A stretch of DNA of 64,000 bases from Terriglobia bacterium (GTDB lineage Bacteria > Acidobacteriota > Terriglobia > Terriglobales > Acidobacteriaceae): NCBI GenBank assembly GCA_020072645.1, contig JAIQGK010000009.1, positions 124,001 through 188,000 on the forward strand, given 5' to 3'. A model generated the notes under the pieces. It saw only the letters and a program-made list of their open reading frames with translations. It ran no database searches and was not told the DNA's origin. Within the stretch, counting starts at the first letter, position 1; each line of letters begins with the position of its first letter. Positions 1 through 64,000 of this stretch are shown one piece after another. A program made the translations under genes and the position numbers.

Positions 1-913
1 GGGGGTTGAATCGGGTGCTGCCGTCCGCGCGGCGAATGGCAAGAATCATGATCCCGAATTTATGGTGTATACCTGAAGAGCCCACAGTTGCGCCCACCAG
101 CGAAGAGCTTGCCGCGATCTTGATTTCTTCAATCAGCATCTGGAAGGTGCCGGAGCGATCACTGGTGATATCGAGAAAATCAAGCAGGTTGGGGCGCAGA
201 AAACTCTGCGCGATTCGGTGACCCGCAGCCGCGTAAGGCGAGATCACCACATCGGCGCCCGCTGTTTTCAAGTGCTTCTCCGCGGCGACCTCACTGGCGC
301 GGGCAATGATCTTGATGTGCGGATTCAGGCTGCGGGCGGTAAGCACGGTATAAATATTGGTTGCGTCCGTTGTGGTGGCGGCAACCAGCCCAGCGGCGCG
401 ATCGATTCCGGCCTCGCGCAGAGTCTTTTCGCTGGCGGCATCACCCACCAGCACCAGCCATTTTGAGTCAAGCGCTTCTATGCTGGCTTCAGCGTTTTCA
501 ATAATCACAAATGGACACGGCTTGCGCGCAAGCTCATTGGCCACGCTATGCCCCACACGCCCAGCGCCGCAGATGATGTAATGGTCCCTGAGACTCGCAA
601 TGTCGCGTTCCATACGACGCCTTCCGAACACCTTGACTAACTCGAATTCTAGCAAAGCCTGCGTGAGCGACCCGATCATGAGAAAGACCAGCGATACGCC
701 GGCCGTAATCAGGACCACGTTGAAGACCCGCCCCGCGTGGGAAAGAGGATGGACTTCCTGGTATCCGATAGTGCTCATGGTGATCACCACCATGTAAAAG
801 CTGTCAAACCAGCTCCAGCCTTCAATGAAATGAAAACCCACCGTCCCAGCCGCGCTGAGCAGCAGCAGGGCCGTGGTGAAGATTTTCAGCAGGCGAAAGC
901 GATGGAGGTTCAG
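1..913 (-). CDS. Potassium channel with TrkA-N (RCK) domain, 3' end beyond window
   Basis: Two-transmembrane K+ channel fused to a cytosolic NAD-binding regulatory domain. Read on the minus strand, a membrane segment is followed by the selectivity-filter-like motif TIGYQE and a second hydrophobic helix. A Rossmann motif follows (DHYIICGAGRVG), then a TrkA-N domain and the start of a TrkA-C-like region near the left edge. No ATG precedes the first helix. The frame opens after a stop near 925, and CTG at 911-913 has AGGAG six bases upstream, so I take CTG as the start. GTG inside the first helix would remove membrane sequence. The C-terminus lies outside the window. Family assignment is firm; the start is inferred. 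Confidence 0.85.
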   Translation of the reverse strand, partial: MNLHRFRLLKIFTTALLLLSAAGTVGFHFIEGWSWFDSFYMVVITMSTIGYQEVHPLSHAGRVFNVVLITAGVSLVFLMIGSLTQALLEFELVKVFGRRRMERDIASLRDHYIICGAGRVGHSVANELARKPCPFVIIENAEASIEALDSKWLVLVGDAASEKTLREAGIDRAAGLVAATTTDATNIYTVLTARSLNPHIKIIARASEVAAEKHLKTAGADVVISPYAAAGHRIAQSFLRPNLLDFLDITSDRSGTFQMLIEEIKIAASSSLVGATVGSSGIHHKFGIMILAIRRADGSTRFNP

Positions 914-997
914 AGGATACTCCTGATCGAGTTCATTTTAGATCAAAAGAAGTGTCCACCACGGAGACAGCGAAGCCGGAGAAGGGCAAAGGCTTCT

Positions 998-1106
998 ACC
1001 GCGGATAAACGCTGATACACACGGATTAAGACCAGCGGTTCATCTGGGGGAATTCAACGTTTTGAGTTTTCCTGATCCGCGATCATCCGCGCGAATCCGC
1101 GGTAAG
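998..1106. repeat. Inverted pair of dispersed 'atccgcggtaag' intergenic repeat
   Basis: Two head-to-head copies of a short motif lie between the channel gene and the permease. The left copy begins accgcggat at 998-1006 and the right copy ends atccgcggt at 1095-1103. Related copies occur near 10223-10333 and 44929-44960. No coding potential is seen. The 245-base gap holds nothing else recognisable. Confidence 0.5.
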
Positions 1107-1158
1107 GCGGCCATGCCGCGAATTTACGGTGGTAGGGGTCCCTCGCTTCTCTCGGGAC

Positions 1159-2694
1159 TTACAACGCTCCGCGCTGCACGCGGCTGTGGCTGCGTCCATA
1201 ACCGAAGTAAATGGCCATGCCAATGACCAGCCACACGACCAGGCGCACCCATGTTTCCCAGGGAAGGTTCGCCATGAGGTAGCCGGAGATCAAAATTCCC
1301 ATGATCGGCACAAATGGGACCATTGGAGTCCTGAACGGACGCTCAAGGTTGGGATTGCGGCGGCGCACAATCCAGACGCCCGCGCAGACGATCACGAACG
1401 CCAGCAGAGTGCCAATGTTGACCATGTCGCCCAACAGGTTGATGGGCAGCGACGCGGCCAGGAAAGCTACGCACGTGCCAACCATGAGAGTTGAAATCCA
1501 TGGTGTGCGAAATTTTGGGTGCACGGTGCTGAAGACTCCCGGCAGGAGTCCATCGCGCGACATGGAGAAGAAGACGCGTGATTGTCCCAGCAACATGACC
1601 ACAATCGTGGAGCTCAAGCCCATGAGCGCGCCAATCTTGACCATCAGGCTTCCCCAGCCGACGCCGGTCTTGTCGATGCCAACGGCAAGCGCATCGCGCA
1701 CGTTGAGAAACTTGTAATTCACCAAGCCGCAGAGAACGCCAACGACCAAAATATAGAGAATGGTGCAGATCACCAGCGAACCAAGAATGCCGATCGGCAT
1801 ATCACGAGAGGGATTTTTGGCTTCCTGCGCCGCGGTGGAGACAGCATCAAAGCCAATATAGGCAAAGAAGATTACCGCAGCGCCGCGGCTCACTCCAGAC
1901 CATCCATACTGGCCCGAAACTCCCGTGTTAGGCGGCATAAATGGATGCCAGTTAACGGCCATTAGTTCCGGATGTTTCAGCAGGTAATATCCGCCCACAG
2001 CCACAAATACAATCAGGACGCAGACCTTTATATAGACAATTGCAGTATTGAAGTTGGCCGACTCCTTGATGCCGACAACCAGAATCAACGTGGCGATCAT
2101 GATGGCCAGAAAGCCAAACAAGTTGAAAGCGCCGAACTGATGCGGCAAGCCGGTAATGTCAATCTCGCCAGACTGGACCTTGGGCATCAACAGGTTGGCA
2201 GGCTCCCAGTGCTTGTTATAGAAGATGAATTCGTCCCATCGCGTGCCGGCCAGAGATGCAGGTAGCTTGATGCCAAAGTCGCCCAGCAGGCTGAGCAGAT
2301 AACCGCTCCATCCGGAAGCAACAGTGGCAGCGCCAAAAGCATATTCCAGCACCAGATCCCAGCCAATGATCCAGGCGAAAATCTCACCCAGCGATGCGTA
2401 ACCATAGGTATATGCCGAACCGGCAACAGGGATGGCAGACGCAAATTCCGCGTAGCAGAGTCCAGCAAAGACACATCCTGTGGCGGCCAGAACAAAGGAA
2501 AGAATAATAGCTGGACCGGCAAAGTTCGCTGTCGCGGTGCCGGCAAGCACAAAGATTCCCGTACCAATAATCGCGCCAATGCCGAGCGCAATCAGGTTAT
2601 TTGGGCCCAGCGCGCGTTTGAGGCTGTGCTCACCGGTTTCATGGGCTTCGCCCAGGATGACTTTCAGCGGTTTGGTGGCAAGCAAATTGGCCAT
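1159..2694 (-). CDS. APC superfamily amino-acid permease (paralogue 1)
   Basis: Cytoplasmic-membrane secondary transporter of the amino acid-polyamine-organocation superfamily, probably of the cationic amino-acid transporter type. It is 511 residues long with about 12 hydrophobic segments. The N-terminal glycine-rich helix GIGAIIGTGIFVLAG and the motif FFAYIGFDAVSTAAQEAKNP (about residues 280-300) are family hallmarks. The start at 2694 (MANLLATKP) is chosen over an upstream TTG because it aligns with the next permease, which begins MANILATKP. It lies downstream of a terminator that ends the neighbouring permease operon, so it probably has its own promoter in 2700-2750. Substrate cannot be read from sequence. 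Confidence 0.93.
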   Translation of the reverse strand: MANLLATKPLKVILGEAHETGEHSLKRALGPNNLIALGIGAIIGTGIFVLAGTATANFAGPAIILSFVLAATGCVFAGLCYAEFASAIPVAGSAYTYGYASLGEIFAWIIGWDLVLEYAFGAATVASGWSGYLLSLLGDFGIKLPASLAGTRWDEFIFYNKHWEPANLLMPKVQSGEIDITGLPHQFGAFNLFGFLAIMIATLILVVGIKESANFNTAIVYIKVCVLIVFVAVGGYYLLKHPELMAVNWHPFMPPNTGVSGQYGWSGVSRGAAVIFFAYIGFDAVSTAAQEAKNPSRDMPIGILGSLVICTILYILVVGVLCGLVNYKFLNVRDALAVGIDKTGVGWGSLMVKIGALMGLSSTIVVMLLGQSRVFFSMSRDGLLPGVFSTVHPKFRTPWISTLMVGTCVAFLAASLPINLLGDMVNIGTLLAFVIVCAGVWIVRRRNPNLERPFRTPMVPFVPIMGILISGYLMANLPWETWVRLVVWLVIGMAIYFGYGRSHSRVQRGAL

Positions 2695-2751
2695 GCGGCA
2701 GAACCCTCGCAATTAATAGACGCGATTACGCCAAAAAAGACTTGCCATTCT

Positions 2752-2780
2752 AAAACAAAACCCTCCGCCGCAGCGGAGGG
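2752..2780 (-). terminator. Rho-independent terminator of the dsbA-thiE-permease operon
   Basis: Perfect 8-bp GC stem (CCCTCCGC at 2761-2768, GCGGAGGG at 2773-2780) with a four-base loop. On the minus strand it is followed by TTTTGTTTT. It sits 23 bases after the stop of the permease at 2803. Confidence 0.9.
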
Positions 2781-2802
2781 TTGGGCAGAACTATACGTCA
2801 AT

Positions 2803-4356
2803 TTATTTCGATTGCAATGCTGTTGCCGGCCCTGCCTGCACCCTGCTGTGCTTGATTCCGTAGGTGAAGTAAATCACCATTCCAATCACAAGCCAAATGA
2901 TGAGCCGCAGCCAGGTATCACCCGGAAGGGAGCGCATCAGCCAGAATGCCGCCAGCATCCCAGCAATTGGTGTAAAGGGAACCCACGGGGTCTTGAAAGG
3001 CCGCGGCATGTCAGGACGTTTGCGCCTGAGAACCCACACACCCGCGCAGACAATCACAAAGGCCAGCAAAGTGCCGATACTCACCAGTTCACCAAGAACG
3101 CCAATTGGAATCAGCGCGGCAAAAAATGCAACAAAGATGCCGACAATGATCGTGGATTTCCATGGCGTACGGAATTTTGGATGAATTTCGCCGGCCCACT
3201 TCCACAACAAGCCGTCACGCGACATGGAATAAAACACGCGAGACTGCCCCAGCAACATGACCAGCATCACCGTACTTAAACCGGCAATCGCGCCAACGTT
3301 CACCAGCAGGCTTCCCCACCAGACGCCGGTCAGGGACATGGCGAGCGAAACCGGAGCCGCCACATTGAGCTGCGAATAGTGAACAACACCCGTGAGCAAC
3401 AACGAAACAACAATATAGAGCACGGTGCAGACTGCCAGAGAGCCGAGGATCCCGATCGGCATATCTTTCTGCGGATTTTTTGCTTCCTGCGCCGCGGTAG
3501 AAACCGCGTCAAAACCGATATAAGCGAAAAAGACGACGGCGGCTCCTCGGGCAATGCCTGACCATCCGTAGATTCCGTAAGTGCCGGTGTTGGGCGGGAT
3601 AAAGGGCGTCCAATTGGCTTTAGCCTGGGCCATGTGGTGCGACACGTAATTACCGGCAACAGCAATGAAAATGAGCACGGCCGCCAGCTTCACAAACACA
3701 ATTGCGGAGTTGAAATTTGCCGACTCCTTGATGCCGATCACCAAAACTGTGGTCACCATCAAAATTCCAAGAAATGCCACAAGGTTAAAAACGGCCGTGA
3801 CATGCGGCAGAGTGTGCCAATCGATTCCCGAATCCGTCAGAGTTTTCTGAATAGTGGCCAGCGGCATCCAGTTGTTCTTGTACAGGACCATCTGCGTTCC
3901 CGGCACGTTAATCAACTTGGGAGGCAGATTGATGCCGAAGCCCTGCAGGAATGCGACGATCGTGCCGGCCCATCCGGAAGCGACCGTGGCCGCGCCGAAG
4001 GCGTATTCCAGGATCAGGTCCCAGCCAATGATCCAGGCAAAGATTTCACCCAGCGTGGCGTAGCCATACGTGTAGGCAGAGCCGGCGATGGGAATAAGAG
4101 CGGCAAATTCTGCATAGCACAAACCGGCAAAAACGCAGCCCGTCCCTGCAAAGATATATGAGAGAACAATGCCCGGACCGCCATATTGGGCCGCTGCTGC
4201 TCCGGTCAGAACAAAAATTCCTGCGCCGATAATCGCGCCGATGCCAAGCGTGATCAGATTGATCGGCCCCAGCGCGCGCTTCAGGCTGTGCTCGTTTTCC
4301 TCCTTGGATTCGGCGAGCAACACGTCCATCGGCTTCGTAGCCAGAATATTGGCCAT
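2803..4356 (-). CDS. APC superfamily amino-acid permease (paralogue 2)
   Basis: Twelve-helix amino-acid transporter of 517 residues, closely similar along its whole length to the permease at 1159-2694. Shared blocks include the N-terminal GIGAIIGAGIFVLTG and FFAYIGFDAVSTAAQEAKNP. ATG at 4356 has AAGGAG nine bases upstream. It follows the permease at 4380-5918 by 23 bases and so belongs to the same transcript, which ends at the terminator at 2752-2780. The close similarity to its neighbour indicates a local duplication. Substrate unknown. Confidence 0.93.
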   Translation of the reverse strand: MANILATKPMDVLLAESKEENEHSLKRALGPINLITLGIGAIIGAGIFVLTGAAAAQYGGPGIVLSYIFAGTGCVFAGLCYAEFAALIPIAGSAYTYGYATLGEIFAWIIGWDLILEYAFGAATVASGWAGTIVAFLQGFGINLPPKLINVPGTQMVLYKNNWMPLATIQKTLTDSGIDWHTLPHVTAVFNLVAFLGILMVTTVLVIGIKESANFNSAIVFVKLAAVLIFIAVAGNYVSHHMAQAKANWTPFIPPNTGTYGIYGWSGIARGAAVVFFAYIGFDAVSTAAQEAKNPQKDMPIGILGSLAVCTVLYIVVSLLLTGVVHYSQLNVAAPVSLAMSLTGVWWGSLLVNVGAIAGLSTVMLVMLLGQSRVFYSMSRDGLLWKWAGEIHPKFRTPWKSTIIVGIFVAFFAALIPIGVLGELVSIGTLLAFVIVCAGVWVLRRKRPDMPRPFKTPWVPFTPIAGMLAAFWLMRSLPGDTWLRLIIWLVIGMVIYFTYGIKHSRVQAGPATALQSK

Positions 4357-4379
4357 GCAGAGTTTCTCCTTTTGTAGGT

Positions 4380-5918
4380 TTAGGCTTGTGCACCCGCGCT
4401 ACGGCGCGACCACACGAAATAGACCGGAATTCCCAGCAGAACGATGATCAAGCCCGGCCATGTGTATTGCGGTTTGTAGAGCAATAATACGATATCGATG
4501 AATAAAGCCATCACAATATAAATGGCCGGCAGCACCGGATAGCCGATGGCACGATACGGCCTTTCGGCCTCTGGTTTGGTGCGCCGCAAAACAAACAGAC
4601 CACCGATCGTCAATATATAAAAGACCAACACGGCAAAAATGATGTAGTCCAGCAACTGTCCATAGGTCCCGGAGAGGCACAGAATGCATGTCCAGATTCC
4701 CTGCACAATCAGCGCATTCTTCGGCGTCAGGTACTTGGGATGAACTTTCCCCGTCGATTTAAAAAACAGGCCGTCTTTGGCCATGGCGTAGTAAACGCGA
4801 GCGCCACTCAGGATCAGCCCGTTGCAGCAGCCAAACGTGGAAATCAGAATGGCGATGGCCATCAGTCCGCCACCGCTGGAGCCAAACATCTGCTGCAAGA
4901 CGGCGGTACCCACGCGATCTGAAGCTGCATACTTGATGCCGCGGCTCACAACGTCTGCGCCGTTCATGTTGCCGTCAAAAGGCAGGTGCGCCAGATAAAT
5001 AAAGTTCGAAGCGACGTAAAGCAAAATCACGACGCCGGTCCCGATCGCCAAAGAAAGCGGTAAATTACGTTTGGGATCTTTTACCTCACCGGCGGTAAAC
5101 GTCACGTTGTTCCATGCATCTGCGGAGAACAGCGACCCTACCTGCGCCACGGCCAAAATCGTCAACACGCCAACAAATGGTCCAGCGGCGGTGCCGGTGG
5201 CTGAGTGCGGCGAACCCAGACGCCAGAAGTTGCCAAAGTTCGCCGCAATGGCCTGCGCGTTTCGAGCAATGAAAAGGCCCGTGATCACCAGGCCTGCCAG
5301 CGCCGATACCTTGGCAATGGTAAACAGGTTCTGCACGGCAGCGCCCAGCTTCAATCCAAAAATATTCAGCACCGTGAGAAAAATCACAATCACAATGCCG
5401 CAAAGGTTCTGCGTGTTCAGGCCCACATCCATGTTGCCCAGCACCATGGGGCCAATGGGGATCGGCGGAACATGCGCGATGTGCAGGATCCAATTTTCAG
5501 CGGAGACTGAGGGGAAGAAATATCCCAGGAATTTGCCGAACGCCACGCCCACGGCGGCCACTGTCCCGGTCTGGATAACGAGGAACAAAGTCCATCCATA
5601 CAAGAAGCCCCAGAGTGACCCCAGTGATTCACGCAGATAAACGTATTGTCCACCGGCGCGGGGCATCATGGCGGCAAGCTCGCCGTATGAGAGCGCGCCC
5701 ACAATCGTCATAAAGCCGGTGACCAGCCACGCGCCAATCAGCAGCGCGGGAGAGTTGACCTCGCGGGCAATCTCCGCCGACACAATAAAGATGCCGGAAC
5801 CGATCATTGATCCCATGACCAGGGTGGTGGCACTGGTGAGTCCCAGGCCTTTTACCAATTCAGGCGCGCCAGATGCGCCCTGAGGCGGCGTGGTGCGAAC
5901 TTCCACGGATGAAGGCAT
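4380..5918 (-). CDS. APC superfamily amino-acid permease (divergent third copy)
   Basis: Membrane transporter of 512 residues with the APC N-terminal signature GSMIGSGIFIVSAEIA and a long set of hydrophobic helices. It is clearly more distant from the two permeases downstream than they are from each other. Features such as GGQYVYLRESLG and NGLILSGARVYYAMAKDGLF resemble the L-type/YfnA-like APC branch. The start follows the thiE stop by 15 bases, so the gene is probably translated from the dsbA-thiE transcript. No strong ribosome-binding site is visible before the ATG. Substrate cannot be inferred. Confidence 0.92.
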   Translation of the reverse strand: MPSSVEVRTTPPQGASGAPELVKGLGLTSATTLVMGSMIGSGIFIVSAEIAREVNSPALLIGAWLVTGFMTIVGALSYGELAAMMPRAGGQYVYLRESLGSLWGFLYGWTLFLVIQTGTVAAVGVAFGKFLGYFFPSVSAENWILHIAHVPPIPIGPMVLGNMDVGLNTQNLCGIVIVIFLTVLNIFGLKLGAAVQNLFTIAKVSALAGLVITGLFIARNAQAIAANFGNFWRLGSPHSATGTAAGPFVGVLTILAVAQVGSLFSADAWNNVTFTAGEVKDPKRNLPLSLAIGTGVVILLYVASNFIYLAHLPFDGNMNGADVVSRGIKYAASDRVGTAVLQQMFGSSGGGLMAIAILISTFGCCNGLILSGARVYYAMAKDGLFFKSTGKVHPKYLTPKNALIVQGIWTCILCLSGTYGQLLDYIIFAVLVFYILTIGGLFVLRRTKPEAERPYRAIGYPVLPAIYIVMALFIDIVLLLYKPQYTWPGLIIVLLGIPVYFVWSRRSAGAQA

Positions 5919-5933
5919 AGTGTTCTGTATGTT

Positions 5934-6581
5934 TTACCCCAAAACGCGCAGAAAATCCGCAACTGCTTTTGCCGGGGACTCAAGAAGGTCAGAAATCACG
6001 GCCACTGCGTCCGCGCCTGCGGCCTTTACCTGAGAGCAATTCTGGCGGGTAATGCCGCCAATGGCGACTAAGGGTTTCTTCGTAGCCTGCCGCGCCTGCC
6101 TCACGCCGTCCAGTCCTATTACCGGATCAGGATTAGCTTTTGATCCCGTGGCAAACACCGGCCCAATGGCAATGTAGTCGATCGGAAGAGTGTCAGCTTC
6201 GCGAAGTTGCGCGAGGGTGTGAGTAGAAAAGCCGATGACTCGGGTCTTTCCATCTTTCACCTGATCAAAGATCCTCCGTGCCGACTCAGGCGAGAGATCG
6301 TCCTGTCCCAGATGAACTCCGTCAGCGTCGGCCGCAAGGCAGATGTCGACACGATCGTTGATGATCAATGTTGCCCTGTCGAGCGTTATGCGGCGCAGCT
6401 CCCGCGCACAGCTTAGAAATCTTCGTGGATGCTCCGGCTGAGATTTATCGCGAAGCTGAATCAACGTCGCGCCTGCCTCTATCAACTCCTCCGCATACCG
6501 GACGATGGCCGTGATGGGGTCGGGCTTGGCGGCAAAGAAGCCAAAGTCAATAATCGAGTAAAGAGGCGGAACCTTCAGCAT
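5934..6581 (-). CDS. thiE: Thiamine-phosphate synthase
   Basis: Joins hydroxymethylpyrimidine diphosphate and thiazole phosphate to give thiamine phosphate in the cytosol. The 215-residue TIM barrel carries the family's IQLRDKS segment, the substrate-binding NDRVDICLAADADGVHLGQDDL block, GFSTHTLAQ, IAIGPVFATGSK and the C-terminal AIGGI phosphate loop. The ATG overlaps the stop of the upstream DsbA-like gene by one base (TGATG), which implies translational coupling. No other thiamine gene and no recognisable TPP riboswitch is nearby. TenI-type relatives share the fold, but the pyrophosphate-binding residues favour ThiE. Confidence 0.92.
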   Translation of the reverse strand: MLKVPPLYSIIDFGFFAAKPDPITAIVRYAEELIEAGATLIQLRDKSQPEHPRRFLSCARELRRITLDRATLIINDRVDICLAADADGVHLGQDDLSPESARRIFDQVKDGKTRVIGFSTHTLAQLREADTLPIDYIAIGPVFATGSKANPDPVIGLDGVRQARQATKKPLVAIGGITRQNCSQVKAAGADAVAVISDLLESPAKAVADFLRVLG

Positions 6582-7480
6582 CAGGGCTTCGCCGCCAGCG
6601 CTTCTTCAATCAGCTTTTCAAAGTCGGCCAGCGGAAGTGCTCCCATCACCCGCTTGCCTGCGGTTACATTATCAACGGTCTTGCCGATGACAAAACCAGG
6701 CGTGGCGGGAATCTGCGCTCCCATGGCCGCCTCCTGGTCGGCGCGAATGGCGGAGTAGTACTTCCGCGACTCAGCACATTCGCGATACAGGACCATATCA
6801 AGCGGCATCGACCGGGCCACCTGCTCGATTACAGCAGGCGAAAGCTCTTCTGATCGGCGCATGAGCGCATCGCGCATCTGCCAGTACTTCTGCTGCTCTC
6901 CGGCACAGCGGGAAGCCTCAGCTGCAACCATGGCCCAGGGATGGAAGAAGAGCGGCAGGTCGCGGCTCACAAACCGCACCTTACCGGTATCAATGTATTT
7001 CGTCTTAATCGCGTCGAAAGTCTCGCTGTGGAACTTGACGCAGTGGCTGCACTGGTAATCGCTGAACTCCACGATCGTGACTGGAGCTTCGTCTTTGCCC
7101 AGCTTGTTGTCCCTGCGGCCATCCGCAGCCAGCTTGACCTGAAGAAAGGAATCGAAATCGAATTTCGAGAAATCGATCTCCGGCGCAGCCGGCTGCTGTT
7201 TCTGCAGCAGGGTATGGATCTCCTTCAACTCAACCAGGATGGCGTCGGCCTGGGTCCGGGTGATTGAGTCCGTCGCGTTGGCCGGCGTCGGCGATGCCGG
7301 AGCAGGTGCTTTGCCCGTAGGCTGCATGGGTTTGGCTGCCTTAGCGGCAACGGCCGGCTTGCTGGGTCGCTGTGACGTTGGCGGCGTCGCACACGCGCTT
7401 GCATCTCCTGAAACCGGGCATTGCGCGGCGGCACATGCCGCCATCGCGGTCAGGACAAGAGTTAAAACCAGGATTCGCAT
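6581..7480 (-). CDS. Exported DsbA-like thioredoxin-fold protein
   Basis: Probable periplasmic thiol-disulphide oxidoreductase, 299 residues. A signal peptide covers about residues 1-20, with likely cleavage after AAA. A proline/alanine-rich linker runs to about residue 75, then a short helical region, then a DsbA/thioredoxin_4 domain. The active site is C144-S-H-C147 in the context FSDYQCSHC, and a cis-proline loop TPGF lies near the C-terminus. It is the first gene of an apparent operon with thiE and two permeases. A Cys at residue 16 could be read as a weak lipobox, but Met at -3 makes lipidation unlikely. The partner protein is unknown. Confidence 0.88.
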   Translation of the reverse strand: MRILVLTLVLTAMAACAAAQCPVSGDASACATPPTSQRPSKPAVAAKAAKPMQPTGKAPAPASPTPANATDSITRTQADAILVELKEIHTLLQKQQPAAPEIDFSKFDFDSFLQVKLAADGRRDNKLGKDEAPVTIVEFSDYQCSHCVKFHSETFDAIKTKYIDTGKVRFVSRDLPLFFHPWAMVAAEASRCAGEQQKYWQMRDALMRRSEELSPAVIEQVARSMPLDMVLYRECAESRKYYSAIRADQEAAMGAQIPATPGFVIGKTVDNVTAGKRVMGALPLADFEKLIEEALAAKP

Positions 7481-7555
7481 TTGACCTCTCCTTGGTCTGG
7501 CGGCGCTATTATCTCTGAAACTGGCGATATGCGCACCGTGCTATAAAAGCAAGCT

Positions 7556-7870
7556 GTGAAACATAAGGCCCTCAAAAAGAAGCCTTCAAATAAAAAACTG
7601 CCTGTCGCGGAGGCTGACGGCTCTCTCAAAGGCTGGACCGCCATCGCCAGTTTTCTCGGAATTCCAGTGGCGACGGCGCATCGCTGGGCCAGTGAAGGAA
7701 TGCCGGTGCGGCGCGAAGGCAGGTTCACAGTGGCCGATCGCGATGCCGTAAGGGCTTGGCTGGGCCGCGAGTCGCACATGCCGAAGCCCGCGCACGTGAT
7801 GACCGAAGATGCTGACATGGCCGCGGCGCTCAAGGAATCAATTGCGGCGGCGCGAAAGCGCAAGCAATAG
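7556..7870 (+). CDS. Small helix-turn-helix DNA-binding protein
   Basis: 104-residue basic protein read divergently from the dsbA-like gene. Residues about 24-70 form a MerR/terminase-small-subunit-like winged helix: GWTAIASFLGIPVATAHRW, a turn, then MPVRREGRFTVADRDAVRAWL. The N-terminus is lysine-rich (three KK pairs), and the C-terminal tail ends in an alanine-rich helix followed by RKRKQ. Translation starts at GTG (7556), because no ATG is available upstream of the domain. It could be a transcriptional regulator, but no target is visible. Function beyond DNA binding is not assigned. Confidence 0.7.
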   Translation: MKHKALKKKPSNKKLPVAEADGSLKGWTAIASFLGIPVATAHRWASEGMPVRREGRFTVADRDAVRAWLGRESHMPKPAHVMTEDADMAAALKESIAAARKRKQ

Positions 7871-8008
7871 ATACCAGATATCGATCTTGCCTGCCCGCCA
7901 TCATTCCTGGACAACCGGCGTATAGATTCAATTACCGGTTCGTCCTGGTCGGTGCAGCCCATCGGTACCGTTGTTGCCGCCGCTGGCCGACGATACACTT
8001 TGGCCACG

Positions 8009-8470
8009 ATGGCAAAATGTCCTGAATGCGGTTGCGAACTGGCAGGCATGGACAAGCTATGCCGCGACTGCTTTGAGCGGCAATATGCTGTGGTAACGTC
8101 GCCCAAGAAAGGCGTTCAAGCTGAGCAGTTTGTTATACCCGCTCTTGCCGTGGCGATCTTTAGCATCATGGTCCTGCTGAACGCGGTCTTCCCTGCCCCC
8201 ATGGCGAAGTTCGGACGGACATTGGACGTTACGCTGCTCGGGGCCAAGTTTCTGCTGGCAGGTGCCGTCGTAAGCTGGAGTGTTTGGGACAGCATGAAGT
8301 GGCGAAGCACCCAGAACGTTCTGTTCTGGACCTTGGCGGGGATGCAACTGGTGTTCGCCGGGCTGGGCTTGTTACATCGGGAAGAAGAATGGCGTTGGTT
8401 TCTTCTATTGTTCCTTACAATTGTGATTCGAAAAGGCCTCAAATCCTTCTACGAACGCCGCGCAGCCTAG
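8009..8470 (+). CDS. Zinc-ribbon membrane protein of unknown function
   Basis: 153-residue protein with an N-terminal zinc ribbon (MAKCPECGCELAGMDKLCRDC, two CxxC pairs) and about four hydrophobic helices, the first at residues 42-62. The start is placed at ATG 8009, because the sequence upstream in this frame has no domain character and the zinc ribbon then begins at the first residue. The stop codon shares four bases (ctag) with the stop of the convergent regulator at 8467-8787. I do not recognise a specific family. Confidence 0.65.
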   Translation: MAKCPECGCELAGMDKLCRDCFERQYAVVTSPKKGVQAEQFVIPALAVAIFSIMVLLNAVFPAPMAKFGRTLDVTLLGAKFLLAGAVVSWSVWDSMKWRSTQNVLFWTLAGMQLVFAGLGLLHREEEWRWFLLLFLTIVIRKGLKSFYERRAA

Positions 8471-8787
8471 CGTTTGACAGGTCTTTTAACGGCTTCCGGA
8501 CCCAATCCGCGCACTACGGTTTCCGCGGTCGTGCCCAGGATGCCGCAGATGCGCAGCAACGTCCGCAGAGTGATGGGCTTGCCGGACTCGAGCCGCTGCC
8601 AGTAGCGCACGGTATAGCCAAAGGAAATCATGTCTTCCTGGCTGTAGCCGCGGCGCTTTCGCAGGACCTGAATACGCTGTCCCAGGGCGGCAAAGAATTT
8701 GCGCTCGAGTTCGGTGTCTTTGGCCAACAATGTTCTTGTACGGGTTTCGCACTGAATTGACCACGGTACATTTAGGACGTGATACAA
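8467..8787 (-). CDS. XRE-type helix-turn-helix regulator
   Basis: DNA-binding protein of about 86-106 residues. The HTH_3 domain spans LGQRIQVLRKRRGYSQEDMISFGYTVRYWQRLESGKPITLRTLLRI, with the usual helix 2-helix 3 spacing. No ATG precedes the domain. The longest frame starts at TTG 8787, and a second TTG about 20 codons in is an alternative, so the N-terminus is uncertain. The gene converges with the zinc-ribbon gene and diverges from the small membrane protein at 8805. Target unknown, possibly autoregulatory. Confidence 0.68.
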   Translation of the reverse strand: MYHVLNVPWSIQCETRTRTLLAKDTELERKFFAALGQRIQVLRKRRGYSQEDMISFGYTVRYWQRLESGKPITLRTLLRICGILGTTAETVVRGLGPEAVKRPVKR

Positions 8788-8788
8788 T
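8757..8788 (+). promoter_or_regulatory. Candidate extended -10 promoter
   Basis: TG-A-TACAAT at 8780-8788 is an extended -10 element. TTGACC at 8757-8762 lies 20 bases upstream, too far for a standard -35, so recognition would depend on the extended -10. It would drive the small membrane protein at 8805 with a very short leader. Confidence 0.35.
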
Positions 8789-8804
8789 CAGTGCTAATCC
8801 GCAC

Positions 8805-8963
8805 ATGAACGCCCTGCAAGAGCACGTCAGTCCTTACCCTCCGTTTGAATCTGTGCCGATGCCGGCGAATGCAAGGGAAGCCCATTTCATCCTCATCATT
8901 GTGATTGTTACGTGGATGGTGGGATTTACGCTGCTCTTGCGGATGGGCGGGAGAAGCAAGTAA
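8805..8963 (+). CDS. Small single-pass membrane protein
   Basis: 52-residue open frame starting MNALQEHVSPYPPFES. It has one strong transmembrane helix (HFILIIVIVTWMVGFTLLL, about residues 27-45) and a short basic tail MGGRSK. An extended -10-like element lies just upstream, but there is no clear ribosome-binding site. An in-frame ATG at 8730 would give 77 residues by extending over the divergent regulator. The sharply bounded helix with a positive-inside tail favours a real gene. Function unknown. Confidence 0.4.
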   Translation: MNALQEHVSPYPPFESVPMPANAREAHFILIIVIVTWMVGFTLLLRMGGRSK

Positions 8964-9033
8964 GCAGACGCCTGGCTGCGCCTGTTCTGAGTCGGCGCCA
9001 CAAAGCCAAAAGCTAAGAGCCAAGAGCCGCTTT

Positions 9034-10023
9034 TTATCTATCCAATGCTGCCATCGCTCGCTCCGCATAGCGCATGCCCGCGGCAACGCCCTTGGGGGCA
9101 ACTTTATCGATGCGTGCCAGATCGTCCGGCGTTAGCTTGATGCTGATGGCCTCCAGGTTCTCTTCCAGATATTTGCGGCGCTTGGTTCCGGGAATGGGCA
9201 CGATGTCGTCTCTCTGCGCCAGTACCCACGCGAGGGCAAGCTGAGCGGCAGTGCACTTTTTCTCGCGCGCAATCTCTTCTATCTTCGCCACCAGGTCAAG
9301 GTTCTTCTGGAAGTTTTCGCCTTGAAAGCGCGGAGACATGCGGCGGAAGTCGTCTGCAGCCAGGTCTTCAAAGCGCTTGAATTGCCCGGTAAGAAAGCCG
9401 CGACCGAGCGGACTGTAAGACACAAAGCCGATGCCGAGTTCGCGCACGGTGGCCAGGATTTCATCTTCGGGATCACGCTCCCACAGTGAGTACTCGGTCT
9501 GCAGCGCGGAAATGGGATGGATCTTGTGCGCGCGGCGAATCGTTTTGGGCGACGCCTCGGACAATCCCAGATAACGCACCTTACCGGCCTTGACTAGTTC
9601 GGCCATGGCGCCCACGGTGTCTTCAATAGGCACGGTTTTATCGACGCGATGCTGATAGTAAAGATCGATCACGTCAATGCCCAGGCGCTTCAGGCTGGCA
9701 TCGCAGGCCTGCTTCACGTATTCCGGCGTGCCTTTTACGCCCAGGAATTCGCCATTCGGTCCGCGCACGTTGCCGAACTTGGTGGCCAGCACGACTTTCT
9801 GCCGACGGTCTTTGATGGCGCGCCCCACCAGCTCTTCATTTTTGCCGGAGCCGTACATGTCGGCCGTATCAAGAAACGTGCAGCCCAGTTCGATGGAACG
9901 ATGGATGGTTGCGATGGATTCCTGCTCGTCGCCCGCGCCATAAAACTCTGACATGCCCATGCAGCCGAGACCAAGCGCCGAAACCTTTAAGCCTTGTTTG
10001 CCAAGTTTTCTTTGAGGAAGCAT
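9034..10023 (-). CDS. Aldo/keto reductase
   Basis: NADPH-dependent cytosolic oxidoreductase of 329 residues, with a full-length TIM barrel. The catalytic tetrad is visible: D52 and Y57 (FLDTADMYG), K82 (ATKFG) and H125 (YYQHRVD). The C-terminal cofactor region contains [15 protein letters not shown]. Overall it resembles the AKR11/AKR13 group (YajO-like, plant perakine-reductase-like), which acts on broad carbonyl substrates. It is a single gene with no obvious operon partner, so the physiological substrate is unknown. Confidence 0.92.
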
Positions 10024-10329
10024 GAATACTGTGATGTCCTTTCAAGCAGTGAAGACACACAAAAGGATAAAAACTTACACGGATCTGAAAAAAGCAAATG
10101 CATGCCACCGATCAACATGGATTGTAGCGGATCAAGATAAAGAGGATGTGGGATTCAGCTATGACGCATCGATCAGTGTCAGCGCCATGAAACTGAACAA
10201 AATCAATTTACTTTTATCCGTGCAGATCAGTTTCATCCGCGTTTATCAGCGGTAAGCTTTTGGGTTTTGCTGGAGATCAGTGTTATCAGCGGTAAGATTT
10301 TCGGCTTTTTCAAATCAGTGGTGAGGTTA
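10024..10329. other. Intergenic region with dispersed repeat copies
   Basis: About 300 bases without a convincing gene. The right half carries degenerate direct copies of the repeat also seen at 998-1106 and 44929-44960: 10223-10256, 10274-10296 and a partial copy at 10312-10333. The common core is gatcagt followed by ttatcagcggtaag. The left half is A-rich and holds nothing I recognise. Confidence 0.5.
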
Positions 10330-10536
10330 TCAGCAGCCGCCGGCCGGGCAAGGATGTACGCTCCGTCCAAGGCTTGCCGCAGCAGGCACCAGCTTGCGGG
10401 AGTCATTGCATGCCAGCTTTTTCACCGTCGCGCGGCCGTGCACAAACTCCGCCCACTTGAGGTCGTGTTTGACGAAGTCATCAAAAGCTGTTGCTGCAAT
10501 TTCAATGTGTGTGCCGTCTGCGAACTTGATCGTCAT
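10330..10536 (-). CDS. Small hypothetical protein
   Basis: 68-residue frame. The start at ATG 10536 is preferred over the ATG at 10569 because GGGAGG sits five bases upstream of it. The N-terminal half looks folded (MTIKFADGTHIEIAATAFDDF, WAEFVHGRATVKKLA). The C-terminal end is cysteine-containing (HPCPAGGC) and runs into the dispersed repeat, which supplies the stop codon, so the original C-terminus may have been altered. No family recognised. Confidence 0.5.
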   Translation of the reverse strand: MTIKFADGTHIEIAATAFDDFVKHDLKWAEFVHGRATVKKLACNDSRKLVPAAASLGRSVHPCPAGGC

Positions 10537-10646
10537 TCCCGCCTCCCGAGGGTTGTAAATTTTTTGCATCTGTTGAATAGATGATCGGGGGTTAAGGTAA
10601 GGTGCAGAAATTCGCGCAGATTGTTGAAAAAGTTTTCTGTTCGCGC

Positions 10647-10680
10647 AAAAAAATTAATTTAGCGCCACAAAATTAATTTT
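10647..10680 (-). terminator. Possible A/T-rich terminator after accC
   Basis: Inverted repeat AAAATTAATTT (10650-10660) and AAAATTAATTTT (10669-10680) around an 8-base loop. On the minus strand it is followed by a run of seven T. It lies 22 bases after the accC stop. The stem is all A/T, so it is weak. Confidence 0.35.
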
Positions 10681-10702
10681 GCCCGGGAAACTTGATCGCT
10701 GC

Positions 10703-12088
10703 TTAGGTGAGCGCGACCACTTCAGCGCGCTCTTCCTGCATGCGCGCCAGCAGCCGCTCAACGTATTTGGTATCAATGTTGCCGGCACGGAATTCGGCAT
10801 CCGCCAGAATACGGCGGTGTAGAGGGATCGTGGTATGAATGCCTTCCACGATAAACATTTCCAGCGCGCGCTGCATGCGCATAATAGCCTCGGGACGGTC
10901 CTTGCCAAAGGTAATCAGCTTGGCAATGAGCGAATCGTAATAAGGCGGGATCACACCCTCGGCATAAGCGGCGGTGTCCACGCGCACGCCCAGCCCGCCG
11001 GGAATGTGGAACGTCTTGATCTTGCCCGCGGAGGGCGTGAATTTTTCCGGATGTTCGGCGTTGATGCGGCACTCAATGGCGTGTCCGCGCTGGCCTTTGC
11101 GGTCAATCTTGGGAATGATGTCAGTAATTTTGGCGCCCGTGGCCAGCAGGATCTGCGATTTCACCAGATCGAGGCTCGTCACCATCTCCGTGACCGGATG
11201 CTCCACCTGGATGCGTGTGTTCATCTCAATAAAGTGGAGACTGCCGTCTTCGTCCATCAGAAATTCGACCGTGCCGGCATTGACGTAACCGATTTCAGAC
11301 AGAGACTTTTCCAATCCCTTGCCGATTTCGCTGCGCATCTCTTCTGTTACGCGCGTGGAAGGTGATTCTTCCAGCAGCTTCTGGTGTCTGCGCTGGATGC
11401 TGCATTCGCGCTCACCCAGGCTGATCACGCGTCCATGTGAGTCGCCCAGCACCTGGAATTCAATATGGCGCGGCTGCTCGATAAATTTTTCCATGTAGAG
11501 ATTGCCGTTGCCAAAAGCCGCTGCGGCCTCGGATTGCGCAGAGTTAAACGAGCCCTCAAGCTCGGATTCATTGCGGATGACGCGCATACCGCGCCCGCCA
11601 CCCCCGGCAGACGCCTTCACAATCACTGGATAGCCGATTTGCGTGGCCCACTCCCGCGCTTCTTCTGCCGTGGCAATCACGCCGTCCGATCCCGGCAGGA
11701 TCGGGACCTTGGCTTTCTTCATCGCCTGGCGCGCTTTTTCTTTTTCGCCCATCAGTCGGATGACTTCCGGCGGCGGCCCAATAAATTTGATATGCGAACT
11801 CTCGCAGACTTCCGCGAAATTTGCATTTTCGCTCAGCAGTCCATAGCCCGGATGAATGGCGTCAACGTTGGTGATTTCAGCCGCGCTGATCACGGCAGGA
11901 ATATTGAGATAGCTTTCAGAAGAGCGCGGCGGCCCAATGCAAATGGCTTCATCGGCAAAGCGTACGTGGAGCGAGTTTCGGTCAGCGTCACTGTAAACGG
12001 CAACGGTCTTCACGCCCAGCTCTTTGCAGGCGCAGATCACGCGCAGGGCAATTTCACCACGGTTCGCTATCAAAATCTTCTTGAACAT
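10703..12088 (-). CDS. accC: Acetyl-CoA carboxylase, biotin carboxylase subunit
   Basis: ATP-dependent carboxylation of biotin on AccB, the first step of malonyl-CoA formation. The 461-residue protein has the ATP-grasp order expected: [16 protein letters not shown] at the N-terminus, the glycine-rich loop [12 protein letters not shown], the catalytic segment [28 protein letters not shown], and the biotin carboxylase C-terminal domain. ATG 12088 is chosen because the family begins MFKK; the upstream 14 codons are unlikely to be translated. It follows accB by 117 bases on the same strand. The carboxyltransferase genes accA and accD are not in the window. Confidence 0.95.
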
Positions 12089-12205
12089 TGATTTCTGTCG
12101 CTTCGCTCCACACCGCTTCAGGGCTCGCAATAGCCGGGAATTCGTCTTGCACCTGATACTTGCGGCTCAGCGCTCCATCCGGCTTCGCCGCCCAAATGTC
12201 GCTTA

Positions 12206-12703
12206 TTACTTTCTTGGCCGTATCGCAAAGAGCGGTTGTCCGTATTCAACCGGCTGTCCATTGTTGACCAGCACCTTCACCACTTCGCCGGAGGCGTCAG
12301 CTTCAATTTCATTCATGAGCTTCATGGCCTCGATGATGCAAAGCACCTGGCCTGCGGCCACCTGATCACCGGGTTTCACAAAGGGCAAAGCGCCCGGACC
12401 GGGGGCTTCATAGAATGTTCCGACTATCGGAGATTTCACCGTATGCAGCTCTTCTTCCGCGGCTGCCTTGGGGGGCGGTGGAGCGCTTGCAGGCGGAGCT
12501 GCCGAGGCAGGCGCATGGCTGGCTTGGGCTGGAGAAGCCGTCATCGGCATGGCCGCCATCGGCACGGCATGTGTTATCACCGGGGCCGCCATCTCGCCGC
12601 CTCGCTTAATGCGGACCTTTACGTCCCCGCGCTCAAGCTCAAACTCCGAAATATCTTTTTCTATCAGGAAATCGATAAGCTCTTTCAGCTCTTTCTGATT
12701 CAT
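12206..12703 (-). CDS. accB: Acetyl-CoA carboxylase, biotin carboxyl carrier protein
   Basis: Carries biotin between AccC and the carboxyltransferase. The 165 residues are arranged as an N-terminal helical region (1-35), an alanine/proline-rich linker (about 40-85) and a biotinyl domain (about 88-165). The biotin-accepting K128 lies in CIIEAMKLMNEI. It precedes accC and follows a Xaa-Pro peptidase gene by 68 bases, an arrangement seen in many bacteria where a pepP-type gene and the accBC pair are cotranscribed. Confidence 0.95.
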   Translation of the reverse strand: MNQKELKELIDFLIEKDISEFELERGDVKVRIKRGGEMAAPVITHAVPMAAMPMTASPAQASHAPASAAPPASAPPPPKAAAEEELHTVKSPIVGTFYEAPGPGALPFVKPGDQVAAGQVLCIIEAMKLMNEIEADASGEVVKVLVNNGQPVEYGQPLFAIRPRK

Positions 12704-12771
12704 GAATGTATTTGGCTCTTCTCTGCCCTCATCGCTCGCAACTGCGGCGAAAGCGGCTCCCCCTTATGAAG

Positions 12772-13860
12772 TTAAAGCGTGATCAGGTCCTTTGCGGTAG
12801 GCGTCAGGACTTCGTGTCCGGTTTCAGTGACAAGAACCATATCTTCGATGCGGACTCCACCCTCTTCAGGAATGTAGATGCCCGGCTCAATCGTTACGAC
12901 CATCCCCGGCGCAAGTTTTTGGGTTTGGCCCTTGGCCAGCCTAGGCTGCTCATGGACCTCAATTCCCACTCCGTGCCCCGTGGAATGGGTAAAGTAAGCG
13001 TCAAAGCCCGCTTTCTTGAGTACCTCACGCCCGGCACGGTCCACTTCACCGGTTTCTACCCCAGGCCTGACGGCGGCAATCGAAGCAAGTTGGGCTTCCC
13101 TCACGGCCTCATACATGCGCCTGTGCGACCGGGAAACCGGTCCGGCATGCACAGTACGAGTCATGTCGGAACAGTAACTTGCGAGTATAACACCGTAATC
13201 CAGGATAATAAATCCTTGCGGGGGAATGGGTTGCGCCGATGCGCGCCCATGCGGCAGGGCTGAGCGCGATCCCGCAGCCACAATCGTGTCAAACGACATT
13301 TTCTCCGCCCCGGCGCGTCGTGCCTGCAATTCCAGTTCGCCGGCAACCTGCGTTTCCGCCACTCCAGGCTTGATCACCGACAGCGCCGTCTGGAACAAGC
13401 TGGCTGCCAGCAGCACGGATGCGCGAATCTGGCCAATTTCGTCCGCATCTTTAATCAGCCGCAACTGCTCCACCAGTCCAGCCGCCGGCTTGAGTCTGGT
13501 CTTGCCGCGCACTGTCATTCCCATTTGCTTGTATGCGCTGTAGCTAAGGTGGTCTGCTTCAAAGCCCAGCGTGCGAACTTTGGCTTTCTGCGCGCCTTCG
13601 CAGCCCTCAGTAAACGCCGCCTTCTTGCCCACTACCACCTTGGCGCTTTGTACCTCGTCATGGGCCTGCTGATCGTAGCGGCCATCGGTATAGAAAGTGG
13701 CTTTGTGCGCGCGATCGGTCACCTGAAAAAGCAGGACTCCCGCCGTCCCGGTGAACCCGCAAAGATAAAGAACATTTGGCAGATGAGTGATCAGCAGTGC
13801 GTCAAATCCGCCTCTGCGCAGCAACGTTGCAAGTTGTTTCTGCCGGGAAATGTAGTTCAT
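12772..13860 (-). CDS. M24-family Xaa-Pro aminopeptidase/dipeptidase
   Basis: Cytosolic metallopeptidase that cleaves peptides with proline in the second position. It has 362 residues: a creatinase-type N-terminal domain (1-125) and a pita-bread catalytic domain. The five metal ligands are all present: D221 (ILDYG), D232 (CSDMTR), H296 (GHGVGIEVHE), E325 (TIEPGIY) and E339 (RIEDM). Its short length places it with PepP/PepQ-like enzymes of the YpdF/YqhT type rather than E. coli PepP. It heads the accB-accC gene string. Confidence 0.9.
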   Translation of the reverse strand: MNYISRQKQLATLLRRGGFDALLITHLPNVLYLCGFTGTAGVLLFQVTDRAHKATFYTDGRYDQQAHDEVQSAKVVVGKKAAFTEGCEGAQKAKVRTLGFEADHLSYSAYKQMGMTVRGKTRLKPAAGLVEQLRLIKDADEIGQIRASVLLAASLFQTALSVIKPGVAETQVAGELELQARRAGAEKMSFDTIVAAGSRSALPHGRASAQPIPPQGFIILDYGVILASYCSDMTRTVHAGPVSRSHRRMYEAVREAQLASIAAVRPGVETGEVDRAGREVLKKAGFDAYFTHSTGHGVGIEVHEQPRLAKGQTQKLAPGMVVTIEPGIYIPEEGGVRIEDMVLVTETGHEVLTPTAKDLITL

Positions 13861-14301
13861 CAGGCTTTCTTTAGCATCGGTGAATTCTTCAGTCCAATAC
13901 TAAACTAAGGCAGGCTGGGCATCCATCTGATGTCTTCTGTAGAAAAGCTGTGGGCCGGATACAAACATCCAGCCCACTCTAAGAGTCGAATTTCGCCACA
14001 AACTTCGGACAATATCCGAAATGGGTGGCCTTTTAGGGCGCGAAATATCCAAAGATATCCAACAACAGATCTGTTGAACTCGACGAGAATACATTGATCG
14101 AGCCGTTCGTTGTTGGCACGATGGCCAAGTTTGAAGCGACCGCGCATCGGGTGAAACGTTATGGGCAGATCTGGTCGGAGATTTTCCAAGAGGACCCCAT
14201 ATATATTTGTTTTCTCCTGTAACTATTCGGCACATCCGAAACAGGTTGGCAACCACGTATTAATGAACTATCGTGAGTAGCACGATACACTTTTTATTTA
14301 A
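13861..14301. other. Intergenic region without a supported gene
   Basis: Two overlapping minus-strand frames of 94 and 118 codons are open here, but neither has a ribosome-binding site, a recognisable domain or plausible composition. This may be a decayed gene. The left end would hold the promoter of the peptidase-accBC operon. Confidence 0.4.
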
Positions 14302-14342
14302 TTAGTAATAAAAAATCGCACCGGCTAAAACCGGTGCGATTT
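14302..14342 (-). terminator. Rho-independent terminator of the first TonB-dependent receptor
   Basis: Twelve-base perfect stem, AAATCGCACCGG (14313-14324) and CCGGTGCGATTT (14331-14342), with loop CTAAAA. On the minus strand the stem runs into TTTTTT. It lies 28 bases past the receptor stop codon. Confidence 0.9.
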
Positions 14343-14370
14343 CAATTTGGAACTATTAAAGAACTACAAT

Positions 14371-17300
14371 CTAGAAGATCAGCTTCATCGCGAACTGCAA
14401 CTGCCGTGAAGACCCAGAATCGCCGGTTGGGAAGCGGGTACTGCTAATTACTCCAAACGTCGAAACGGGAATCAACGGATTTGTTGCGCTTACTGGCAGT
14501 GCCGGGTTTGTGGCTACGAGTTGTGCTCCGCGACCGGGCTGACCAAAGTTTGGATGATTGAGAAGGTCAAAAGCCTCGAAACGCATTTCGTGTGAAAACC
14601 GTTCGTTGATCTTGGTCTTCTTAATCAACGAAAAGTCCACGTTGTTGAAGCCCGGTCCAATGATCGAGTTACGGCCTTGGTTGCCAAAGTGCAAAGTACC
14701 GGACGTGGTTGAAATTGAGAACGTGGCTCCCGAGCAACTCGGTGAAAACGCCCGGGTTGGATCGCAGAGCGACGGCGCAAAGTATTGAATGTTGCCATTT
14801 GAGGTTGGCTGATTCACAATCTGAACCGCACCAATCTGGTCGGGGCGCAAGGTTGCTAAGCCGGTGAGCCCGGAAATGCCGGTAACCACCAGATCGACCG
14901 GGTTGCCGCTCTGGTCGGAAATAATGCTTCCCAATTGCCAACCTTCAAATAGACGATTGTGCCGGAAGGCCGGCAAATCATAGATGAAGTTCACGACAAA
15001 GCGATTGCGCGCGTCGAAGTCAGAAAGCCCTCTGTCTCCAGCGGGGTTGGAGCTGTCCTGGACCACAACACCTTGCCCGTTTTGTGAGGTGAAATCGATT
15101 GACTTGGAATAGGTATAGGAAGCATTGAACTGCAACCCGTGCCATGGACGCATGTTTGAGCTGATCCATAACGCGTTATAAGACGAATTGCCATTGCTGA
15201 CGTTGTCCGAGATGTTGCCGACGTTTGCTCCAGGCAGAATTGGGCTGGTGGCAGATAGAGTCGGAAACGGCCGAATTCCTGTGAATGTTGGTCCAGGACC
15301 AAAGGCCACAAATTGGTTCAGGTTCACTCTGGTGCGAAGGTCGTGCCCTTCCGACCCAAAGTAACCCACCATCATGCTCCAGCTCTTATTGATTTGTTGC
15401 TGGATGTTCAAGTTATAGGATTCAACATATGAATTGTTGAAATTAGGATCAACAACCGTTGGCGCCAAGCCGCCGGCCTTCGCATCCACCAAGAGCGTGT
15501 TATACGTTGTGCGGCTTAATGGGTTCGAAGCGACACCATTAAATGCCTGGGGGTTCCCAAACGGCGGATTTCCCGTCAAACCTGTCACGAGATTGGTAAT
15601 GGGCTGATCGGTCAGAATCGCATAGCCAGAACGCACGATTGTCTTGCCAGATCCGAATACGTCAAACGCGAACCCCAGACGAGGCTGGAAGTTCATATTG
15701 TTCTGTTTGTATGGTGAGCTGACTTGAACAAGGTTGGCTTGCCCACCGCTAACAATCAGGTTTGAGAATCGATCCAGAGCTTCCGTAGGCGTCTGGTTCC
15801 AGTCATAGCGCAGCCCGAGTTCCAGGGTCAACCGTTGAAAAACCTTCCAGCTGTCCTGGGCAAAGAACCCCAATTCGCCAGTAGCGATGCGGCTTGGCAG
15901 GTTTCCGGCCGATAGCGTAAAGCTCAAAGCGCGACCGGCGGCAAAATCAGTGATGCTGTTAAACGCCAATGTGCCCGGGTCACCGTTGAAGTTATTGTTG
16001 TAGAAGCGGCGGAACTCTCCGCCAAACTTGAAGGAGTGGCGCCCTTTGATGTAGCTCAGCGTATCAGCAACCACTGCGGTTGTATCACCACGCCCCTGGG
16101 GGAAACCAGTAGGTCCGCCCAGATTAACACCAGTCCCTCCGATGGTGATTTGCGGCAACCCAGCATTGAAATTAAGTCCGTCCTGAATACCAAAAGCTAC
16201 GGGGTTCGTCGTGTCATTGGGCGAAAACGTGATGTGTATGCGGTTGAAACCCAGGCGGGCTTCATTCACCATGCTGGAAGACAGCGTCTGATCCAGGCCG
16301 AGGGTAGCAATCTGCCGCTTCGACTCACGCGTATCGCCGAAATTTGGTATGGTGTTGCCCTGCAACGTGGGCTCCTGGCGCAGGTCATGTTGCGCGGCAT
16401 AGTAGCCGTGCAGTCTCAGGTTGCTGGTGAAGTTGTGGCTGATGTCTGCGGTTCCCTGATCGATATCAACTGGGGCGGTAGCGGAGCCCAGGAATTTCGT
16501 ACCGGTAGGATCATTAGCAGTCGGGATCAAACCGAGAATTGCCTGGCTGGTGGCATTCCCACCCGCCGTAACCGTGGCGCGTTGTGTCGCCGACAAAACG
16601 TTGGTGCTCAGCGTCAGTCCCTGGCGCTGGCGAAGTCCTTCATAGCTCAGGAAAAAGAAAGTCTTGTTTTGTTTAATCGGTCCGCCAAACGCAGCGCCAA
16701 ACTGGTTGCGCTTAAAGGGCGACATGGCAGTTCCAACTGGATTAAAGAAATTTCTGGCATCCAGAGCGTTGTTGCGGATGAATTCAAAGACCTCGCCATG
16801 GTAATCATTAGATCCAGAGCGCGTCGCGATGTTTACGATTGCGCCGGAGTTGCGGCCATACTCAGCGCTGTAGGTAGAGTTATCCACCTTGAATTCGGAA
16901 ACCGTGTTGATCGAAGGCTGAAACGTAATCTGGTTCTGCACCATGTCATTCAGGTTGATGCCATTTACCATGAAGTTAACGGTGTCTTCGCGATTGCCTG
17001 CCGTGTTGAAGGCAAATGATCCCTGGCCGCGAAGAGGAGCGGTGAGAAAGCCGTTCTGCGGCGGAGTGACTGAACCGGGAATCAGCAGACCCAAGTCTAC
17101 AAAATGACGCCCATTCAATGGGATCTCCTGCACCGTCCGCTGGTTAATGGTTTGTCCGACTGTAATCGTCGTCGATTCGATTATCGGTGCGGTTGCTTCA
17201 ACTGTGACAACTTCTGAGGTGCTCGCCACCTTCAAACCAAAGTTCTGGACAGAGTTCTGGCTGACCTGAAGCACCAGATTTTTAGCCACTTGTGTCTCAA

Positions 17301-17562
17301 AGCCTGTCTGCTCTACTTGAACGGTGTAGTTTCCTGGCGGCAGAGCAGGAACTTCATAGGATCCAGAGGAATTGGTCTGCGTGGTGCGCTCAATTCCCAG
17401 AGCTGTGTTCTTCACCGTCACCTTGGCGCCAACTACCGCGGCGCCGCTTTGATCTGATACCGTTCCTTGGATACTGGCTGTCGTTTGGGAAAATGCGGTC
17501 GCTGCAAACACCAGAACAAGCAGCGACAGCATTAACGGGGAAAAGGCTACCTTCTTTAACAT
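14371..17562 (-). CDS. Oar-like TonB-dependent receptor with carboxypeptidase-regulatory domain
   Basis: Outer-membrane transporter of 1,063 residues. The signal peptide (1-25, ending ATAFSQ) is followed by a CarboxypepD_reg domain (about 28-110, SIQGTVSDQSGAAVVGAKV) and a plug domain around 115-245 (RTVQEIPLNGRHFVDLGLL). A very long beta barrel ends in aromatic LIF, the usual assembly signal. ATG 17562 has AGGAGG eight bases upstream. This architecture is strongly expanded in Acidobacteria, where substrates are mostly unknown (plant or microbial polysaccharide fragments and proteins have been proposed). It is a monocistronic unit ended by the terminator at 14302-14342. Confidence 0.93.
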   Translation of the reverse strand: MLKKVAFSPLMLSLLVLVFAATAFSQTTASIQGTVSDQSGAAVVGAKVTVKNTALGIERTTQTNSSGSYEVPALPPGNYTVQVEQTGFETQVAKNLVLQVSQNSVQNFGLKVASTSEVVTVEATAPIIESTTITVGQTINQRTVQEIPLNGRHFVDLGLLIPGSVTPPQNGFLTAPLRGQGSFAFNTAGNREDTVNFMVNGINLNDMVQNQITFQPSINTVSEFKVDNSTYSAEYGRNSGAIVNIATRSGSNDYHGEVFEFIRNNALDARNFFNPVGTAMSPFKRNQFGAAFGGPIKQNKTFFFLSYEGLRQRQGLTLSTNVLSATQRATVTAGGNATSQAILGLIPTANDPTGTKFLGSATAPVDIDQGTADISHNFTSNLRLHGYYAAQHDLRQEPTLQGNTIPNFGDTRESKRQIATLGLDQTLSSSMVNEARLGFNRIHITFSPNDTTNPVAFGIQDGLNFNAGLPQITIGGTGVNLGGPTGFPQGRGDTTAVVADTLSYIKGRHSFKFGGEFRRFYNNNFNGDPGTLAFNSITDFAAGRALSFTLSAGNLPSRIATGELGFFAQDSWKVFQRLTLELGLRYDWNQTPTEALDRFSNLIVSGGQANLVQVSSPYKQNNMNFQPRLGFAFDVFGSGKTIVRSGYAILTDQPITNLVTGLTGNPPFGNPQAFNGVASNPLSRTTYNTLLVDAKAGGLAPTVVDPNFNNSYVESYNLNIQQQINKSWSMMVGYFGSEGHDLRTRVNLNQFVAFGPGPTFTGIRPFPTLSATSPILPGANVGNISDNVSNGNSSYNALWISSNMRPWHGLQFNASYTYSKSIDFTSQNGQGVVVQDSSNPAGDRGLSDFDARNRFVVNFIYDLPAFRHNRLFEGWQLGSIISDQSGNPVDLVVTGISGLTGLATLRPDQIGAVQIVNQPTSNGNIQYFAPSLCDPTRAFSPSCSGATFSISTTSGTLHFGNQGRNSIIGPGFNNVDFSLIKKTKINERFSHEMRFEAFDLLNHPNFGQPGRGAQLVATNPALPVSATNPLIPVSTFGVISSTRFPTGDSGSSRQLQFAMKLIF

Positions 17563-17883
17563 CTCACTTCCCTCCTAAAGGAAACCGAAAGTTTTTCGTG
17601 CGAAATTAAGAAAAATTCGAATAAATGTAAAGCAAAGATGCCGTTTTGCTGAATAGTCGTAAAAATATCCGGCACGCGAAGCTTGGTTTGTTTTGTGCAA
17701 GCAGAGTTCCATTTCCAGTAGAAGATAAGTGATTGATTCAATGGAATCTATGGATTGGATAGGACAGATGCCTTCCAATATCAGTAGAGAGGGAAATAAG
17801 TGGATATTAAAATTGGAAGCGAAGATTTTGATCCACCAAAGCGCGTTAATAACCATTACCGCGCTTTGCGATGATGAGTGCGT
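17563..17883. other. Upstream region of the TonB-dependent receptor
   Basis: About 320 A/T-rich bases between the receptor start and the stop of the next gene. It should hold the receptor promoter, but I could not pick a convincing -35/-10 pair and see no gene. Confidence 0.4.
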
Positions 17884-18693
17884 CTATTTTGGTGCTGGAG
17901 TGCGGGGCATCGCCAGCCGATTATTCGTCACTCGAGGCCTGATTGAGTTCTCCGCCTGGGCCGGACTGGCATTCATAATATCCACCGTAAGCGGACGCTC
18001 AAGCACCATTTCAAGAGCAGTATCCTGATCGATACGCACGTCCTGGCCGCGCGTGAACAGCACCTGTCCCAAACCAACAGCAGCGCCTGCCAGTCCGCCA
18101 ATGCCAGCGCCTTTTCCACCTGAAGCTACAGCTCCAATCACGGCTCCGGTAGCGCCCGTTTTGGCAACGGTGCCTGCATCTTTGCCTTTCTGGCTGTCGG
18201 CCTTTACCGTCCCTTCTTTGTCTGCGACGGTGCTGTTGCGGGAGCCCGGCGCATTTTCCAGCGCTCCAGGCAGGTCGATGGTATAACCGTTCGGGAAAAT
18301 CATTGTTGTGAAGTTGAACAAAATCTCGGCCCGGCCTTTGATCCTTCCCGCCCGCTTGACCTGGGCAATCTTACCTTTCACATACGTTCCTGCGGGGATC
18401 ACGGCTACATTGTTCTGGGTTACGGGAAAGCTGGTCTGGCAATAAACGCCGTCGCCGACCTTGGCCGTCTTGGTGTCAATAGGACTCCTCAGGTGAAGCA
18501 ATACCTGCGTGCCGGCGGGTACGACTATTTGTTGCACGGCCGGATCACTGCTGGTAGCAGTAACAGCGGAATCACTGGTCTGAGAAGACGCGCTCTGGGC
18601 TGAGACATTCTCGGTTGACGCGTTCTGCGATGAAACCGCTTGGGCTGAAACCGCGATTGCCGAAGCCATCAGGAAGAAGATCACGCCACGCAT
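17884..18693 (-). CDS. Secreted protein with TrbI/VirB10-like domain and glycine zipper
   Basis: 269-residue exported protein. It has a signal peptide (1-18), a serine/alanine-rich spacer with repeated SAQSASS-type units (20-50) and a beta-rich domain (about 55-140) resembling the TrbI/VirB10 fold (VPAGTQVLLHLRSPIDTKTAKVGD, AVIPAGTYVKGKI). A glycine-rich segment (about 180-210, GAVASGGKGAGIGGLAGAAVG) could insert in or stack against a membrane. No conjugation genes are nearby, so this is probably an envelope protein and not part of a type IV system. It follows pyrF by 48 bases. Function unknown. Confidence 0.65.
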   Translation of the reverse strand: MRGVIFFLMASAIAVSAQAVSSQNASTENVSAQSASSQTSDSAVTATSSDPAVQQIVVPAGTQVLLHLRSPIDTKTAKVGDGVYCQTSFPVTQNNVAVIPAGTYVKGKIAQVKRAGRIKGRAEILFNFTTMIFPNGYTIDLPGALENAPGSRNSTVADKEGTVKADSQKGKDAGTVAKTGATGAVIGAVASGGKGAGIGGLAGAAVGLGQVLFTRGQDVRIDQDTALEMVLERPLTVDIMNASPAQAENSIRPRVTNNRLAMPRTPAPK

Positions 18694-18741
18694 GTGAGTA
18701 CCTCGCCAGGAAGGTATTGTAGAGCTAAGCCTAGAACGTAG

Positions 18742-19488
18742 TCATCTGCTGATTCTTGCCTGCTCCATTTCAGAAATTATCGCTGCGGCGGCCTTGGCGG
18801 GATCTGCAGCATGGGTAATCGGCCGACCCACAACAATGTGGCTTACTCCATTGCTGATTGCCTGCGCTGGAGTCGCAGTCCTTTGCTGGTCGTTGGTTTC
18901 TGCACCTGCCGGACGGATGCCCGGCGTGACAATGGCAAAACCTTCGCCCAGAGCTTTTCTCACCATCAGAGATTCACGCGGCGACGTAACAATTCCCTGG
19001 CAGGCTGCGCTTTTCGCCAAGGCGGCCATACGGAGAACCTGGTCAGATACGCGTCCGGACACGCCAATTTCCTGCATGTCTTCATCGTTCAGGCTGGTTA
19101 GGACGGTGACTGCCAGAAGGTTGAGCCGTCCCGCTGCGGCTTCAGTAGCCGCCCGCAGCATCGCAGAGCCACCGCTGCCGTGGATGGTAAGCATATCGAC
19201 GCGAAGCTCCACAGCCGACTTCACGGCCAAAGCCACAGTCGTAGGAATGTCATGAAGTTTTAGATCGAGAAACACTCGCCTGCCAGAACTCACCAGATCA
19301 CGGACGATGCTGGGACCTTCGGCGGTAAAGAGTTGGAGTCCTACCTTGTAAATCCCCGCAGCATCGCCAACACGGGCTACAAGTTTTTGCGCTTCAGCGG
19401 CGCTCGAAACGTCCAGGGCGACAATGAGGCGCTCCCGCATCCCGGAGGATGCGGGCAGACCTGCGATCACAGGAGACTGAATAGCCAT
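18742..19488 (-). CDS. pyrF: Orotidine 5'-phosphate decarboxylase
   Basis: Last step of UMP synthesis, converting OMP to UMP in the cytosol. The 248-residue TIM barrel contains the catalytic FLDLKLHDIPTTV segment with D75, K77 and D80, the N-terminal LIVALDV strand, and the phosphate-binding loops TPGIRPAG and IVVGRPITHA. It lies 35 bases after the RlpA-like gene on the same strand. Other pyr genes are absent from the window. Confidence 0.95.
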   Translation of the reverse strand: MAIQSPVIAGLPASSGMRERLIVALDVSSAAEAQKLVARVGDAAGIYKVGLQLFTAEGPSIVRDLVSSGRRVFLDLKLHDIPTTVALAVKSAVELRVDMLTIHGSGGSAMLRAATEAAAGRLNLLAVTVLTSLNDEDMQEIGVSGRVSDQVLRMAALAKSAACQGIVTSPRESLMVRKALGEGFAIVTPGIRPAGAETNDQQRTATPAQAISNGVSHIVVGRPITHAADPAKAAAAIISEMEQARISR

Positions 19489-19523
19489 GCTCCCTAGTAT
19501 ATTTATTTTTCGCTTATTGTGCG

Positions 19524-20009
19524 CTAATATCCGCGATTCATAGCCATATTTTCCGGCTGAATCAGGTCAATACGGATACGCTCCACGCCATCACGGAAGT
19601 TGAGCATCCGGGCAGCGCTATAGCTCAGGTCCATTATCCGGTTTCCAACGTACGGTCCCCGATCATTGACCCGAACAATGATCCACTTGCCATTTTTCAG
19701 GTTCGTCACCTTTACAAAGCTTCCCAAGGGGAGCTTCCGGTGCGCGGCCGTGAATTCGAACATGTCGAAGTCCTCGCCGCTGGCCGTGGTCTTGCCGTGA
19801 AACTGCTTGCCATACCAGGATGCTGTTCCGACCTGATAGGGTTTGGGTTCAACCTTTGAACTCTTCAATGTTTGGTTCTGGGTTGACCTGAGTGCCATGG
19901 GGATGGCGCTATTTTTTACCTGGGGCTGTTGGTGGTTTGGAACTGGTGCCGCCCCCACGTTGGCAGCCATACAGCAAGCCGCCGCCAGAATGGACAGTAC
20001 TCTGTTCAT
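19524..20009 (-). CDS. RlpA-like double-psi beta-barrel protein
   Basis: Exported cell-wall protein of 161 residues with a signal peptide (1-20) and a proline-poor linker. A DPBB domain starts at about residue 60 (VGTASWYGKQFHGKTTASGEDF) and ends with VNDRGPYVGNRIMDLSYSAARML. The conserved acidic and histidine residues of RlpA lytic transglycosylases (DRGP and the YGKQFHGKTTASGE block) are present. No C-terminal SPOR domain is seen, so septal targeting as in E. coli RlpA is not indicated. There is no lipobox, so it is probably soluble in the periplasm. Confidence 0.85.
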   Translation of the reverse strand: MNRVLSILAAACCMAANVGAAPVPNHQQPQVKNSAIPMALRSTQNQTLKSSKVEPKPYQVGTASWYGKQFHGKTTASGEDFDMFEFTAAHRKLPLGSFVKVTNLKNGKWIIVRVNDRGPYVGNRIMDLSYSAARMLNFRDGVERIRIDLIQPENMAMNRGY

Positions 20010-20399
20010 GCAAACTCCTTGACATACAGAATCTGGGTTCCCCTGTGTTCATATCGACGCTAATTGTATGGAATCATAAGGATGGGTGGCAACCGCCTTA
20101 TATTCTCCCAAACTCCTAGCGTGTCTTTTTTACAACACTGGGGATTACCGCTAAGCTCCTAAGGTTAGGCCAGTTACCTTAATTCACGACCCAAAGTAAG
20201 ATGCCTGTGGCTGGAAAGCAGTTGTTCAGAAAAGGGTACATTTTTCTCTTGTAAATAATTGATTTTAAATGAATTGCTTAAAAAATAGCTTATTTTTCAA
20301 AAAATTGTGAAAAAGGACATTTCTGAGGTAACCAGGCAAGCCATCTTTCAGCGTTTTCGGCACAATGTACCAAGGACACCTTTTCTTTATACTGGCGGC
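20010..20399. other. Divergent intergenic region, A/T-rich on the right
   Basis: About 390 bases between the RlpA-like and CYTH genes. The stretch 20245-20310 is very A/T-rich and has an imperfect inverted repeat (aaaaaatagc/ttattttt). TATACT at 20389-20394 lies just before the CYTH start and could be a -10 element. No gene is supported. Confidence 0.4.
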
Positions 20400-20969
20400 A
20401 TGGCTACCGATCGCGAAGTCGAGATCAAGTTCAAGATCGACGACATTGACGCCCTCACTGCCGCCCTCCAGACCTCTGGATTCCGTCTGATCACCCCCCG
20501 CACCCATGAGATGAATACTCTCTATGACCAGCCCGGGGGCAAACTCCGTCGGCGGGAAGCCCTGCTCCGGCTTCGCGAGTATGGCCCGCGCTGGACACTG
20601 ACTTACAAGGACCGTAGTGGGAGGCAATCTGGGCGGCATAAGTCCCGCCGGGAGATTGAAACCCAGGTGAAAAACGGCGATGCCATGGGCCGGATCATTG
20701 AAGCGGTCGGCTTCAGCCCCAGCTTCCGCTATGAAAAGTTCCGCAGTGAATGGGCCGACTCTAACGACCACGTTGTGATCGACGAAACGCCCATCGGCAA
20801 CTTTGGCGAAATTGAAGGCCAAGCCAAGTGGATTGACGCCACCGCCAGGCGCCTGAACATTTCCGTTAAAAGTTACCTGAAAGAGTCTTACGCGGAGCTG
20901 TTCGCCGCCTGGAAACGCAAGACCAGAAGCAAAGCGAAGGAAATGACGTTCAAGGAGATAAAAGGCTAA
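20400..20969 (+). CDS. CYTH-domain protein (class IV adenylate cyclase/triphosphatase family)
   Basis: 189-residue tunnel-fold protein. The N-terminal ExExK signature is E6-V-E8-I-K10. Downstream are the basic and acidic strands typical of the family (KLRRREALLRLREYG, TYKDRS, FRYEKFRSEW, VVIDETPIGNFGEIEG). Members bind triphosphates with divalent metal and act as cyclases of the CyaB type, thiamine triphosphatases or inorganic triphosphatases; sequence alone does not decide which. ATG 20400 is preferred to an upstream start at 20307, because the signature then lies at the expected N-terminal position. Confidence 0.85.
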   Translation: MATDREVEIKFKIDDIDALTAALQTSGFRLITPRTHEMNTLYDQPGGKLRRREALLRLREYGPRWTLTYKDRSGRQSGRHKSRREIETQVKNGDAMGRIIEAVGFSPSFRYEKFRSEWADSNDHVVIDETPIGNFGEIEGQAKWIDATARRLNISVKSYLKESYAELFAAWKRKTRSKAKEMTFKEIKG

Positions 20970-21079
20970 GATCCTGTGCCCGGTGCATCTCGTCCCGCAG
21001 GGTTAATCTCAGCCACGGGGCATGGTTTTCTGCGCTACAATTCTCTCCATCTTGTTCTTCCCTTCCCAGGAGTCCGCGA

Positions 21080-22693
21080 ATGTATGACTACATCATCATT
21101 GGCGCCGGGTCTGCCGGATGCGTGCTGGCCAATCGACTAAGTGAAGATCCCACCGTAAAAGTGCTGCTGCTGGAAGCCGGCTGCCGCGATACACGGAAGG
21201 AGATCCATATTCCGCTGGCTTTCTCCAAGCTCTTCAAAGGCCCGTGCGACTGGACTTACTTCACCGAACCTGAGGCTACGTTGGGCAATCGCAGCCTATA
21301 CTGGCCACGCGGCAAGGTGCTGGGCGGCAGCAGTTCCATCAATGCAATGATCTACATTCGCGGCAACCACGCGGATTATGACCAGTGGCGCGACCAGGGC
21401 AATCCCGGATGGGGCTACGCGGACGTGCTGCCCTACTTCAAGAAGTCGGAAAAACAGGAGCGTGGCGCTTCTGAATATCACGGTGCATCAGGGCCGCTCT
21501 GCGTGAGCGATCTGCGGACAGTCAATCCGCTGTCGGAAGCATTTGTCGCAGCCGGCGAGGAAGCGGGCTTTCAGCGTAATCCTGATTTCAACGGCGCGCA
21601 GCAAGATGGCGTTGGTTTTTACCAGGTCACGCAGAGCAAAGGCCAGCGCCACAGCACTGCCGCGGCTTTCCTCCATCCCGTGGCATCACGGAAAAATCTG
21701 ACAGTAAAAACCGAGACGCATGTTTTTGGAATTTATTTTGAAGGCAAGCGTGCGTCGATCGTAAGCTTTCAACAGGGCAACAACAGCATGCAGGAGCGGG
21801 CTGAGCGTGAGATCATCCTGTGTGCGGGCGCTATCGGCTCACCGCAGCTGCTTATGCTCTCCGGCGTGGGCCCAGCCGAGCATTTGAGCCACTTCAATGT
21901 TCCCATTGCGTGCGATCTGCCGGGAGTTGGCAAGAATCTTCAAGACCACGCAGCCTGTGCCACGGTGTATGAATGCACCAAGCCTATCAGCCTGGCCAGC
22001 GCTGAGACCTTTTCCAACCTCATGCGTTACATGATTTCCAAAAGAGGCCCGCTGACCTCGAACGTCGCGGAGGCCGGCGCGTTTGTCAAAACCTCTTCGC
22101 GCGCCCAGATACCCGACCTGCAATTTCATTTTGGCGTCGGCTATTTTGTTGAGCATGGATTCCAGCAAATTAAAGGGCACGCCTTCACCATGGGACCAAC
22201 TCTTCTGCATCCATTCAGCCGTGGCGATATTCGTTTGCGCTCCAGCAATCCGCTCGATGCTCCCGCTATCCGCGCCAATTACCTTTCTGACTCTCGCGAC
22301 ATGGAAGTCATGCTGGAAGGCATCAAGCTTTCCCGCAAGCTCGCGGCGACAAAAGCTTTCGATGCCTATCGCGGCACGGAACTTCATCCTGGCCCCGCGG
22401 CAAAAGATGACGCCGCTTTGCGCGCACACATCGCCAAGTTTACTGAGACTCTCTACCATCCGGTTGGAACGTGCAAGATGGGCAATGACAACATGGCCGT
22501 GGTGGATTCAGAACTGCGCGTTCATGGCGTTGAAGGCCTGCGGGTGGTGGATGCTTCAATCATGCCGACCGTAGTCGGCGGCAACACAAACGCGCCGACA
22601 ATCATGATCGCGGAAAAGGCGGCTGATCTGATCAAGAGCGGCCCCTCATCGCGACGAACAGAAAGTTACGCTGGGAGCCTTGCGTCGCGCTGA
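21080..22693 (+). CDS. GMC-family FAD-dependent oxidoreductase
   Basis: Choline-dehydrogenase-like flavoenzyme of 537 residues. The N-terminal FAD-binding motif is DYIIIGAGSAGCVLANRLSE, followed by LLLEAG. The GMC signatures are GGSSSINAMIYIRGN (about residue 85) and GAIGSPQLLMLSGVGP (about 252). The C-terminal catalytic block contains YHPVGTCKMG and the second His/Asn region VVGGNTNAPTIMIAEKAADLI. It oxidises primary or secondary alcohols; the substrate is not evident. ATG has AGGAG eight bases upstream. The short tail after the last motif is serine/arginine-rich. Confidence 0.93.
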   Translation: MYDYIIIGAGSAGCVLANRLSEDPTVKVLLLEAGCRDTRKEIHIPLAFSKLFKGPCDWTYFTEPEATLGNRSLYWPRGKVLGGSSSINAMIYIRGNHADYDQWRDQGNPGWGYADVLPYFKKSEKQERGASEYHGASGPLCVSDLRTVNPLSEAFVAAGEEAGFQRNPDFNGAQQDGVGFYQVTQSKGQRHSTAAAFLHPVASRKNLTVKTETHVFGIYFEGKRASIVSFQQGNNSMQERAEREIILCAGAIGSPQLLMLSGVGPAEHLSHFNVPIACDLPGVGKNLQDHAACATVYECTKPISLASAETFSNLMRYMISKRGPLTSNVAEAGAFVKTSSRAQIPDLQFHFGVGYFVEHGFQQIKGHAFTMGPTLLHPFSRGDIRLRSSNPLDAPAIRANYLSDSRDMEVMLEGIKLSRKLAATKAFDAYRGTELHPGPAAKDDAALRAHIAKFTETLYHPVGTCKMGNDNMAVVDSELRVHGVEGLRVVDASIMPTVVGGNTNAPTIMIAEKAADLIKSGPSSRRTESYAGSLASR

Positions 22694-22819
22694 GACTCTG
22701 ACCGACACCTGCGATTCACTACTGTTCGAAAGCTTCATTTTGTGTTCCGGGCGATTGATTGTCTAAACTAGGCGTTCGCTACCTTACTCTCGTCCACTGG
22801 AAATTGGAGAACTCATCCC

Positions 22820-24691
22820 ATGGGAAGCATGATTGGGGCCTTGCGGTCCTTCGGGCAGGATTCCTCCGTAATAAAACAAAAGGTCAAACGAGGGACCGCG
22901 AAGCGCACATTGGCATTCGCCGCGCCCTACACGTGGCTTCTCGGGCTGTTTCTTCTTGTTGTTATTGTCGCTGCTGGCATCGGCATCGCCAATCCTCTTA
23001 TCTATCGCCAAATCATCAACAACGGCATACTTAAGGGAGACTCGTCTCTCATCATTCGACTCGCCGTGCTGGTCGCGTTGTTGGGCATCCTTGACGGAGC
23101 GCTGGGGATGGCGCAATCCTATCTATCATCAAAAATCGGCGCCGGCATCGTGCTCTCTCTCCGCGCGAAACTATTCGAGCATATCCAGAGGATGCCCCTG
23201 GCGTTTTTTACCCGAACGCAGACGGGTGCTCTGGTCAGCAGGCTCAATAACGATGTCGGGGGCGCTCGAACGGCATTTACTGACATTCTCTCCAATGTCG
23301 TGGGGAACGTGATCACCGTTGTACTGATCCTGGGCGCCATGTTCGTGCTTTCCTGGCGCATTACGCTGGCAGGGCTGGTTCTGCTTCCGTTGTTCGTTCT
23401 GCCCGCGCGGTTCTGGGGACGCAAGCTCCAAACCATTGCTCGCGAAAGCTACGATCTAACCGCCGCCATGAACAACCTGATGGTCGAGCGCTTCAATGTT
23501 GCCGGTGCGCTGCTCGCCAAACTCTTCGGCCACAGCCGAGACGAGCGCAAATCATTTGAAACCAAAGCTGCCCGCGTTTCCGATATCGGAATCAAACAGG
23601 CCCTCTATGGACGCCTTTTTCTCGCGGCCCTTCTTCTCATGGCCTCGTTTGCCACAGCACTTGCCTACGGATGGGGTGGGGTGCTGGCTGTCCAACACAC
23701 GCTTGACGTGGGCACCGTGGTTGCCCTTGTGTCCTACCTGGCGCGCTTGTATGCCCCACTTCTAGGTCTTTCCAACATCCAGGTCAGCGTCATGACTGCG
23801 CTGGTCTCTTTCGAACGCGTATTCGAAGTCCTCGATCTTGCGCCGATGATCCAGGAAAAGCCCGGCGCTGTTGCGATTCCGGCCGGTCCGGCAAGAATCT
23901 CCTTCGTTCACGTCTCATTCCGCTACCCATCGGCAGCAGAGGTGTCACTTGCGTCACTTGAATCGATTGCCGTGTCCGACAAAAGACCGCTATCGACTGT
24001 GCTCAACGATCTAAACTTTACCGTTGAGCCAGGTCAATTAGTGGCTCTCGTGGGACCTTCAGGTGCGGGCAAGACGACGATTACGCATCTCATACCGCGT
24101 CTTTATGATGTTAAAAGCGGATCCATCAGCATTAACGATATCGATGTTCGCGATGCGAAGCTCGATTCTCTTCACCAGCGAATCGGCATGGTCACTCAGG
24201 ACGCGCACATGTTCCATGACACCATTCGCGCAAACCTGTTGTACGCCAGGCCCGATGCCACTGACGAGCAGATCAAGCTAGCATTGCGCGACGCACAGAT
24301 TTCAGGTCTTGTGGAATCGCTGCCGGAAGGCTTGGACACACTTGTTGGAGAAAGAGGTTATCGCTTCTCCGGCGGAGAGAAGCAGCGTCTGGCAATCGCG
24401 CGACTGCTTCTTAAGGCACCTGACATCGTCATTCTCGACGAAGCCACTGCCCATCTGGATTCTGAGTCTGAAGCCGCAATTCAACAAGCCCTTGAAGGGG
24501 CGCTGACCGGACGAACTTCGATTGTTATAGCTCACCGTTTGTCGACCATCGTCAAGGCCGATCAGATTTTGGTTATCCAAAATGGGAGCATCGTGCAGCG
24601 TGGCACCCACGCCGAACTATTGGGACAACAGGGAATCTACGCGGAGTTGTACCAGCGTCAGCTCTCTATGCCAGTCAATACACAGGCTTGA
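22820..24691 (+). CDS. ABC exporter, fused permease and ATPase
   Basis: 623-residue half-transporter of the MsbA/multidrug type in the cytoplasmic membrane, probably acting as a homodimer. Six transmembrane helices (about 35-340) precede an ATPase domain with Walker A GPSGAGKTT (about 412), signature FSGGEKQRLAIARLL (about 516), Walker B DIVILDEATAHLD (about 535) and the switch histidine in IAHRLST. A 30-residue insertion rich in Ser/Leu lies just before the ATPase domain. The ATG at 22820 is followed by a second possible start at 22829. Substrate unknown. Confidence 0.92.
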   Translation: MGSMIGALRSFGQDSSVIKQKVKRGTAKRTLAFAAPYTWLLGLFLLVVIVAAGIGIANPLIYRQIINNGILKGDSSLIIRLAVLVALLGILDGALGMAQSYLSSKIGAGIVLSLRAKLFEHIQRMPLAFFTRTQTGALVSRLNNDVGGARTAFTDILSNVVGNVITVVLILGAMFVLSWRITLAGLVLLPLFVLPARFWGRKLQTIARESYDLTAAMNNLMVERFNVAGALLAKLFGHSRDERKSFETKAARVSDIGIKQALYGRLFLAALLLMASFATALAYGWGGVLAVQHTLDVGTVVALVSYLARLYAPLLGLSNIQVSVMTALVSFERVFEVLDLAPMIQEKPGAVAIPAGPARISFVHVSFRYPSAAEVSLASLESIAVSDKRPLSTVLNDLNFTVEPGQLVALVGPSGAGKTTITHLIPRLYDVKSGSISINDIDVRDAKLDSLHQRIGMVTQDAHMFHDTIRANLLYARPDATDEQIKLALRDAQISGLVESLPEGLDTLVGERGYRFSGGEKQRLAIARLLLKAPDIVILDEATAHLDSESEAAIQQALEGALTGRTSIVIAHRLSTIVKADQILVIQNGSIVQRGTHAELLGQQGIYAELYQRQLSMPVNTQA

Positions 24692-24738
24692 TGACGCATA
24701 GTTGAATTGATCTGAAATACAAAAATCTGTCACCGACT

Positions 24739-24770
24739 TTGATGTACAACTTCGGCTAGTCCACAAATGC
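24739..24770 (-). pseudogene. Remnant of a second alpha/beta hydrolase C-terminus
   Basis: This stretch matches 25443-25474, the C-terminal part of the adjacent hydrolase gene, with about three mismatches in 32 bases and in the same orientation. Translated on the minus strand it reads AFVD-stop-PKLYIKV, against AFVDQPNLYIKT in the intact gene, so one CAG has become TAG. The similarity fades on both sides, which points to an old, deleted duplicate. Confidence 0.7.
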
Positions 24771-24814
24771 ATGCCGCCACCGTCACCCTAGAACCTAATG
24801 ATTTCAAGGACCAG

Positions 24815-24964
24815 CTAGTGTGGTGTCTCTGAAATAACTCGACGATGCATGCAATAAACAAAATCATTGTGGACCGCAGGCGCTCTCGGCTGCGCGGGGC
24901 AATTTTTTGGGCAAGCAAGTATCGGCCAAACCTTTGTAAAGGTATTTGTGAGACACCACACTAG
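24815..24964. mobile_element. 150-bp MITE-like element with 25-bp terminal inverted repeats
   Basis: The left end CTAGTGTGGTGTCTC (24815-24829) and the right end GAGACACCACACTAG (24950-24964) are exact inverted repeats. The similarity extends with a few mismatches to about 25 bases (AAATA and CT shared further in). The interior has no open frame worth calling and contains a GC-rich potential hairpin. TA within the flanking CTAG at both ends fits the TA target duplication of IS630/Tc1-type elements. The right end overlaps the last codon boundary of the DUF1801 gene and supplies its TAG stop. Confidence 0.75.
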
Positions 24965-25362
24965 CGCGCCCCCCTGCCGGCAACAGCCTTTTCCACCATC
25001 GCCTCCAGGACTTTTTGGTCCATGTCTGCAAGCTTCTTGATGTAGACGCAGCCTTTGCCTCTGGTGTGTTTGCCGAGTTTCGGCAGCAGGGCTTCAGCAT
25101 CACCTAGCCCGTACAAGACTGTTGCGGCCTTGCGTGGAGAAAAAGCGACAACCGGCATGTCGCCTTCTCGCCCGCTGTCATACACGTAATGGTAGCTGCC
25201 GAAGCCTATGATGGACGGCCCCCACATCGTCGGCCTTTCGCCAGACGCTTTCTGCATTAACTTGACGAGCGCCTTGGCGTCCGCCCGCCGTCCCTCGTCG
25301 GTGATCGCATCGATAAACGCCGACACACTCAATTTGGTAGGTTTCGTTTTGTTGTCCGCCAT
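24961..25362 (-). CDS. DUF1801 (YdhG-like) protein
   Basis: 133-residue cytosolic protein of the DUF1801 superfamily. Recognisable blocks are DEGRRADAKALVKLMQKASGE, MWGPSIIGFGSYHYVY, the FSPRKAATVLYG strand and KGCVYIKKLADMD. ATG 25362 has GGAGGGATGA directly upstream. The stop codon TAG (24961-24963) is formed by the terminal repeat of the MITE-like element, so the last residues (GRGAR) may differ from the ancestral protein. It lies 49 bases after the hydrolase, in a likely two-gene operon. Biochemical function is not established. Confidence 0.85.
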   Translation of the reverse strand: MADNKTKPTKLSVSAFIDAITDEGRRADAKALVKLMQKASGERPTMWGPSIIGFGSYHYVYDSGREGDMPVVAFSPRKAATVLYGLGDAEALLPKLGKHTRGKGCVYIKKLADMDQKVLEAMVEKAVAGRGAR

Positions 25363-25411
25363 TCATCCCTCCCTGCCGTTCCTTTACTGGCTCCCCCGCG
25401 CTGGTGGCTTC

Positions 25412-26413
25412 TCACTTCCCTTTCAAGAACTCCGACACTGTCTTGATGTACAAATTCGGCTGGTCCACAAACGCCAGGTGGCCCGACTGTGGCATGATCG
25501 CCAGCTTTGATCCGGCAATTTTTTCATGCATGGTGCGTGAGAGCCGGGGATTGGATTCATCGTGGTCGCCGCATATCAGCAGCGTTGGAACATGAATGCT
25601 GGAAAGCTTGTCCAGATATTCCACCGATTTCAAGTTGCCGTCGATGACAAACTCTCCATCAGAGCCCCACATCTCGCGGTAGAGGTCCCATGAGGTGCTG
25701 GTGTTTCCGGCAGCGGGATCGTAATTCGGGTCGGGACGCCGCTGATAAAGATATTGAAAGTAGCCATCGCCCCAGGCCAGCTTGGCGTAGTCGTCCGGAT
25801 AGCGTCCCTTTTCCCAGTCCTTGCCTTTGTTGAAGAGTCCGGCTTTCTCCAAGGCTTCCAGCTTGGCCAGCGCTTCCGGCGGCATGCTGCGCTTTTCTTC
25901 GGCCAGCACTTTGTTCATCTCACTCGTGCTGTAAAACGTTCCGCCCAGCACCAGGTGCGTGAGGTTCTGCTGATACTTGAATGCATACGCCTGCGCCAGC
26001 ACGCCGCCATAAGAATGTCCCATGAGGCTGATCTTGCCAAGATGCAGCGCCTGGCGGACGCTCTCCACGTCCTCCACCATATTTTCCACGGTGTACTGCG
26101 AAGCATCTTCCAGTTTTTCTGACCGGCCCGAACCGCGCTCGTCGATAAAGATAAGTTTGTTGCCCCGCGCCAGCGGCAGCAGGTAAGGCATTAGATAGTC
26201 GTGCGCAACGCCTGGACCGCCATGCACGATCATCAAAGGCGCACCCTGGCCGATGGTCTGGTAATAGATGAGCACGCCATTGGCATCGACATAACCTTCC
26301 TGGATCGGATAAATGTTGGAGGCCGTTGCAATGGGAGCTTTAGCCTTTTTCGTCTGGGCAAATGTTGTGATGGATAAAAGAATGACAACCAGCAACAAGA
26401 TGGATTTTTTCAT
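25412..26413 (-). CDS. Exported alpha/beta hydrolase, proline iminopeptidase-like
   Basis: 333-residue serine hydrolase with a signal peptide (1-20, ending TTFAQ), so probably periplasmic. The oxyanion motif is MIVHGGPGVAHDYL, the nucleophile elbow is LMGHSYGG, and the acid and base lie in ICGDHDESNP and PQSGHLAFVD. The family (S33 peptidases and related hydrolases) releases N-terminal proline or cleaves esters. ATG 26413 is chosen because the signal peptide starts there; the frame is open 56 codons further upstream without coding character. A decayed second copy of the C-terminus lies at 24739-24770. Confidence 0.88.
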   Translation of the reverse strand: MKKSILLLVVILLSITTFAQTKKAKAPIATASNIYPIQEGYVDANGVLIYYQTIGQGAPLMIVHGGPGVAHDYLMPYLLPLARGNKLIFIDERGSGRSEKLEDASQYTVENMVEDVESVRQALHLGKISLMGHSYGGVLAQAYAFKYQQNLTHLVLGGTFYSTSEMNKVLAEEKRSMPPEALAKLEALEKAGLFNKGKDWEKGRYPDDYAKLAWGDGYFQYLYQRRPDPNYDPAAGNTSTSWDLYREMWGSDGEFVIDGNLKSVEYLDKLSSIHVPTLLICGDHDESNPRLSRTMHEKIAGSKLAIMPQSGHLAFVDQPNLYIKTVSEFLKGK

Positions 26414-26505
26414 GCGGAAGATTATAGTTCCGCGTGTCAACCACACCAGATGATTGAAAACATTGGGTAAATACTTGCATCGGCAATCTTTGGAAAGGAC
26501 TAAAA

Positions 26506-26511
26506 TATAAT
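26506..26511 (+). promoter_or_regulatory. Candidate -10 element (TATAAT)
   Basis: Exact consensus TATAAT lies 21 bases before the start of the Gly/Ser/Phe-rich secreted protein. No -35 with good spacing is visible, so this is only a candidate. Confidence 0.3.
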
Positions 26512-26531
26512 CAAAGGACTGGGATACCTCT

Positions 26532-27431
26532 ATGAAACGCCTACCGTCACTCATTATTCTGGGTACGCTTGCTGTTCTCATCTCTTCCCCACTCTATGCG
26601 CAGCGCGGAATGTCAGGTCGCGGCGGTGGTAGCGGTTTCTCCCGCGGCGGTGGCGGTTTTCGGTCCGCTCCTTCTGGCGGGTTCAGGTCAGCAGGCCCTT
26701 CGGGATTTAGCTCAGCCCCGCGCGGATTCAGGTCAGGTCCCGGCTTCAGCTCGTTTGGTCCGCGGACTCCCGGCCTTTCATCTTTCGCTCCATCACACCG
26801 GACATTTTCATCGCGGACCTTCTCGTCGCGGACTTTTTCATCCGCTGGGCACGTCTTTGTAAATCGTCCTTTTGTAAACCGTCCGTTCGGCTTTCACCAT
26901 TTTCATAATCACCACTTTGGGTTTTTCAACGGCTGCTTTGGATGCTCACCATTCTTCTTCGGCGGCGGGCTCTTCCTTGGATCGCCTTTCTATCCCTACT
27001 ATCCCAGCTTCTATGGCGACTACTACGGGGATGGCTACGGCGGCTATGGTCCTCCGGCACAGCAGCCAGTTGTCGTGAATTCAGACAACGGCAACAGCGC
27101 GGAGCTTGCAGCTCAAGTCCAGCAGCTTACCGACGAGGTTTCCGATCTGCGCAGCGAAGAAGACAGACGATATTACGAAGACCGGAACAGGGCCAGCGCG
27201 GGCGCAACCTTGTCCGCAAAGGAGCCAGCCGTAAGCACCATATTTGTTTTCCGCGATGGACGCCGCCTCTCGGCCAAGAGCTATGCTATCGCCGGCCAGA
27301 CGTTGTGGGTCCTTAACGAACAGGCGGCGCGCAAATACCAGCTTGCCGACCTGGACGCCGCAGCAACAGAGCAAGCCAATGCCGCGAATGGTGTTGAATT
27401 TCATGTTCCGGCGCCTGCGACGAAACACTAG
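26532..27431 (+). CDS. Secreted Gly/Ser/Phe/Arg-rich protein
   Basis: 299-residue exported protein with a signal peptide (1-23, SSPLYAQ). Residues 24-110 are low-complexity with repeats such as GGFRSA, GFSSA and three tandem SRTFS units. Next are NRPF repeats and a histidine/phenylalanine cluster (FGFHHFHNHHFGFF), then a tyrosine-rich region (YPYYPSFYGDYYGDGYGGYG). The last 120 residues look folded: a short coiled coil (LAAQVQQLTDEVSDLRSEED) and a small beta domain (VSTIFVFRDGRRLSAKSYAI). A cell-surface or structural role is plausible, but no family is recognised for the repeat region. Confidence 0.7.
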   Translation: MKRLPSLIILGTLAVLISSPLYAQRGMSGRGGGSGFSRGGGGFRSAPSGGFRSAGPSGFSSAPRGFRSGPGFSSFGPRTPGLSSFAPSHRTFSSRTFSSRTFSSAGHVFVNRPFVNRPFGFHHFHNHHFGFFNGCFGCSPFFFGGGLFLGSPFYPYYPSFYGDYYGDGYGGYGPPAQQPVVVNSDNGNSAELAAQVQQLTDEVSDLRSEEDRRYYEDRNRASAGATLSAKEPAVSTIFVFRDGRRLSAKSYAIAGQTLWVLNEQAARKYQLADLDAAATEQANAANGVEFHVPAPATKH

Positions 27432-27617
27432 GTCTGGATTCCTACCTGAATCAGCCGAAGAGTCGGCCCTAAGGATGCGCATCTTTCTGTCCGTTGAGCG
27501 ATCTCAAACCTGGTTCCTAGTCAGCAGCACTGGATTAAAGAAACATCGAATGAAATAGGTTCGGGGCAGTTATATTAATTCAAAGTTTAATGCAGCGCCT
27601 TTAGGGAGAAAGCTTTT

Positions 27618-29498
27618 ATGAGCATTTCTATGCGGAATTTTGTTTCTTTCTTGTTTCTGCTGATGGCCTGTGCCGCAGTGCCTCTGGCACAGCAGTCCAC
27701 GCCGCCTTCTCCTGGCGGATCCGCCAGCCCTGGCCCGGTAAATGCTGCTCCGGCTTCGGCCCAGTCACAATCAGAAGCTGTGGAAGGCACAGCCACCGTA
27801 CTCAAAGTAAAGACCAGGCTGGTAATCGTGGATGTGATCGCACTCGACCACAAAGGCGCTCCTGTCACTGATCTGAAGGCTGACGATTTTACTGTGCAGG
27901 AAGAAAACCAGCCGCAAAAGATACGAGTCTTCAACTTTCAGCAGGGCCCGCAGGGACAACTAGCTGTATTGACTCCCGTCACGCTTTCGTCCAATCGCAT
28001 TACGAATATGCCTCGATTCAAAACCAACAGCGCCTTGAACGTGCTCCTGCTGGATGGAATCAATGTAACCAACGTGAACCAGAAATATGCGCGCGAGGAA
28101 ATGCTCAGGTTTCTGGAAAAGCTTCCCGCGGGCCAGCCTCTTGCGGTTTACGCCATGGGGGCCAAACTGCGAATGCTGCAAGATTTCACTGTTGATCCTG
28201 AATTGCTGAAAGAAGCCGTGAAGAAATCAAGGAGCAACGCATTGGGCGTTCGATCACAGAGCTCAAATGCACTTGATCTTCCACCGGGTTTTTTACAGCA
28301 ATTGCCCGATCAGATGCTGCAGCAAATCCTTCGCTTTGGACAAGAGCAGGCCATCAACCAGATGGATGAACGCGTTCGCCTCACCATTGAACAACTGGGC
28401 GCCTTGGCCCGCAATCTTTCCGGCTATCCCGGACGCAAAAACCTTATCTGGGTTTCTGAGGCTTTTCCCGCTTACCTTTTCCCGCAAGACCCAGATCCCA
28501 GGGGCCGCAACAATTCCTCCGCCACCGCGCAACTGCCAAACATTGTGAGCTACCAGGCGCAGATCAACCATGCTGCTGACCTCTTGGCGAATGCACAGGT
28601 CGCCGTCTATCCCGTAGACGCAGGCGCGGTGGGCAATCGTGACGTATATTCCTCGCTCAGCAATACGGACAGCAATGGCAATTATCTGGGCAACAGCGCG
28701 CGTGGGGCCGTCCGCAATGGGATGGGAGGATCGGCGCAAGCCTCAGAGATCAGCAATGCTTCCGTGGATGCGATGAACTCACACTCCACCATGAATACAG
28801 TCGCTGATCAAACCGGCGGCAAAGCTTTCTACAACACCAACGATCTTAACAGGGCCATCCGCGACAGCATGGAGGATGGCTCAACCTACTACACTCTGGG
28901 CTACTATCCGGAAAACAAGAATTGGGACAGCCGCTTCCGCAGGATCTCCGTCAAGGTCGATCGACCAGGAGTTAAGCTGCATTACCGCCAGGGCTTCTAC
29001 GCGGTTGAGCCCAAGGAATACGCCAAACAGGATCCCAAAATTCTTGCAATCGATATGGGAAGCGCGCTGGACATTAATAATCCAATCTCCACGGCGCTGC
29101 CGTTTCAGGCGATTGTGCTTCCGCCAACGGCGCAGAGTGGTAACAAAGTGCAGATCAATTATGGCGTGGACCCACACAGTATCGGGTTCGAACTGAAAGA
29201 AGATGGACTACAGCATGCTGCGGTGGATTGCGGCGTCCGCGCTTATTCCAAAACCGGCGAGTCAATAAAAATTCAGGGGAACACATTCAATGCCGCGCTT
29301 GCGCCTGAGCAATATCAGAGGGTAATGAAAGCGATCTTTCCCTGCAACCAGACCCTGGATCTTCCGCCAGGAGAATATTTGCTGCGGCTGGCCGTGCGCG
29401 ATACGAACAACGGACTCATCGGCACCGCCAATGGCAGCGCCACGGTACCGGCGGCGGGCGCAAGTTCGCAGGCCAATCCGGAGGGAAAAAAGCCTTAG
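27618..29498 (+). CDS. VWFA-related secreted protein (acidobacterial family)
   Basis: 626-residue exported protein of the VWFA-related family characteristic of Acidobacteria. It has a signal peptide (1-24), a proline/serine-rich spacer, and a beta domain at about 58-115 (KTRLVIVDVIALDHKGAPVTDL, then LKADDFTVQEENQPQKI). A von Willebrand factor A-like domain follows from about residue 135 (NVLLLDGINVTN), where the classical DxSxS metal site is degenerate. The C-terminal third is beta-rich. GGGAG precedes the ATG. Role not established; adhesion or protein interaction outside the cell is the usual guess. Confidence 0.88.
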   Translation: MSISMRNFVSFLFLLMACAAVPLAQQSTPPSPGGSASPGPVNAAPASAQSQSEAVEGTATVLKVKTRLVIVDVIALDHKGAPVTDLKADDFTVQEENQPQKIRVFNFQQGPQGQLAVLTPVTLSSNRITNMPRFKTNSALNVLLLDGINVTNVNQKYAREEMLRFLEKLPAGQPLAVYAMGAKLRMLQDFTVDPELLKEAVKKSRSNALGVRSQSSNALDLPPGFLQQLPDQMLQQILRFGQEQAINQMDERVRLTIEQLGALARNLSGYPGRKNLIWVSEAFPAYLFPQDPDPRGRNNSSATAQLPNIVSYQAQINHAADLLANAQVAVYPVDAGAVGNRDVYSSLSNTDSNGNYLGNSARGAVRNGMGGSAQASEISNASVDAMNSHSTMNTVADQTGGKAFYNTNDLNRAIRDSMEDGSTYYTLGYYPENKNWDSRFRRISVKVDRPGVKLHYRQGFYAVEPKEYAKQDPKILAIDMGSALDINNPISTALPFQAIVLPPTAQSGNKVQINYGVDPHSIGFELKEDGLQHAAVDCGVRAYSKTGESIKIQGNTFNAALAPEQYQRVMKAIFPCNQTLDLPPGEYLLRLAVRDTNNGLIGTANGSATVPAAGASSQANPEGKKP

Positions 29499-29582
29499 CG
29501 CAGTGGAGAATCGCTTGCTGCTCCGTGCTCGCGTGGAGGCAGCGTGCATGATATCCTCGGCTTTCGAGCTTTCAATTTCTTA

Positions 29583-30302
29583 ATGAGCAGACTTTTCCTG
29601 GTCCGGCACGGCCAAGCATCCTTTCTTGAGCGCAATTATGACAAGCTTTCCGCCAAGGGCGAAGAGCAGAGCCGCGTGCTGGGCGACTATTGGGCCGGAT
29701 TGCAGCTTGGCTTTGACCGCGTGTATTCAGGGCCGCGAGTGCGGCAGCGGGAGACGGCGCGCCTGGTGGGTGAAGCTTACAAACGCGCTGGGCTTCCCTG
29801 GCCCGAACCGGTCGTGCTGCCGGAATTCGATGAGTTCCAGGCTGAGGCGGTGCTGGAACGGTCATTGCCGGAGTTGATTGAAAGCGATGCCGACATCCGC
29901 AGAATGCACCAGGCCTTTAAAGATTCACAAACGCGCCCGGAGCAGTTCAAAACATTCCAGCAGATCTTTGAAGTAGTGATCGGGCGGTGGGCAGGTGGAG
30001 AACTGCCGCTGGAAGGGATTGAGCCGTGGACAGATTTCAGCGCGCGCGTGCAGCGCGCACTGGCCAAGTTCCCTGAGAATGGAAATCGCGGGCAGCGCAT
30101 CGCCATCTTCAGCTCCGGCGGACCGGTGGGCGTGGCCATGCAGCGGGCGCTGGATCTTTCCACTGAGGCCACATTGAAAGCTGCGTGGATGGTGCGCAAT
30201 TGCTCTTATAGCGAGTTTCTCTTCTCCGCCGGACGGTTTACTCTAAGCTCGTATAATGCTACTCCGCACTTTACTGATCCGGAGTTTCTCACGCATCGGT
30301 AA
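29583..30302 (+). CDS. Histidine phosphatase superfamily protein
   Basis: 240-residue phosphoglycerate-mutase-like phosphatase. The catalytic phosphohistidine is H9 in LFLVRHGQAS, with the second arginine in YSGPRVRQRETA and the late catalytic His replaced by the SSGGPVGV region, as in several non-mutase members. The start at 29583 (MSRLFLVRHG) is preferred because the motif then sits at the N-terminus; the frame is open 13 codons upstream. It precedes the APH-like kinase by 66 bases on the same strand. Substrate unknown. Confidence 0.85.
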   Translation: MSRLFLVRHGQASFLERNYDKLSAKGEEQSRVLGDYWAGLQLGFDRVYSGPRVRQRETARLVGEAYKRAGLPWPEPVVLPEFDEFQAEAVLERSLPELIESDADIRRMHQAFKDSQTRPEQFKTFQQIFEVVIGRWAGGELPLEGIEPWTDFSARVQRALAKFPENGNRGQRIAIFSSGGPVGVAMQRALDLSTEATLKAAWMVRNCSYSEFLFSAGRFTLSSYNATPHFTDPEFLTHR

Positions 30303-30368
30303 AGCAAGCGGGATTGCCCGCTGCGAAATCAGCGGAACGTGAATCAGTGAAGCAAGGAACTGGCGACA

Positions 30369-31466
30369 ATGTCAGCCGAAGCCACAAAACATTTCTCTGT
30401 TGCCGAGGAGTTACAGGACAGCACAAAGGCCGTCCGCCAGGGTGAGGAGTTGGACCTCGCCAAGCTGGAACCATTTCTTCGCAGCCATTTTCCTAATCTC
30501 GGCGGCGAGTTGGTGGTAAAGCAGTTTCCCAGCGGCCATTCCAATCTCACGTATTCCATCGCACTGGGCGAAAAAGAAATGGTGTTGCGGCGTCCGCCCT
30601 TCGGCAGCAAGGTGAAATCGGCGCATGATATGGGGCGCGAATACAATGTGCTGGCGAAGCTGCACTCCGCTTATCCTACGCCGCGCCCACTGCTTTATTG
30701 CACTGACGATTCCGTGCTGGGCGCACCCTTTTATGTGATGGAGCGCGTGCGCGGGCTGATACTGCGCCGCAACCTGCCGGACGGCTTGACGCTGCCGCAT
30801 GAGACAGCAAGAAAGCTCAGCGAATCTTTTATCGACAATCTGGCGGCGCTGCATGGCCTGGATTACACGGCGCTTGGTCTGGGTGGGTTAGGCAAACCGC
30901 AAGGCTATCTGGAGCGGCAAGTACGCGGCTGGATGGAGCGCTATCACGGGTCGAAAACACACGATCTGTCCGAAGTAGAACCGCTTTCCGCATGGTTGCG
31001 GGAACACATGCCCGCGCGAAGCGGCGCAACGCTGATCCATAACGATTACAAGTACGACAACATGGTGCTTGATCCCACGGACATTACCCGGATCAAAGCT
31101 GTACTGGATTGGGAGATGTGCACGCTGGGCGATCCGCTCACTGATCTGGGTACCGCGCTGGCCTATTGGATTGACCCCGACGATCCTCCGGAAATGCAGA
31201 TGGTGCGCTGGGGGCCAACGATTGTCCCAGGAATGCTGCGCCGCGCCGAGTTGGCGCAACGCTACGCGGAGAAGACGGGGCGCGATCTATCTGACATCGT
31301 GTTCTATTATGTGTTCGCCATGTTCAAGGTGGCAGTAATCATTCAGCAGATTTATTACCGCTATTTTCACGGCATGACAAAGGACGAGCGCTTCGCGTCT
31401 TTGGGTGAGGTGGCGAAGACGCTAATGAGGGTGGGGCTGAACACTTCAAAGAAAGATCGCATTTAG
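30369..31466 (+). CDS. Aminoglycoside-phosphotransferase-like (ACAD10-type) kinase
   Basis: 365-residue kinase-fold protein of the APH family, in the branch found fused or next to acyl-CoA dehydrogenases (ACAD10/11-like). Visible motifs are the catalytic loop LIHNDYKYDNMVLD (about residue 225) and the metal-binding LDWEMCTLGDPLTDLG (about 243). The N-terminal lobe has PSGHSNLTYSIALG. In this branch the activity is thought to be phosphorylation of hydroxyacyl chains for fatty-acid catabolism, which suits the MaoC/acyl-CoA synthetase genes nearby on the other strand. The exact substrate is inferred. Confidence 0.88.
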   Translation: MSAEATKHFSVAEELQDSTKAVRQGEELDLAKLEPFLRSHFPNLGGELVVKQFPSGHSNLTYSIALGEKEMVLRRPPFGSKVKSAHDMGREYNVLAKLHSAYPTPRPLLYCTDDSVLGAPFYVMERVRGLILRRNLPDGLTLPHETARKLSESFIDNLAALHGLDYTALGLGGLGKPQGYLERQVRGWMERYHGSKTHDLSEVEPLSAWLREHMPARSGATLIHNDYKYDNMVLDPTDITRIKAVLDWEMCTLGDPLTDLGTALAYWIDPDDPPEMQMVRWGPTIVPGMLRRAELAQRYAEKTGRDLSDIVFYYVFAMFKVAVIIQQIYYRYFHGMTKDERFASLGEVAKTLMRVGLNTSKKDRI

Positions 31467-31476
31467 CGGGGGCTTC

Positions 31477-31947
31477 GTGACCGATCCAGAATTTAAAGAA
31501 TACCTCCACGAAAGTGTTCACGAGCTAATCGATCTGAACCATGCGTACCATGAAGAATTCAAGATTGGGAACTACGCACGATGGGATTATGATTTCGACA
31601 AGGCAATCCTAACATTCTCCAATGAAGGAGTTCCGTATGTAGTCGCGGACATACAAGCAGTAGGCACAATTGCTCATGCATCGAAAAGCTGGCTCTGGTC
31701 ATGGAATAACGAGAGCATTCCCGAGCATGTGAAAAGTTCAATATCGGCTGTACGAGAATTTGGGGAGTCACACAAAATATTGAAATTGACCGAGGATTAT
31801 TGGGCGGCTTCCGAAGAAGATGGATGGGAAATGTCCGCTGTCGCCAATCGAATTCTCGGTGGCAAAGGTGTTTATCGCTGTCCTGACGATCGTGGCTTTG
31901 TGTTTTTTGTCTTGACCAACATCTCGGTCGTTCGAAATCACCGGTAA
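31477..31947 (+). CDS. Conserved small protein, DUF6882-like
   Basis: 156-residue soluble protein starting at GTG 31477, ten bases after the kinase stop. Residues 57-80 (VVADIQAVGTIAHASKSWLWSWNNESIP) match the pattern I associate with DUF6882, where the WxWxW-like aromatic segment is conserved. The rest is mixed alpha/beta without catalytic motifs. Its end overlaps the convergent MaoC gene by ten bases. Function unknown. Confidence 0.7.
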   Translation: MTDPEFKEYLHESVHELIDLNHAYHEEFKIGNYARWDYDFDKAILTFSNEGVPYVVADIQAVGTIAHASKSWLWSWNNESIPEHVKSSISAVREFGESHKILKLTEDYWAASEEDGWEMSAVANRILGGKGVYRCPDDRGFVFFVLTNISVVRNHR

Positions 31948-32405
31948 TACCTCACTACCCACTCCGCCACGCAACACGGCTTCTCTCCACCTTCAACTTC
32001 CACGGTCGCGTTAAACAGCGCTTCCATCCCGTCGGGAGGTACATCTTTCAATGATTGAAGTACGATGCGGGCGCGAATATTTGATCCGGCGCGTACCGGC
32101 GAGACAAAGCGCACGCGATTCATCCCGTAGTTCACTCCCAGACGAACGCCCTGTTTGATTTCCAGCGCCTGATGCATGAAGTGTGGGAGCAGTGACAATG
32201 TGAGAAAGCCGTGAGCAATCGGCGCTTTGAAAGGTGACTCGCGGCGTGCGCGGTCAACGTCCACGTGGATCCATTGATGGTCGAGCGTGGCGTCGGCGAA
32301 TTGCTGGATTCGTTCTTGCGTAATGTTGAACCAGTCAGTGACGGCAATTTCCTGACCGATGAGATCTTTGAGAGCTTCGGGAGCATCGAGTGTGCGTTTG
32401 GGCAT
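31938..32405 (-). CDS. MaoC-like (R)-specific enoyl-CoA hydratase
   Basis: 155-residue hot-dog-fold hydratase. The catalytic region is the MaoC signature FADATLDHQWIHVDVDRARRES (Asp and His about residues 44-51), followed by APIAHGFLTLSLLPHF. Members hydrate enoyl-CoA in fatty-acid oxidation or polyhydroxyalkanoate metabolism. ATG 32405 (MPKRTLD) is taken because it gives the standard length; the 37 codons upstream lack domain character. It lies downstream of the acyl-CoA synthetase gene on the same strand, separated by 144 bases. Confidence 0.88.
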   Translation of the reverse strand: MPKRTLDAPEALKDLIGQEIAVTDWFNITQERIQQFADATLDHQWIHVDVDRARRESPFKAPIAHGFLTLSLLPHFMHQALEIKQGVRLGVNYGMNRVRFVSPVRAGSNIRARIVLQSLKDVPPDGMEALFNATVEVEGGEKPCCVAEWVVRYYR

Positions 32406-32549
32406 ATTTTTATGTAATCCCGAGCGTAGCGAGGGAACCCTATGATCTTGTTGATCACCAAAATTAAACGAAGATGCGATCAGAAGCTCATGCTGTCCCA
32501 TACAGCATCGGAACAATAGGGGGCCCTCGCTGCGCTCGGGACGAAAATC

Positions 32550-34157
32550 TTATTTCTTCGTCGCCAGCTCCGGACGAATGCTCTCCGTGCCTGACCAGTA
32601 TTTTTTGCGCAGTTCTTTCTTGAGCACTTTGCCGGTCCCGGTCCGCGGCAGTGTCTCCAAAAATTCAACTGTGCGCGGACACTTATAGTGCGTAAGGTGG
32701 CTGCGGCAAAACTCCAGTATTTCAGCCTCTGTCGCGCTAACGCCCGGCTTCATTACGACTAGCGCCTTCGGCACCTCGCCCCAGCGCTCGTCGGGAACAG
32801 GAATCACGGCCACTTCATAAATTCCGGGGTGCGCCAGCAGCGCCTTCTCCACTTCGAGCGACGAAATATTTTCACCGCCGCTCACAATGATGTCTTTCTT
32901 GCGATCGACAATCAGGGCATAGCCGTTTTCGTCCATGGTGGCCATGTCACCGGTATGGAACCAGCCATTGCGCATTACTTGCGCGGTGGCTTCCGGCTGC
33001 TTCCAGTAGCCGGCCATTACACCATCACTGCGGGCAACAATCTCACCAATACTTTTGCCGTCGCGCGGGACGTCGTTATCATCAGGATCCACAACGCGGA
33101 TCTCAACTCCGGGAATTGCGTGACCGGTGCTTGCCTGCTTCTCATAACGGACGCGGCCTTCCCAATCGAGCCCGGCTTTCATACGCGCCGTGGTCAAGAC
33201 GGGAGCGGTTTCCGTGAGACCGTAGCCGGAATAGCAGGCGCATCCCAGCTTCTCCTCCACTTCACGGACTAGCGTGGGAGACGATGCCGCGCCACCCAGG
33301 CTCATGCGCTCCAAGCTTTTCAAATTGAACTTGGGCCGCTCAGGACAGTTGACCAGTGCGGTTGCCATGGCCGGAACCACGCTCAAGGACTGCACACCTT
33401 CACGCTCGATCTGTCGAAAGACTTCCGTGGTCTCAAATTTGCGCATCATCACATGCTTGCCACCGACGTAAGTGAGTGAATGTGCCACGCCCCAGCCATT
33501 GGCGTGGAACAATGGAATGGTGTGCAGCTCCACCGATTCACTTTTGCTTCCAAAGGCGATCGCGACATTGAGTGCGTGAAGGTAGATGTTGCGGTGCGTG
33601 AGCATCACGCCCTTGGGATTGGCGCTGGTGCCGCTGGTATAGAACAGTTCGGCCACGGAGTTCTCGTCGATCTGCATCACGTCCGCACGATAGGGCGTGG
33701 CGGCGGCGAGCATCTCCTCATAATTCTTCGCGGACATCCAGGGCTGGTTGGGTTTGAAGTCTAGTGGGACAAAATGTTTTACCGACTTGAGATCTTTGCG
33801 GAACGACTCAACCAGCGGGATAAATTGCTCCTCAAAGAAAAGCACATCCGCTTCTGAATCGTTAAGAATGTATGCCAGTTCCTGCGAAGCCAAACGAATG
33901 TTGAGCGGAAGCAGAATGCCGCCGGCCTCGACGACGCCATAATAACCCTCAAGCAGGCGATGACAATTTGCTCCCAAAAAGGCAACGCGTTCACCGGCCT
34001 TGATGGCCAGAGATCGCAATGCTCCCGCTTGGCGGGCGGTGCGGTCAGAAAATTGAGCATATGTGAATCGCTGTTCGCCACAGACGACAGCCGTGCGCCG
34101 GGGAAATTGCTGGCTGGAATAACGCAAAAACCTGATTGGAGTAAGAGGAATAATCAT
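32550..34157 (-). CDS. Acyl-CoA synthetase (AMP-dependent ligase)
   Basis: Activates a carboxylic acid to its CoA thioester through an acyl-adenylate. The protein has 535 residues with the standard AMP-binding order: P-loop YTSGTSANPKGVMLTHRN (about 175), SGYGLTETAPVL, GWFHTGDMATMDENGY (about 400), the hinge DRKKDIIVSGGENI, and the catalytic lysine in GKVLKKELR. Overall similarity is to medium/long-chain fatty acyl-CoA ligases. ATG 34157 has GAGG seven bases upstream, inside the end of the preceding SDR gene whose stop is 8 bases away, so the two are translationally linked. Chain length is not determined. Confidence 0.92.
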   Translation of the reverse strand: MIIPLTPIRFLRYSSQQFPRRTAVVCGEQRFTYAQFSDRTARQAGALRSLAIKAGERVAFLGANCHRLLEGYYGVVEAGGILLPLNIRLASQELAYILNDSEADVLFFEEQFIPLVESFRKDLKSVKHFVPLDFKPNQPWMSAKNYEEMLAAATPYRADVMQIDENSVAELFYTSGTSANPKGVMLTHRNIYLHALNVAIAFGSKSESVELHTIPLFHANGWGVAHSLTYVGGKHVMMRKFETTEVFRQIEREGVQSLSVVPAMATALVNCPERPKFNLKSLERMSLGGAASSPTLVREVEEKLGCACYSGYGLTETAPVLTTARMKAGLDWEGRVRYEKQASTGHAIPGVEIRVVDPDDNDVPRDGKSIGEIVARSDGVMAGYWKQPEATAQVMRNGWFHTGDMATMDENGYALIVDRKKDIIVSGGENISSLEVEKALLAHPGIYEVAVIPVPDERWGEVPKALVVMKPGVSATEAEILEFCRSHLTHYKCPRTVEFLETLPRTGTGKVLKKELRKKYWSGTESIRPELATKK

Positions 34158-34164
34158 AATGACC

Positions 34165-34956
34165 TCAGGCGGACTGGCCTCCATCCACCACCAGCACGTG
34201 GCCGTTAACGTAGGCAGAAGCGTCCGAAGCGAGAAAGACAGCTGCGCCTTTCAAGTCGTGATCGGAACCAAAGCGTCGCGCAGGAATGTGGCTGAGCAGG
34301 TAATCGCGCTTGTATTCAATGACTTTGTCAGACATGTGCGTAGGGAACCATCCCGGCGCAATCGCATTGACTTGGATATTATGCCGCGCCCACTTGACCG
34401 CAAGATCGTGGGTAAAGGAAATTACTCCGCCCTTGCTGGCATGGTAAGCAATTGCCTCCACCGTTTCAGGCGGCGCGCCCCGGATGCCCGCAACAGACGC
34501 CATATTGATAATCTTACCGCTTTGCTGCTTCAACATGACTTTACCCGCGGCCTGGGCGCAGAGAAATGTTCCCGTCAGGTTGGTTTCGATCACCTTGTTC
34601 CACTCAGCCAGAGTCATCTTTTCCGTGGGAGCGCCCCATGATATGCCTGCGTTATTAACGAGGATGTCGATACGCTTGAACTCGGCCATCGTACCGGCGA
34701 TCAGTTGTTCAACGCTGGCCTGGTCTTTTACGTCGCAAGCCATTGCCACGGCGCGAACGCCAATTTTTTCCATGTCGTGCGCGGCCTGTTCACAGCGTTC
34801 TTTCTTGCGCGCGCACAGAACCAGATTCGCGCCCATTTCAGCCAGAGCTTCGGCCATCTGACGGCCCAGCCCAATCGATCCGCCGGTGATAATGGCGACC
34901 CGTCCCTTCAGATCGAAAAGTTGTTTTACGCTCTTGTGGGCTGGCTGGTCGGACAT
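34165..34956 (-). CDS. Short-chain dehydrogenase/reductase
   Basis: NAD(P)-dependent oxidoreductase of 263 residues. It has the Rossmann motif TGGSIGLGRQMAEALAE, the NNAG motif ILVNNAGISWG, the catalytic Ser in NMASVAG and the Tyr-x-x-x-Lys pair in YHASKGG. The C-terminus is the usual VDGGQSA. AAGGAG lies 11 bases before ATG 34956. It resembles gluconate 5-dehydrogenase/3-oxoacyl-ACP-reductase-like SDRs. It is sandwiched between a ThDP enzyme (35 bases upstream) and an acyl-CoA ligase (8 bases downstream), so it probably oxidises or reduces an intermediate of the same pathway. Confidence 0.9.
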   Translation of the reverse strand: MSDQPAHKSVKQLFDLKGRVAIITGGSIGLGRQMAEALAEMGANLVLCARKKERCEQAAHDMEKIGVRAVAMACDVKDQASVEQLIAGTMAEFKRIDILVNNAGISWGAPTEKMTLAEWNKVIETNLTGTFLCAQAAGKVMLKQQSGKIINMASVAGIRGAPPETVEAIAYHASKGGVISFTHDLAVKWARHNIQVNAIAPGWFPTHMSDKVIEYKRDYLLSHIPARRFGSDHDLKGAAVFLASDASAYVNGHVLVVDGGQSA

Positions 34957-34990
34957 GGGCGATCTGTCTCCTTGAAGGTGATCAAATGTG

Positions 34991-36673
34991 CTATGAACTT
35001 TTCTGGGCGATACCGGTTGGGCGTGGAATAGCGCCAACCGCCCACGGCGCATTCAATTGAGTGTGCCACTCCAGCAAAGCAGGACCGGGTGCGCTAAGCC
35101 ACTGCGGCATGCGCTGCTGCAGAGCGTCAATCGACGTGATGCGTTCTGCACGGATGCCATAAGCTTCTGCCACGCGGCAAAAATCCGGGTTCTTTAATGC
35201 GACTTCGTGTGTCTGGCCAAACATGGTCCGCTGCAAGAATGCGATCACACCGTACGAGTCATCGTTGACAAGAAGTATTTTGACGGGAAGATCATATTGC
35301 GCCAGAGTGGCCAGTTCATGCTGCGTATATTGGAAGCCACCATCGCCGGCGATGCAGACGATCTTGCGCTGTTCACCAGATCGCTTGACAGCACAAGCCG
35401 CGCCAATGGCCGCAGGCAGAGCATAGCCCAGTGTCCCAGATCCAGAAGGATAGAGGAAAGTTCCCGGCCCCAAGACAGGAAAGAAAGCCGACGCCCAATA
35501 GTTGAGAATCGATTGATCGTTGACCAGCACATCATCACGATGCATGGCAGTGCGAATGAGCTTAAGGGCAGCATAGCTATCCTGCCCCAGCGCCTCCAGC
35601 CGTTGTGATTCGCTTGCCTTGATGGCTGCGATATCACACCACGGAATACGCTTCGGCGCGCTCTGGGCAAAGGTCTGCGCGATCTCAGCAGCTTTTCCAA
35701 CAATCTTGCTGGAAGGAATCCTATCTCCGGCGTAATGAACGTCCTCGATAACCTGAATGTGCTTTGGCGGAAGTTGCAGGCCGAAGCGGCCGGTATCGAA
35801 CTCCGTAAGACGCGCTCCAAAAGAAATGAGGAGATCGCTTTGCGCCAAGACTTCCTGGACCGCACCAAGCCGGGAGATGCAGCCCAGTGAAAGCGGATGA
35901 TCGCCGGGAAACATTCCCTTCCCGCTGGTGGTGGTGAAGACCGGGCATTGAAGAAGTTCAGCAAACTGGCGGACTGCGGCTGCGCTATCGCGAACGCCTG
36001 CGCCAATGAGAATTGTTGGCGTGCCGCTTCCAGCAATTTGTCGGCGAGCGTCTTCTATCTCTTGAGACGGCGGAGATGGATGCGAATCTGAGTTTTGCTG
36101 CGCGGGCTTTGATAAATCCGCGCTTACAGTAGCAAGAAAGAAATCGTGTGGTATTTCGATGAACGCTGGTCCCGGCAAAGGTCCGTGGAGGATGGCTACC
36201 GCTTCGGCGATCGTATCCATCAGAGCATCAGGGCTGGCCACCCGCCGCGCAAAGCGAGTGAGAGGACGGATGATCTCCAGTTGGTCCGGAGTCTCATGCA
36301 GCGCTCCGCCGGTCTTGCCCAGCATAGAAGATGCGATATTGGTGCCGATGAGAAGGACGGGAATGTTGTTCTGCAAACTTTCCAGCAGCGGCACCAGCGT
36401 GAACAGGTTTCCGGGACCGGTGGAAGCGAATATTGCGGCTATCTGCCCACTGCGGCGATAGAAACCGTCCGCGGCATAGCCGGCAGCTTGTTCATGACGA
36501 ACGACCCAATGATGAAATTCGGCAGTCTGCCGCAGCGCTTCATACACAGCAATATTGTGAATGCTGGGAATACCAAAGCCTGCGGTAATGCCATGCCGGA
36601 CCAAAGCAGAGACCACGGCTTGCGCGCCGGAGATCTGGCTCAAATGCGGCGTGGTTGGGGAAGCAACAGACAT
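34991..36673 (-). CDS. Thiamine-diphosphate-dependent decarboxylase/lyase
   Basis: 560-residue enzyme of the acetolactate synthase/benzoylformate decarboxylase/2-hydroxyacyl-CoA lyase superfamily. The N-terminal PYR domain has the conserved glutamate in VRHEQAAGYAADG. The middle domain follows, and the C-terminal ThDP-binding motif is AGDGGFQYTQHELATLAQYD ending in NDD. The QTEF/ALS-type FAD and regulatory features are not evident, so acetohydroxyacid synthase is unlikely. In this operon with an acyl-CoA ligase, an SDR and a MaoC hydratase, a 2-hydroxyacyl- or 2-oxoacid lyase role is plausible but not shown. ATG 36673 is used because the further upstream start is TTG. Confidence 0.85.
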   Translation of the reverse strand: MSVASPTTPHLSQISGAQAVVSALVRHGITAGFGIPSIHNIAVYEALRQTAEFHHWVVRHEQAAGYAADGFYRRSGQIAAIFASTGPGNLFTLVPLLESLQNNIPVLLIGTNIASSMLGKTGGALHETPDQLEIIRPLTRFARRVASPDALMDTIAEAVAILHGPLPGPAFIEIPHDFFLATVSADLSKPAQQNSDSHPSPPSQEIEDARRQIAGSGTPTILIGAGVRDSAAAVRQFAELLQCPVFTTTSGKGMFPGDHPLSLGCISRLGAVQEVLAQSDLLISFGARLTEFDTGRFGLQLPPKHIQVIEDVHYAGDRIPSSKIVGKAAEIAQTFAQSAPKRIPWCDIAAIKASESQRLEALGQDSYAALKLIRTAMHRDDVLVNDQSILNYWASAFFPVLGPGTFLYPSGSGTLGYALPAAIGAACAVKRSGEQRKIVCIAGDGGFQYTQHELATLAQYDLPVKILLVNDDSYGVIAFLQRTMFGQTHEVALKNPDFCRVAEAYGIRAERITSIDALQQRMPQWLSAPGPALLEWHTQLNAPWAVGAIPRPTGIAQKSS

Positions 36674-36730
36674 TGGCGCTAAAAAATCGCGATGATTCAA
36701 TTACTACCTAAGCAATAGATAATTTGTGGC

Positions 36731-36769
36731 TAAAGAGAAAACGACGGAGGCAATCATCGCCTCCGTCGT
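36731..36769 (-). terminator. Rho-independent terminator of the second TonB-dependent receptor
   Basis: Eleven-base perfect stem, ACGACGGAGGC (36741-36751) and GCCTCCGTCGT (36759-36769), with loop AATCATC. On the minus strand it runs into TTTTCTCTTT. It ends the receptor transcript before the ThDP-enzyme gene, so that gene needs its own promoter. Confidence 0.88.
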
Positions 36770-36781
36770 CCAGGTTAAGAG

Positions 36782-39700
36782 CTAGAAGCCGATGCGAATA
36801 CCAAGTTGCAACTGGCGCATCGGGAAAGCCGAAGTGAAGCCCAAAGGCGTGCTGGGTGAAACCGTATTGGTGCCGCTTACGTTGAAGGTGTTTCCGATCA
36901 CTTTTGGCCCCACAATGTTGTTCACGCTGGCATAGTTGGTGCGGTTCGCCAGATTGAAGCCTTCAGCCAGCAGCTGCAGATCAGCCCGGTCGCCCATTTT
37001 GAAGCGGCGGGTGATGCGCATATCAAAGTCCATGTAATCAGGCCCCAGACCGGTATTGCGCGCAGCTCCGATAGGACGATCATTGGTCGAGTGGCGATCG
37101 CCATTCAGGTCAGCGCCGGCCAGAAGATCAAAGGGGTGACCGCTGTTGTAGCGGAAGATGGGTGCGAACTGGAAGTTGGAGAAAATGTGTCCACCGGAAT
37201 TGCCGGTATCCACAACTGTGGCGATGGTGACCTTATGGCGCTGATCAAAGTTTGACAAGGCGCGCTCGGCCGACAGGTTGGTGTTATCGAACGGACCGAA
37301 GTCGCTGTTGAAGTCGGTTGTGGTATCAAAGGCCTTGCTCAGCGTGTAATTTGCCAGCACGGAGAAGTGCTGGCTGAAACGCTTCTTCACTTCAAGGATG
37401 GCACCCTCATAAAGAGCGGCCCCCTTGGAAGAATAAACATCATTCTGGAGCAACAGCGGATTAGCAAAGCAATTGACGATGAGGGCCCCAGCGCATCCGG
37501 GCGAGCTCCAGGAACGGATTGGCACTGTGACGCCAGGCAGCCCTGTGAGTCCGATCGGTGCGTTGACAATAGGCGTCGTCGGAAGAGCATTGGTGTCAAT
37601 GGCGACCGGCAACCCAATGGTATGAACGTAAATGCCGCTCAGCGAAGCAGACCAGCCCTTGGCAATTTCACGCTCAATGCCAAATTCAGCTTGTTGGGAA
37701 TACGGGTTCTGGTAGTTCGGCTGGCCGCTGAACAGAACACTCAACGGGGGAACCGGTCCGGTATGCGTGACGTTGATGCCGAATTGGGTCAGGTCCGCCG
37801 GTGTGATGCAGGCCGCGTTACCCGCAGCAGGCGTGGTGCACTGGACCTTACCCTGGGCAAACAAGGTCTGGAAGATCGCGGCTGAAGTCAGAGCCGGATT
37901 GCCAGGAGCACCGGTAAGCGGCACAAACGTCTGCGCGATCTGACGAACACCGTTTACTAATCCCAGAGTCTGAACTACGTCAGCAATCTGCCCGTAAATT
38001 GGGGAATAGAAGATGCCGTAGCCTGCACGAATAACAGTCTTATGATCCTTGAATGGATCCCAGGCAAATGAGAGGCGAGGCGCAAAGTTGTTTTTGTCCG
38101 TGTTCAAGGCGCCGTATTGCGAATCCAACTCATAACGCACACCAACATTTAGAGTGAAATTAGGCGCCATCTGCCATTGGTCCTGCACAAACGCAGCGGT
38201 GAATGGGCGTGGGTAGTTATAGATCGGATCTCCGAATCCCTGTTGATAGAACTGCGGCAACCCCAGCGAAACCGACTGGATCGAGTTAATGGTGGCTGGA
38301 GCGGCAGACAGTCCGCAAGCGGCTGGAACCTGGAGGCACGGGCTTAAAATCCCGCCGGGCAGGTTGCCAAACACAAAACGGCCGGGGAAGAAAGTATGGG
38401 ACTCAGTGTGATTGCCGCGATAGAGTTCGTATCCGCCAAACTTGATGTTGTGTTTGCCGCGAACCAGGCTCATGTTATCGGCAAACTCATAACGCCGCAT
38501 GATGGTAAAACTGGGGATAAATATCTGGTTACCAAGATTGGCGAAGCCTGGGATATCGAGTCCAACCTGACCGAGAGCGTTCGGGTTCACGTCAAAGTTG
38601 GAATAATTCCACTGAACACGGGCCTCATTCAATGTGCTGGGGCTGAACTGGTGGAACCATGAACCCAGCAGCGTGTGATCAAAAGCTTTCACGGAGCTGC
38701 CGCGGGAAAAGCCGGTGAGCGAGGTTACATCAGGGTTCTCTTCCAGATCATGTCCGAAGCTGTAACGCAGTGCGACCTGGTTGTGATCGCTGAACTGGTG
38801 GTCCAACCGAGTCGAAGCCAGATAAAGACGATTGGTATAAGGGAACAAGCCACCGTTCGTTTCAAACTGGTTGACAATGTACGCATTGAGCGGACTGGTA
38901 GCGGGATTGATGGTCAAGACATTATTCAAAATGGCAGCACATGTTGCCGCAGGCAACGCCGGTTGGCCAGTCAGGCATGGAACCGACGGGTTGCCAGGAA
39001 GAGTCGCCAAACCACTTAGGATCGCGCCCTGGTTGTTGAATACATCCGTTTCAGGCCGGAAGATGCTGGTATCGGTCAGTAGCGGCACAGCGTTTTGCGA
39101 ATCACCAAGAAGACCCTCAAAAGAGCTGTAGAGGAAAGTCTTGTCCTTTTTTAAGGGGAAGCCGATTGCGCCACCGAATTGCTCGCGAGTAAGGCTGTCC
39201 TTAACGTGGGTACCTTGAACGTCGGGGGCTGCAGGATTGAAAGTCTGGCCGGGCGCCAAAGCCTGGCTGATCGAGAAAGGATTGGCTGCGTCGAGCGCGT
39301 CATTGCGGAAATAGCCGAAGAGGCTGCCGTGAACCTCATTGCCGCCGGACTTGGTGACGATGTTGATCGTCGCGCCGCTGGCACCGCCGAGATCGGCTCC
39401 GTAATTGCTGCGGTTGATCTGAAATTCCTGCACGGCGTCCTGGCTCATGTTCAGGCGCACGCCGCCGGAATCATCATTCACTTCGCCGCCATCGACCGTA
39501 ACACTATTGCCGCGGCCGTTGCTGCCGTAGAATGACAGTCCGCTTTGCGGCGTTTGTTTAACGCGGTAATCCTGATCAGAGGCCAACCGCGTGGAATCAG
39601 AGACAGCGGGCGCCAGCAGCGTAAAGGTCAGATAATCGCGGCGATTGATCGGCAGATCGCGGATGGTCTGCTCTGTGACCACATTGGCTTGCGCGCCTCT

Positions 39701-40093
39701 CTCGGTTTCCACGACTGGCGGCTCAGCAGTTACTTCCACCTGCTCAGAAACCTGCGATACCTTCATGGGAAAATCGACGGTTGATGTCTGGCCGACGTTC
39801 ACCACTACATTCTTTGCCAGTTCCGACTGGAAGCCTGTTTTCGCGACACTGAGACTGTATGTGGCCGGCTGCAGTCCCGTCAGGCGATATTGGCCGTTGG
39901 CATCGGTGGCCACCGTGTGCTTGATTCCTTTGGCAAGATCGGTGGCCGTTACGTTGGCGCCGGTAACAACAGCGCCGGACGGATCTGTAACCGTTCCCCG
40001 GATGTCACCCGAGGCGCCGACACCCTGCGCAAAGACCATGCCGGTAAGCAGCAAGGACGCAAGAAAGATTTTCAACAATTGGATAAACCGCAT
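36782..40093 (-). CDS. Oar-like TonB-dependent receptor with carboxypeptidase-regulatory domain
   Basis: Outer-membrane receptor of 1,103 residues. It has a signal peptide (1-22, TGMVFAQ), a CarboxypepD_reg domain (about 28-110, SGDIRGTVTDPSGAVVTGANV), a plug region from about 125 (QTIRDLPINRRDYLTFTLL), and a long barrel ending in LGIRIGF with the terminal aromatic assembly residue. ATG has GGAGG five bases upstream. It shares the architecture of the receptor at 14371-17562 but is not a recent copy. Its upstream region carries fatty-acid-regulator-like palindromes, so expression may follow the lipid catabolic genes around it. Confidence 0.93.
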   Translation of the reverse strand: MRFIQLLKIFLASLLLTGMVFAQGVGASGDIRGTVTDPSGAVVTGANVTATDLAKGIKHTVATDANGQYRLTGLQPATYSLSVAKTGFQSELAKNVVVNVGQTSTVDFPMKVSQVSEQVEVTAEPPVVETERGAQANVVTEQTIRDLPINRRDYLTFTLLAPAVSDSTRLASDQDYRVKQTPQSGLSFYGSNGRGNSVTVDGGEVNDDSGGVRLNMSQDAVQEFQINRSNYGADLGGASGATINIVTKSGGNEVHGSLFGYFRNDALDAANPFSISQALAPGQTFNPAAPDVQGTHVKDSLTREQFGGAIGFPLKKDKTFLYSSFEGLLGDSQNAVPLLTDTSIFRPETDVFNNQGAILSGLATLPGNPSVPCLTGQPALPAATCAAILNNVLTINPATSPLNAYIVNQFETNGGLFPYTNRLYLASTRLDHQFSDHNQVALRYSFGHDLEENPDVTSLTGFSRGSSVKAFDHTLLGSWFHQFSPSTLNEARVQWNYSNFDVNPNALGQVGLDIPGFANLGNQIFIPSFTIMRRYEFADNMSLVRGKHNIKFGGYELYRGNHTESHTFFPGRFVFGNLPGGILSPCLQVPAACGLSAAPATINSIQSVSLGLPQFYQQGFGDPIYNYPRPFTAAFVQDQWQMAPNFTLNVGVRYELDSQYGALNTDKNNFAPRLSFAWDPFKDHKTVIRAGYGIFYSPIYGQIADVVQTLGLVNGVRQIAQTFVPLTGAPGNPALTSAAIFQTLFAQGKVQCTTPAAGNAACITPADLTQFGINVTHTGPVPPLSVLFSGQPNYQNPYSQQAEFGIEREIAKGWSASLSGIYVHTIGLPVAIDTNALPTTPIVNAPIGLTGLPGVTVPIRSWSSPGCAGALIVNCFANPLLLQNDVYSSKGAALYEGAILEVKKRFSQHFSVLANYTLSKAFDTTTDFNSDFGPFDNTNLSAERALSNFDQRHKVTIATVVDTGNSGGHIFSNFQFAPIFRYNSGHPFDLLAGADLNGDRHSTNDRPIGAARNTGLGPDYMDFDMRITRRFKMGDRADLQLLAEGFNLANRTNYASVNNIVGPKVIGNTFNVSGTNTVSPSTPLGFTSAFPMRQLQLGIRIGF

Positions 40094-40181
40094 AAACCCT
40101 CCCAGGTAGCAGTGGCGAAGCGTGAGGAAATTATCTGGCGCTGTCGTCCGATGGAGTCGGGCGGAAAGGCCAGTGAAAACG

Positions 40182-40199
40182 TGAATGAGTGCTCATTCA
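40182..40199. promoter_or_regulatory. FadR/TetR-type operator candidate
   Basis: Perfect 8-bp palindrome TGAATGAG-TG-CTCATTCA. It matches the pattern TGAATGA-N4-TCATTCA that I recall for fatty-acid-responsive FadR (TetR family) in Bacillus. An overlapping inverted repeat (ATTCAT-GAA-ATGAAT, 40195-40209) extends it. It lies about 90 bases upstream of the receptor start. Confidence 0.6.
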
Positions 40200-40494
40200 T
40201 GAAATGAATAGTTCTTCTATCCTTTAATGGCTCAGTATTATGCCACATGATTGCGCCGGACGCAGTCTCCAAAAACCAAACTTTGATTGCATCTCGCCCA
40301 TAGACGCACACCTTGAAACCGTCCGGGCCATTGGGCCAAAAATTGGGACGCGAAAAATTAGTCAGGGACACTTTATGGCAAAAATCCTGTTGCTACATCA
40401 GATTTCTTGCCGCATGAACCAGCAAACGCAATTATCCATCAATAGAAAATAGGGCGATGAATTATGTCTCGCGGGGAAGGAATTGTCAAAAGCA

Positions 40495-40512
40495 GGAATG
40501 AGTTCTCATGTT
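40495..40512. promoter_or_regulatory. Second, degenerate FadR/TetR-type operator candidate
   Basis: GGAATGAGTTCTCATGTT aligns with the site at 40182-40199. One half is nearly intact and the other has three mismatches; the inner ATGAG-TT-CTCAT is a perfect repeat. It lies between the SDR stop and the receptor promoter region. Confidence 0.35.
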
Positions 40513-40572
40513 TTCCGAAAGCGCAATTCGAACCCGATTTTGACCATTCCTTCCTGACTTCTTTCCCGCCGA

Positions 40573-41430
40573 TCAAACCGCTTTCGACGCGCCGGCAGCA
40601 GCCTGTGACTTTGGCCCTCTGCGCTTCTCCAGAAAACTGGCAAACATGGCGCTGGCGCGCGAGGGGAAAAGGCGCTGGATCCGATCAATGCGATAAGCGT
40701 CCGAGCCGATCAGAACGCGGTTCTTGTTTCCCAGAATTCCCTTGATGATCACGCGCGACGCTTCTTCCGGCGGAATGGTCGCTACTTTCTTGAAGTACTC
40801 TTCTGCTTCCTGGCGAGCCGCCGAGGTCACACCACTTCCGGCACGAGCACTATTTGCAATCGGCGTGGCAATACCAGCAGGGTGCACTGACGTTACTTTG
40901 ATAGAGCTGGTGGCACGCAGCTCTTCACGCAGTGATTGACTGAACCCATGGACCGCAAACTTACTGGCAGCGTATGCGGTCTGTCCGGGCGGTCCGATCA
41001 AGCCAAAGATGCTGGAGAGGTTCACGATGTGCGCATCACTCTCACGCTGAAGCAACGGCGTAAAGAACTTGCAGCCGTGCACCACCCCCCAAAAGTTGAT
41101 GCCGATCAGCCACTGCATATCTTCCAATGACACTTCTGCCAGAGTGCCCATTAGCGCCACACCGGCATTATTGATTAACAAGGATGCGCGGCCAAAGTCG
41201 CGTTGCACGGCTTGGGCGAAGGCCTCAACCGCGGGCGCTTTGGAAACGTCCACCGTGTATGTGCGCGCCGGAGCACTGCCCAGCAGAGCGCGCGTTTCTT
41301 CCAGACCGGCAACGTTGACGTCGGCCAGCGCGAGCTGTGCGCCCATTTTCGCCAGATCAACGGCCAGGGCGCGGCCGATTCCTGACGCCGCTCCGGTTAC
41401 AACTGCAACCGCACCTTTAATTTCACGCAT
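40573..41430 (-). CDS. Short-chain dehydrogenase/reductase
   Basis: 285-residue SDR with the glycine-rich motif VTGAASGIGRALAVDLAK, SLLINNAGVALMG, the catalytic Ser in NLSSIFG and YAASKFA for Tyr/Lys. The long C-terminal extension (EAEEYFKKVATIPPEEASRVIIKGILGNKNRVLIG) is typical of membrane-associated or lipid-active SDRs often found next to acyl-CoA enzymes. It precedes the TonB receptor on the same strand, separated by the operator region. Substrate not determined, but a lipid or steroid alcohol is plausible. Confidence 0.9.
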   Translation of the reverse strand: MREIKGAVAVVTGAASGIGRALAVDLAKMGAQLALADVNVAGLEETRALLGSAPARTYTVDVSKAPAVEAFAQAVQRDFGRASLLINNAGVALMGTLAEVSLEDMQWLIGINFWGVVHGCKFFTPLLQRESDAHIVNLSSIFGLIGPPGQTAYAASKFAVHGFSQSLREELRATSSIKVTSVHPAGIATPIANSARAGSGVTSAARQEAEEYFKKVATIPPEEASRVIIKGILGNKNRVLIGSDAYRIDRIQRLFPSRASAMFASFLEKRRGPKSQAAAGASKAV

Positions 41431-41457
41431 AGGCGGAAAAGAATAGCAAAATTCGAG

Positions 41458-41480
41458 ATTTAAAATTCGAAATTTTAAAT
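41458..41480. promoter_or_regulatory. 23-bp A/T palindrome in a divergent promoter region
   Basis: Perfect inverted repeat ATTTAAAATT-CGA-AATTTTAAAT between the SDR (minus) and the peroxiredoxin-like gene (plus). A partial copy of the half-site lies just upstream. It may be a regulator site or part of both promoters. Confidence 0.4.
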
Positions 41481-41573
41481 TTGATATCTAAAGTCTTTCG
41501 CATCACTGTTGTTTCTTTAGTTCGTCCTCAGTTTCAACAATGCAGCTTGACAGCCTGCCATCCGGGCAAGAGA

Positions 41574-42119
41574 ATGTCCGGCATGGCTGAATCATTCAGC
41601 AGCAAGCTCGCCGGAATAACGCTCCCCGACGCCGACGGCAAGCCAACGCGGCTCGGATCGTTGTGGGAAACCGGACCCGCCGTGGTGGTCTTTCTTCGTC
41701 ATTACGGTTGAATCTTCTGCGGAGAGCATGTCGCGCAGTTGCGCGAATTTGAAGCCGAGTTCAAACGTAAGGGAGCCCATCTTGCTGTTGTAGGCCTGGG
41801 CGATGCCAGCTATGCCAAGTTCTTCCGCGAGAAAACCGGCATCCAGTTCCCTCTTCTGATTGATGACAAGCGTGAAGCCTATAAAACCGTTGGCCTGCGT
41901 CACGCTACACTGCTCCACCTTCTGCGCAAAGACAATTTACAGGCACGCAAACGGGCCAAAGCAGCAGGACACAAACAGCATCGCCTGGGAAAAGATCCGT
42001 TGCAGCTTGGGGGCAGCTTTGTGTTTGCGCCGGGGAACAAAGACCTGTTCGTCCATGTGAGTGAAACTTTTGGCGACAACGCGAACCCAAAAGACATGCT
42101 GGAGGCAATTCTGGGATAA
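41574..42119 (+). CDS. Peroxiredoxin-like protein with in-frame UGA, candidate selenoprotein
   Basis: Thioredoxin-fold peroxiredoxin of the AhpC-TSA_2/PRXL2-like type, 181 residues if UGA is read as selenocysteine. The frame is open from ATG 41574 to TAA 42119 except for UGA at 41709-41711, codon 46. The context is VVVFLRHYG-UGA-IFCGEH. In the family this position is the first Cys of a CxxC motif (commonly FLRHFGCxFC), so UGA replaces exactly the redox cysteine and leaves C49 in place. Downstream sequence keeps full protein character (LAVVGLGDASYAKFF, GGSFVFAPGNK). A SECIS-like hairpin follows. The alternative is a recent nonsense mutation. No sel genes are in the window. Confidence 0.72.
41731..41746 (+). 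promoter_or_regulatory. SECIS-like hairpin downstream of the UGA codon
   Basis: TCGCGC-AGTT-GCGCGA forms a perfect six-base stem with loop AGUU. The loop G lies about 27 bases after UGA, within the distance usual for bacterial SECIS elements. A lower helix CTTC (41714-41717) with GAAG (41751-41754) could close the structure near the UGA. Confidence 0.55.
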
Positions 42120-42189
42120 CATGTATGTGGTAATTCGCAAAAAATTCCGCGTGATGCTAGAATCCACGGCGTAAGGAGCGTCGTAAAAC

Positions 42190-42375
42190 ATGGCCATTCG
42201 AGTTACCACAGGTGGATTGCAACACATTACCAAAGAACAAATCGAAAAGATCGAAAACAAACTTCTTCAAGCTGTCGTAAGCGAAATCGGCCCGGAACAT
42301 GCGCTTAAACCAGACTGGACTCAAATTACATTCTCAAGAGTTGGTCCATCTCACCCACCCCCAGTAAAAAAGTAA
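42190..42375 (+). CDS. Small peptide, candidate RiPP precursor
   Basis: 61-residue peptide with AAGGAG 11 bases before its ATG, just upstream of a radical SAM/SPASM maturase and an HExxH protein. Residues 14-33 form a predicted amphipathic helix (TKEQIEKIENKLLQAVVSEI) that could be a leader. The remaining tail has W43, F48, H55 and a proline stretch (SRVGPSHPPPVKK) and could be the modified core. No known core motif (such as a terminal FxSxx) is present, so the precursor role rests on size, start signal and position. It could instead be an unrelated small protein. Confidence 0.55.
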   Translation: MAIRVTTGGLQHITKEQIEKIENKLLQAVVSEIGPEHALKPDWTQITFSRVGPSHPPPVKK

Positions 42376-42503
42376 GTTCAGGTTAGAATAGATTTTGCTG
42401 CCAACACTTCTAACATGGGAGAACGTCTTCTTATGCGTGGAATCAGCTAAATTATACCCAGCCCTTAGGGTTGCAGTACGAACCGTAAGTTAAGGACCCA
42501 TCC

Positions 42504-43784
42504 GTGCAGTCAGCCAAGGCCAGTACTGCCAATTCCAATTGCTCCTTGCCAAAGGCTTGCCCTGAGGGCGCAAAGTGCCATTTACTGGTTGTTAAAGTTG
42601 CGAGCCGTTGCAACCTGAATTGTTCTTATTGTTATGTATACAATGCAGGCGACAACAGCTACCTGCAGCAGCCGGCTGTTATGTCAGACGAGACCATGGA
42701 TGCTGTGGTGCAGCGAGCGGCAACACATTGCCGCCAGCATGGCATTAAGCTATTCACATTCGTGTTTCACGGCGGTGAGCCGCTGCTGGCCGGTCAAAAT
42801 TTCTTTCGCCGTTTTGTAGCGCAGGTAGCCAGTCATTTTCCAGCGGAAACCAAACCTCTTTTTTGCCTTCAGACCAACGGTACTCTCTTAACGAGGGACT
42901 GGTGCAAATTACTATCTGAGTTGAATATTGGAATTGGCATCAGCATGGATGGTCCTAAGGAGTTCAACGATATCCATCGGGTCTATCACTCCGGCAAAGG
43001 GTCCTACGACCACGTGCTGGCGGGCTGGGAGGCAGCAAAATCGTGCGGCCTCCGGCCAGGGCTTCTTGCCGTCGTGAATATAAAAGCTGATCCGCTTGAG
43101 GTCTATCGCCACGCCAAGGAACTGAATCCCCGCTCGATCGATTTCCTGCTTCCCGACTCTACACATGACAAACTTCCTCCAGGCCAAGTGGCTGGTAAGG
43201 AAACTACTCTGTACGCTGACTGGTTGCTGGAAATATTTAAAGTCTGGGTGGCTGAGGCAGAGTCGCCGTTTCGCATACGACTATTCACACACCTCATGCG
43301 TACTATCCTAGGGGCCAATGATTCTTTTGACAATTTCAGCCAAGACCCAAACGAAGTAATGATCATAGAAACAAACGGCGCAATCGAGTCTTTAGATGTG
43401 CTTAAAGTCTGCCGCCATGGCATTACCAAATCTTTTACCAATGTGCTGACACACGAGCTCGACGAAGCATTTGACAATGAGATGGTCAGTCTTTATTACA
43501 ACAGTGGCCGGCAGCTGTCCACGACCTGCCGCCAATGCCTCATCCAAAGCGTTTGCGCCGGAGGTTATTTACCGCATCGCTACCGCCGGGACAATGGTTT
43601 TGACAATCCGTCAGTGTACTGCCATGACCTGATGAAGCTGATTACCGAAATACAAAGCTGGGTGGTTGCACATTTACCGGAGGAATTAAGGATTGAAAAC
43701 TCTCTGATCCCGGTGACATATGCACAAGCCCGCGCTCATCTTCAAATTGCTTTTCAAATTTCTTCAGGACATATTTCTGAGTAG
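42504..43784 (+). CDS. Radical SAM/SPASM peptide maturase, FxsB-like
   Basis: 426-residue iron-sulphur enzyme. The SAM-binding cluster is C36-x3-C40-x2-C43 (SRCNLNCSYCYVYN), followed by HGGEPL and the QTNGTLL strand. A C-terminal SPASM domain has C303, C342, C345, C351 and C373 (CRQCLIQSVCAGGYLPHRY, NPSVYC). This pattern matches FxsB-type cyclophane-forming maturases, which link aromatic side chains to unactivated carbons in ribosomal peptides. The GTG start has AAGGA seven bases upstream. The candidate precursor lies 128 bases upstream and the HExxH gene 5 bases downstream. The modification chemistry is inferred from family. Confidence 0.85.
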   Translation: MQSAKASTANSNCSLPKACPEGAKCHLLVVKVASRCNLNCSYCYVYNAGDNSYLQQPAVMSDETMDAVVQRAATHCRQHGIKLFTFVFHGGEPLLAGQNFFRRFVAQVASHFPAETKPLFCLQTNGTLLTRDWCKLLSELNIGIGISMDGPKEFNDIHRVYHSGKGSYDHVLAGWEAAKSCGLRPGLLAVVNIKADPLEVYRHAKELNPRSIDFLLPDSTHDKLPPGQVAGKETTLYADWLLEIFKVWVAEAESPFRIRLFTHLMRTILGANDSFDNFSQDPNEVMIIETNGAIESLDVLKVCRHGITKSFTNVLTHELDEAFDNEMVSLYYNSGRQLSTTCRQCLIQSVCAGGYLPHRYRRDNGFDNPSVYCHDLMKLITEIQSWVVAHLPEELRIENSLIPVTYAQARAHLQIAFQISSGHISE

Positions 43785-43789
43785 TAGCC

Positions 43790-44860
43790 GTGCATTGCTC
43801 GGGGGTAAATCGACAGCCAATGCGAATGGCAGAATTCCTTGAACGGTTATGCGGTGTCCTTGAATGGAACGATAGCTCATTTTCAAACACCGTGCATGAC
43901 AAATATTATTGCCATCTTACTGAAAGATTGGAAGCGGCAGTTGCGGCCGTTACAGTTTCCGATCCAGATGCAGGAGAAGCTGCGCATCTTTTGCTGGAAG
44001 CGCTGCCCCCGGCGCAACGCCTGGACTTTATTTCCGCTCCGCACATTGCCGCCTCCATCATTTCTCCGGAGGTGTTCCGCCGGAGCGAGAGCCGAAATTT
44101 CTTTTTGAAAGCTCTCGGCATTGCTGCAGGCTGCGTTTCTGATCATGACGCACCCCTCTACAATCAACGAGGAGAGTTAGTGAACGGCCCTCATGAGGTT
44201 CCGCCTAATAATGATTACAGGATAAGTTTTGGAGGAGATTTACCAATCCCGTTTATGGACCGCGGCGGGAACTCCTTGAGTCCCATCCTGGGAGACGATG
44301 CACAGCACATCCTTGACAAGGTAACAGGCGCCGGGAATCTGGTGCGAAATGTAAATGAAAAGGCTTACGCTTTTTCGCGGCAATATACAGAGGTTTTGGT
44401 CTTCCGCTACGAGTCTCAGTATCCAGCGGATTTTTCGTCCGGCTCATTTCAAACACTTCCCGGTTTCAGCTTGATTTGTAATTGCCATTTGACCACGGCG
44501 ACTGAAGCTGTACTTGCAGATGCGATCATCCATGAAGCGATTCACAGCATCATCTATCAATTTGAGTCCTTCGGTGAACCACTGCGGAGAAAGGGCAAGC
44601 GGACGAACTTCCAGGTCGTTTCTCCATGGACCGGCACCACACTTGGCGTGGAGTCTTTTGCCCAGGCCTGTCTGGTCTGGTTTGGATTGCTTCATTTTTG
44701 GAAATCGGCATGCGATCATGGGAAAGAACCAGTGGCTTTGTATGAACGAGCAAAAAAAGGGTTTGTCTCACCCAATTATGCGAGCGTTTGCCATTCAACC
44801 GAAGCTCATCTATCCGCAGATGTCGCTTTGGTCCTAGCAAAACTGCAAAGCTTTTTGTGA
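43790..44860 (+). CDS. HExxH-motif protein, putative peptide hydroxylase
   Basis: 356-residue cytosolic protein with a central metal motif H248-E-A-I-H252 (ADAIIHEAIHSIIYQFE). Proteins of this type accompany FxsB-like maturases and are annotated as 2-oxoglutarate-dependent HExxH-type peptide beta-hydroxylases. The motif superficially resembles a zinc protease, but the surrounding sequence (SLICNCHLTTATEAVLADAIIHEAIH) fits the RiPP family better. GTG 43790 is five bases after the rSAM stop; ATG 43820 is an alternative start. A protease role in leader removal cannot be excluded. Confidence 0.75.
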   Translation: MHCSGVNRQPMRMAEFLERLCGVLEWNDSSFSNTVHDKYYCHLTERLEAAVAAVTVSDPDAGEAAHLLLEALPPAQRLDFISAPHIAASIISPEVFRRSESRNFFLKALGIAAGCVSDHDAPLYNQRGELVNGPHEVPPNNDYRISFGGDLPIPFMDRGGNSLSPILGDDAQHILDKVTGAGNLVRNVNEKAYAFSRQYTEVLVFRYESQYPADFSSGSFQTLPGFSLICNCHLTTATEAVLADAIIHEAIHSIIYQFESFGEPLRRKGKRTNFQVVSPWTGTTLGVESFAQACLVWFGLLHFWKSACDHGKEPVALYERAKKGFVSPNYASVCHSTEAHLSADVALVLAKLQSFL

Positions 44861-44896
44861 GTCTTAAATGTCATCTTCTTTTATTCATACTCTTTG

Positions 44897-44916
44897 CCCA
44901 GACTTTCTGGTCTGGG
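44897..44916 (+). other. Hairpin downstream of the RiPP locus
   Basis: CCCAGAC-TTTCTG-GTCTGGG forms a 7-bp stem 36 bases past the HExxH stop. There is no T-run, so termination is uncertain; it may be an attenuated or factor-assisted terminator. Confidence 0.3.
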
Positions 44917-44928
44917 ATCTCGGACCGT

Positions 44929-44960
44929 CATCAGTGTTATCCATGTTAATCAAGTGGTAA
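44929..44960. repeat. Copy of the dispersed intergenic repeat
   Basis: catcagtgttatccatgttaatcaagtggtaa resembles the copies at 998-1106 and 10223-10296 (gatcagtgttatc ... cggtaa). It is degenerate at the right end. Confidence 0.4.
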
Positions 44961-44974
44961 AATCCCTGCTTTTT

Positions 44975-45021
44975 ACAATTCTTTACTTCCGCTCTCTCTA
45001 ACACGCCACAGTTCTTTACTT
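44975..45021 (+). promoter_or_regulatory. Direct repeats upstream of the beta-barrel gene
   Basis: ACA-A/G-TTCTTTACTT occurs at 44975-44988 and 45008-45021. The repeat start points are 33 bases apart, about three helical turns, and 73-119 bases before the ATG. This spacing suits an activator binding on one face. Confidence 0.4.
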
Positions 45022-45093
45022 TTGCCAGCGCAACAACTTCCCCTGCGCGGGTTTGTATTGATAACGAACCCACCTTATCAAGGAGAGCCATCC

Positions 45094-45753
45094 ATGCGCT
45101 TACGCGCGATCTTATTCTCAGCCATTTTGTGTCTACCGCTGTTGAGCTTTGCCCAGCAGGAAACCAGCCAGGTAGCAACACGCGGGAACATCTACGGGGG
45201 ATACTCCCTGCTTCATTCCAGCAATGACCTCGGCAGCACCAGCATCGGGGGCAGCAATTTCAACCTCGGCGGCAGTCTTGGTGGATGGGAAGCCCAAGGA
45301 ACCTTCAACTTCACCCGCCATTTCGGCCTCACCGCCGACTTCAGTGGCAACTCCAAACAACTGGCCGGTATTTCCGGGCTCGGTTTTTCGGCCGGCACGC
45401 AACAGCACATGTATGACATGCTGTTTGGTCCCACTGTCACCGGCTACTTCGGCAAAAGCTCGGTCTTTGGACACGCGCTGTTCGGCGTGGCGCTCTCCAG
45501 CCTGAGCGCAGGTGTAAGCGTGCCGATCCTGGGCGGAATCTCTGCTCCGCTGGATAACTCCAACGCATTCGCTATGGCTTTTGGCGGCGGCATCGACATT
45601 GGCCTCTCGCGCCACTTCGCCATCCGCGCGGCGCAGGTAGATTACATCCGCACAAATTTCAACACGCTCGACTCGCTGACCGGCCTTACCTCCGGCACCA
45701 GCAGCAACCAAAACAACTTCCGCTATTCCGGCGGCGTCATCTGGAGGTTCTAG
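45094..45753 (+). CDS. Outer-membrane beta-barrel protein
   Basis: 219-residue porin-like protein with a signal peptide (1-20, LLSFAQQ). A series of alternating hydrophobic strands (YGGYSLLHSS, GWEAQGTFNFTRHFGLTADFSG, GVALSSLSAGVSV, AFAMAFGGGIDIGLSRHFAIR) ends in YSGGVIWRF, with the terminal phenylalanine of the barrel assembly signal. The layout resembles the 8-stranded OmpA/OmpX/opacity family. AAGGAG precedes the ATG by 8 bases and a strong terminator follows, so it is monocistronic. A specific function is not evident. Confidence 0.85.
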   Translation: MRLRAILFSAILCLPLLSFAQQETSQVATRGNIYGGYSLLHSSNDLGSTSIGGSNFNLGGSLGGWEAQGTFNFTRHFGLTADFSGNSKQLAGISGLGFSAGTQQHMYDMLFGPTVTGYFGKSSVFGHALFGVALSSLSAGVSVPILGGISAPLDNSNAFAMAFGGGIDIGLSRHFAIRAAQVDYIRTNFNTLDSLTGLTSGTSSNQNNFRYSGGVIWRF

Positions 45754-45772
45754 TTCGCGGCAAAGAGAAGAC

Positions 45773-45806
45773 AATGCCTGCGGCTGAAGCCGCAGGCATT
45801 TTTTAT
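45773..45806 (+). terminator. Rho-independent terminator of the beta-barrel gene
   Basis: AATGCCTGCGGC (45773-45784), loop TGAA, GCCGCAGGCATT (45789-45800), followed by TTTTTT. Strong 12-bp stem, 20 bases after the stop. Confidence 0.93.
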
Positions 45807-45990
45807 TTGTGACGGTGAAAAGTTCAAACAGAGAAACAACGGACGTTGTGTTAGGAGAGTACCCACCTTTTGCTAAAAAGCGCGCAAAGGAGAGAACACC
45901 CAGCCACCATCACGCCAGTTCCCGATTGCGCGCACCGCTCGGCGTAAGCTATAAACTTGTGGCTGTATTCGAAGCCACGGCGGTTGCGCT

Positions 45991-46386
45991 ATGTTGAACA
46001 CGATTGCTCCCTTTTTTATTGTCGACGATCTGGCCGCTACGCTTGCCTTCTACCAGTCCAAACTGGGGTTTGACGTTCGCTATAAGGGCGGAGGCGATGG
46101 GACCGGCGATGACTTCTGGGCCATCGTTGGACGCGACCGGGTCATGCTCATGCTCAAGGCCATCAAGCCCGAGGTCCAACCGCAGCCGAACCATACGCGC
46201 CATGAATGGGCTCCCTGGGACGCGTATATCAACGCCGAAGATCCCGACGCACTGTACGCAGAGTTCACCGGCAGGCAGGTTCCCATGCATCGGGAGTTGG
46301 CCAATACCCACGATGGACTCAGGGCCTTTGAGGTCATCGACAACAATGGGTATGTGTTGTGCTTTGGGCGGCCAGTGGAGAAGTAA
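45991..46386 (+). CDS. VOC (glyoxalase/bleomycin resistance) family protein
   Basis: 131-residue small metal-binding beta-alpha-beta protein. The two typical halves are visible: APFFIVDDLAATLAFYQSKLGFDV and DAYINAEDPDALYAEF, ending with FEVIDNNGYVLCFGRP. Such proteins act as dioxygenases, isomerases or antibiotic-binding proteins; which one cannot be read from sequence. The start at ATG 45991 has no strong ribosome-binding site. Standalone gene. Confidence 0.88.
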   Translation: MLNTIAPFFIVDDLAATLAFYQSKLGFDVRYKGGGDGTGDDFWAIVGRDRVMLMLKAIKPEVQPQPNHTRHEWAPWDAYINAEDPDALYAEFTGRQVPMHRELANTHDGLRAFEVIDNNGYVLCFGRPVEK

Positions 46387-46547
46387 GGACAGCGTCTCTA
46401 CGCCGCATCGCCTCACTAGCGCTGGTTTGCGGGGATGTGCTCGCAGGAAGAGCTTGCTGGCTGTTTTTGAGTCCGGTAAGCCAGCACTCATCGAGGACGG
46501 AAAAAAATCTGGACACATGCTTTACCAGATCGAAGTCAATTCTGGGC

Positions 46548-46676
46548 CACGTATACGACTGCGATCCGGAGCCGCATGCGACCAAAAAGTTTGTCCCAGC
46601 AGCCTGCGGCAAACATTGGTATTCCAGCTTGCTTGCCAATCCAGAGATAAGAAGCTGTGCGGCGGAAATCAGGTGA
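46548..46676 (+). pseudogene. Fragment of a deazaflavin-dependent nitroreductase-like gene
   Basis: One frame reads KKFVPAACGKHWYSSLLANPEI, close to the conserved block of DUF385/F420-dependent nitroreductases (VVASNGG...HPAWYxNLLANPEV). About 60 bases upstream, another frame gives GKKSGHMLYQ, like the family's GRKSGxxR block, so a frameshift and large deletions are implied. No start or complete domain remains. Confidence 0.35.
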
Positions 46677-46701
46677 TCAGGTGATCAGGTGATCTGGTGA
46701 T
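46668..46701. repeat. Tandem 8-bp repeat (atcaggtg x4)
   Basis: Three exact and one variant copy (atctggtg) of an 8-base unit in tandem. Too short to be a CRISPR; a slippage product or a clustered binding site. Confidence 0.75.
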
Positions 46702-46870
46702 ATTGGCAGGCTCGCGGAAAGTGCCTGAATTAACGACAACCAACGTCGGAGGCGTCGCGAATCCCAGCGCATAATGTGCCGAGCTACAAATTGCAAATGG
46801 GATGGGACTTTCGAACACCAACCCAACCTTAATAGATTCTGGGCGATCAATGTAGCGCAGAATATTCCAT

Positions 46871-46905
46871 AAAAAAGGCGCACCCTCATCAAAAAGGATG
46901 CGCCT
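46871..46905 (-). terminator. Rho-independent terminator of htrA
   Basis: On the minus strand, AGGCGCATCC pairs with GGGTGCGCCT (one G-U pair; 46896-46905 with 46876-46885), followed by a run of T. It lies 16 bases after the protease stop. Confidence 0.88.
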
Positions 46906-46920
46906 GTTCAGGGAGAGAAC

Positions 46921-48474
46921 TTACTCGCCGTTCTGGCCAGAGCCTGGTTCGGCGGCGTGCATTACTCGGAAGGAACTGCCGCCATTGGCCCACACCAGCA
47001 CCATTGCATCTTTGCCGGCGGGGACGTTGCCCAGTTCGCGCTTTACGTCTTCGGCGGTTTGAACCGGCTTGCGGTTGACTTCCAGGATAACGTCGCCACG
47101 GCTGATGCCGGCATTATCTGCCGGGCTTCCGGGCTGTACGTCAGTTACCACAACACCCTTGACGTTCGAAGGGAGTTGCAACTGGTCACGCATGTCGGCA
47201 TTCAGGTTTTCAAGTGCCACGCCCCAGCGGGCCTTGCCGTGGTTTTCGCCGGAGTTGGACGCGGTCTCGTCGGACTTCTTGTTGATTGATTCCAGCGTTA
47301 CCGGCAGATTCAGGCTCTTGCCATCACGCATTACCTGCAGCGTCACTTTGTTCCCCGGGCGCTGCCCGCTGATAGCGGCCTGCAACTGGCCCGCGTTGTC
47401 CACCTTTTTACCGTTCATTTCGGTGATCACGTCGCCCACTTTCAAGCCTGCTTTCGAGCCGGGCGAGTCAGGATCAACCTGGCTGACCAGTGCGCCGCTT
47501 GCGTTGTCCAGATGGAAGAAGCTCGCGTTTTCCGGAGTCACATCATTGATGCCCACGCCGATTCGTGCGTGCTCGATCTTGCCGTCTTTGAGCAGCGTGT
47601 CAATTACGGGCCGCGCAATCTGCGTTGGAATGGCAAAGCCCATTCCGGCAAAGCTGCCGGAAGGCGAGATCAGGAACGTGTTGATGCCGATGACTTCACC
47701 ATGCGCGTTCACCAGCGGCCCTCCGGAATTTCCTGGATTGATGGCCGCATCGGTCTGGATAAATTCACCAGGCTTGCGCGCGTCATCACTGTAAGGGTTA
47801 GGACGGTTCAAAGCACTCACAATGCCGCGCGTCACGGTGAAACGAAAGTTAAACGGATTGCCGAAGGCCAGAACTGTCTGTCCCGGCTTGAGAGCGGTTG
47901 AGTCGCCCCAGGGCAGGCTCGGAAAACCGCTGCCGCTCACTTTGATCACGGCCAGGTCCGTCATGGGATCGGCGCCAATCAATTTTGCCGGCAGAACGCG
48001 GCGATCGTTCAGCGTAACGCGAATGTCCGTTGCGCCGTCGATGACGTGATTGTTCGTCACAATATAGCCATCGGGTGAAATGATGATTCCGCTGCCCAGC
48101 CCATGCTCCACGCGCGGGCCTTGGCGTCCTTGCGGACCCTGTGGTCCAAATCCAAACGGCCCAAAGAACCGCTGGATTTCGTCCTGGTCCTGACCAGAGA
48201 TCTGCTGCTGCTTTGCCCGTGAAGTCACGGTCACGTTTACCACTGCGGGCGTCACGTGCGCCGCAAGGGATTCCATTGCGCGATCAAGCGCGGAAATCGC
48301 GCTTACACTGTTGTCATCAAGGGCCGCGGCTGCGGGCGCTACACTAGCGGCATTCGCCGGCGCGGGTTTAAGAAATTCATACCCTCCAAAGCTCGCAGTG
48401 AGCGCTAGCATCAGAACTGCTGCCAGCGTCTTGCCTTTCAGGAGAGACTTCCATTGCTGCATTGGCGTTTTCAT
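46921..48474 (-). CDS. htrA: Do/DegP-type serine protease HtrA
   Basis: Periplasmic chaperone-protease for misfolded envelope proteins, 517 residues. A signal or membrane-anchor helix (15-32) is followed by a glutamine/glycine/proline-rich loop (100-122), the trypsin-like domain with H143 (TNNHVIDG), D173 (TDLAVIKV) and S250 (NPGNSGGPL), and two PDZ domains (about 300-400 and 425-505). Length and order are standard for the Do family. Its promoter carries a site nearly identical to the one before blaI, suggesting co-regulation with the M56/BlaI pair directly upstream. Confidence 0.95.
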   Translation of the reverse strand: MKTPMQQWKSLLKGKTLAAVLMLALTASFGGYEFLKPAPANAASVAPAAAALDDNSVSAISALDRAMESLAAHVTPAVVNVTVTSRAKQQQISGQDQDEIQRFFGPFGFGPQGPQGRQGPRVEHGLGSGIIISPDGYIVTNNHVIDGATDIRVTLNDRRVLPAKLIGADPMTDLAVIKVSGSGFPSLPWGDSTALKPGQTVLAFGNPFNFRFTVTRGIVSALNRPNPYSDDARKPGEFIQTDAAINPGNSGGPLVNAHGEVIGINTFLISPSGSFAGMGFAIPTQIARPVIDTLLKDGKIEHARIGVGINDVTPENASFFHLDNASGALVSQVDPDSPGSKAGLKVGDVITEMNGKKVDNAGQLQAAISGQRPGNKVTLQVMRDGKSLNLPVTLESINKKSDETASNSGENHGKARWGVALENLNADMRDQLQLPSNVKGVVVTDVQPGSPADNAGISRGDVILEVNRKPVQTAEDVKRELGNVPAGKDAMVLVWANGGSSFRVMHAAEPGSGQNGE

Positions 48475-48530
48475 CTGCTTCTTTTCTCCATGTAATTTTG
48501 ATTTCGGTGTTCTTTAAAAACGATCTTTAC

Positions 48531-48546
48531 AACTAGTTATTTAGTT
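48531..48546. promoter_or_regulatory. Operator-like site at the htrA promoter
   Basis: AACTAGTTATTTAGTT is identical at 14 of 16 positions to the palindromic site before blaI (50424-50439). It overlaps the htrA -10 element, a suitable place for repression. Confidence 0.6.
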
Positions 48547-48565
48547 TTTCAAAGCCAGAGTTCAA
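48538..48565 (-). promoter_or_regulatory. Candidate htrA promoter
   Basis: Minus-strand -35 TTGAAC (48560-48565) and -10 TAAATA (48538-48543), with a 16-base spacer. It lies 64-91 bases before the htrA start and overlaps the operator-like site. Confidence 0.5.
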
Positions 48566-48595
48566 CTTGCCGCCTCCGGCGCTATAAAAAATCCT

Positions 48596-49969
48596 CTAAA
48601 TCTTTTGGGGTTTGGGTACTACCTTGGTTTGCGGCTGCAAGCTCACCTGCCACATGTGCACTTGCCAGCTCTGCTGCTCGCCAGAAGCGGTTCGCTGCGT
48701 AACTACAAAAAACATGTCTTCACGTACCGTTACGTATTGCTCCGGTACAGGTGATTGGTTCTTGGCCATCATCACCAGCGGTTGCGCCTTCTTTGGACGA
48801 ATGACCCGGCGCGCATGTCGAATATTGTTCTTCGGCGCGAGCGCCGCTTTCGCTTTTGTTGGGGCAATCACTTCGCCATCGGTCTTCAAACTTGCCGGCA
48901 CCATACGGACTTCTGGACCATCGGCGCTCCTTTTCGCCGCAGGTATTGGAGCAATCTTGATTTTCTGCTGGCTACTCGCCTGGGTCTTCGCGGCCGCTGC
49001 TGCATCGGCAAACCCAACCAGTTCCGGCGTGAATGAAGCTGGAACGGCGCACAGCAGCGCAACAACCATCACCACCGGTACAGCCGGCTTCCACATTTGC
49101 GTTGTCTGTGGGCGCTCAGGATCCAAAATTCTGGTAACGCGCGCAGTCAATTGCCGAACGCGGCCAACCGCGGCCTGTGCCAGCGCAATTTGTTTCCGCA
49201 GAAAACTTCTTTCCGCCACGCGCGCCAGGCATTCCGCATAGCCCGCCGGTGTGCCGGAATGCACCAGAACGGCGTCGTCGCAAGCCATCTCGCGGTCGAG
49301 TGAAAGCCTGCGCTCAATCCACCACACGCTCGGCAGGAAGAACAACAGTGCTTTCAAAATCTTTTGCGCCAAGTTCGTCCAATCGTCGCGGCGACGAAGG
49401 TGCGCCAGTTCATGCAACAAAATGTATTTCAACTCTTCAGCCGGGGTGTTCTCCAGCATCCATGCTGGAAGCATCACAGCAGCTTTGCGGAAGCCGATTG
49501 CCGTTGGCACTTCCAACCGCTCTGAAACAAGTACTGAAACTGGACGGGACTTCTGCGCGTCCTCAATCAAAGAGCGTATGTCCGCAGGCACGGACTCCAT
49601 TGCCACCGGCGCGGCATTAGACCGCAACCGGCGCAGCTGGAATGTCGCAAGAACAACGCGCGCCAGACCTGCCAAAGCAATAGCCGCCCATCCAAAGAAC
49701 AGGTATGCGGCAAATGAAGTTGAAACCGTGAATACCGCGGGCGCATCGCTTGGCGCGGCAGGTCTCTGTTCAAGATAAAAACTCAATACTGGCAACAGGG
49801 CTGTCGCCAGCAAGGTTGAAAACCAAACGGCAAAATTCGTCCGTGAATCTCTTTTGGGAAAGAACTGCAACAGAATCCAGACGGCGGCCGCCAGCAGGGT
49901 TCCGCCCACTGCGCTAAACAACAAGCGCTGTGAAACTGCGGTCGCCATGCCATTCAAATCAACCATCAT
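48596..49969 (-). CDS. M56 (BlaR1/MecR1-like) membrane metallopeptidase
   Basis: Membrane signal-transducing protease of 457 residues, paired with BlaI. It has four hydrophobic helices (about 15-35, 45-65, 85-108 and 300-315), and the cytosolic zinc domain carries HELAH at 186-190 followed by the conserved ExxCD-like DREMACDD. The C-terminal periplasmic part is only about 140 residues, rich in Ala/Lys/Pro, and lacks the penicillin-binding sensor domain of BlaR1. The signal is therefore probably not a beta-lactam. Its ATG overlaps the blaI stop by four bases (ATGA). It would cleave BlaI or trigger its cleavage. Confidence 0.9.
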   Translation of the reverse strand: MMVDLNGMATAVSQRLLFSAVGGTLLAAAVWILLQFFPKRDSRTNFAVWFSTLLATALLPVLSFYLEQRPAAPSDAPAVFTVSTSFAAYLFFGWAAIALAGLARVVLATFQLRRLRSNAAPVAMESVPADIRSLIEDAQKSRPVSVLVSERLEVPTAIGFRKAAVMLPAWMLENTPAEELKYILLHELAHLRRRDDWTNLAQKILKALLFFLPSVWWIERRLSLDREMACDDAVLVHSGTPAGYAECLARVAERSFLRKQIALAQAAVGRVRQLTARVTRILDPERPQTTQMWKPAVPVVMVVALLCAVPASFTPELVGFADAAAAAKTQASSQQKIKIAPIPAAKRSADGPEVRMVPASLKTDGEVIAPTKAKAALAPKNNIRHARRVIRPKKAQPLVMMAKNQSPVPEQYVTVREDMFFVVTQRTASGEQQSWQVHMWQVSLQPQTKVVPKPQKI

Positions 49970-50352
49970 GGCTTCCCCCTGTGTTCTTGCAGCAACTGGC
50001 CCAGACGCTTGAGTTCGTCCGCATTGATGCTTTTGTCTTCAAGAATGTTGAGCACTAATAATTCGTGGGAATCCTTAAAGAAGCGCCCAACCAGGTTTTT
50101 GATCTCAAAGCGCGTGGCTTCCTGCTTGCCTACCAAAGGAGCATAGACGTGCGCCCGCCCCTCTTTTACGTGCTGCACATATCCCTTCTTTTCCAGAATG
50201 CGGATTGTGGTGAGCACAGTGTTATATGCAAGGGGGAATTTTTCCGGCAATGCCTCTAGCACTTGGTGAACAGTCGCCGGCCCCGTTTGCCATAAGACCT
50301 CCATGAGGCGGAGTTCAGCTTCGGTCAACGTTGGCGATTTCTTCGGCGGCAC
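49966..50352 (-). CDS. BlaI/MecI/CopY-family transcriptional repressor
   Basis: 128-residue winged-helix repressor. The DNA-binding domain spans residues 1-75 (LTEAELRLMEVLWQTGPATVHQVLEALP, LAYNTVLTTIRILEKKGYV), and the C-terminal dimerisation helix region carries the site where M56 partners usually cut. GTG start at 50352 with GGGAG close upstream. It forms an operon with the M56 gene. Two palindromes upstream (50423-50440 and 50458-50474) are likely autoregulatory sites, and the first has a near copy at htrA. Confidence 0.93.
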   Translation of the reverse strand: MPPKKSPTLTEAELRLMEVLWQTGPATVHQVLEALPEKFPLAYNTVLTTIRILEKKGYVQHVKEGRAHVYAPLVGKQEATRFEIKNLVGRFFKDSHELLVLNILEDKSINADELKRLGQLLQEHRGKP

Positions 50353-50422
50353 GGCTCCCTTTGCTCCTTAGACTCCCTGAGAGATTTCCTATGTATATAT
50401 AGACGCAGCTCAATCAAAATAG

Positions 50423-50440
50423 TAACTAATTCTTTAGTTA
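50423..50440. promoter_or_regulatory. BlaI operator candidate
   Basis: Perfect inverted repeat TAACTAA-TTCT-TTAGTTA, 71 bases upstream of the BlaI start. A 14/16 match lies at the htrA promoter. Confidence 0.65.
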
Positions 50441-50457
50441 TTTTGGAAGGAAATTTT

Positions 50458-50474
50458 ATAGTCTTGTAGACTAT
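50458..50474. promoter_or_regulatory. Second palindrome upstream of blaI
   Basis: ATAGTC-TTGTA-GACTAT, a 6-bp inverted repeat. Read on the minus strand it contains TCTACAAGA, near the TACA half-site common in BlaI/MecI operators. It also lies 14 bases past the next gene's stop. Confidence 0.4.
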
Positions 50475-50488
50475 TGATTTTATTAGGC

Positions 50489-50908
50489 TTACCTGACCCT
50501 GTCGCCGACTCTTTCAAAACGCCCGCGATGCTCTTCTACCAGCTTGCGGAGCTGCGTTTGCAGCGAATTCACCGTTTCAAACAGGGATTGGATCCCATTC
50601 GTCTGCCAGGTTACGCCTTGACGATCAATATCAGTACAAAGGTCTTTCAACATTTGGTTGGAGCGGCGCAGGCGCTCCGCAGCCACAAAAGACAAGACCT
50701 TCGCGGGGTCCTTTTGTGCCTCGACAGCGCTGAGCAATTCGCTCACTGTCCACGCGGTGAGGCGGGCATTATCCAGAACATGGCGAAATTCCTGCAGAGG
50801 TACCAGCTCTGGAGTCGCTCCCGCTTTAAAGGCTAGTTCTATCTCTCTCAGTTCACTTGAAATCTCCTTCAAGCGACTGGAAAATGCACCCGGAAGGGCA
50901 TCGTTCAT
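50489..50908 (-). CDS. Hypothetical helical protein
   Basis: 139-residue, all-helical, soluble protein. ATG 50908 is preceded by GAGGTG. The N-terminal half has an acidic amphipathic helix (LKEISSELREIELAFKAG), and the C-terminus ends in a basic helix (LQTQLRKLVEEHRGRFERVGDRVR). Coiled-coil character is likely. No family recognised. It is upstream of and co-directional with blaI but separated by the operator region. Confidence 0.6.
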   Translation of the reverse strand: MNDALPGAFSSRLKEISSELREIELAFKAGATPELVPLQEFRHVLDNARLTAWTVSELLSAVEAQKDPAKVLSFVAAERLRRSNQMLKDLCTDIDRQGVTWQTNGIQSLFETVNSLQTQLRKLVEEHRGRFERVGDRVR

Positions 50909-51142
50909 TCTTGCACCTCTTGCTGGATACGTTATCCCAAGTGAATGTCGCCACACATTAAAAAACACTTAGAAAGCCTAGGAGATGGTTACTAATGTGA
51001 TGTCAGATCGGTGGAGTGGGATGAAACGATACGATTCGGATGCATAAAGATGGAAGGTCGCTTCCATTTGTGGATAAATCTCTGCGGTCTCGACGAAATT
51101 GTGTCTTCGGATCCGATCGTTCGTGACACTTGCAAACAGTGC

Positions 51143-52120
51143 CTACCCCGCCAGATATCGCTCTGGGGATTGCTCAAATTTCTGTTTGCAGCCGGCACAA
51201 CAGAAGTAAAAAATCTTTCCCTGGAACTCGGCCTTATGTTTTGCTTTGCTTTTCTCTACAGTCATCCCGCAGATGGGATCCTTCGCATCATTCTGGATCA
51301 CATTCAGCGCAGCGCTGGCTGCGGGCTTGGCGGCAGACTTGGCTTCTCTGGCCCGTATCTGCACGATCTCAGCGAGAATGCTCACGGCAATTTCCTCTGG
51401 CGATGTCGCCCCGATATTTAATCCGGCGGGCGCACGCACGCGGCTGTTTTTTTCACGGCTCACGCCGCGCGATTCCAGAAATTCCATCACCTTGGCGGCC
51501 TTCGTCTTGCTCGCCACAAACGCGACATACAGCGCGTCGCTGTTCACAGCTTGCTCCAGCGCTTCTTCGTCGCCTTCACCCTGCGTTGACACCACAATAA
51601 ACGCCTGCGCATTTATCTTCCCACCCGGCAGCTTGAAATCATCGGTCGTAATGCTCTCAACGCCGTCAACGCCCTCTTTGGGACTTTCAGAAGAGACCAC
51701 GGAAACCCCGTACCCAATCGTGCTTCCAAGTTGCGCCAGAATTCGCGCGACAGGAGACCGGCCCAGAATCATGATCTGTGGCTTGGGCTTTACCGGTTCA
51801 AGATAGATGTCCAACGCTCCTCCGCTGTGGCACGTCATGGTGTAATCCACAATTCCCTCTTCCGGATTGCTGTCAGAAGGGCTGATCCGCACCAGCCTGG
51901 GGCGTCCATCAGCCTGCGCATTCAGCGCCTCTTTCACTACCACCAGCTGCGCGCAGCCGCCGCCAATCCATCCCAATATTCTGCCGTCCGCGTGGATGAT
52001 GGCCTTGTCTCCCGGCTTTCCGGAAGTGGGAGGCAGGGCACGCACCACCGTCGCCGTGACGAATGATTCGCCCCGGGCGATTAACTCTGCCGTCTCTTTG
52101 AGGAACTGATCAAACATCAT
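51143..52120 (-). CDS. XdhC/CoxF-like protein with C-terminal YHS domain
   Basis: 325-residue molybdoenzyme maturation factor. XdhC_CoxI (1-110, GWIGGGCAQLVV) and the XdhC Rossmann domain (about 115-270, IMILGRSPVARILAQLG, APAGLNIGATSPEEIAVSIL) are followed by a YHS domain (about 283-325, DPICGMTVEKSKAKHKAEF, FYFCCAGCKQKF), a metal-binding module usually seen in metal transporters. In XdhC proteins the Rossmann part helps insert or sulphurate the Mo cofactor. The YHS fusion may bind the metal (copper in CO dehydrogenase). It is the last gene of the cox operon. Confidence 0.88.
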   Translation of the reverse strand: MMFDQFLKETAELIARGESFVTATVVRALPPTSGKPGDKAIIHADGRILGWIGGGCAQLVVVKEALNAQADGRPRLVRISPSDSNPEEGIVDYTMTCHSGGALDIYLEPVKPKPQIMILGRSPVARILAQLGSTIGYGVSVVSSESPKEGVDGVESITTDDFKLPGGKINAQAFIVVSTQGEGDEEALEQAVNSDALYVAFVASKTKAAKVMEFLESRGVSREKNSRVRAPAGLNIGATSPEEIAVSILAEIVQIRAREAKSAAKPAASAALNVIQNDAKDPICGMTVEKSKAKHKAEFQGKIFYFCCAGCKQKFEQSPERYLAG

Positions 52121-52181
52121 GGCATTCGTCTCTTATTGCTTCATAACTCCAGCGGCAAACATCTCGACGACTGTCCTACTT

Positions 52182-53324
52182 TCATCCGTGCCTCAAATAC
52201 GTTTCCAAATTCAGTAGGCTTTCCAGATTATGCGCCGGAGCAAATACGTCGATATAAGGAAGCGCCGCGCTCATCCCGCGCGTGATGGGCTGGTAATCGG
52301 CCATTCCCAGCAGCGGATTCAACCAAATCAGTTTGCGCACTCGTCTCTTGATAGCACTGAGTTCTTCGGCCAGCACCGCCGGATCTCCGGTCTCCCAACC
52401 ATCACTCAAGACCATGAATACTGTGTCGCGGGAAAAGAGCCGTCTTCCCTGGAGTTTAGTTAATTGCCGCAGCGAGTCACCAATCTTCGTTCCGCCCGAC
52501 CATCCAGCAGCGTGGCCTGCCAATGATTCCAAAGCATCCCGCAGCTGCCGCGCGCGCAGCGCTGAAGTAATTTCCGTCAGTTGGGTGCTGAACAGAAAAG
52601 TGTCCACACGCTTGAAATATTTTTGCAGAGCATAAGCGAACCGGACAAAGAAAATGCTGTAAGGATTCATGGAACCGCTTACATCCAGCGCAATCACCAG
52701 CTTCAAGGGCTGCAATTTTCGCTTGCGGAAGCTGAGATCGATTGGATCTCCGCCACGCCCAATGCTTCGGCGGATCGTTCGGCGTAAATCGACTCTGCCT
52801 CGCATCGCCAGGCTTCTGATCCGGCGCGAAAGCCGCAGACTCATCTGCTGCAACAGCCGCAATGAAATCTTCTCCAGTTCGGCCAGATCAGCCTGCTTGA
52901 CCTCAGAGAAATCGGCTTTCTTGAGTCGCTCATGCACCGTCGCGCCCATCACGGCTTTGCCTTCTTCAGCGTCAGCCAGCGCCGAGCTGCTCTCTACCAG
53001 TGCCGCTAGTTCGGCGTTCTCCTGCTGCGACTCCTGTTCGCGCACGTTCTTATTGCGCCTGCTGCTCAGTGAATTCTTGGAAGCCTCTGATCTGCTCCAG
53101 AATGCATCAAAGATTTCGTCAAAAATGTCCCAGTCGGCCTTTGTCGAACAAAGCACAGCACGCAGCGCAAACTTCAGATTCTGCCGCTCCTCAATCCCAA
53201 CGGCGCTGGCAGCTCGCACTGCTTCAAGACTTTCCTTTACTCCTGCCGCAATCCCGTTCGCCCGCGCAAATCGACAGAACTCGACAATCGTCCGTTCCAA
53301 ACCCGGCGCTTCTTCTATCGTCAT
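52182..53324 (-). CDS. coxE: CoxE-like VWA-domain protein
   Basis: 380-residue protein with a C-terminal von Willebrand factor A domain. The metal site DVSGSMNPYS is intact at about residue 215. The N-terminal 190 residues are helical and rich in Glu/Arg. CoxE acts with the AAA+ ATPase CoxD in maturing the active site of aerobic CO dehydrogenase, as MoxR/VWA pairs do elsewhere. The start is ATG 53324 or GTG 53327, directly after the coxD stop at 53328, so the two are coupled. Its end lies 61 bases before the XdhC-YHS gene. Confidence 0.9.
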   Translation of the reverse strand: MTIEEAPGLERTIVEFCRFARANGIAAGVKESLEAVRAASAVGIEERQNLKFALRAVLCSTKADWDIFDEIFDAFWSRSEASKNSLSSRRNKNVREQESQQENAELAALVESSSALADAEEGKAVMGATVHERLKKADFSEVKQADLAELEKISLRLLQQMSLRLSRRIRSLAMRGRVDLRRTIRRSIGRGGDPIDLSFRKRKLQPLKLVIALDVSGSMNPYSIFFVRFAYALQKYFKRVDTFLFSTQLTEITSALRARQLRDALESLAGHAAGWSGGTKIGDSLRQLTKLQGRRLFSRDTVFMVLSDGWETGDPAVLAEELSAIKRRVRKLIWLNPLLGMADYQPITRGMSAALPYIDVFAPAHNLESLLNLETYLRHG

Positions 53325-53327
53325 CAC

Positions 53328-54239
53328 TCAGCCAACTTCCGTCAGCATTTTTTCAATGCCTGCTGCCTTGATCCTGGCCGTGTCTTCCATAGACTTGGAA
53401 AGACAGCCTAGCGTATCTTCCACCGATTCGCGGTCCACCATGTTCTTACCCAGCGACGCGAGTGCCTGCGCCCAGTCCAGCGTTTCCGCAACTCCCGGCG
53501 CTTTCGCCAAGTTCAGCCGCCGCACGGACTGCACAAACGCAACGATCTGCCGTTCAAACTCCGCGCCAATTCCCGGCAGCCGCGCCGCAACGATCTTCAT
53601 CTCTTTTTCCAGGGTGGGATATTCAATCCAGTGGTATAAGCAGCGGCGCTTCAGTGCGTCACCCAGCTCGCGGCTGCGGTTTGACGTAAGAATCACCATC
53701 GGCAAATGTTTGGCCTTTACCGTCCCCAGCTCTGGAATGCTGATCTGAAAATCCGAAAGCAATTCCAGCAGAAAAGCCTCAAACGCCTCGTCGGCGCGGT
53801 CCACTTCATCCACCAACAGCACCGGCGAGAATTCTTTTTCCTGGATTGCCTGCAGCAGCGGACGCTCCATCAGAAAATCGCGGCTGAAGATGTGCTTCTC
53901 TTTTTCCTCCACCGACAAGCTGGTTCGCTCTTCAATCTTGATGGCCAGCAACTGCTTCTGGTAGTTCCACTCATAGACCGCGGAGTTGACGTCGAGCCCC
54001 TCATAACACTGGAGCCGAATCAGTCGCGTATCCAGCATCGCCGCCAGCGTCTTCGCAACCTCGGTCTTGCCTAGCCCTGCATGGCCTTCCAGCAATAGTG
54101 GCTTGGCCAGACTCACAGCCAGATAAATCGCCGTTGCCAGCGCCGGATCGGTGATATAGCCGAGTTGCTCAAAGCGGCGCGCCAACGCTTGCGGATCGCG
54201 CACTGCTTTGTCTTTATGGATGGTAAGAGACGGCATCAC
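53328..54239 (-). CDS. coxD: CoxD-like MoxR AAA+ ATPase
   Basis: 303-residue AAA+ ATPase. Walker A is GHAGLGKTEVAK (about residue 53), Walker B is LLVDEVDRADEAF (about 142), and sensor/arginine-finger segments follow (ILTSNRSRELGDALKRRC). It probably remodels CO dehydrogenase or loads the cofactor with CoxE. The ATG overlaps the coxG stop by four bases, and coxE starts right after its own stop, so the genes are tightly coupled. The pairing in this gene order makes the CoxD assignment firm. Confidence 0.92.
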   Translation of the reverse strand: MMPSLTIHKDKAVRDPQALARRFEQLGYITDPALATAIYLAVSLAKPLLLEGHAGLGKTEVAKTLAAMLDTRLIRLQCYEGLDVNSAVYEWNYQKQLLAIKIEERTSLSVEEKEKHIFSRDFLMERPLLQAIQEKEFSPVLLVDEVDRADEAFEAFLLELLSDFQISIPELGTVKAKHLPMVILTSNRSRELGDALKRRCLYHWIEYPTLEKEMKIVAARLPGIGAEFERQIVAFVQSVRRLNLAKAPGVAETLDWAQALASLGKNMVDRESVEDTLGCLSKSMEDTARIKAAGIEKMLTEVG

Positions 54240-54847
54240 TTGGCGCCGGGATCGCCTGGGGATTTCGTCGGTTCGGGCTTGGCCTCTTCGCTTCCCGAAT
54301 GTCTGGTAACAGCAGCCTTCAAAGCGGAAAAAGCTACGCCAACGGCGCTGATCGGTTTTGCTGCGGCAGTCGTGGCCTCTGCGCCCGCCGCGTCCGGCGA
54401 CTGCAATTGTTTTTTAAAGTTGCTCACAAACTGCTCAAACATAATGTTTGAAACTTCTGTGATCACGCGACCGCCCATCTGGGCCAGAATGCCAACCACG
54501 TTGAGCTCAGAAATATTGATAACTTCGGTCCCGCCATCCACCCCGCGCAGCTTGCCGGTCATCTTCATCGATGCGCTGCCCTTCCCGCGCACGTCCTGGC
54601 CCTTCCCCAGGATTTCTATCTCATGCGCGGTGTCGTCCTTGCGCACGATCTGCACTTCGCCTTTGTAATCGGTAACGCTCGGGCCGACCTTGACCTTGAT
54701 GGCTCCTTTATATGTGCGCTCGTCCACCTGCTCTGTGATCTGCGCTCCGGGAACGCACACGCCGACTTTTTTGGGATCGCTCAAAAACGCCCAGACTTTC
54801 TCCACCGGCTCATCCACCCGGAACGTCTTTTCGATCTTTATCGCCAT
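54236..54847 (-). CDS. coxG: CO dehydrogenase subunit G (CoxG)
   Basis: 203-residue SRPBCC-fold protein: KIEKTFRVDEPVEKVWAFLSDPKKVG at the N-terminus, CVPGA, and VNISELNVVGILAQMGGRVI near residues 120-140. The C-terminal 50 residues are Ala/Pro/Glu-rich. CoxG binds the membrane and recruits the enzyme. ATG 54847 starts two bases after the coxL stop, with the ribosome-binding GG lying between them; an upstream in-frame start at 54895 would overlap coxL. It sits between coxL and coxD in the usual order. Confidence 0.9.
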   Translation of the reverse strand: MAIKIEKTFRVDEPVEKVWAFLSDPKKVGVCVPGAQITEQVDERTYKGAIKVKVGPSVTDYKGEVQIVRKDDTAHEIEILGKGQDVRGKGSASMKMTGKLRGVDGGTEVINISELNVVGILAQMGGRVITEVSNIMFEQFVSNFKKQLQSPDAAGAEATTAAAKPISAVGVAFSALKAAVTRHSGSEEAKPEPTKSPGDPGAK

Positions 54848-54849
54848 CC

Positions 54850-57204
54850 TTAGCCCGTGATTCCCTTCTCCTTCAGGATATTCCACACCTTCCACGGCGT
54901 AATAGGCATTTCAATGTGCTTTACCCCGAGATGCGAAAGCGCGTCCACCACGGCGTTCACGAATGCTCCCGGTGATCCAACGGTGGGTGACTCGCCCACT
55001 CCCTTGGCGCCAAACGGATGATGCGGTGACGGCGTTGTGGTTTTACCTGTCTCCCAGTGCGGCGTTTCGACGGCCGTAGGTATCAGGTAGTCCATAAAGG
55101 TGCCGCCCTGCACGTTGCCGCTTTCGTCGTAGCCAATCTCCTGCATGAAAGCGATGGCAAAACCTTCGGTCAGGCCACCATGGATCTGGCCTTCCACAAT
55201 CATCGGATTAATGATGTTGCCGCAATCGTCCACCGCCACAAAGCGGCGGACCTTGATCTCGCCCGTACCTTTATCTATATCGACCACGGCGATATAGGTA
55301 CCAAACGGGAAAGTCAGGTTCGGCGGATCGTAATAATTCACAGCTTCCAATCCAGCCTCAAGCCCCGGCGGAATATTTGTGTAAGCCGCAAACGCGATTT
55401 CCTGGATCGTCTTGGCCTTGCTCGGCGCGCCTTTCACAAAGAATTTTCCCGGCTCCCATTCCAGATCCTCTTCACTGGCTTCCAGCAGAAAGGCCGCGAT
55501 CTTCTTCGCCTTCTCTCGGATCTTTCTTGCCGCCATCGCCGTGGCCGCGCCAGAGGTCGGCGTGCTGCGGCTGGCGTACGTTCCCAAACCGTAAGGAGCG
55601 GTATCGGTGTCGCCTTCTTCCACCTGCACGTCTTTGGCCGGGATTCCCAGCTCCTGCGCCACGATCTGCGCGTAAGTAGTCTCGTGTCCCTGGCCCTGGC
55701 TCTTGGTCCCCATGCGGCAAATCGCTTTGCCCGTAGGATGGATGCGGATCTCGGCGCTGTCGAACATCTTGATGCCCAGAATGTCAAACGTATGCGCCGG
55801 ACCGGCGCCGACGATTTCCGTGAAACTGGAAATGCCGATTCCCATCAGCTCGCCCTTCTTGCGCTTTTCCGCCTGCTCTTTGAGCAGCGCGTCGTAGCCG
55901 ACTGTGTCGAGCGCCAGCTTCATGGCGGCGTGGTAGTCGCCGCTGTCATAGGTCCAGCCCAGCGGTGATTTGTAAGGAAACTTTGCCGCCGGAATAAAGT
56001 TCTTCTGGCGCAGCTCAACCGGGTCCATCTTCAGATCATCGGCCAGCACATCCATGACGCGCTCAATTAGATATGCAGCTTCAGTCACGCGGAATGAGCA
56101 GCGGTAGGCAATGCCGCCCGGCGCTTTGTTGGTATAGACGCCATCCACTTCGCAGAAAGCATTCGGGAATTCATAAGAACCGGTGCAGATGCTGAACAGC
56201 CCGGCGGGAAACTTCGTCGGCTGTGCCGCGGCGTTGAACGCTCCGTGATCGGCCAGCGTCTTTACCCGCATGGCCTTCACCTTTCCGTCTTTGTCGGCGG
56301 CGATCTCGGCGGTCATGTGATAGTCGCGGGCAAACCCCGTGGACTGCAAATTCTCTGAGCGCGTCTCAATCCACTTCACCGGACGCCCCAGCGTAAGTGA
56401 CGCCACCACCGCGCACACATATCCCGGATATACCGGCACTTTGTTGCCGAAGCCGCCGCCAATATCCGGTGCGATGATGCGGATGTTCTGCTCCGGAATG
56501 CCGCCCACCAGCGCAAACACCGTGCGATGCGCGTGCGGGGCCTGCGAGGTCAGCCAGACCGTGAGTTTTTCCGTGGCCTTGTTGTAGTCGGCCACGCAGC
56601 CGCAGGTTTCCAGCGGCGCAGGATGGCAACGTGGCGACAGCGCATTCACCTTGGAAACCACCGCAGCCTCCTTGAAGGCTTTGTCGGTGGCCGCTTTGTC
56701 GCCTACTTCCCAATGGAATATCTTGTTGTTTTTTTCGGTGCGATCTTCGCGCAGGAGCGGAGCGTCGGCATCCATCGCCTTGTGTGGGTCCACCAGCACC
56801 GGCAGCTCTTCGTAATCCACTTCCACTAGTTCGGCGGCATCGGCCGCAGCATAGCGGTCTTCCGCCACTACAAAAGCAACTTCCTGCGCCTGGAACAGCA
56901 CCTTGCCCGTGGCCAGCACCATCTGCTTGTCGTAAGAAAGTGTTGGCATCCATGCCAGATTGGCTTTGGCCAGGTCTTCTCCGGTGATGATCGCCAGCAC
57001 GCCGGGAATTTTCTTGGCGGCATCTGTATTGATGCTCTTAATGCGGGCGTGTGCGTACGGGCTGCGCACCATCTGCGCGTAGACCATGTGTGGCAGGTTC
57101 ACGTCGTCAACATAATTGCCCTTGCCCTGGAGAAAACGCGAATCCTCCTTGCGCTTCATGCTGTGGCCCATGCCGCTGATTTCTGCGCTTGTCTTGTGCA
57201 TCAC
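54850..57204 (-). CDS. coxL: Aerobic CO dehydrogenase large subunit, form I
   Basis: Catalytic Mo-Cu subunit that oxidises CO to CO2, 784 residues. The diagnostic active-site loop AYRCSFR lies at 366-372 (Cys369 binds the Mo-Cu cluster), which marks form I CoxL; form II has AYxGAGR. Molybdopterin-binding blocks are [36 protein letters not shown] and [14 protein letters not shown]. Length is normal (about 800). It overlaps coxS by four bases (ATGA). Translated with coxS and coxM it should give a functional heterotrimer. CO oxidation here is inferred from motif and locus. Confidence 0.96.
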
Positions 57205-57686
57205 TTACCTCCCTGCGCCATCTTCTTGGAGGCGAACTGTACGGCCTTAACGATGTTTTGATATCCGGTGCAGCGGCAGAGATTGCCGGAAATTCCCCAG
57301 CGTATCTCCGCTTCGGTTGGGTTGGGGGTCTTCTTCAGCAGCGCATAAGTGGACATCAGCATTCCCGGCGTGCAGAAACCGCATTGCAGTCCATGCTCTT
57401 CTTTAAATCCTTCCTGCAAAGGATGGAGAGCGCCGTTGCTTGGCAGACCTTCTACAGTCATGATCTCCGCGCCATCCGCCTGGACGGCAAACACCGTGCA
57501 GGATTTCACGGTCTTTCCGTTCATCAGAACGGTACATGCGCCGCAGTTGCTGGTGTCGCAGCCGACGTGCGTCCCCGTGAGCCCCAGTTGCTCGCGGATG
57601 AAGTGCACCAGCAACATTCTGGGCTCAGCGGCAACTTCGCGCTCCTCGCCGTTGATCTTGAGTTTGATCAATTCTTTTTTCGCCAT
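57201..57686 (-). CDS. coxS: CO dehydrogenase small (2Fe-2S) subunit
   Basis: 161-residue iron-sulphur protein that passes electrons from the Mo site to FAD. Cluster motifs are [16 protein letters not shown] (plant-ferredoxin type, about 43-58), CGFCTPGM (about 102) and CRCTGY (about 137). Order and length are standard. ATG 57686 lies 26 bases after the coxM stop, and its TGA overlaps the coxL start. It is part of the coxMSL transcript. Confidence 0.95.
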
Positions 57687-57712
57687 CCGAATTTCCCTCC
57701 GTCCGCCTGCTG

Positions 57713-58582
57713 CTACTTGCCCGCCCGTTGAGCGGCGCGTGCCAGCGCACGCTTGGTCAGCTCTTTAATAAGGCCTGTTTTGTACGCTGCCGGTCCACGC
57801 AGATCCGAACTCGGCTGCGCCGCATCGGCCGCCGCTTGTGCCGCCGCGCCAATCGTTGCCGCGTCCAGCTTCTTGCCGCGGAGCGCGTCTTCAGCACTCT
57901 TCGCCCTGATCGGCGTTCCACCCACGTTCGTCAGGCCAATCCCCGCCTTCTGCACTACGCCCGCGCCATCCAGGGTAAGTTGCACCGCAACCGCTGCCGT
58001 TGCAAAGTCGCCGACCTTGCGTTCCAGTTTGAAGTAAGCTCCACCGCTTTTTGCTGGAGGAATAGGAATGCGAATTTCAGTAAGGATCTCGCCGTGGTCA
58101 AGCGACGTGGTAAACAGCGAGACAAAGAAATCGTCGATCGCGATCACACGCTCGCCCTTGGCCCCTGTGGCAACAACCTGCGCGCCCAGAGCCAGCATTG
58201 TGGCCGGATGATCGTTCGCGGGATCGCCATGCGCAAGATTTCCTCCAACCGTCGCCAGATTTCTTACTTGCGGGTCGGCAATCACTGTGGCTGTATCGAG
58301 CAAAAGAGGATATTTGGCCCTAATCAGCTCAGACGCTTCCAACTCCGCTTCCCGCGTGAGTCCACCGATCTTCAGAAAGCCGCCATCCTCTTTAATATAA
58401 GAAAGACCTGCGATCCTATTGATATCGATCAAATGGCTGGGCCGCGCCAGACGCAGCTTCATCATAGGTATAAGGCTTTGGCCGCCGCTCAAGATCTTGG
58501 CGTCTTCACCATGTTGTTGCAGAAGGCCCACGGCTTCAGGCAATGTCCTGGGCCGGAGATATTCGAAAGCTGGCGGTATCAT
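57713..58582 (-). CDS. coxM: CO dehydrogenase medium (FAD-binding) subunit
   Basis: 289-residue flavoprotein. Typical blocks are [36 protein letters not shown] (FAD pyrophosphate loop), [19 protein letters not shown] and a C-terminal CO_deh_flav_C domain. The medium subunit transfers electrons from CoxS to the quinone pool. It is the promoter-proximal gene of the cox operon, opposite the divergent xdhC gene. Confidence 0.95.
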
Positions 58583-58773
58583 GGGTCCACCTCTTTCAAC
58601 ATCAAACTATTGCTTCAGCAAACAGCGCAAAGTGACTATTCGGGAAGCGTCCCCTTATACCACAGCGAACGATGCGCGGGAAAGTCTCTCGACTCGTGTC
58701 GTGGCCATGGAATTTGCCCGCAATTGAACTGTGAGGAGGCCTGAGACTATGATACGCGTTAGACAGACTCCAG
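58583..58773. promoter_or_regulatory. Divergent promoter region of cox and xdhC
   Basis: 191 bases between coxM (minus) and xdhC (plus). TATGAT at 58749-58754 could be the -10 for xdhC. I see no clear cox promoter or regulator site. Confidence 0.4.
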
Positions 58774-59634
58774 ATGGATCTCTATTCCAAAGCGGCTGAA
58801 CTCGCTGCCCAGCGCAAGCCTTTTGCCATCGCCACTGTTGTGCGCGTAGAAGGATCGTCGTCCGCGCGCCGCGGATCCAAAGCTCTTATCGATTCCCAGG
58901 GCAATATCCTGACTGGTTGGGTAGGCGGAGGCTGCGCGGAAAGCGCCGTTCGCAGTGAAGCGCTGCGCTGCATACGCTCAGAAAAGCCAGAGCTGATTAC
59001 GCTGGATATGCAGGATGAAATCCTGGGCGTGGGCATGCCGTGCGGAGGAATGATGGATGTTTACATTGAACCTGTCCTGCCGCAGCCGGAGCTGGTCATC
59101 GCTGGCCATGGAAGGATCGCAGAAACGCTGGCCCGACTCGGGCATCTCATGAACTTCGCCGTCACCGTCCATTATCCATCCGCCGCACGCGAGAATTTTC
59201 CTGACGCGCAGCGCATCATCAACAAGGACTTCAATGTCGCCGAAATCACTTTCGGCCAGAACACTTACGTTGTAATCGCTACGCTGCACAAGAACGATCA
59301 TCTCTGGCTGCAGCGCGCGCTGGATGGCGAAGCCGCTTATGTTGCTCTCATCGCCAGCGCTCACCGCTCACGTCTTGTCCTCGATTATTTGCTTGCAGAA
59401 GGGGTCGCGAAAGAAAAAGTTGACCGCGTCTGGGCGCCCGCCGGACTCGATCTTGGCGCTGCCGGCCCTGAAGAGATCGCGTTGAGCGTCATGAGCCAGA
59501 TCGTGGCATTACGGCGCGGAGGGAGTGTGGCCGCGCTGAAGGAAAAAGTTGCCGCTGAAACTGACCCAACAACTGAAAAGTCCGGGATCTCTGATAAAGT
59601 CATCCTTCAGTGCGATGCCGGCAAAATCGAATAA
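58774..59634 (+). CDS. XdhC-family molybdoenzyme maturation protein
   Basis: 286-residue protein with XdhC_CoxI (1-95, GGGCAESAVRSEAL, CGGMMDVYIEPV) and a C-terminal Rossmann domain (about 100-260, LVIAGHGRIAETLARLG, APAGLDLGAAGPEEIALSVM). It binds the Mo cofactor and supports its sulphuration and insertion into xanthine-dehydrogenase-type enzymes such as CoxL. Divergent from coxM, so it probably serves the same enzyme. It lacks the YHS and MocA extensions of the other two XdhC-type genes nearby. Confidence 0.9.
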   Translation: MDLYSKAAELAAQRKPFAIATVVRVEGSSSARRGSKALIDSQGNILTGWVGGGCAESAVRSEALRCIRSEKPELITLDMQDEILGVGMPCGGMMDVYIEPVLPQPELVIAGHGRIAETLARLGHLMNFAVTVHYPSAARENFPDAQRIINKDFNVAEITFGQNTYVVIATLHKNDHLWLQRALDGEAAYVALIASAHRSRLVLDYLLAEGVAKEKVDRVWAPAGLDLGAAGPEEIALSVMSQIVALRRGGSVAALKEKVAAETDPTTEKSGISDKVILQCDAGKIE

Positions 59635-59642
59635 AGACTGCT

Positions 59643-60380
59643 CTACCGCGCAAGAATATAACCGCATCCCGCTTCCAGATCGTCCTGATGTTCCATGGGT
59701 CTCAGGATTAACGTCTTGCCGCCATCCTTAAAAAGATAACTCCAGTTGGATACCGGCTTCTTGGGCCACATGGGCGTCAGCTCAATCTTCGCCAATTTCA
59801 CATCGAGCTTATAACTGCCGACCAGCATGGTTCGCGCCGCAATACTCTGTGCCCTTCCTACCCAGAACTGCTGGCTGGCTTCAAAACTCCAGTTGTAGCC
59901 GCGAAGGCTAAGCGAGTTGGCTGCTACAGTCTTGATATCCTGCGATTCGCCACAAGCCACGCGCGTATCCACATGCCATGTTCCAATCAGCGGGTTCTCA
60001 TCGGGATGGTAGACATACACTTTTCCCGATAACTTCCTTTTTCCGTGCTCCACATCGGCAAAAAGCGTCGCTGTGGTCCCATGCGGGACATCTGCATCTA
60101 CTTTTAGCATTCCCGACTTGTCAACGGAAATGCCCTTCGCTGGCGTTTCTATGGACCAGGTGACACTGGCCTTCAGCGGAAACGACGGGCCATCCGGCGT
60201 GGGATACGTGACCTGCATCTGACGGGAAGTGCCCGCGGCGATTTCAACCGCGCCGATTGACGCATTCTGGAGCGGCCAGTCATCCCCTTTGGATCCGTGT
60301 TTCTGTGCCGAGCACGCGACCGATAAAAGCGCGCTGCAACAAGCCAAGCAGAGCAGGATTCGTGCGTAAGTATTTGTCAT
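59643..60380 (-). CDS. Lipoprotein of unknown function
   Basis: 245-residue protein with a lipobox at LSVAC (Cys23), so membrane-anchored. The rest is beta-rich (VTWSIETPAKGISVDKSGMLKVDADVPHG resembles a bacterial Ig-like/BIG2 segment), followed by a domain with WHVDTRVACG and WSYLFKDGGKTLILRPM. Its ATG overlaps the stop of the MocA-XdhC gene by four bases, so it is co-translated, but a role in molybdoenzyme assembly is unproven. No family beyond the Ig-like part is recognised. Confidence 0.6.
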   Translation of the reverse strand: MTNTYARILLCLACCSALLSVACSAQKHGSKGDDWPLQNASIGAVEIAAGTSRQMQVTYPTPDGPSFPLKASVTWSIETPAKGISVDKSGMLKVDADVPHGTTATLFADVEHGKRKLSGKVYVYHPDENPLIGTWHVDTRVACGESQDIKTVAANSLSLRGYNWSFEASQQFWVGRAQSIAARTMLVGSYKLDVKLAKIELTPMWPKKPVSNWSYLFKDGGKTLILRPMEHQDDLEAGCGYILAR

Positions 60381-61516
60381 GATGTCAGTTTCTCCTGCTG
60401 CCGGCGCCTCGCTGCGACAATTTCCGCCATGATGCTCAAAGCAATCTCTTCCGGAGTCTGTGCGCCAATCTCCAGTCCTGCAGGAGCGCGAACTGCGGCC
60501 AGCTTGGCTGCCGAGATGGATTGCGCGCCAAGGCTTCGAATCACTTCCTGCGCCCGTTTCTTGTTAGCCAGCAACGCTACATAAGAAGAGTCTGCAAGCG
60601 CGGCCTGCGCTACGGCTTCTTCGTCAAACTGTCCCCGGCTGGCGACTACCACATAGCGTTCGGCTGCCGCCGGCAACAGAGAAAAGTCCAGCGCGTGCAG
60701 TATTCGATCAGCTTCCGGCGATTCTGCAAGCCGCAGGAAGGGATCGACGACAGTCACATTAAAGTTCAACAATCGTCCAAGCTTTGCCAATGCATGTACC
60801 ACCGCATCGCGCCCCACCAGCACCAACTCCGGCGCACCTGGGACAATGCCCTCCCGGCATTCCAGAACAGCAATGCCTGATTCCATGGACTTTCCCGATG
60901 CGTCGCGCTCAGCAGCCCCGCTCAGGTTTTCCAGATCATCTCGGCTGTCGATATCGAGCAGAATACCCGGATCATCGACCGGTAATTTGAAAATGCCTTC
61001 AGGGTGGTCGCCAAAAATCGCACGGCAACCGACATCACCACTTAGCGCTTGCACTTCGGCAAAGACAGAATGGTCCAGCAACACTGGATTCCCTCGGAAG
61101 CCTCTGTGCGTAGGAACGATAATTTGTGGCTTGCGCTCCTGATGGCACGCAATCAGACTATTGAGCGTTTCCGACCCCACCCAAGGTTGGTCTGCCAGCA
61201 CAATGATCGCTGCTTTTGCTGCGGCATCCACGGCCGCAAGTCCGCTACGCAGCGAGCTTCCCATTCCTTGCTGATACTCCGGATTGGTCACAACCTTCAA
61301 GCCTTGGGTTGCAATAGTCTCCCGCACTTCATCGGCGGTATGCCCGAGCACCAGAATAATTTCGCTGACATTGGAATCGCGCACATTTTTGAGCGTTCGT
61401 TGCAGGATTGTCTCGCCGCCCATGCGCAACAATTGCTTAGGAGTCCCCATGCGCCGGGACATTCCCGCGGCCAACACCACTGCCGCAATCCCGGATTGCT
61501 TTTCCTGATCGCTCAT
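60377..61516 (-). CDS. MocA-like cytidylyltransferase fused to XdhC Rossmann domain
   Basis: 380-residue two-domain protein. The N-terminal part (about 1-190) is a molybdenum-cofactor nucleotidyltransferase of the MocA/MobA type, with the P-loop LAAGMSRRMGTPKQLL and LADQPWVG. The C-terminal part (about 220-375) is the XdhC Rossmann domain (ELVLVGRDAVVHALAKLG, APAGLEIGAQTPEEIALSIM) without its N-terminal CoxI domain. The fusion could couple formation of molybdopterin cytosine dinucleotide, the cofactor form used by CO dehydrogenase, to its delivery. ATG 61516 (MSDQEK) is taken. Confidence 0.9.
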   Translation of the reverse strand: MSDQEKQSGIAAVVLAAGMSRRMGTPKQLLRMGGETILQRTLKNVRDSNVSEIILVLGHTADEVRETIATQGLKVVTNPEYQQGMGSSLRSGLAAVDAAAKAAIIVLADQPWVGSETLNSLIACHQERKPQIIVPTHRGFRGNPVLLDHSVFAEVQALSGDVGCRAIFGDHPEGIFKLPVDDPGILLDIDSRDDLENLSGAAERDASGKSMESGIAVLECREGIVPGAPELVLVGRDAVVHALAKLGRLLNFNVTVVDPFLRLAESPEADRILHALDFSLLPAAAERYVVVASRGQFDEEAVAQAALADSSYVALLANKKRAQEVIRSLGAQSISAAKLAAVRAPAGLEIGAQTPEEIALSIMAEIVAARRRQQEKLTS

Positions 61517-61635
61517 CCCTATTCCAAACCCACGCACAGCCTAGCCACCGAACGCCTTGAAGTCAATTTCAGCGGCAAATCCTCTATCGTCCTCTACTTT
61601 GTTGTACCGTATTAAATGACGGGAGAAATGACTGG

Positions 61636-62145
61636 ATGCAAAAGAGCGATTTACCTGAACCCTGGTTGCGCGGCACTCTGAATGACGTACCCGCCGTTCA
61701 GAGGGGTGTGTTGCACGCGTTGGAACTGGCGAGAGAAGACCTGGAGCGCTGGTGCGACGGCCTGAGCGATGAAGAGTTGCATGACCGTCCGGACGGGATT
61801 GCGCCGGTGGCATTTCATCTTCGCCACATTGCGCGAAGCATGGATCGATTGCTTACCTATGCTGAAGGCAATCAGCTTTCCGCTGAACAGATTTCTGCGA
61901 TGAAAGCCGAGATGGAGCCAGGCGGCAGAAAAAATGAACTCATGGCAGAATTGGTGGTCGCGATCGCCAAAAGCGGCAAGCGAATCCGCGCCTTCTCTGA
62001 ACAGCAGATGCAGGAGGAGCGCCACGTCGGCAAGAAACAGCTGCCTACATCCGTGGGAGGATTGCTTGTCCATGTCGCCGACCACACACAGAGGCACGTA
62101 GGACAGGCGATCATCACGGCAAAGATCGTTGTCGCACAAAGATAA
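61636..62145 (+). CDS. DinB superfamily protein
   Basis: 169-residue four-helix-bundle protein of the DinB/YfiT type. The metal-binding histidines are visible in FHLRHIARSMDRLL, and in HVADHTQRHVGQAI near residue 150. Family members are metal-dependent thiol transferases or hydrolases of unknown substrate. It lies 21 bases before the HD-domain gene and may be cotranscribed with it. Confidence 0.85.
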   Translation: MQKSDLPEPWLRGTLNDVPAVQRGVLHALELAREDLERWCDGLSDEELHDRPDGIAPVAFHLRHIARSMDRLLTYAEGNQLSAEQISAMKAEMEPGGRKNELMAELVVAIAKSGKRIRAFSEQQMQEERHVGKKQLPTSVGGLLVHVADHTQRHVGQAIITAKIVVAQR

Positions 62146-62166
62146 AGAAAGATAGATAAGCTACAC

Positions 62167-62739
62167 ATGACAATAGACAAGACAAATTCCGAATGCAGCG
62201 ACTCAGTCCGGCGCATCATGGCCGCGGCCCGCTTTGCCGCGGAGAAACATGCCCAGCAAAGGCGCAAGGGCGAGAACGCAGAGCCTTACTTCAATCATCT
62301 GCTAGAGGTTGCTGAGTTAATCGCCGCCAGCAGCCATGAGCTGGATGTGAAACTGATGATGGCAGCTTTTCTACATGACACAGTGGAGGATACAGGCGTC
62401 ACATTGCAGGAATTGGAAGAGCGGTTTGGCAAAGATGTTGCCGATCTGGTGGCGGAGGTCACCGACGACAAATCGCTGCCGAAAGAAACCAGAAAACAGT
62501 TACAGGTGGAGCATACTCCCCATAAATCTCCGCGCGCGCAAACACTCAAACTGGCCGATAAGGTTTCAAACCTCCGCGCCATCATCTCAAGCCCGCCCGT
62601 GGGCTGGAGCCGGGAAAGAAAGCAGCAGTACTTTGAATGGGCTAGACAGGTAGTTTCCGGAATCGCTTCCCCGAACGAATATTTGAAATCAGAATTTGAT
62701 AAAGCGTATTGCTCGATTTCTCAACTCAAAGAATTGTAG
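62167..62739 (+). CDS. HD-domain hydrolase, SpoT/MESH1-like
   Basis: 190-residue HD phosphohydrolase similar to the hydrolase half of SpoT and to metazoan MESH1. Metal ligands are in FNHLLEVAE (H44), H70-D71 (FLHDTVEDT) and D131 (KLADKVSNLR). The ligand-recognition helix QRRKGENAEPY is also present. Standalone members degrade (p)ppGpp or NADPH; no synthetase domain is present. Co-directional with DinB upstream. Confidence 0.88.
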   Translation: MTIDKTNSECSDSVRRIMAAARFAAEKHAQQRRKGENAEPYFNHLLEVAELIAASSHELDVKLMMAAFLHDTVEDTGVTLQELEERFGKDVADLVAEVTDDKSLPKETRKQLQVEHTPHKSPRAQTLKLADKVSNLRAIISSPPVGWSRERKQQYFEWARQVVSGIASPNEYLKSEFDKAYCSISQLKEL

Positions 62740-62852
62740 CCATCCTCCGTACGCTTGTTTGCATCGGCTAAAAATCAACGTATTCAAGAAATCCAGCTCT
62801 GGATTGCAAAAAGGTCGCATCGAAGTAGAGGTACCGCTAAGCCGGCACGTCT

Positions 62853-63413
62853 ATGCGTCGACCAACCACATCAGCGGCGTTTTTGATTTTGTTTGTCTCG
62901 CTCATTTTCTGCGGGACGCCCAAACTAGCAAATGCACAAGAAGAAACCAGGCCCTCATTAACCAAATTTTCCGCAAGCATTGATAACCCTGATCTTCCAC
63001 AGAAACGGCCCGACGCAAAGAGCCTCCTTTTATTAATTGGCCAGCAGATTCATGAAACTGAGCTTGATTGCTCGCACTTTGTGCAGTACCTATATGAGCA
63101 AGCTGGTCTGGATTACGGGTATGCGCCTTCCCGGACGCTTTACGACGGGATGGAAGGTTTCAAGCGCGTAGCTCATCCCAGGCCCGGTGACCTGATTGTC
63201 TGGCGAGGGCATGTTGGAATTGTTGTCGACCCGGATGAAACAACATTTCTGAGCGCGTTGCGTTCGGGAGTAAAAATCTCATCCTATCAGTCACATTACT
63301 GGCAAAGGCGCGGCAAGCCGCGCTTTATGCGCTACGTTGGCGCGGATGAGACTGACCCGTCGGAATGGGCGACACGAAAAATCGCGTCGCGCGGCGGCGC
63401 TACTGGCGAATAG
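62853..63413 (+). CDS. NlpC/P60 family cell-wall peptidase
   Basis: 186-residue exported papain-like hydrolase with a signal peptide (1-28, KLANAQE). The catalytic cysteine is C73 in ELDCSHFVQYLYEQAG, the histidine is H120 in VWRGHVGIVVD, and H148 may be the third residue. It cleaves peptidoglycan stem peptides in the periplasm. The domain is short and has no SH3 repeats. Monocistronic. Confidence 0.88.
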   Translation: MRRPTTSAAFLILFVSLIFCGTPKLANAQEETRPSLTKFSASIDNPDLPQKRPDAKSLLLLIGQQIHETELDCSHFVQYLYEQAGLDYGYAPSRTLYDGMEGFKRVAHPRPGDLIVWRGHVGIVVDPDETTFLSALRSGVKISSYQSHYWQRRGKPRFMRYVGADETDPSEWATRKIASRGGATGE

Positions 63414-63438
63414 CCAATTTAAAGGATATGTGATCTAG

Positions 63439-64000
63439 TTAGCGTTGCCCAGCCAGAACACCCGGGTTGGTTGTGATCGCACGCTGTTCTTCATACCACT
63501 CTACTGTGCGTTTCAAGCCCTCTTCAAAACCCACGTCGGGTGAATAGCCCAGATGCTTTTGCGCCAGCGTGATATCGGCTAGGGAATGTCTCACGTCCCC
63601 GGTGCGTGGCTCCGCATATTTGGCAGGTCCGTTGAAGCCAATGATCCTGCCCAGCATTTCGAAAATTTGATTCAATGAAAATCTTGTGCCCGTAGCGATG
63701 TTGAAAACGCGGCCTGACACTTCATTGGCCAGCGCGAGGCAGGCTTTCAAATTGGCTTGCACTGCATTGGCGACAAAAGTGAAATCGCGGCTCTGCTCGC
63801 CATCGCCAAAGATTGTCGGCGATTCTCCGAGCTGCATCTGGGTAATGAACTTGGCCAGCACGCCAGAATACTGTGAGTTCGCATCCTGCCGCGGACCAAA
63901 GATATTGAAGTAACGCAGGCTCACGGTCTCAAGCCCATAAACTTTTGAGAATGTCTGCAGATAGTATTCGCCGGTAAGTTTCTGTACCGCGTAAGGCGAG
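63439..64000 (-). CDS. NAD-dependent sugar-nucleotide epimerase/dehydratase, 5' end beyond window
   Basis: C-terminal part of an extended SDR enzyme, reading in from the right edge. The catalytic Y-x-x-x-K pair is at SPYAVQKLTGEYY, just inside the window. Downstream motifs are SLRYFNIFGPRQ, EQSRDFTFVANAVQANL and VFNIATGTRFSLNQIFEML. This fits UDP-glucose/UDP-GlcNAc 4-epimerase or related enzymes of surface-polysaccharide synthesis; exact activity is undecided. Confidence 0.9.
   Translation of the reverse strand, partial: SPYAVQKLTGEYYLQTFSKVYGLETVSLRYFNIFGPRQDANSQYSGVLAKFITQMQLGESPTIFGDGEQSRDFTFVANAVQANLKACLALANEVSGRVFNIATGTRFSLNQIFEMLGRIIGFNGPAKYAEPRTGDVRHSLADITLAQKHLGYSPDVGFEEGLKRTVEWYEEQRAITTNPGVLAGQR

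Follow-up and report, generated by a model that had tools for sequence, protein, structure and literature searches.

This locus raises the question of whether an in-frame UGA in the window (the whole 64-kb stretch of DNA that was analysed) ends a short reading frame or is read as selenocysteine (Sec) at the active site of a redox protein. The frame, whose coordinates are given in Table 1 with those of the other features, contains a single internal TGA, and with UGA as Sec its product has 181 residues (MSGMAESF...FLRHYG-U-IFCGEHVAQL...ILG). The first-pass annotation had reported protein-like sequence on both sides of this codon (FLRHYG-U-IFC), and the same was found when frame and translation were re-read. 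Judged from sequence, the UGA at 41709 is very probably (about 96%) decoded as Sec in a thioredoxin-fold redox protein of the PRXL2/AhpC-TSA_2 type. The evidence consists of the conservation of the UGA and of the hairpin, a complete set of Sec machinery, one case in which Sec and its machinery are missing together, and a predicted fold that places UxxC at the CxxC site of PGF synthase. As for the start codon, ATG at 41583 is more likely than that at 41574, because four orthologues (L019, L023, L026, and L027) have ATG at the former and none at the point of the latter; with this start Sec is residue 43, and the numbering U46 used here counts from 41574.

Table 1. Positions of the candidate selenoprotein gene and its elements in the window.
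Feature	Position	Strand	Basis
Candidate selenoprotein gene, PRXL2/AhpC-TSA_2 type	41574..42119	+	Reading frame; PF13911 and NF040769 matches
UGA codon, putative Sec46, probable nucleophile of UxxC	41709..41711	+	TGA in 34/34 distinct rows
TGC codon, Cys49, putative resolving cysteine of UxxC	41718..41720	+	TGC in 32/34 and TGT in 2/34 rows
SECIS-like hairpin UCGCGC-AGUU-GCGCGA, loop 41737-41740	41731..41746	+	Codon freezing, covariation, bSECIS constraints
Proposed closing helix, CTTC 41714-41717 / GAAG 41751-41754	41714..41754	+	Present here, conservation unsupported

The product had been called peroxiredoxin-like, a description that holds at the level of the superfamily. In Pfam, the highest match is AhpC-TSA_2 (PF13911, 64 bits against a cut-off of 27), followed by AhpC-TSA (PF00578, 45 bits against a cut-off of 26) and Redoxin, and the protein combines the PF13911 score with a thioredoxin fold and a redox pair at the CxxC position, as is characteristic of PRXL2/AhpC-TSA_2 proteins. 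The best NCBIfam match is NF040769, SelL-related redox protein, over residues 15–178, with 127 bits against a cut-off of 120 when C is written for U and 118.1 bits, under the cut-off, when the stop is left in place. The predicted structure, in which Sec was modelled as Cys, has a pLDDT of 93.5 and a pTM of 0.90, and shows a strand at 36–43 and a helix at 47–58 that begins right after Sec46. Its top PDB match (TM 0.79/0.87, 25% identity) is 9usa, human prostamide/PGF synthase carrying the C44S/C47S mutations; the best solved structure by sequence is 9us9 (3.7e-10), whose C44 and C47 face U46 and C49, and the UGA indeed falls at the first Cys position of CxxC, as had been proposed. The classical peroxiredoxin motif, named as PxxxTxxC/U in part of a 2026 catalogue of prokaryotic selenoproteins (PMC13188914), is absent from the protein, where FLRHYG precedes U46. 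On the predicted model, the protein is thus of the AhpC-TSA_2 or "SelL-related" type, with human prostamide/PGF synthase (SelU3) as its closest structural match, and the earlier description does not extend to the classical TxxC peroxiredoxins.

The UGA itself is strongly conserved among relatives. TGA stands at the Sec codon in all 34 distinct close orthologue rows, the window's copy counted; these are 41 members minus seven duplicates, from which three paralogues (L030, L041, and L042), a frameshifted copy (L080), and two Cys forms (L082 and L083) had been left out beforehand, and two of the 34 TGA rows come from MAGs labelled Deltaproteobacteria. Aligned at codon 46, none of the close orthologues found has TGC. 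Similarly, 12 close orthologues span the codon in a set of 100 genomes (own copy counted), all 12 with TGA; the copy in G002 is split across two contigs, and its first piece carries one TGA. A scan of named genomes gave 32 relatives, 26 of them titled as Acidobacteriota taxa and the nearest, at 95%, an Acidobacteriaceae MAG; the codon is TGA in 30 and TGC in two, the latter being proteins of 34–36% identity from Chloroflexi and Planctomycetia MAGs (L082 and L083). Because one of the two scan patterns was built with Cys in place of Sec, the scan was not biased against Cys orthologues. Sequence after the TGA is under purifying selection, with a crude pN/pS of 0.03–0.43 in seven pairwise comparisons, and all 34 rows show what marks a bacterial selenoprotein, namely an in-frame UGA at the redox position followed by conserved coding sequence.

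A simple nonsense mutation was named as the rival from the outset, with Sec preferred; it would make the locus a recent pseudogene or the source of a truncated or re-initiated product, for which a 126-aa ORF with a TTG start at 41739 is at hand. UGA is a stop in translation table 11 and that downstream ORF exists mechanically, but it lacks residues 1–55, hence strand 36–43 and both motif residues, and an inactivating mutation sits badly with the same TGA in every one of the 34 distinct rows, with purifying selection on both sides of it, and with the frozen hairpin codons and the Sec machinery described below. Such a mutation is very improbable, and the original preference for Sec was well placed. 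Another way to keep the frame open is that UGA is read as Trp, Gly, or Cys through global reassignment or suppression, given that a frame kept open by a changed code says nothing by itself about which residue is inserted. However, TGA is also the terminal stop of the gene in 16 of the 34 rows, which means that it is not globally reassigned; in addition, distant relatives have Cys at the codon, and the genome holds tRNA-Sec(UCA) together with SelB. Decoding as one of these other amino acids is therefore hardly credible, and Sec is retained as the residue at position 46.

Several further copies deserve mention in their own right. In the MAG copy L080, a short segment covering the SECIS hairpin is missing right after UxxC and the frame is shifted; the gap lies about 100–150 bases into the match starting at 4001 and represents either a deletion or a collapse of the inverted repeat during assembly. 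In the search of 100 genomes, many other Prx-like matches in the class were listed with one in-frame TGA, and in the three that were read (L030, L041, and L042) this TGA falls at the motif; Prx-like Sec proteins may be numerous in the selenoproteome of the Acidobacteriota.

A perfect 6-bp hairpin with loop AGUU, about 27 bases downstream of the UGA, had been put forward as a SECIS element. It is present, with the stem UCGCGC/GCGCGA and a loop that begins at UGA+26. The constraints on bacterial SECIS elements given in part of the 2026 catalogue are a loop of 3–9 nt, an upper stem of 4–16 bp, a G within the first two nucleotides of the loop, a spacing of 16–37 nt, and an MFE of at most −7.5 (PMC13188914); the hairpin is conserved and lies within these published bounds, with a 4-nt loop AGUU, a 6-bp stem, UGA+26, and −9.4 to −10.2 kcal/mol. 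By itself the hairpin is weak evidence, since in the window sequence alone 121 of 2000 synonymous recodings are as strong. Across the 34 rows, the hairpin codons are frozen (GCG 34/34, CAG 34/34, TTG 33/34, and CGC 31/34), whereas elsewhere in these genes Leu is mostly encoded by CTG or CTC. The synonymous entropy of the hairpin codons is 0.00–0.43 bits, while 35 other conserved-residue codons of four-fold or higher degeneracy average 1.67 bits and go no lower than 1.05. The hairpin sequence is so fixed there that no two-sided compensatory change occurs within the 34 close rows.

Covariation was read from 48 Sec rows, namely the 34 close rows and 14 more distant Sec members, with the duplicates L094–L096 and the Cys form L100 left out and L114–L119 not added. 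In this set, two-sided changes were counted in nine stem cells, compared with 1.9 ± 1.2 in shuffles, and the covariation score was 0.174 against 0.109, neither value being matched in any of 500 shuffles. Pairing holds in 89.6% of stem cells, and sliding the partner brings this down to 66.0% or less; slid stem versions also give up to seven two-sided cells, and further pair types do not go beyond the shuffles, 57 of 500 of which reach the same number. Compensated stems are seen, for example, in L102 and L109 (GGUGC-AGGU-GCAUC) and in L111 (GGCGC-AGUU-GCGCC). Of 51 Sec sequences, which include three duplicates, 45 have a loop that begins at UGA+26, and in the other six the best hairpin lies elsewhere. 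It had also been suggested that a CTTC/GAAG helix closes the hairpin: the complementary letters are present in the window sequence, but conservation of the helix is not supported, as 113 of 500 shuffles score as high and the outermost pair is unpaired in 19 of the 34 rows. The 51-nt region was also scored for energy against synonymous shuffles, with z-scores above 0 in several Sec rows and of −1.98 in the Cys row L083; since these scores do not discriminate, they were set aside, and stem position, codon conservation, and covariation were used instead.

The source genome (6.4 Mb, 99% complete, 42 contigs) was searched for selA, selB, selC, and selD, and all four were found, each over its cut-off. 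One tRNA-Sec lies above the Rfam cut-off (anticodon UCA, 73.9 bits against 47); SelB scores 387.9 against a cut-off of 242, SelA 550.5 against 268, and SelD exceeds its cut-off in two pieces around an in-frame TGA of its own. SelD itself (L048, G000:C12, about 254514–255335) is a predicted selenoprotein with the TGA in GUASK, and the Sec-SelD motif is given as UxxK in the rows seen of a published table (PMC13188914). A second Prx-like Sec candidate (L112, G000:C17:22800-24800, minus strand) is AhpC/TSA-like with a hydrophobic N-terminal part and has the motif YW-UGA-PFC and a best hairpin with an AGTTA loop at UGA+17. With the TGA of SelD and that of L112 beside the window gene, the source genome holds at least three Sec gene candidates.

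Across 396 genomes sampled from the phylum Acidobacteriota, 26 family members were found in 25 genomes (E at most 1e-15); read singly, they comprise 22 UxxC, three UxxU, and one CxxC form, with TGA in 25 of 26. The machinery comparison covers 23 of these 25 genomes. SelB is over its cut-off in 22 of the 23, and so is tRNA-Sec, and the exception for both is G462, the sole CxxC genome among them; of the remaining two of the 25 genomes, G000 has selB and tRNA-Sec and G007 has tRNA-Sec. Among nearer relatives, tRNA-Sec was found in nine of 13 genomes carrying the gene. In the other four (G002, G005, G009, and G015, 81–92% complete), no convincing tRNA-Sec was found even in a laxer search: the best match in G005 (48.1 bits) is slightly above the cut-off of 47 but is read by ARAGORN as tRNA-Ser, and those in G002, G009, and G015 are read as tRNA-Ser or tRNA-Gly. 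A selB match is present in all four and over the cut-off in three, and the absence of tRNA-Sec there is likely due to assembly gaps. In the 100-genome set, tRNA-Sec occurs in 71 genomes and the window-type gene in only 13, which makes the gene one among several that use Sec. G001, G019, G078, and G342 each have two tRNA-Sec matches over the cut-off.

These results also bear on a regulatory read-through of the stop, in which a short and a long form are made and the hairpin enhances read-through instead of serving as SECIS. A hairpin directly 3′ of the stop would suit such a device, and the ratio of long to short product cannot be read from sequence; yet the UGA sits exactly at the redox-active Cys of relatives, the hairpin keeps within the published bSECIS constraints, and across the 23 genomes the distribution of TGA and Cys forms follows that of selB and tRNA-Sec, so that read-through of this kind is extremely unlikely. 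Decoding as Sec, the main claim of the first-pass annotation, is strongly supported by the conserved TGA, the frozen and compensated hairpin, the Sec machinery, and the matched absence in G462.

From these sequences we infer Sec insertion in the cell and the following catalytic cycle. SelB would bring tRNA-Sec and bind the hairpin at 41731–41746, so that the UGA at 41709 is decoded as Sec. The product would be a thioredoxin-fold oxidoreductase with the active-site motif Sec-Ile-Phe-Cys, in which Sec46 may act as the nucleophile that attacks a peroxide, an endoperoxide, or a disulfide; Cys49 would then resolve Sec46 as a selenenylsulfide, and a thioredoxin- or glutathione-type system may re-reduce the enzyme.

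The surroundings of the gene were analysed as well. In the 64-kb window, there is no Rfam match at the gathering threshold and no tRNA was found. No terminator-like site was found, and promoter-like sites numbered two against 1.0 expected. Over 31 loci, with flanks of up to about 4 kb and the gene's own post-UGA half set aside, neighbouring ORF families recur in five at most: a TonB-type gene is found in five and an upstream short-chain dehydrogenase in four, and no neighbour is shared broadly enough to suggest a substrate. Directly downstream in the window, at 42190–44860 (plus strand), lies a possible RiPP cluster, made up of a 61-aa ORF (42190–42375), an FxsB-like radical SAM/SPASM protein (42504–43784; TIGR04269, 358 bits, slightly below the cut-off of 370), and a frame at 43790–44860 with a weak HExxH beta-hydroxylase match (26 bits against a cut-off of 40); no such cluster stands beside the selenoprotein gene in the other loci compared.

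In a tree of 57 rows (54 different), made without L116, L118, and L119, which the search pattern missed and which were read separately, 40 UxxC rows form one clade (100/99, from a bootstrap that had not settled). It includes MAGs labelled Thermoanaerobaculia, Bryobacterales, and Deltaproteobacteria, and the Sec form is present in 40 of 40 rows, three pairs of which are identical. Three UxxU rows (L111, L115, and L117), in which two TGA codons lie nine bases apart, form a clade outside it (100/96, same unsettled bootstrap), and three CxxC rows are placed with Sec rows on long branches where the tree lacks resolution. Of the 23 genomes of the phylum sample compared for machinery, the one in which neither selB nor tRNA-Sec exceeds its cut-off (G462) is the one with the Cys form.

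The most unusual trait of the family is that nearly all members found are Sec forms. It has been reported from the GOS survey that Cys homologues far outnumber Sec forms in most selenoprotein families, with 225 Sec and 2,740 Cys sequences for Prx-like 1, and that SelW-like and UGSC are exceptions, as far as the part seen of that paper goes (PMC2398784); the comparison is loose because the family of the window protein is narrower. The trait raises the question of what Sec does here beyond Cys. It is conceivable, though on balance doubtful, that this is a bacterial branch of PRXL2/SelU-SelL in which Sec has become fixed, from which the UxxU branch descends or with which it shares a root, which is the counterpart and possibly the source of eukaryotic SelU/SelL, and whose chemistry Cys cannot replace; if so, the Sec-fixed branch would act on peroxide or endoperoxide. 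Genes of this kind are easily misannotated, as truncated or as two ORFs, and the present one would offer a clean and widely conserved UxxC selenoprotein of the Acidobacteriota whose SECIS shows in the conservation of synonymous sites and in compensatory pairing.

Among known systems, SelL is selenoprotein L, with a diselenide UxxU motif. Three phylum relatives of the window protein (L111, L115, and L117) resemble it in having UxxU, whereas the window protein has UxxC (UIFC); SelL is set apart here by its motif description, and the best NCBIfam match of the window protein, NF040769, is borderline in score (127 or 118.1 against 120). SelL is described as a Prx-like selenoprotein in the portion seen of the GOS survey (PMC2398784). 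Sec in Prx-like proteins is already well known. An AhpC/TSA selenoprotein of pfam13911 is listed with UxxS in a 2022 table, of which part was available (PMC9312934), and the 2026 catalogue, likewise seen in part, lists PF00578 with UxxC/UxxU and cd02970 with UxxS, NF040769 being absent among the rows of its selenoprotein table that were covered (PMC13188914). These bacterial proteins have the same domains as the window protein or overlapping ones, but the listed pfam13911/cd02970 type carries UxxS and the window protein UxxC; the latter may already be counted under the PF00578 UxxC/UxxU entry, which was compared by description. The classical Sec peroxiredoxin (TxxU) shares the superfamily (PF00578), while the window motif, RHYGUIFC, contains no TxxU/C. 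No paper on a UxxC AhpC-TSA_2 branch of the Acidobacteriota appears among the titles and abstracts listed, a search with most subscription journals outside its scope. The closest likeness in fold is to the SelU/PRXL2 enzymes (9us9 and 9usa), with C44/C47 aligned to U46/C49; human PGF synthase, also named PRXL2B, is a Cys form about 25% identical to the window protein and was compared through its PDB chains only. Prostamide/PGF synthase is SelU3 in metazoan nomenclature, and metazoan SelU includes Sec forms, according to the part seen of the source (PMC3473315), so that the proteins described here link bacteria to the animal SelU/PRXL2 enzymes.
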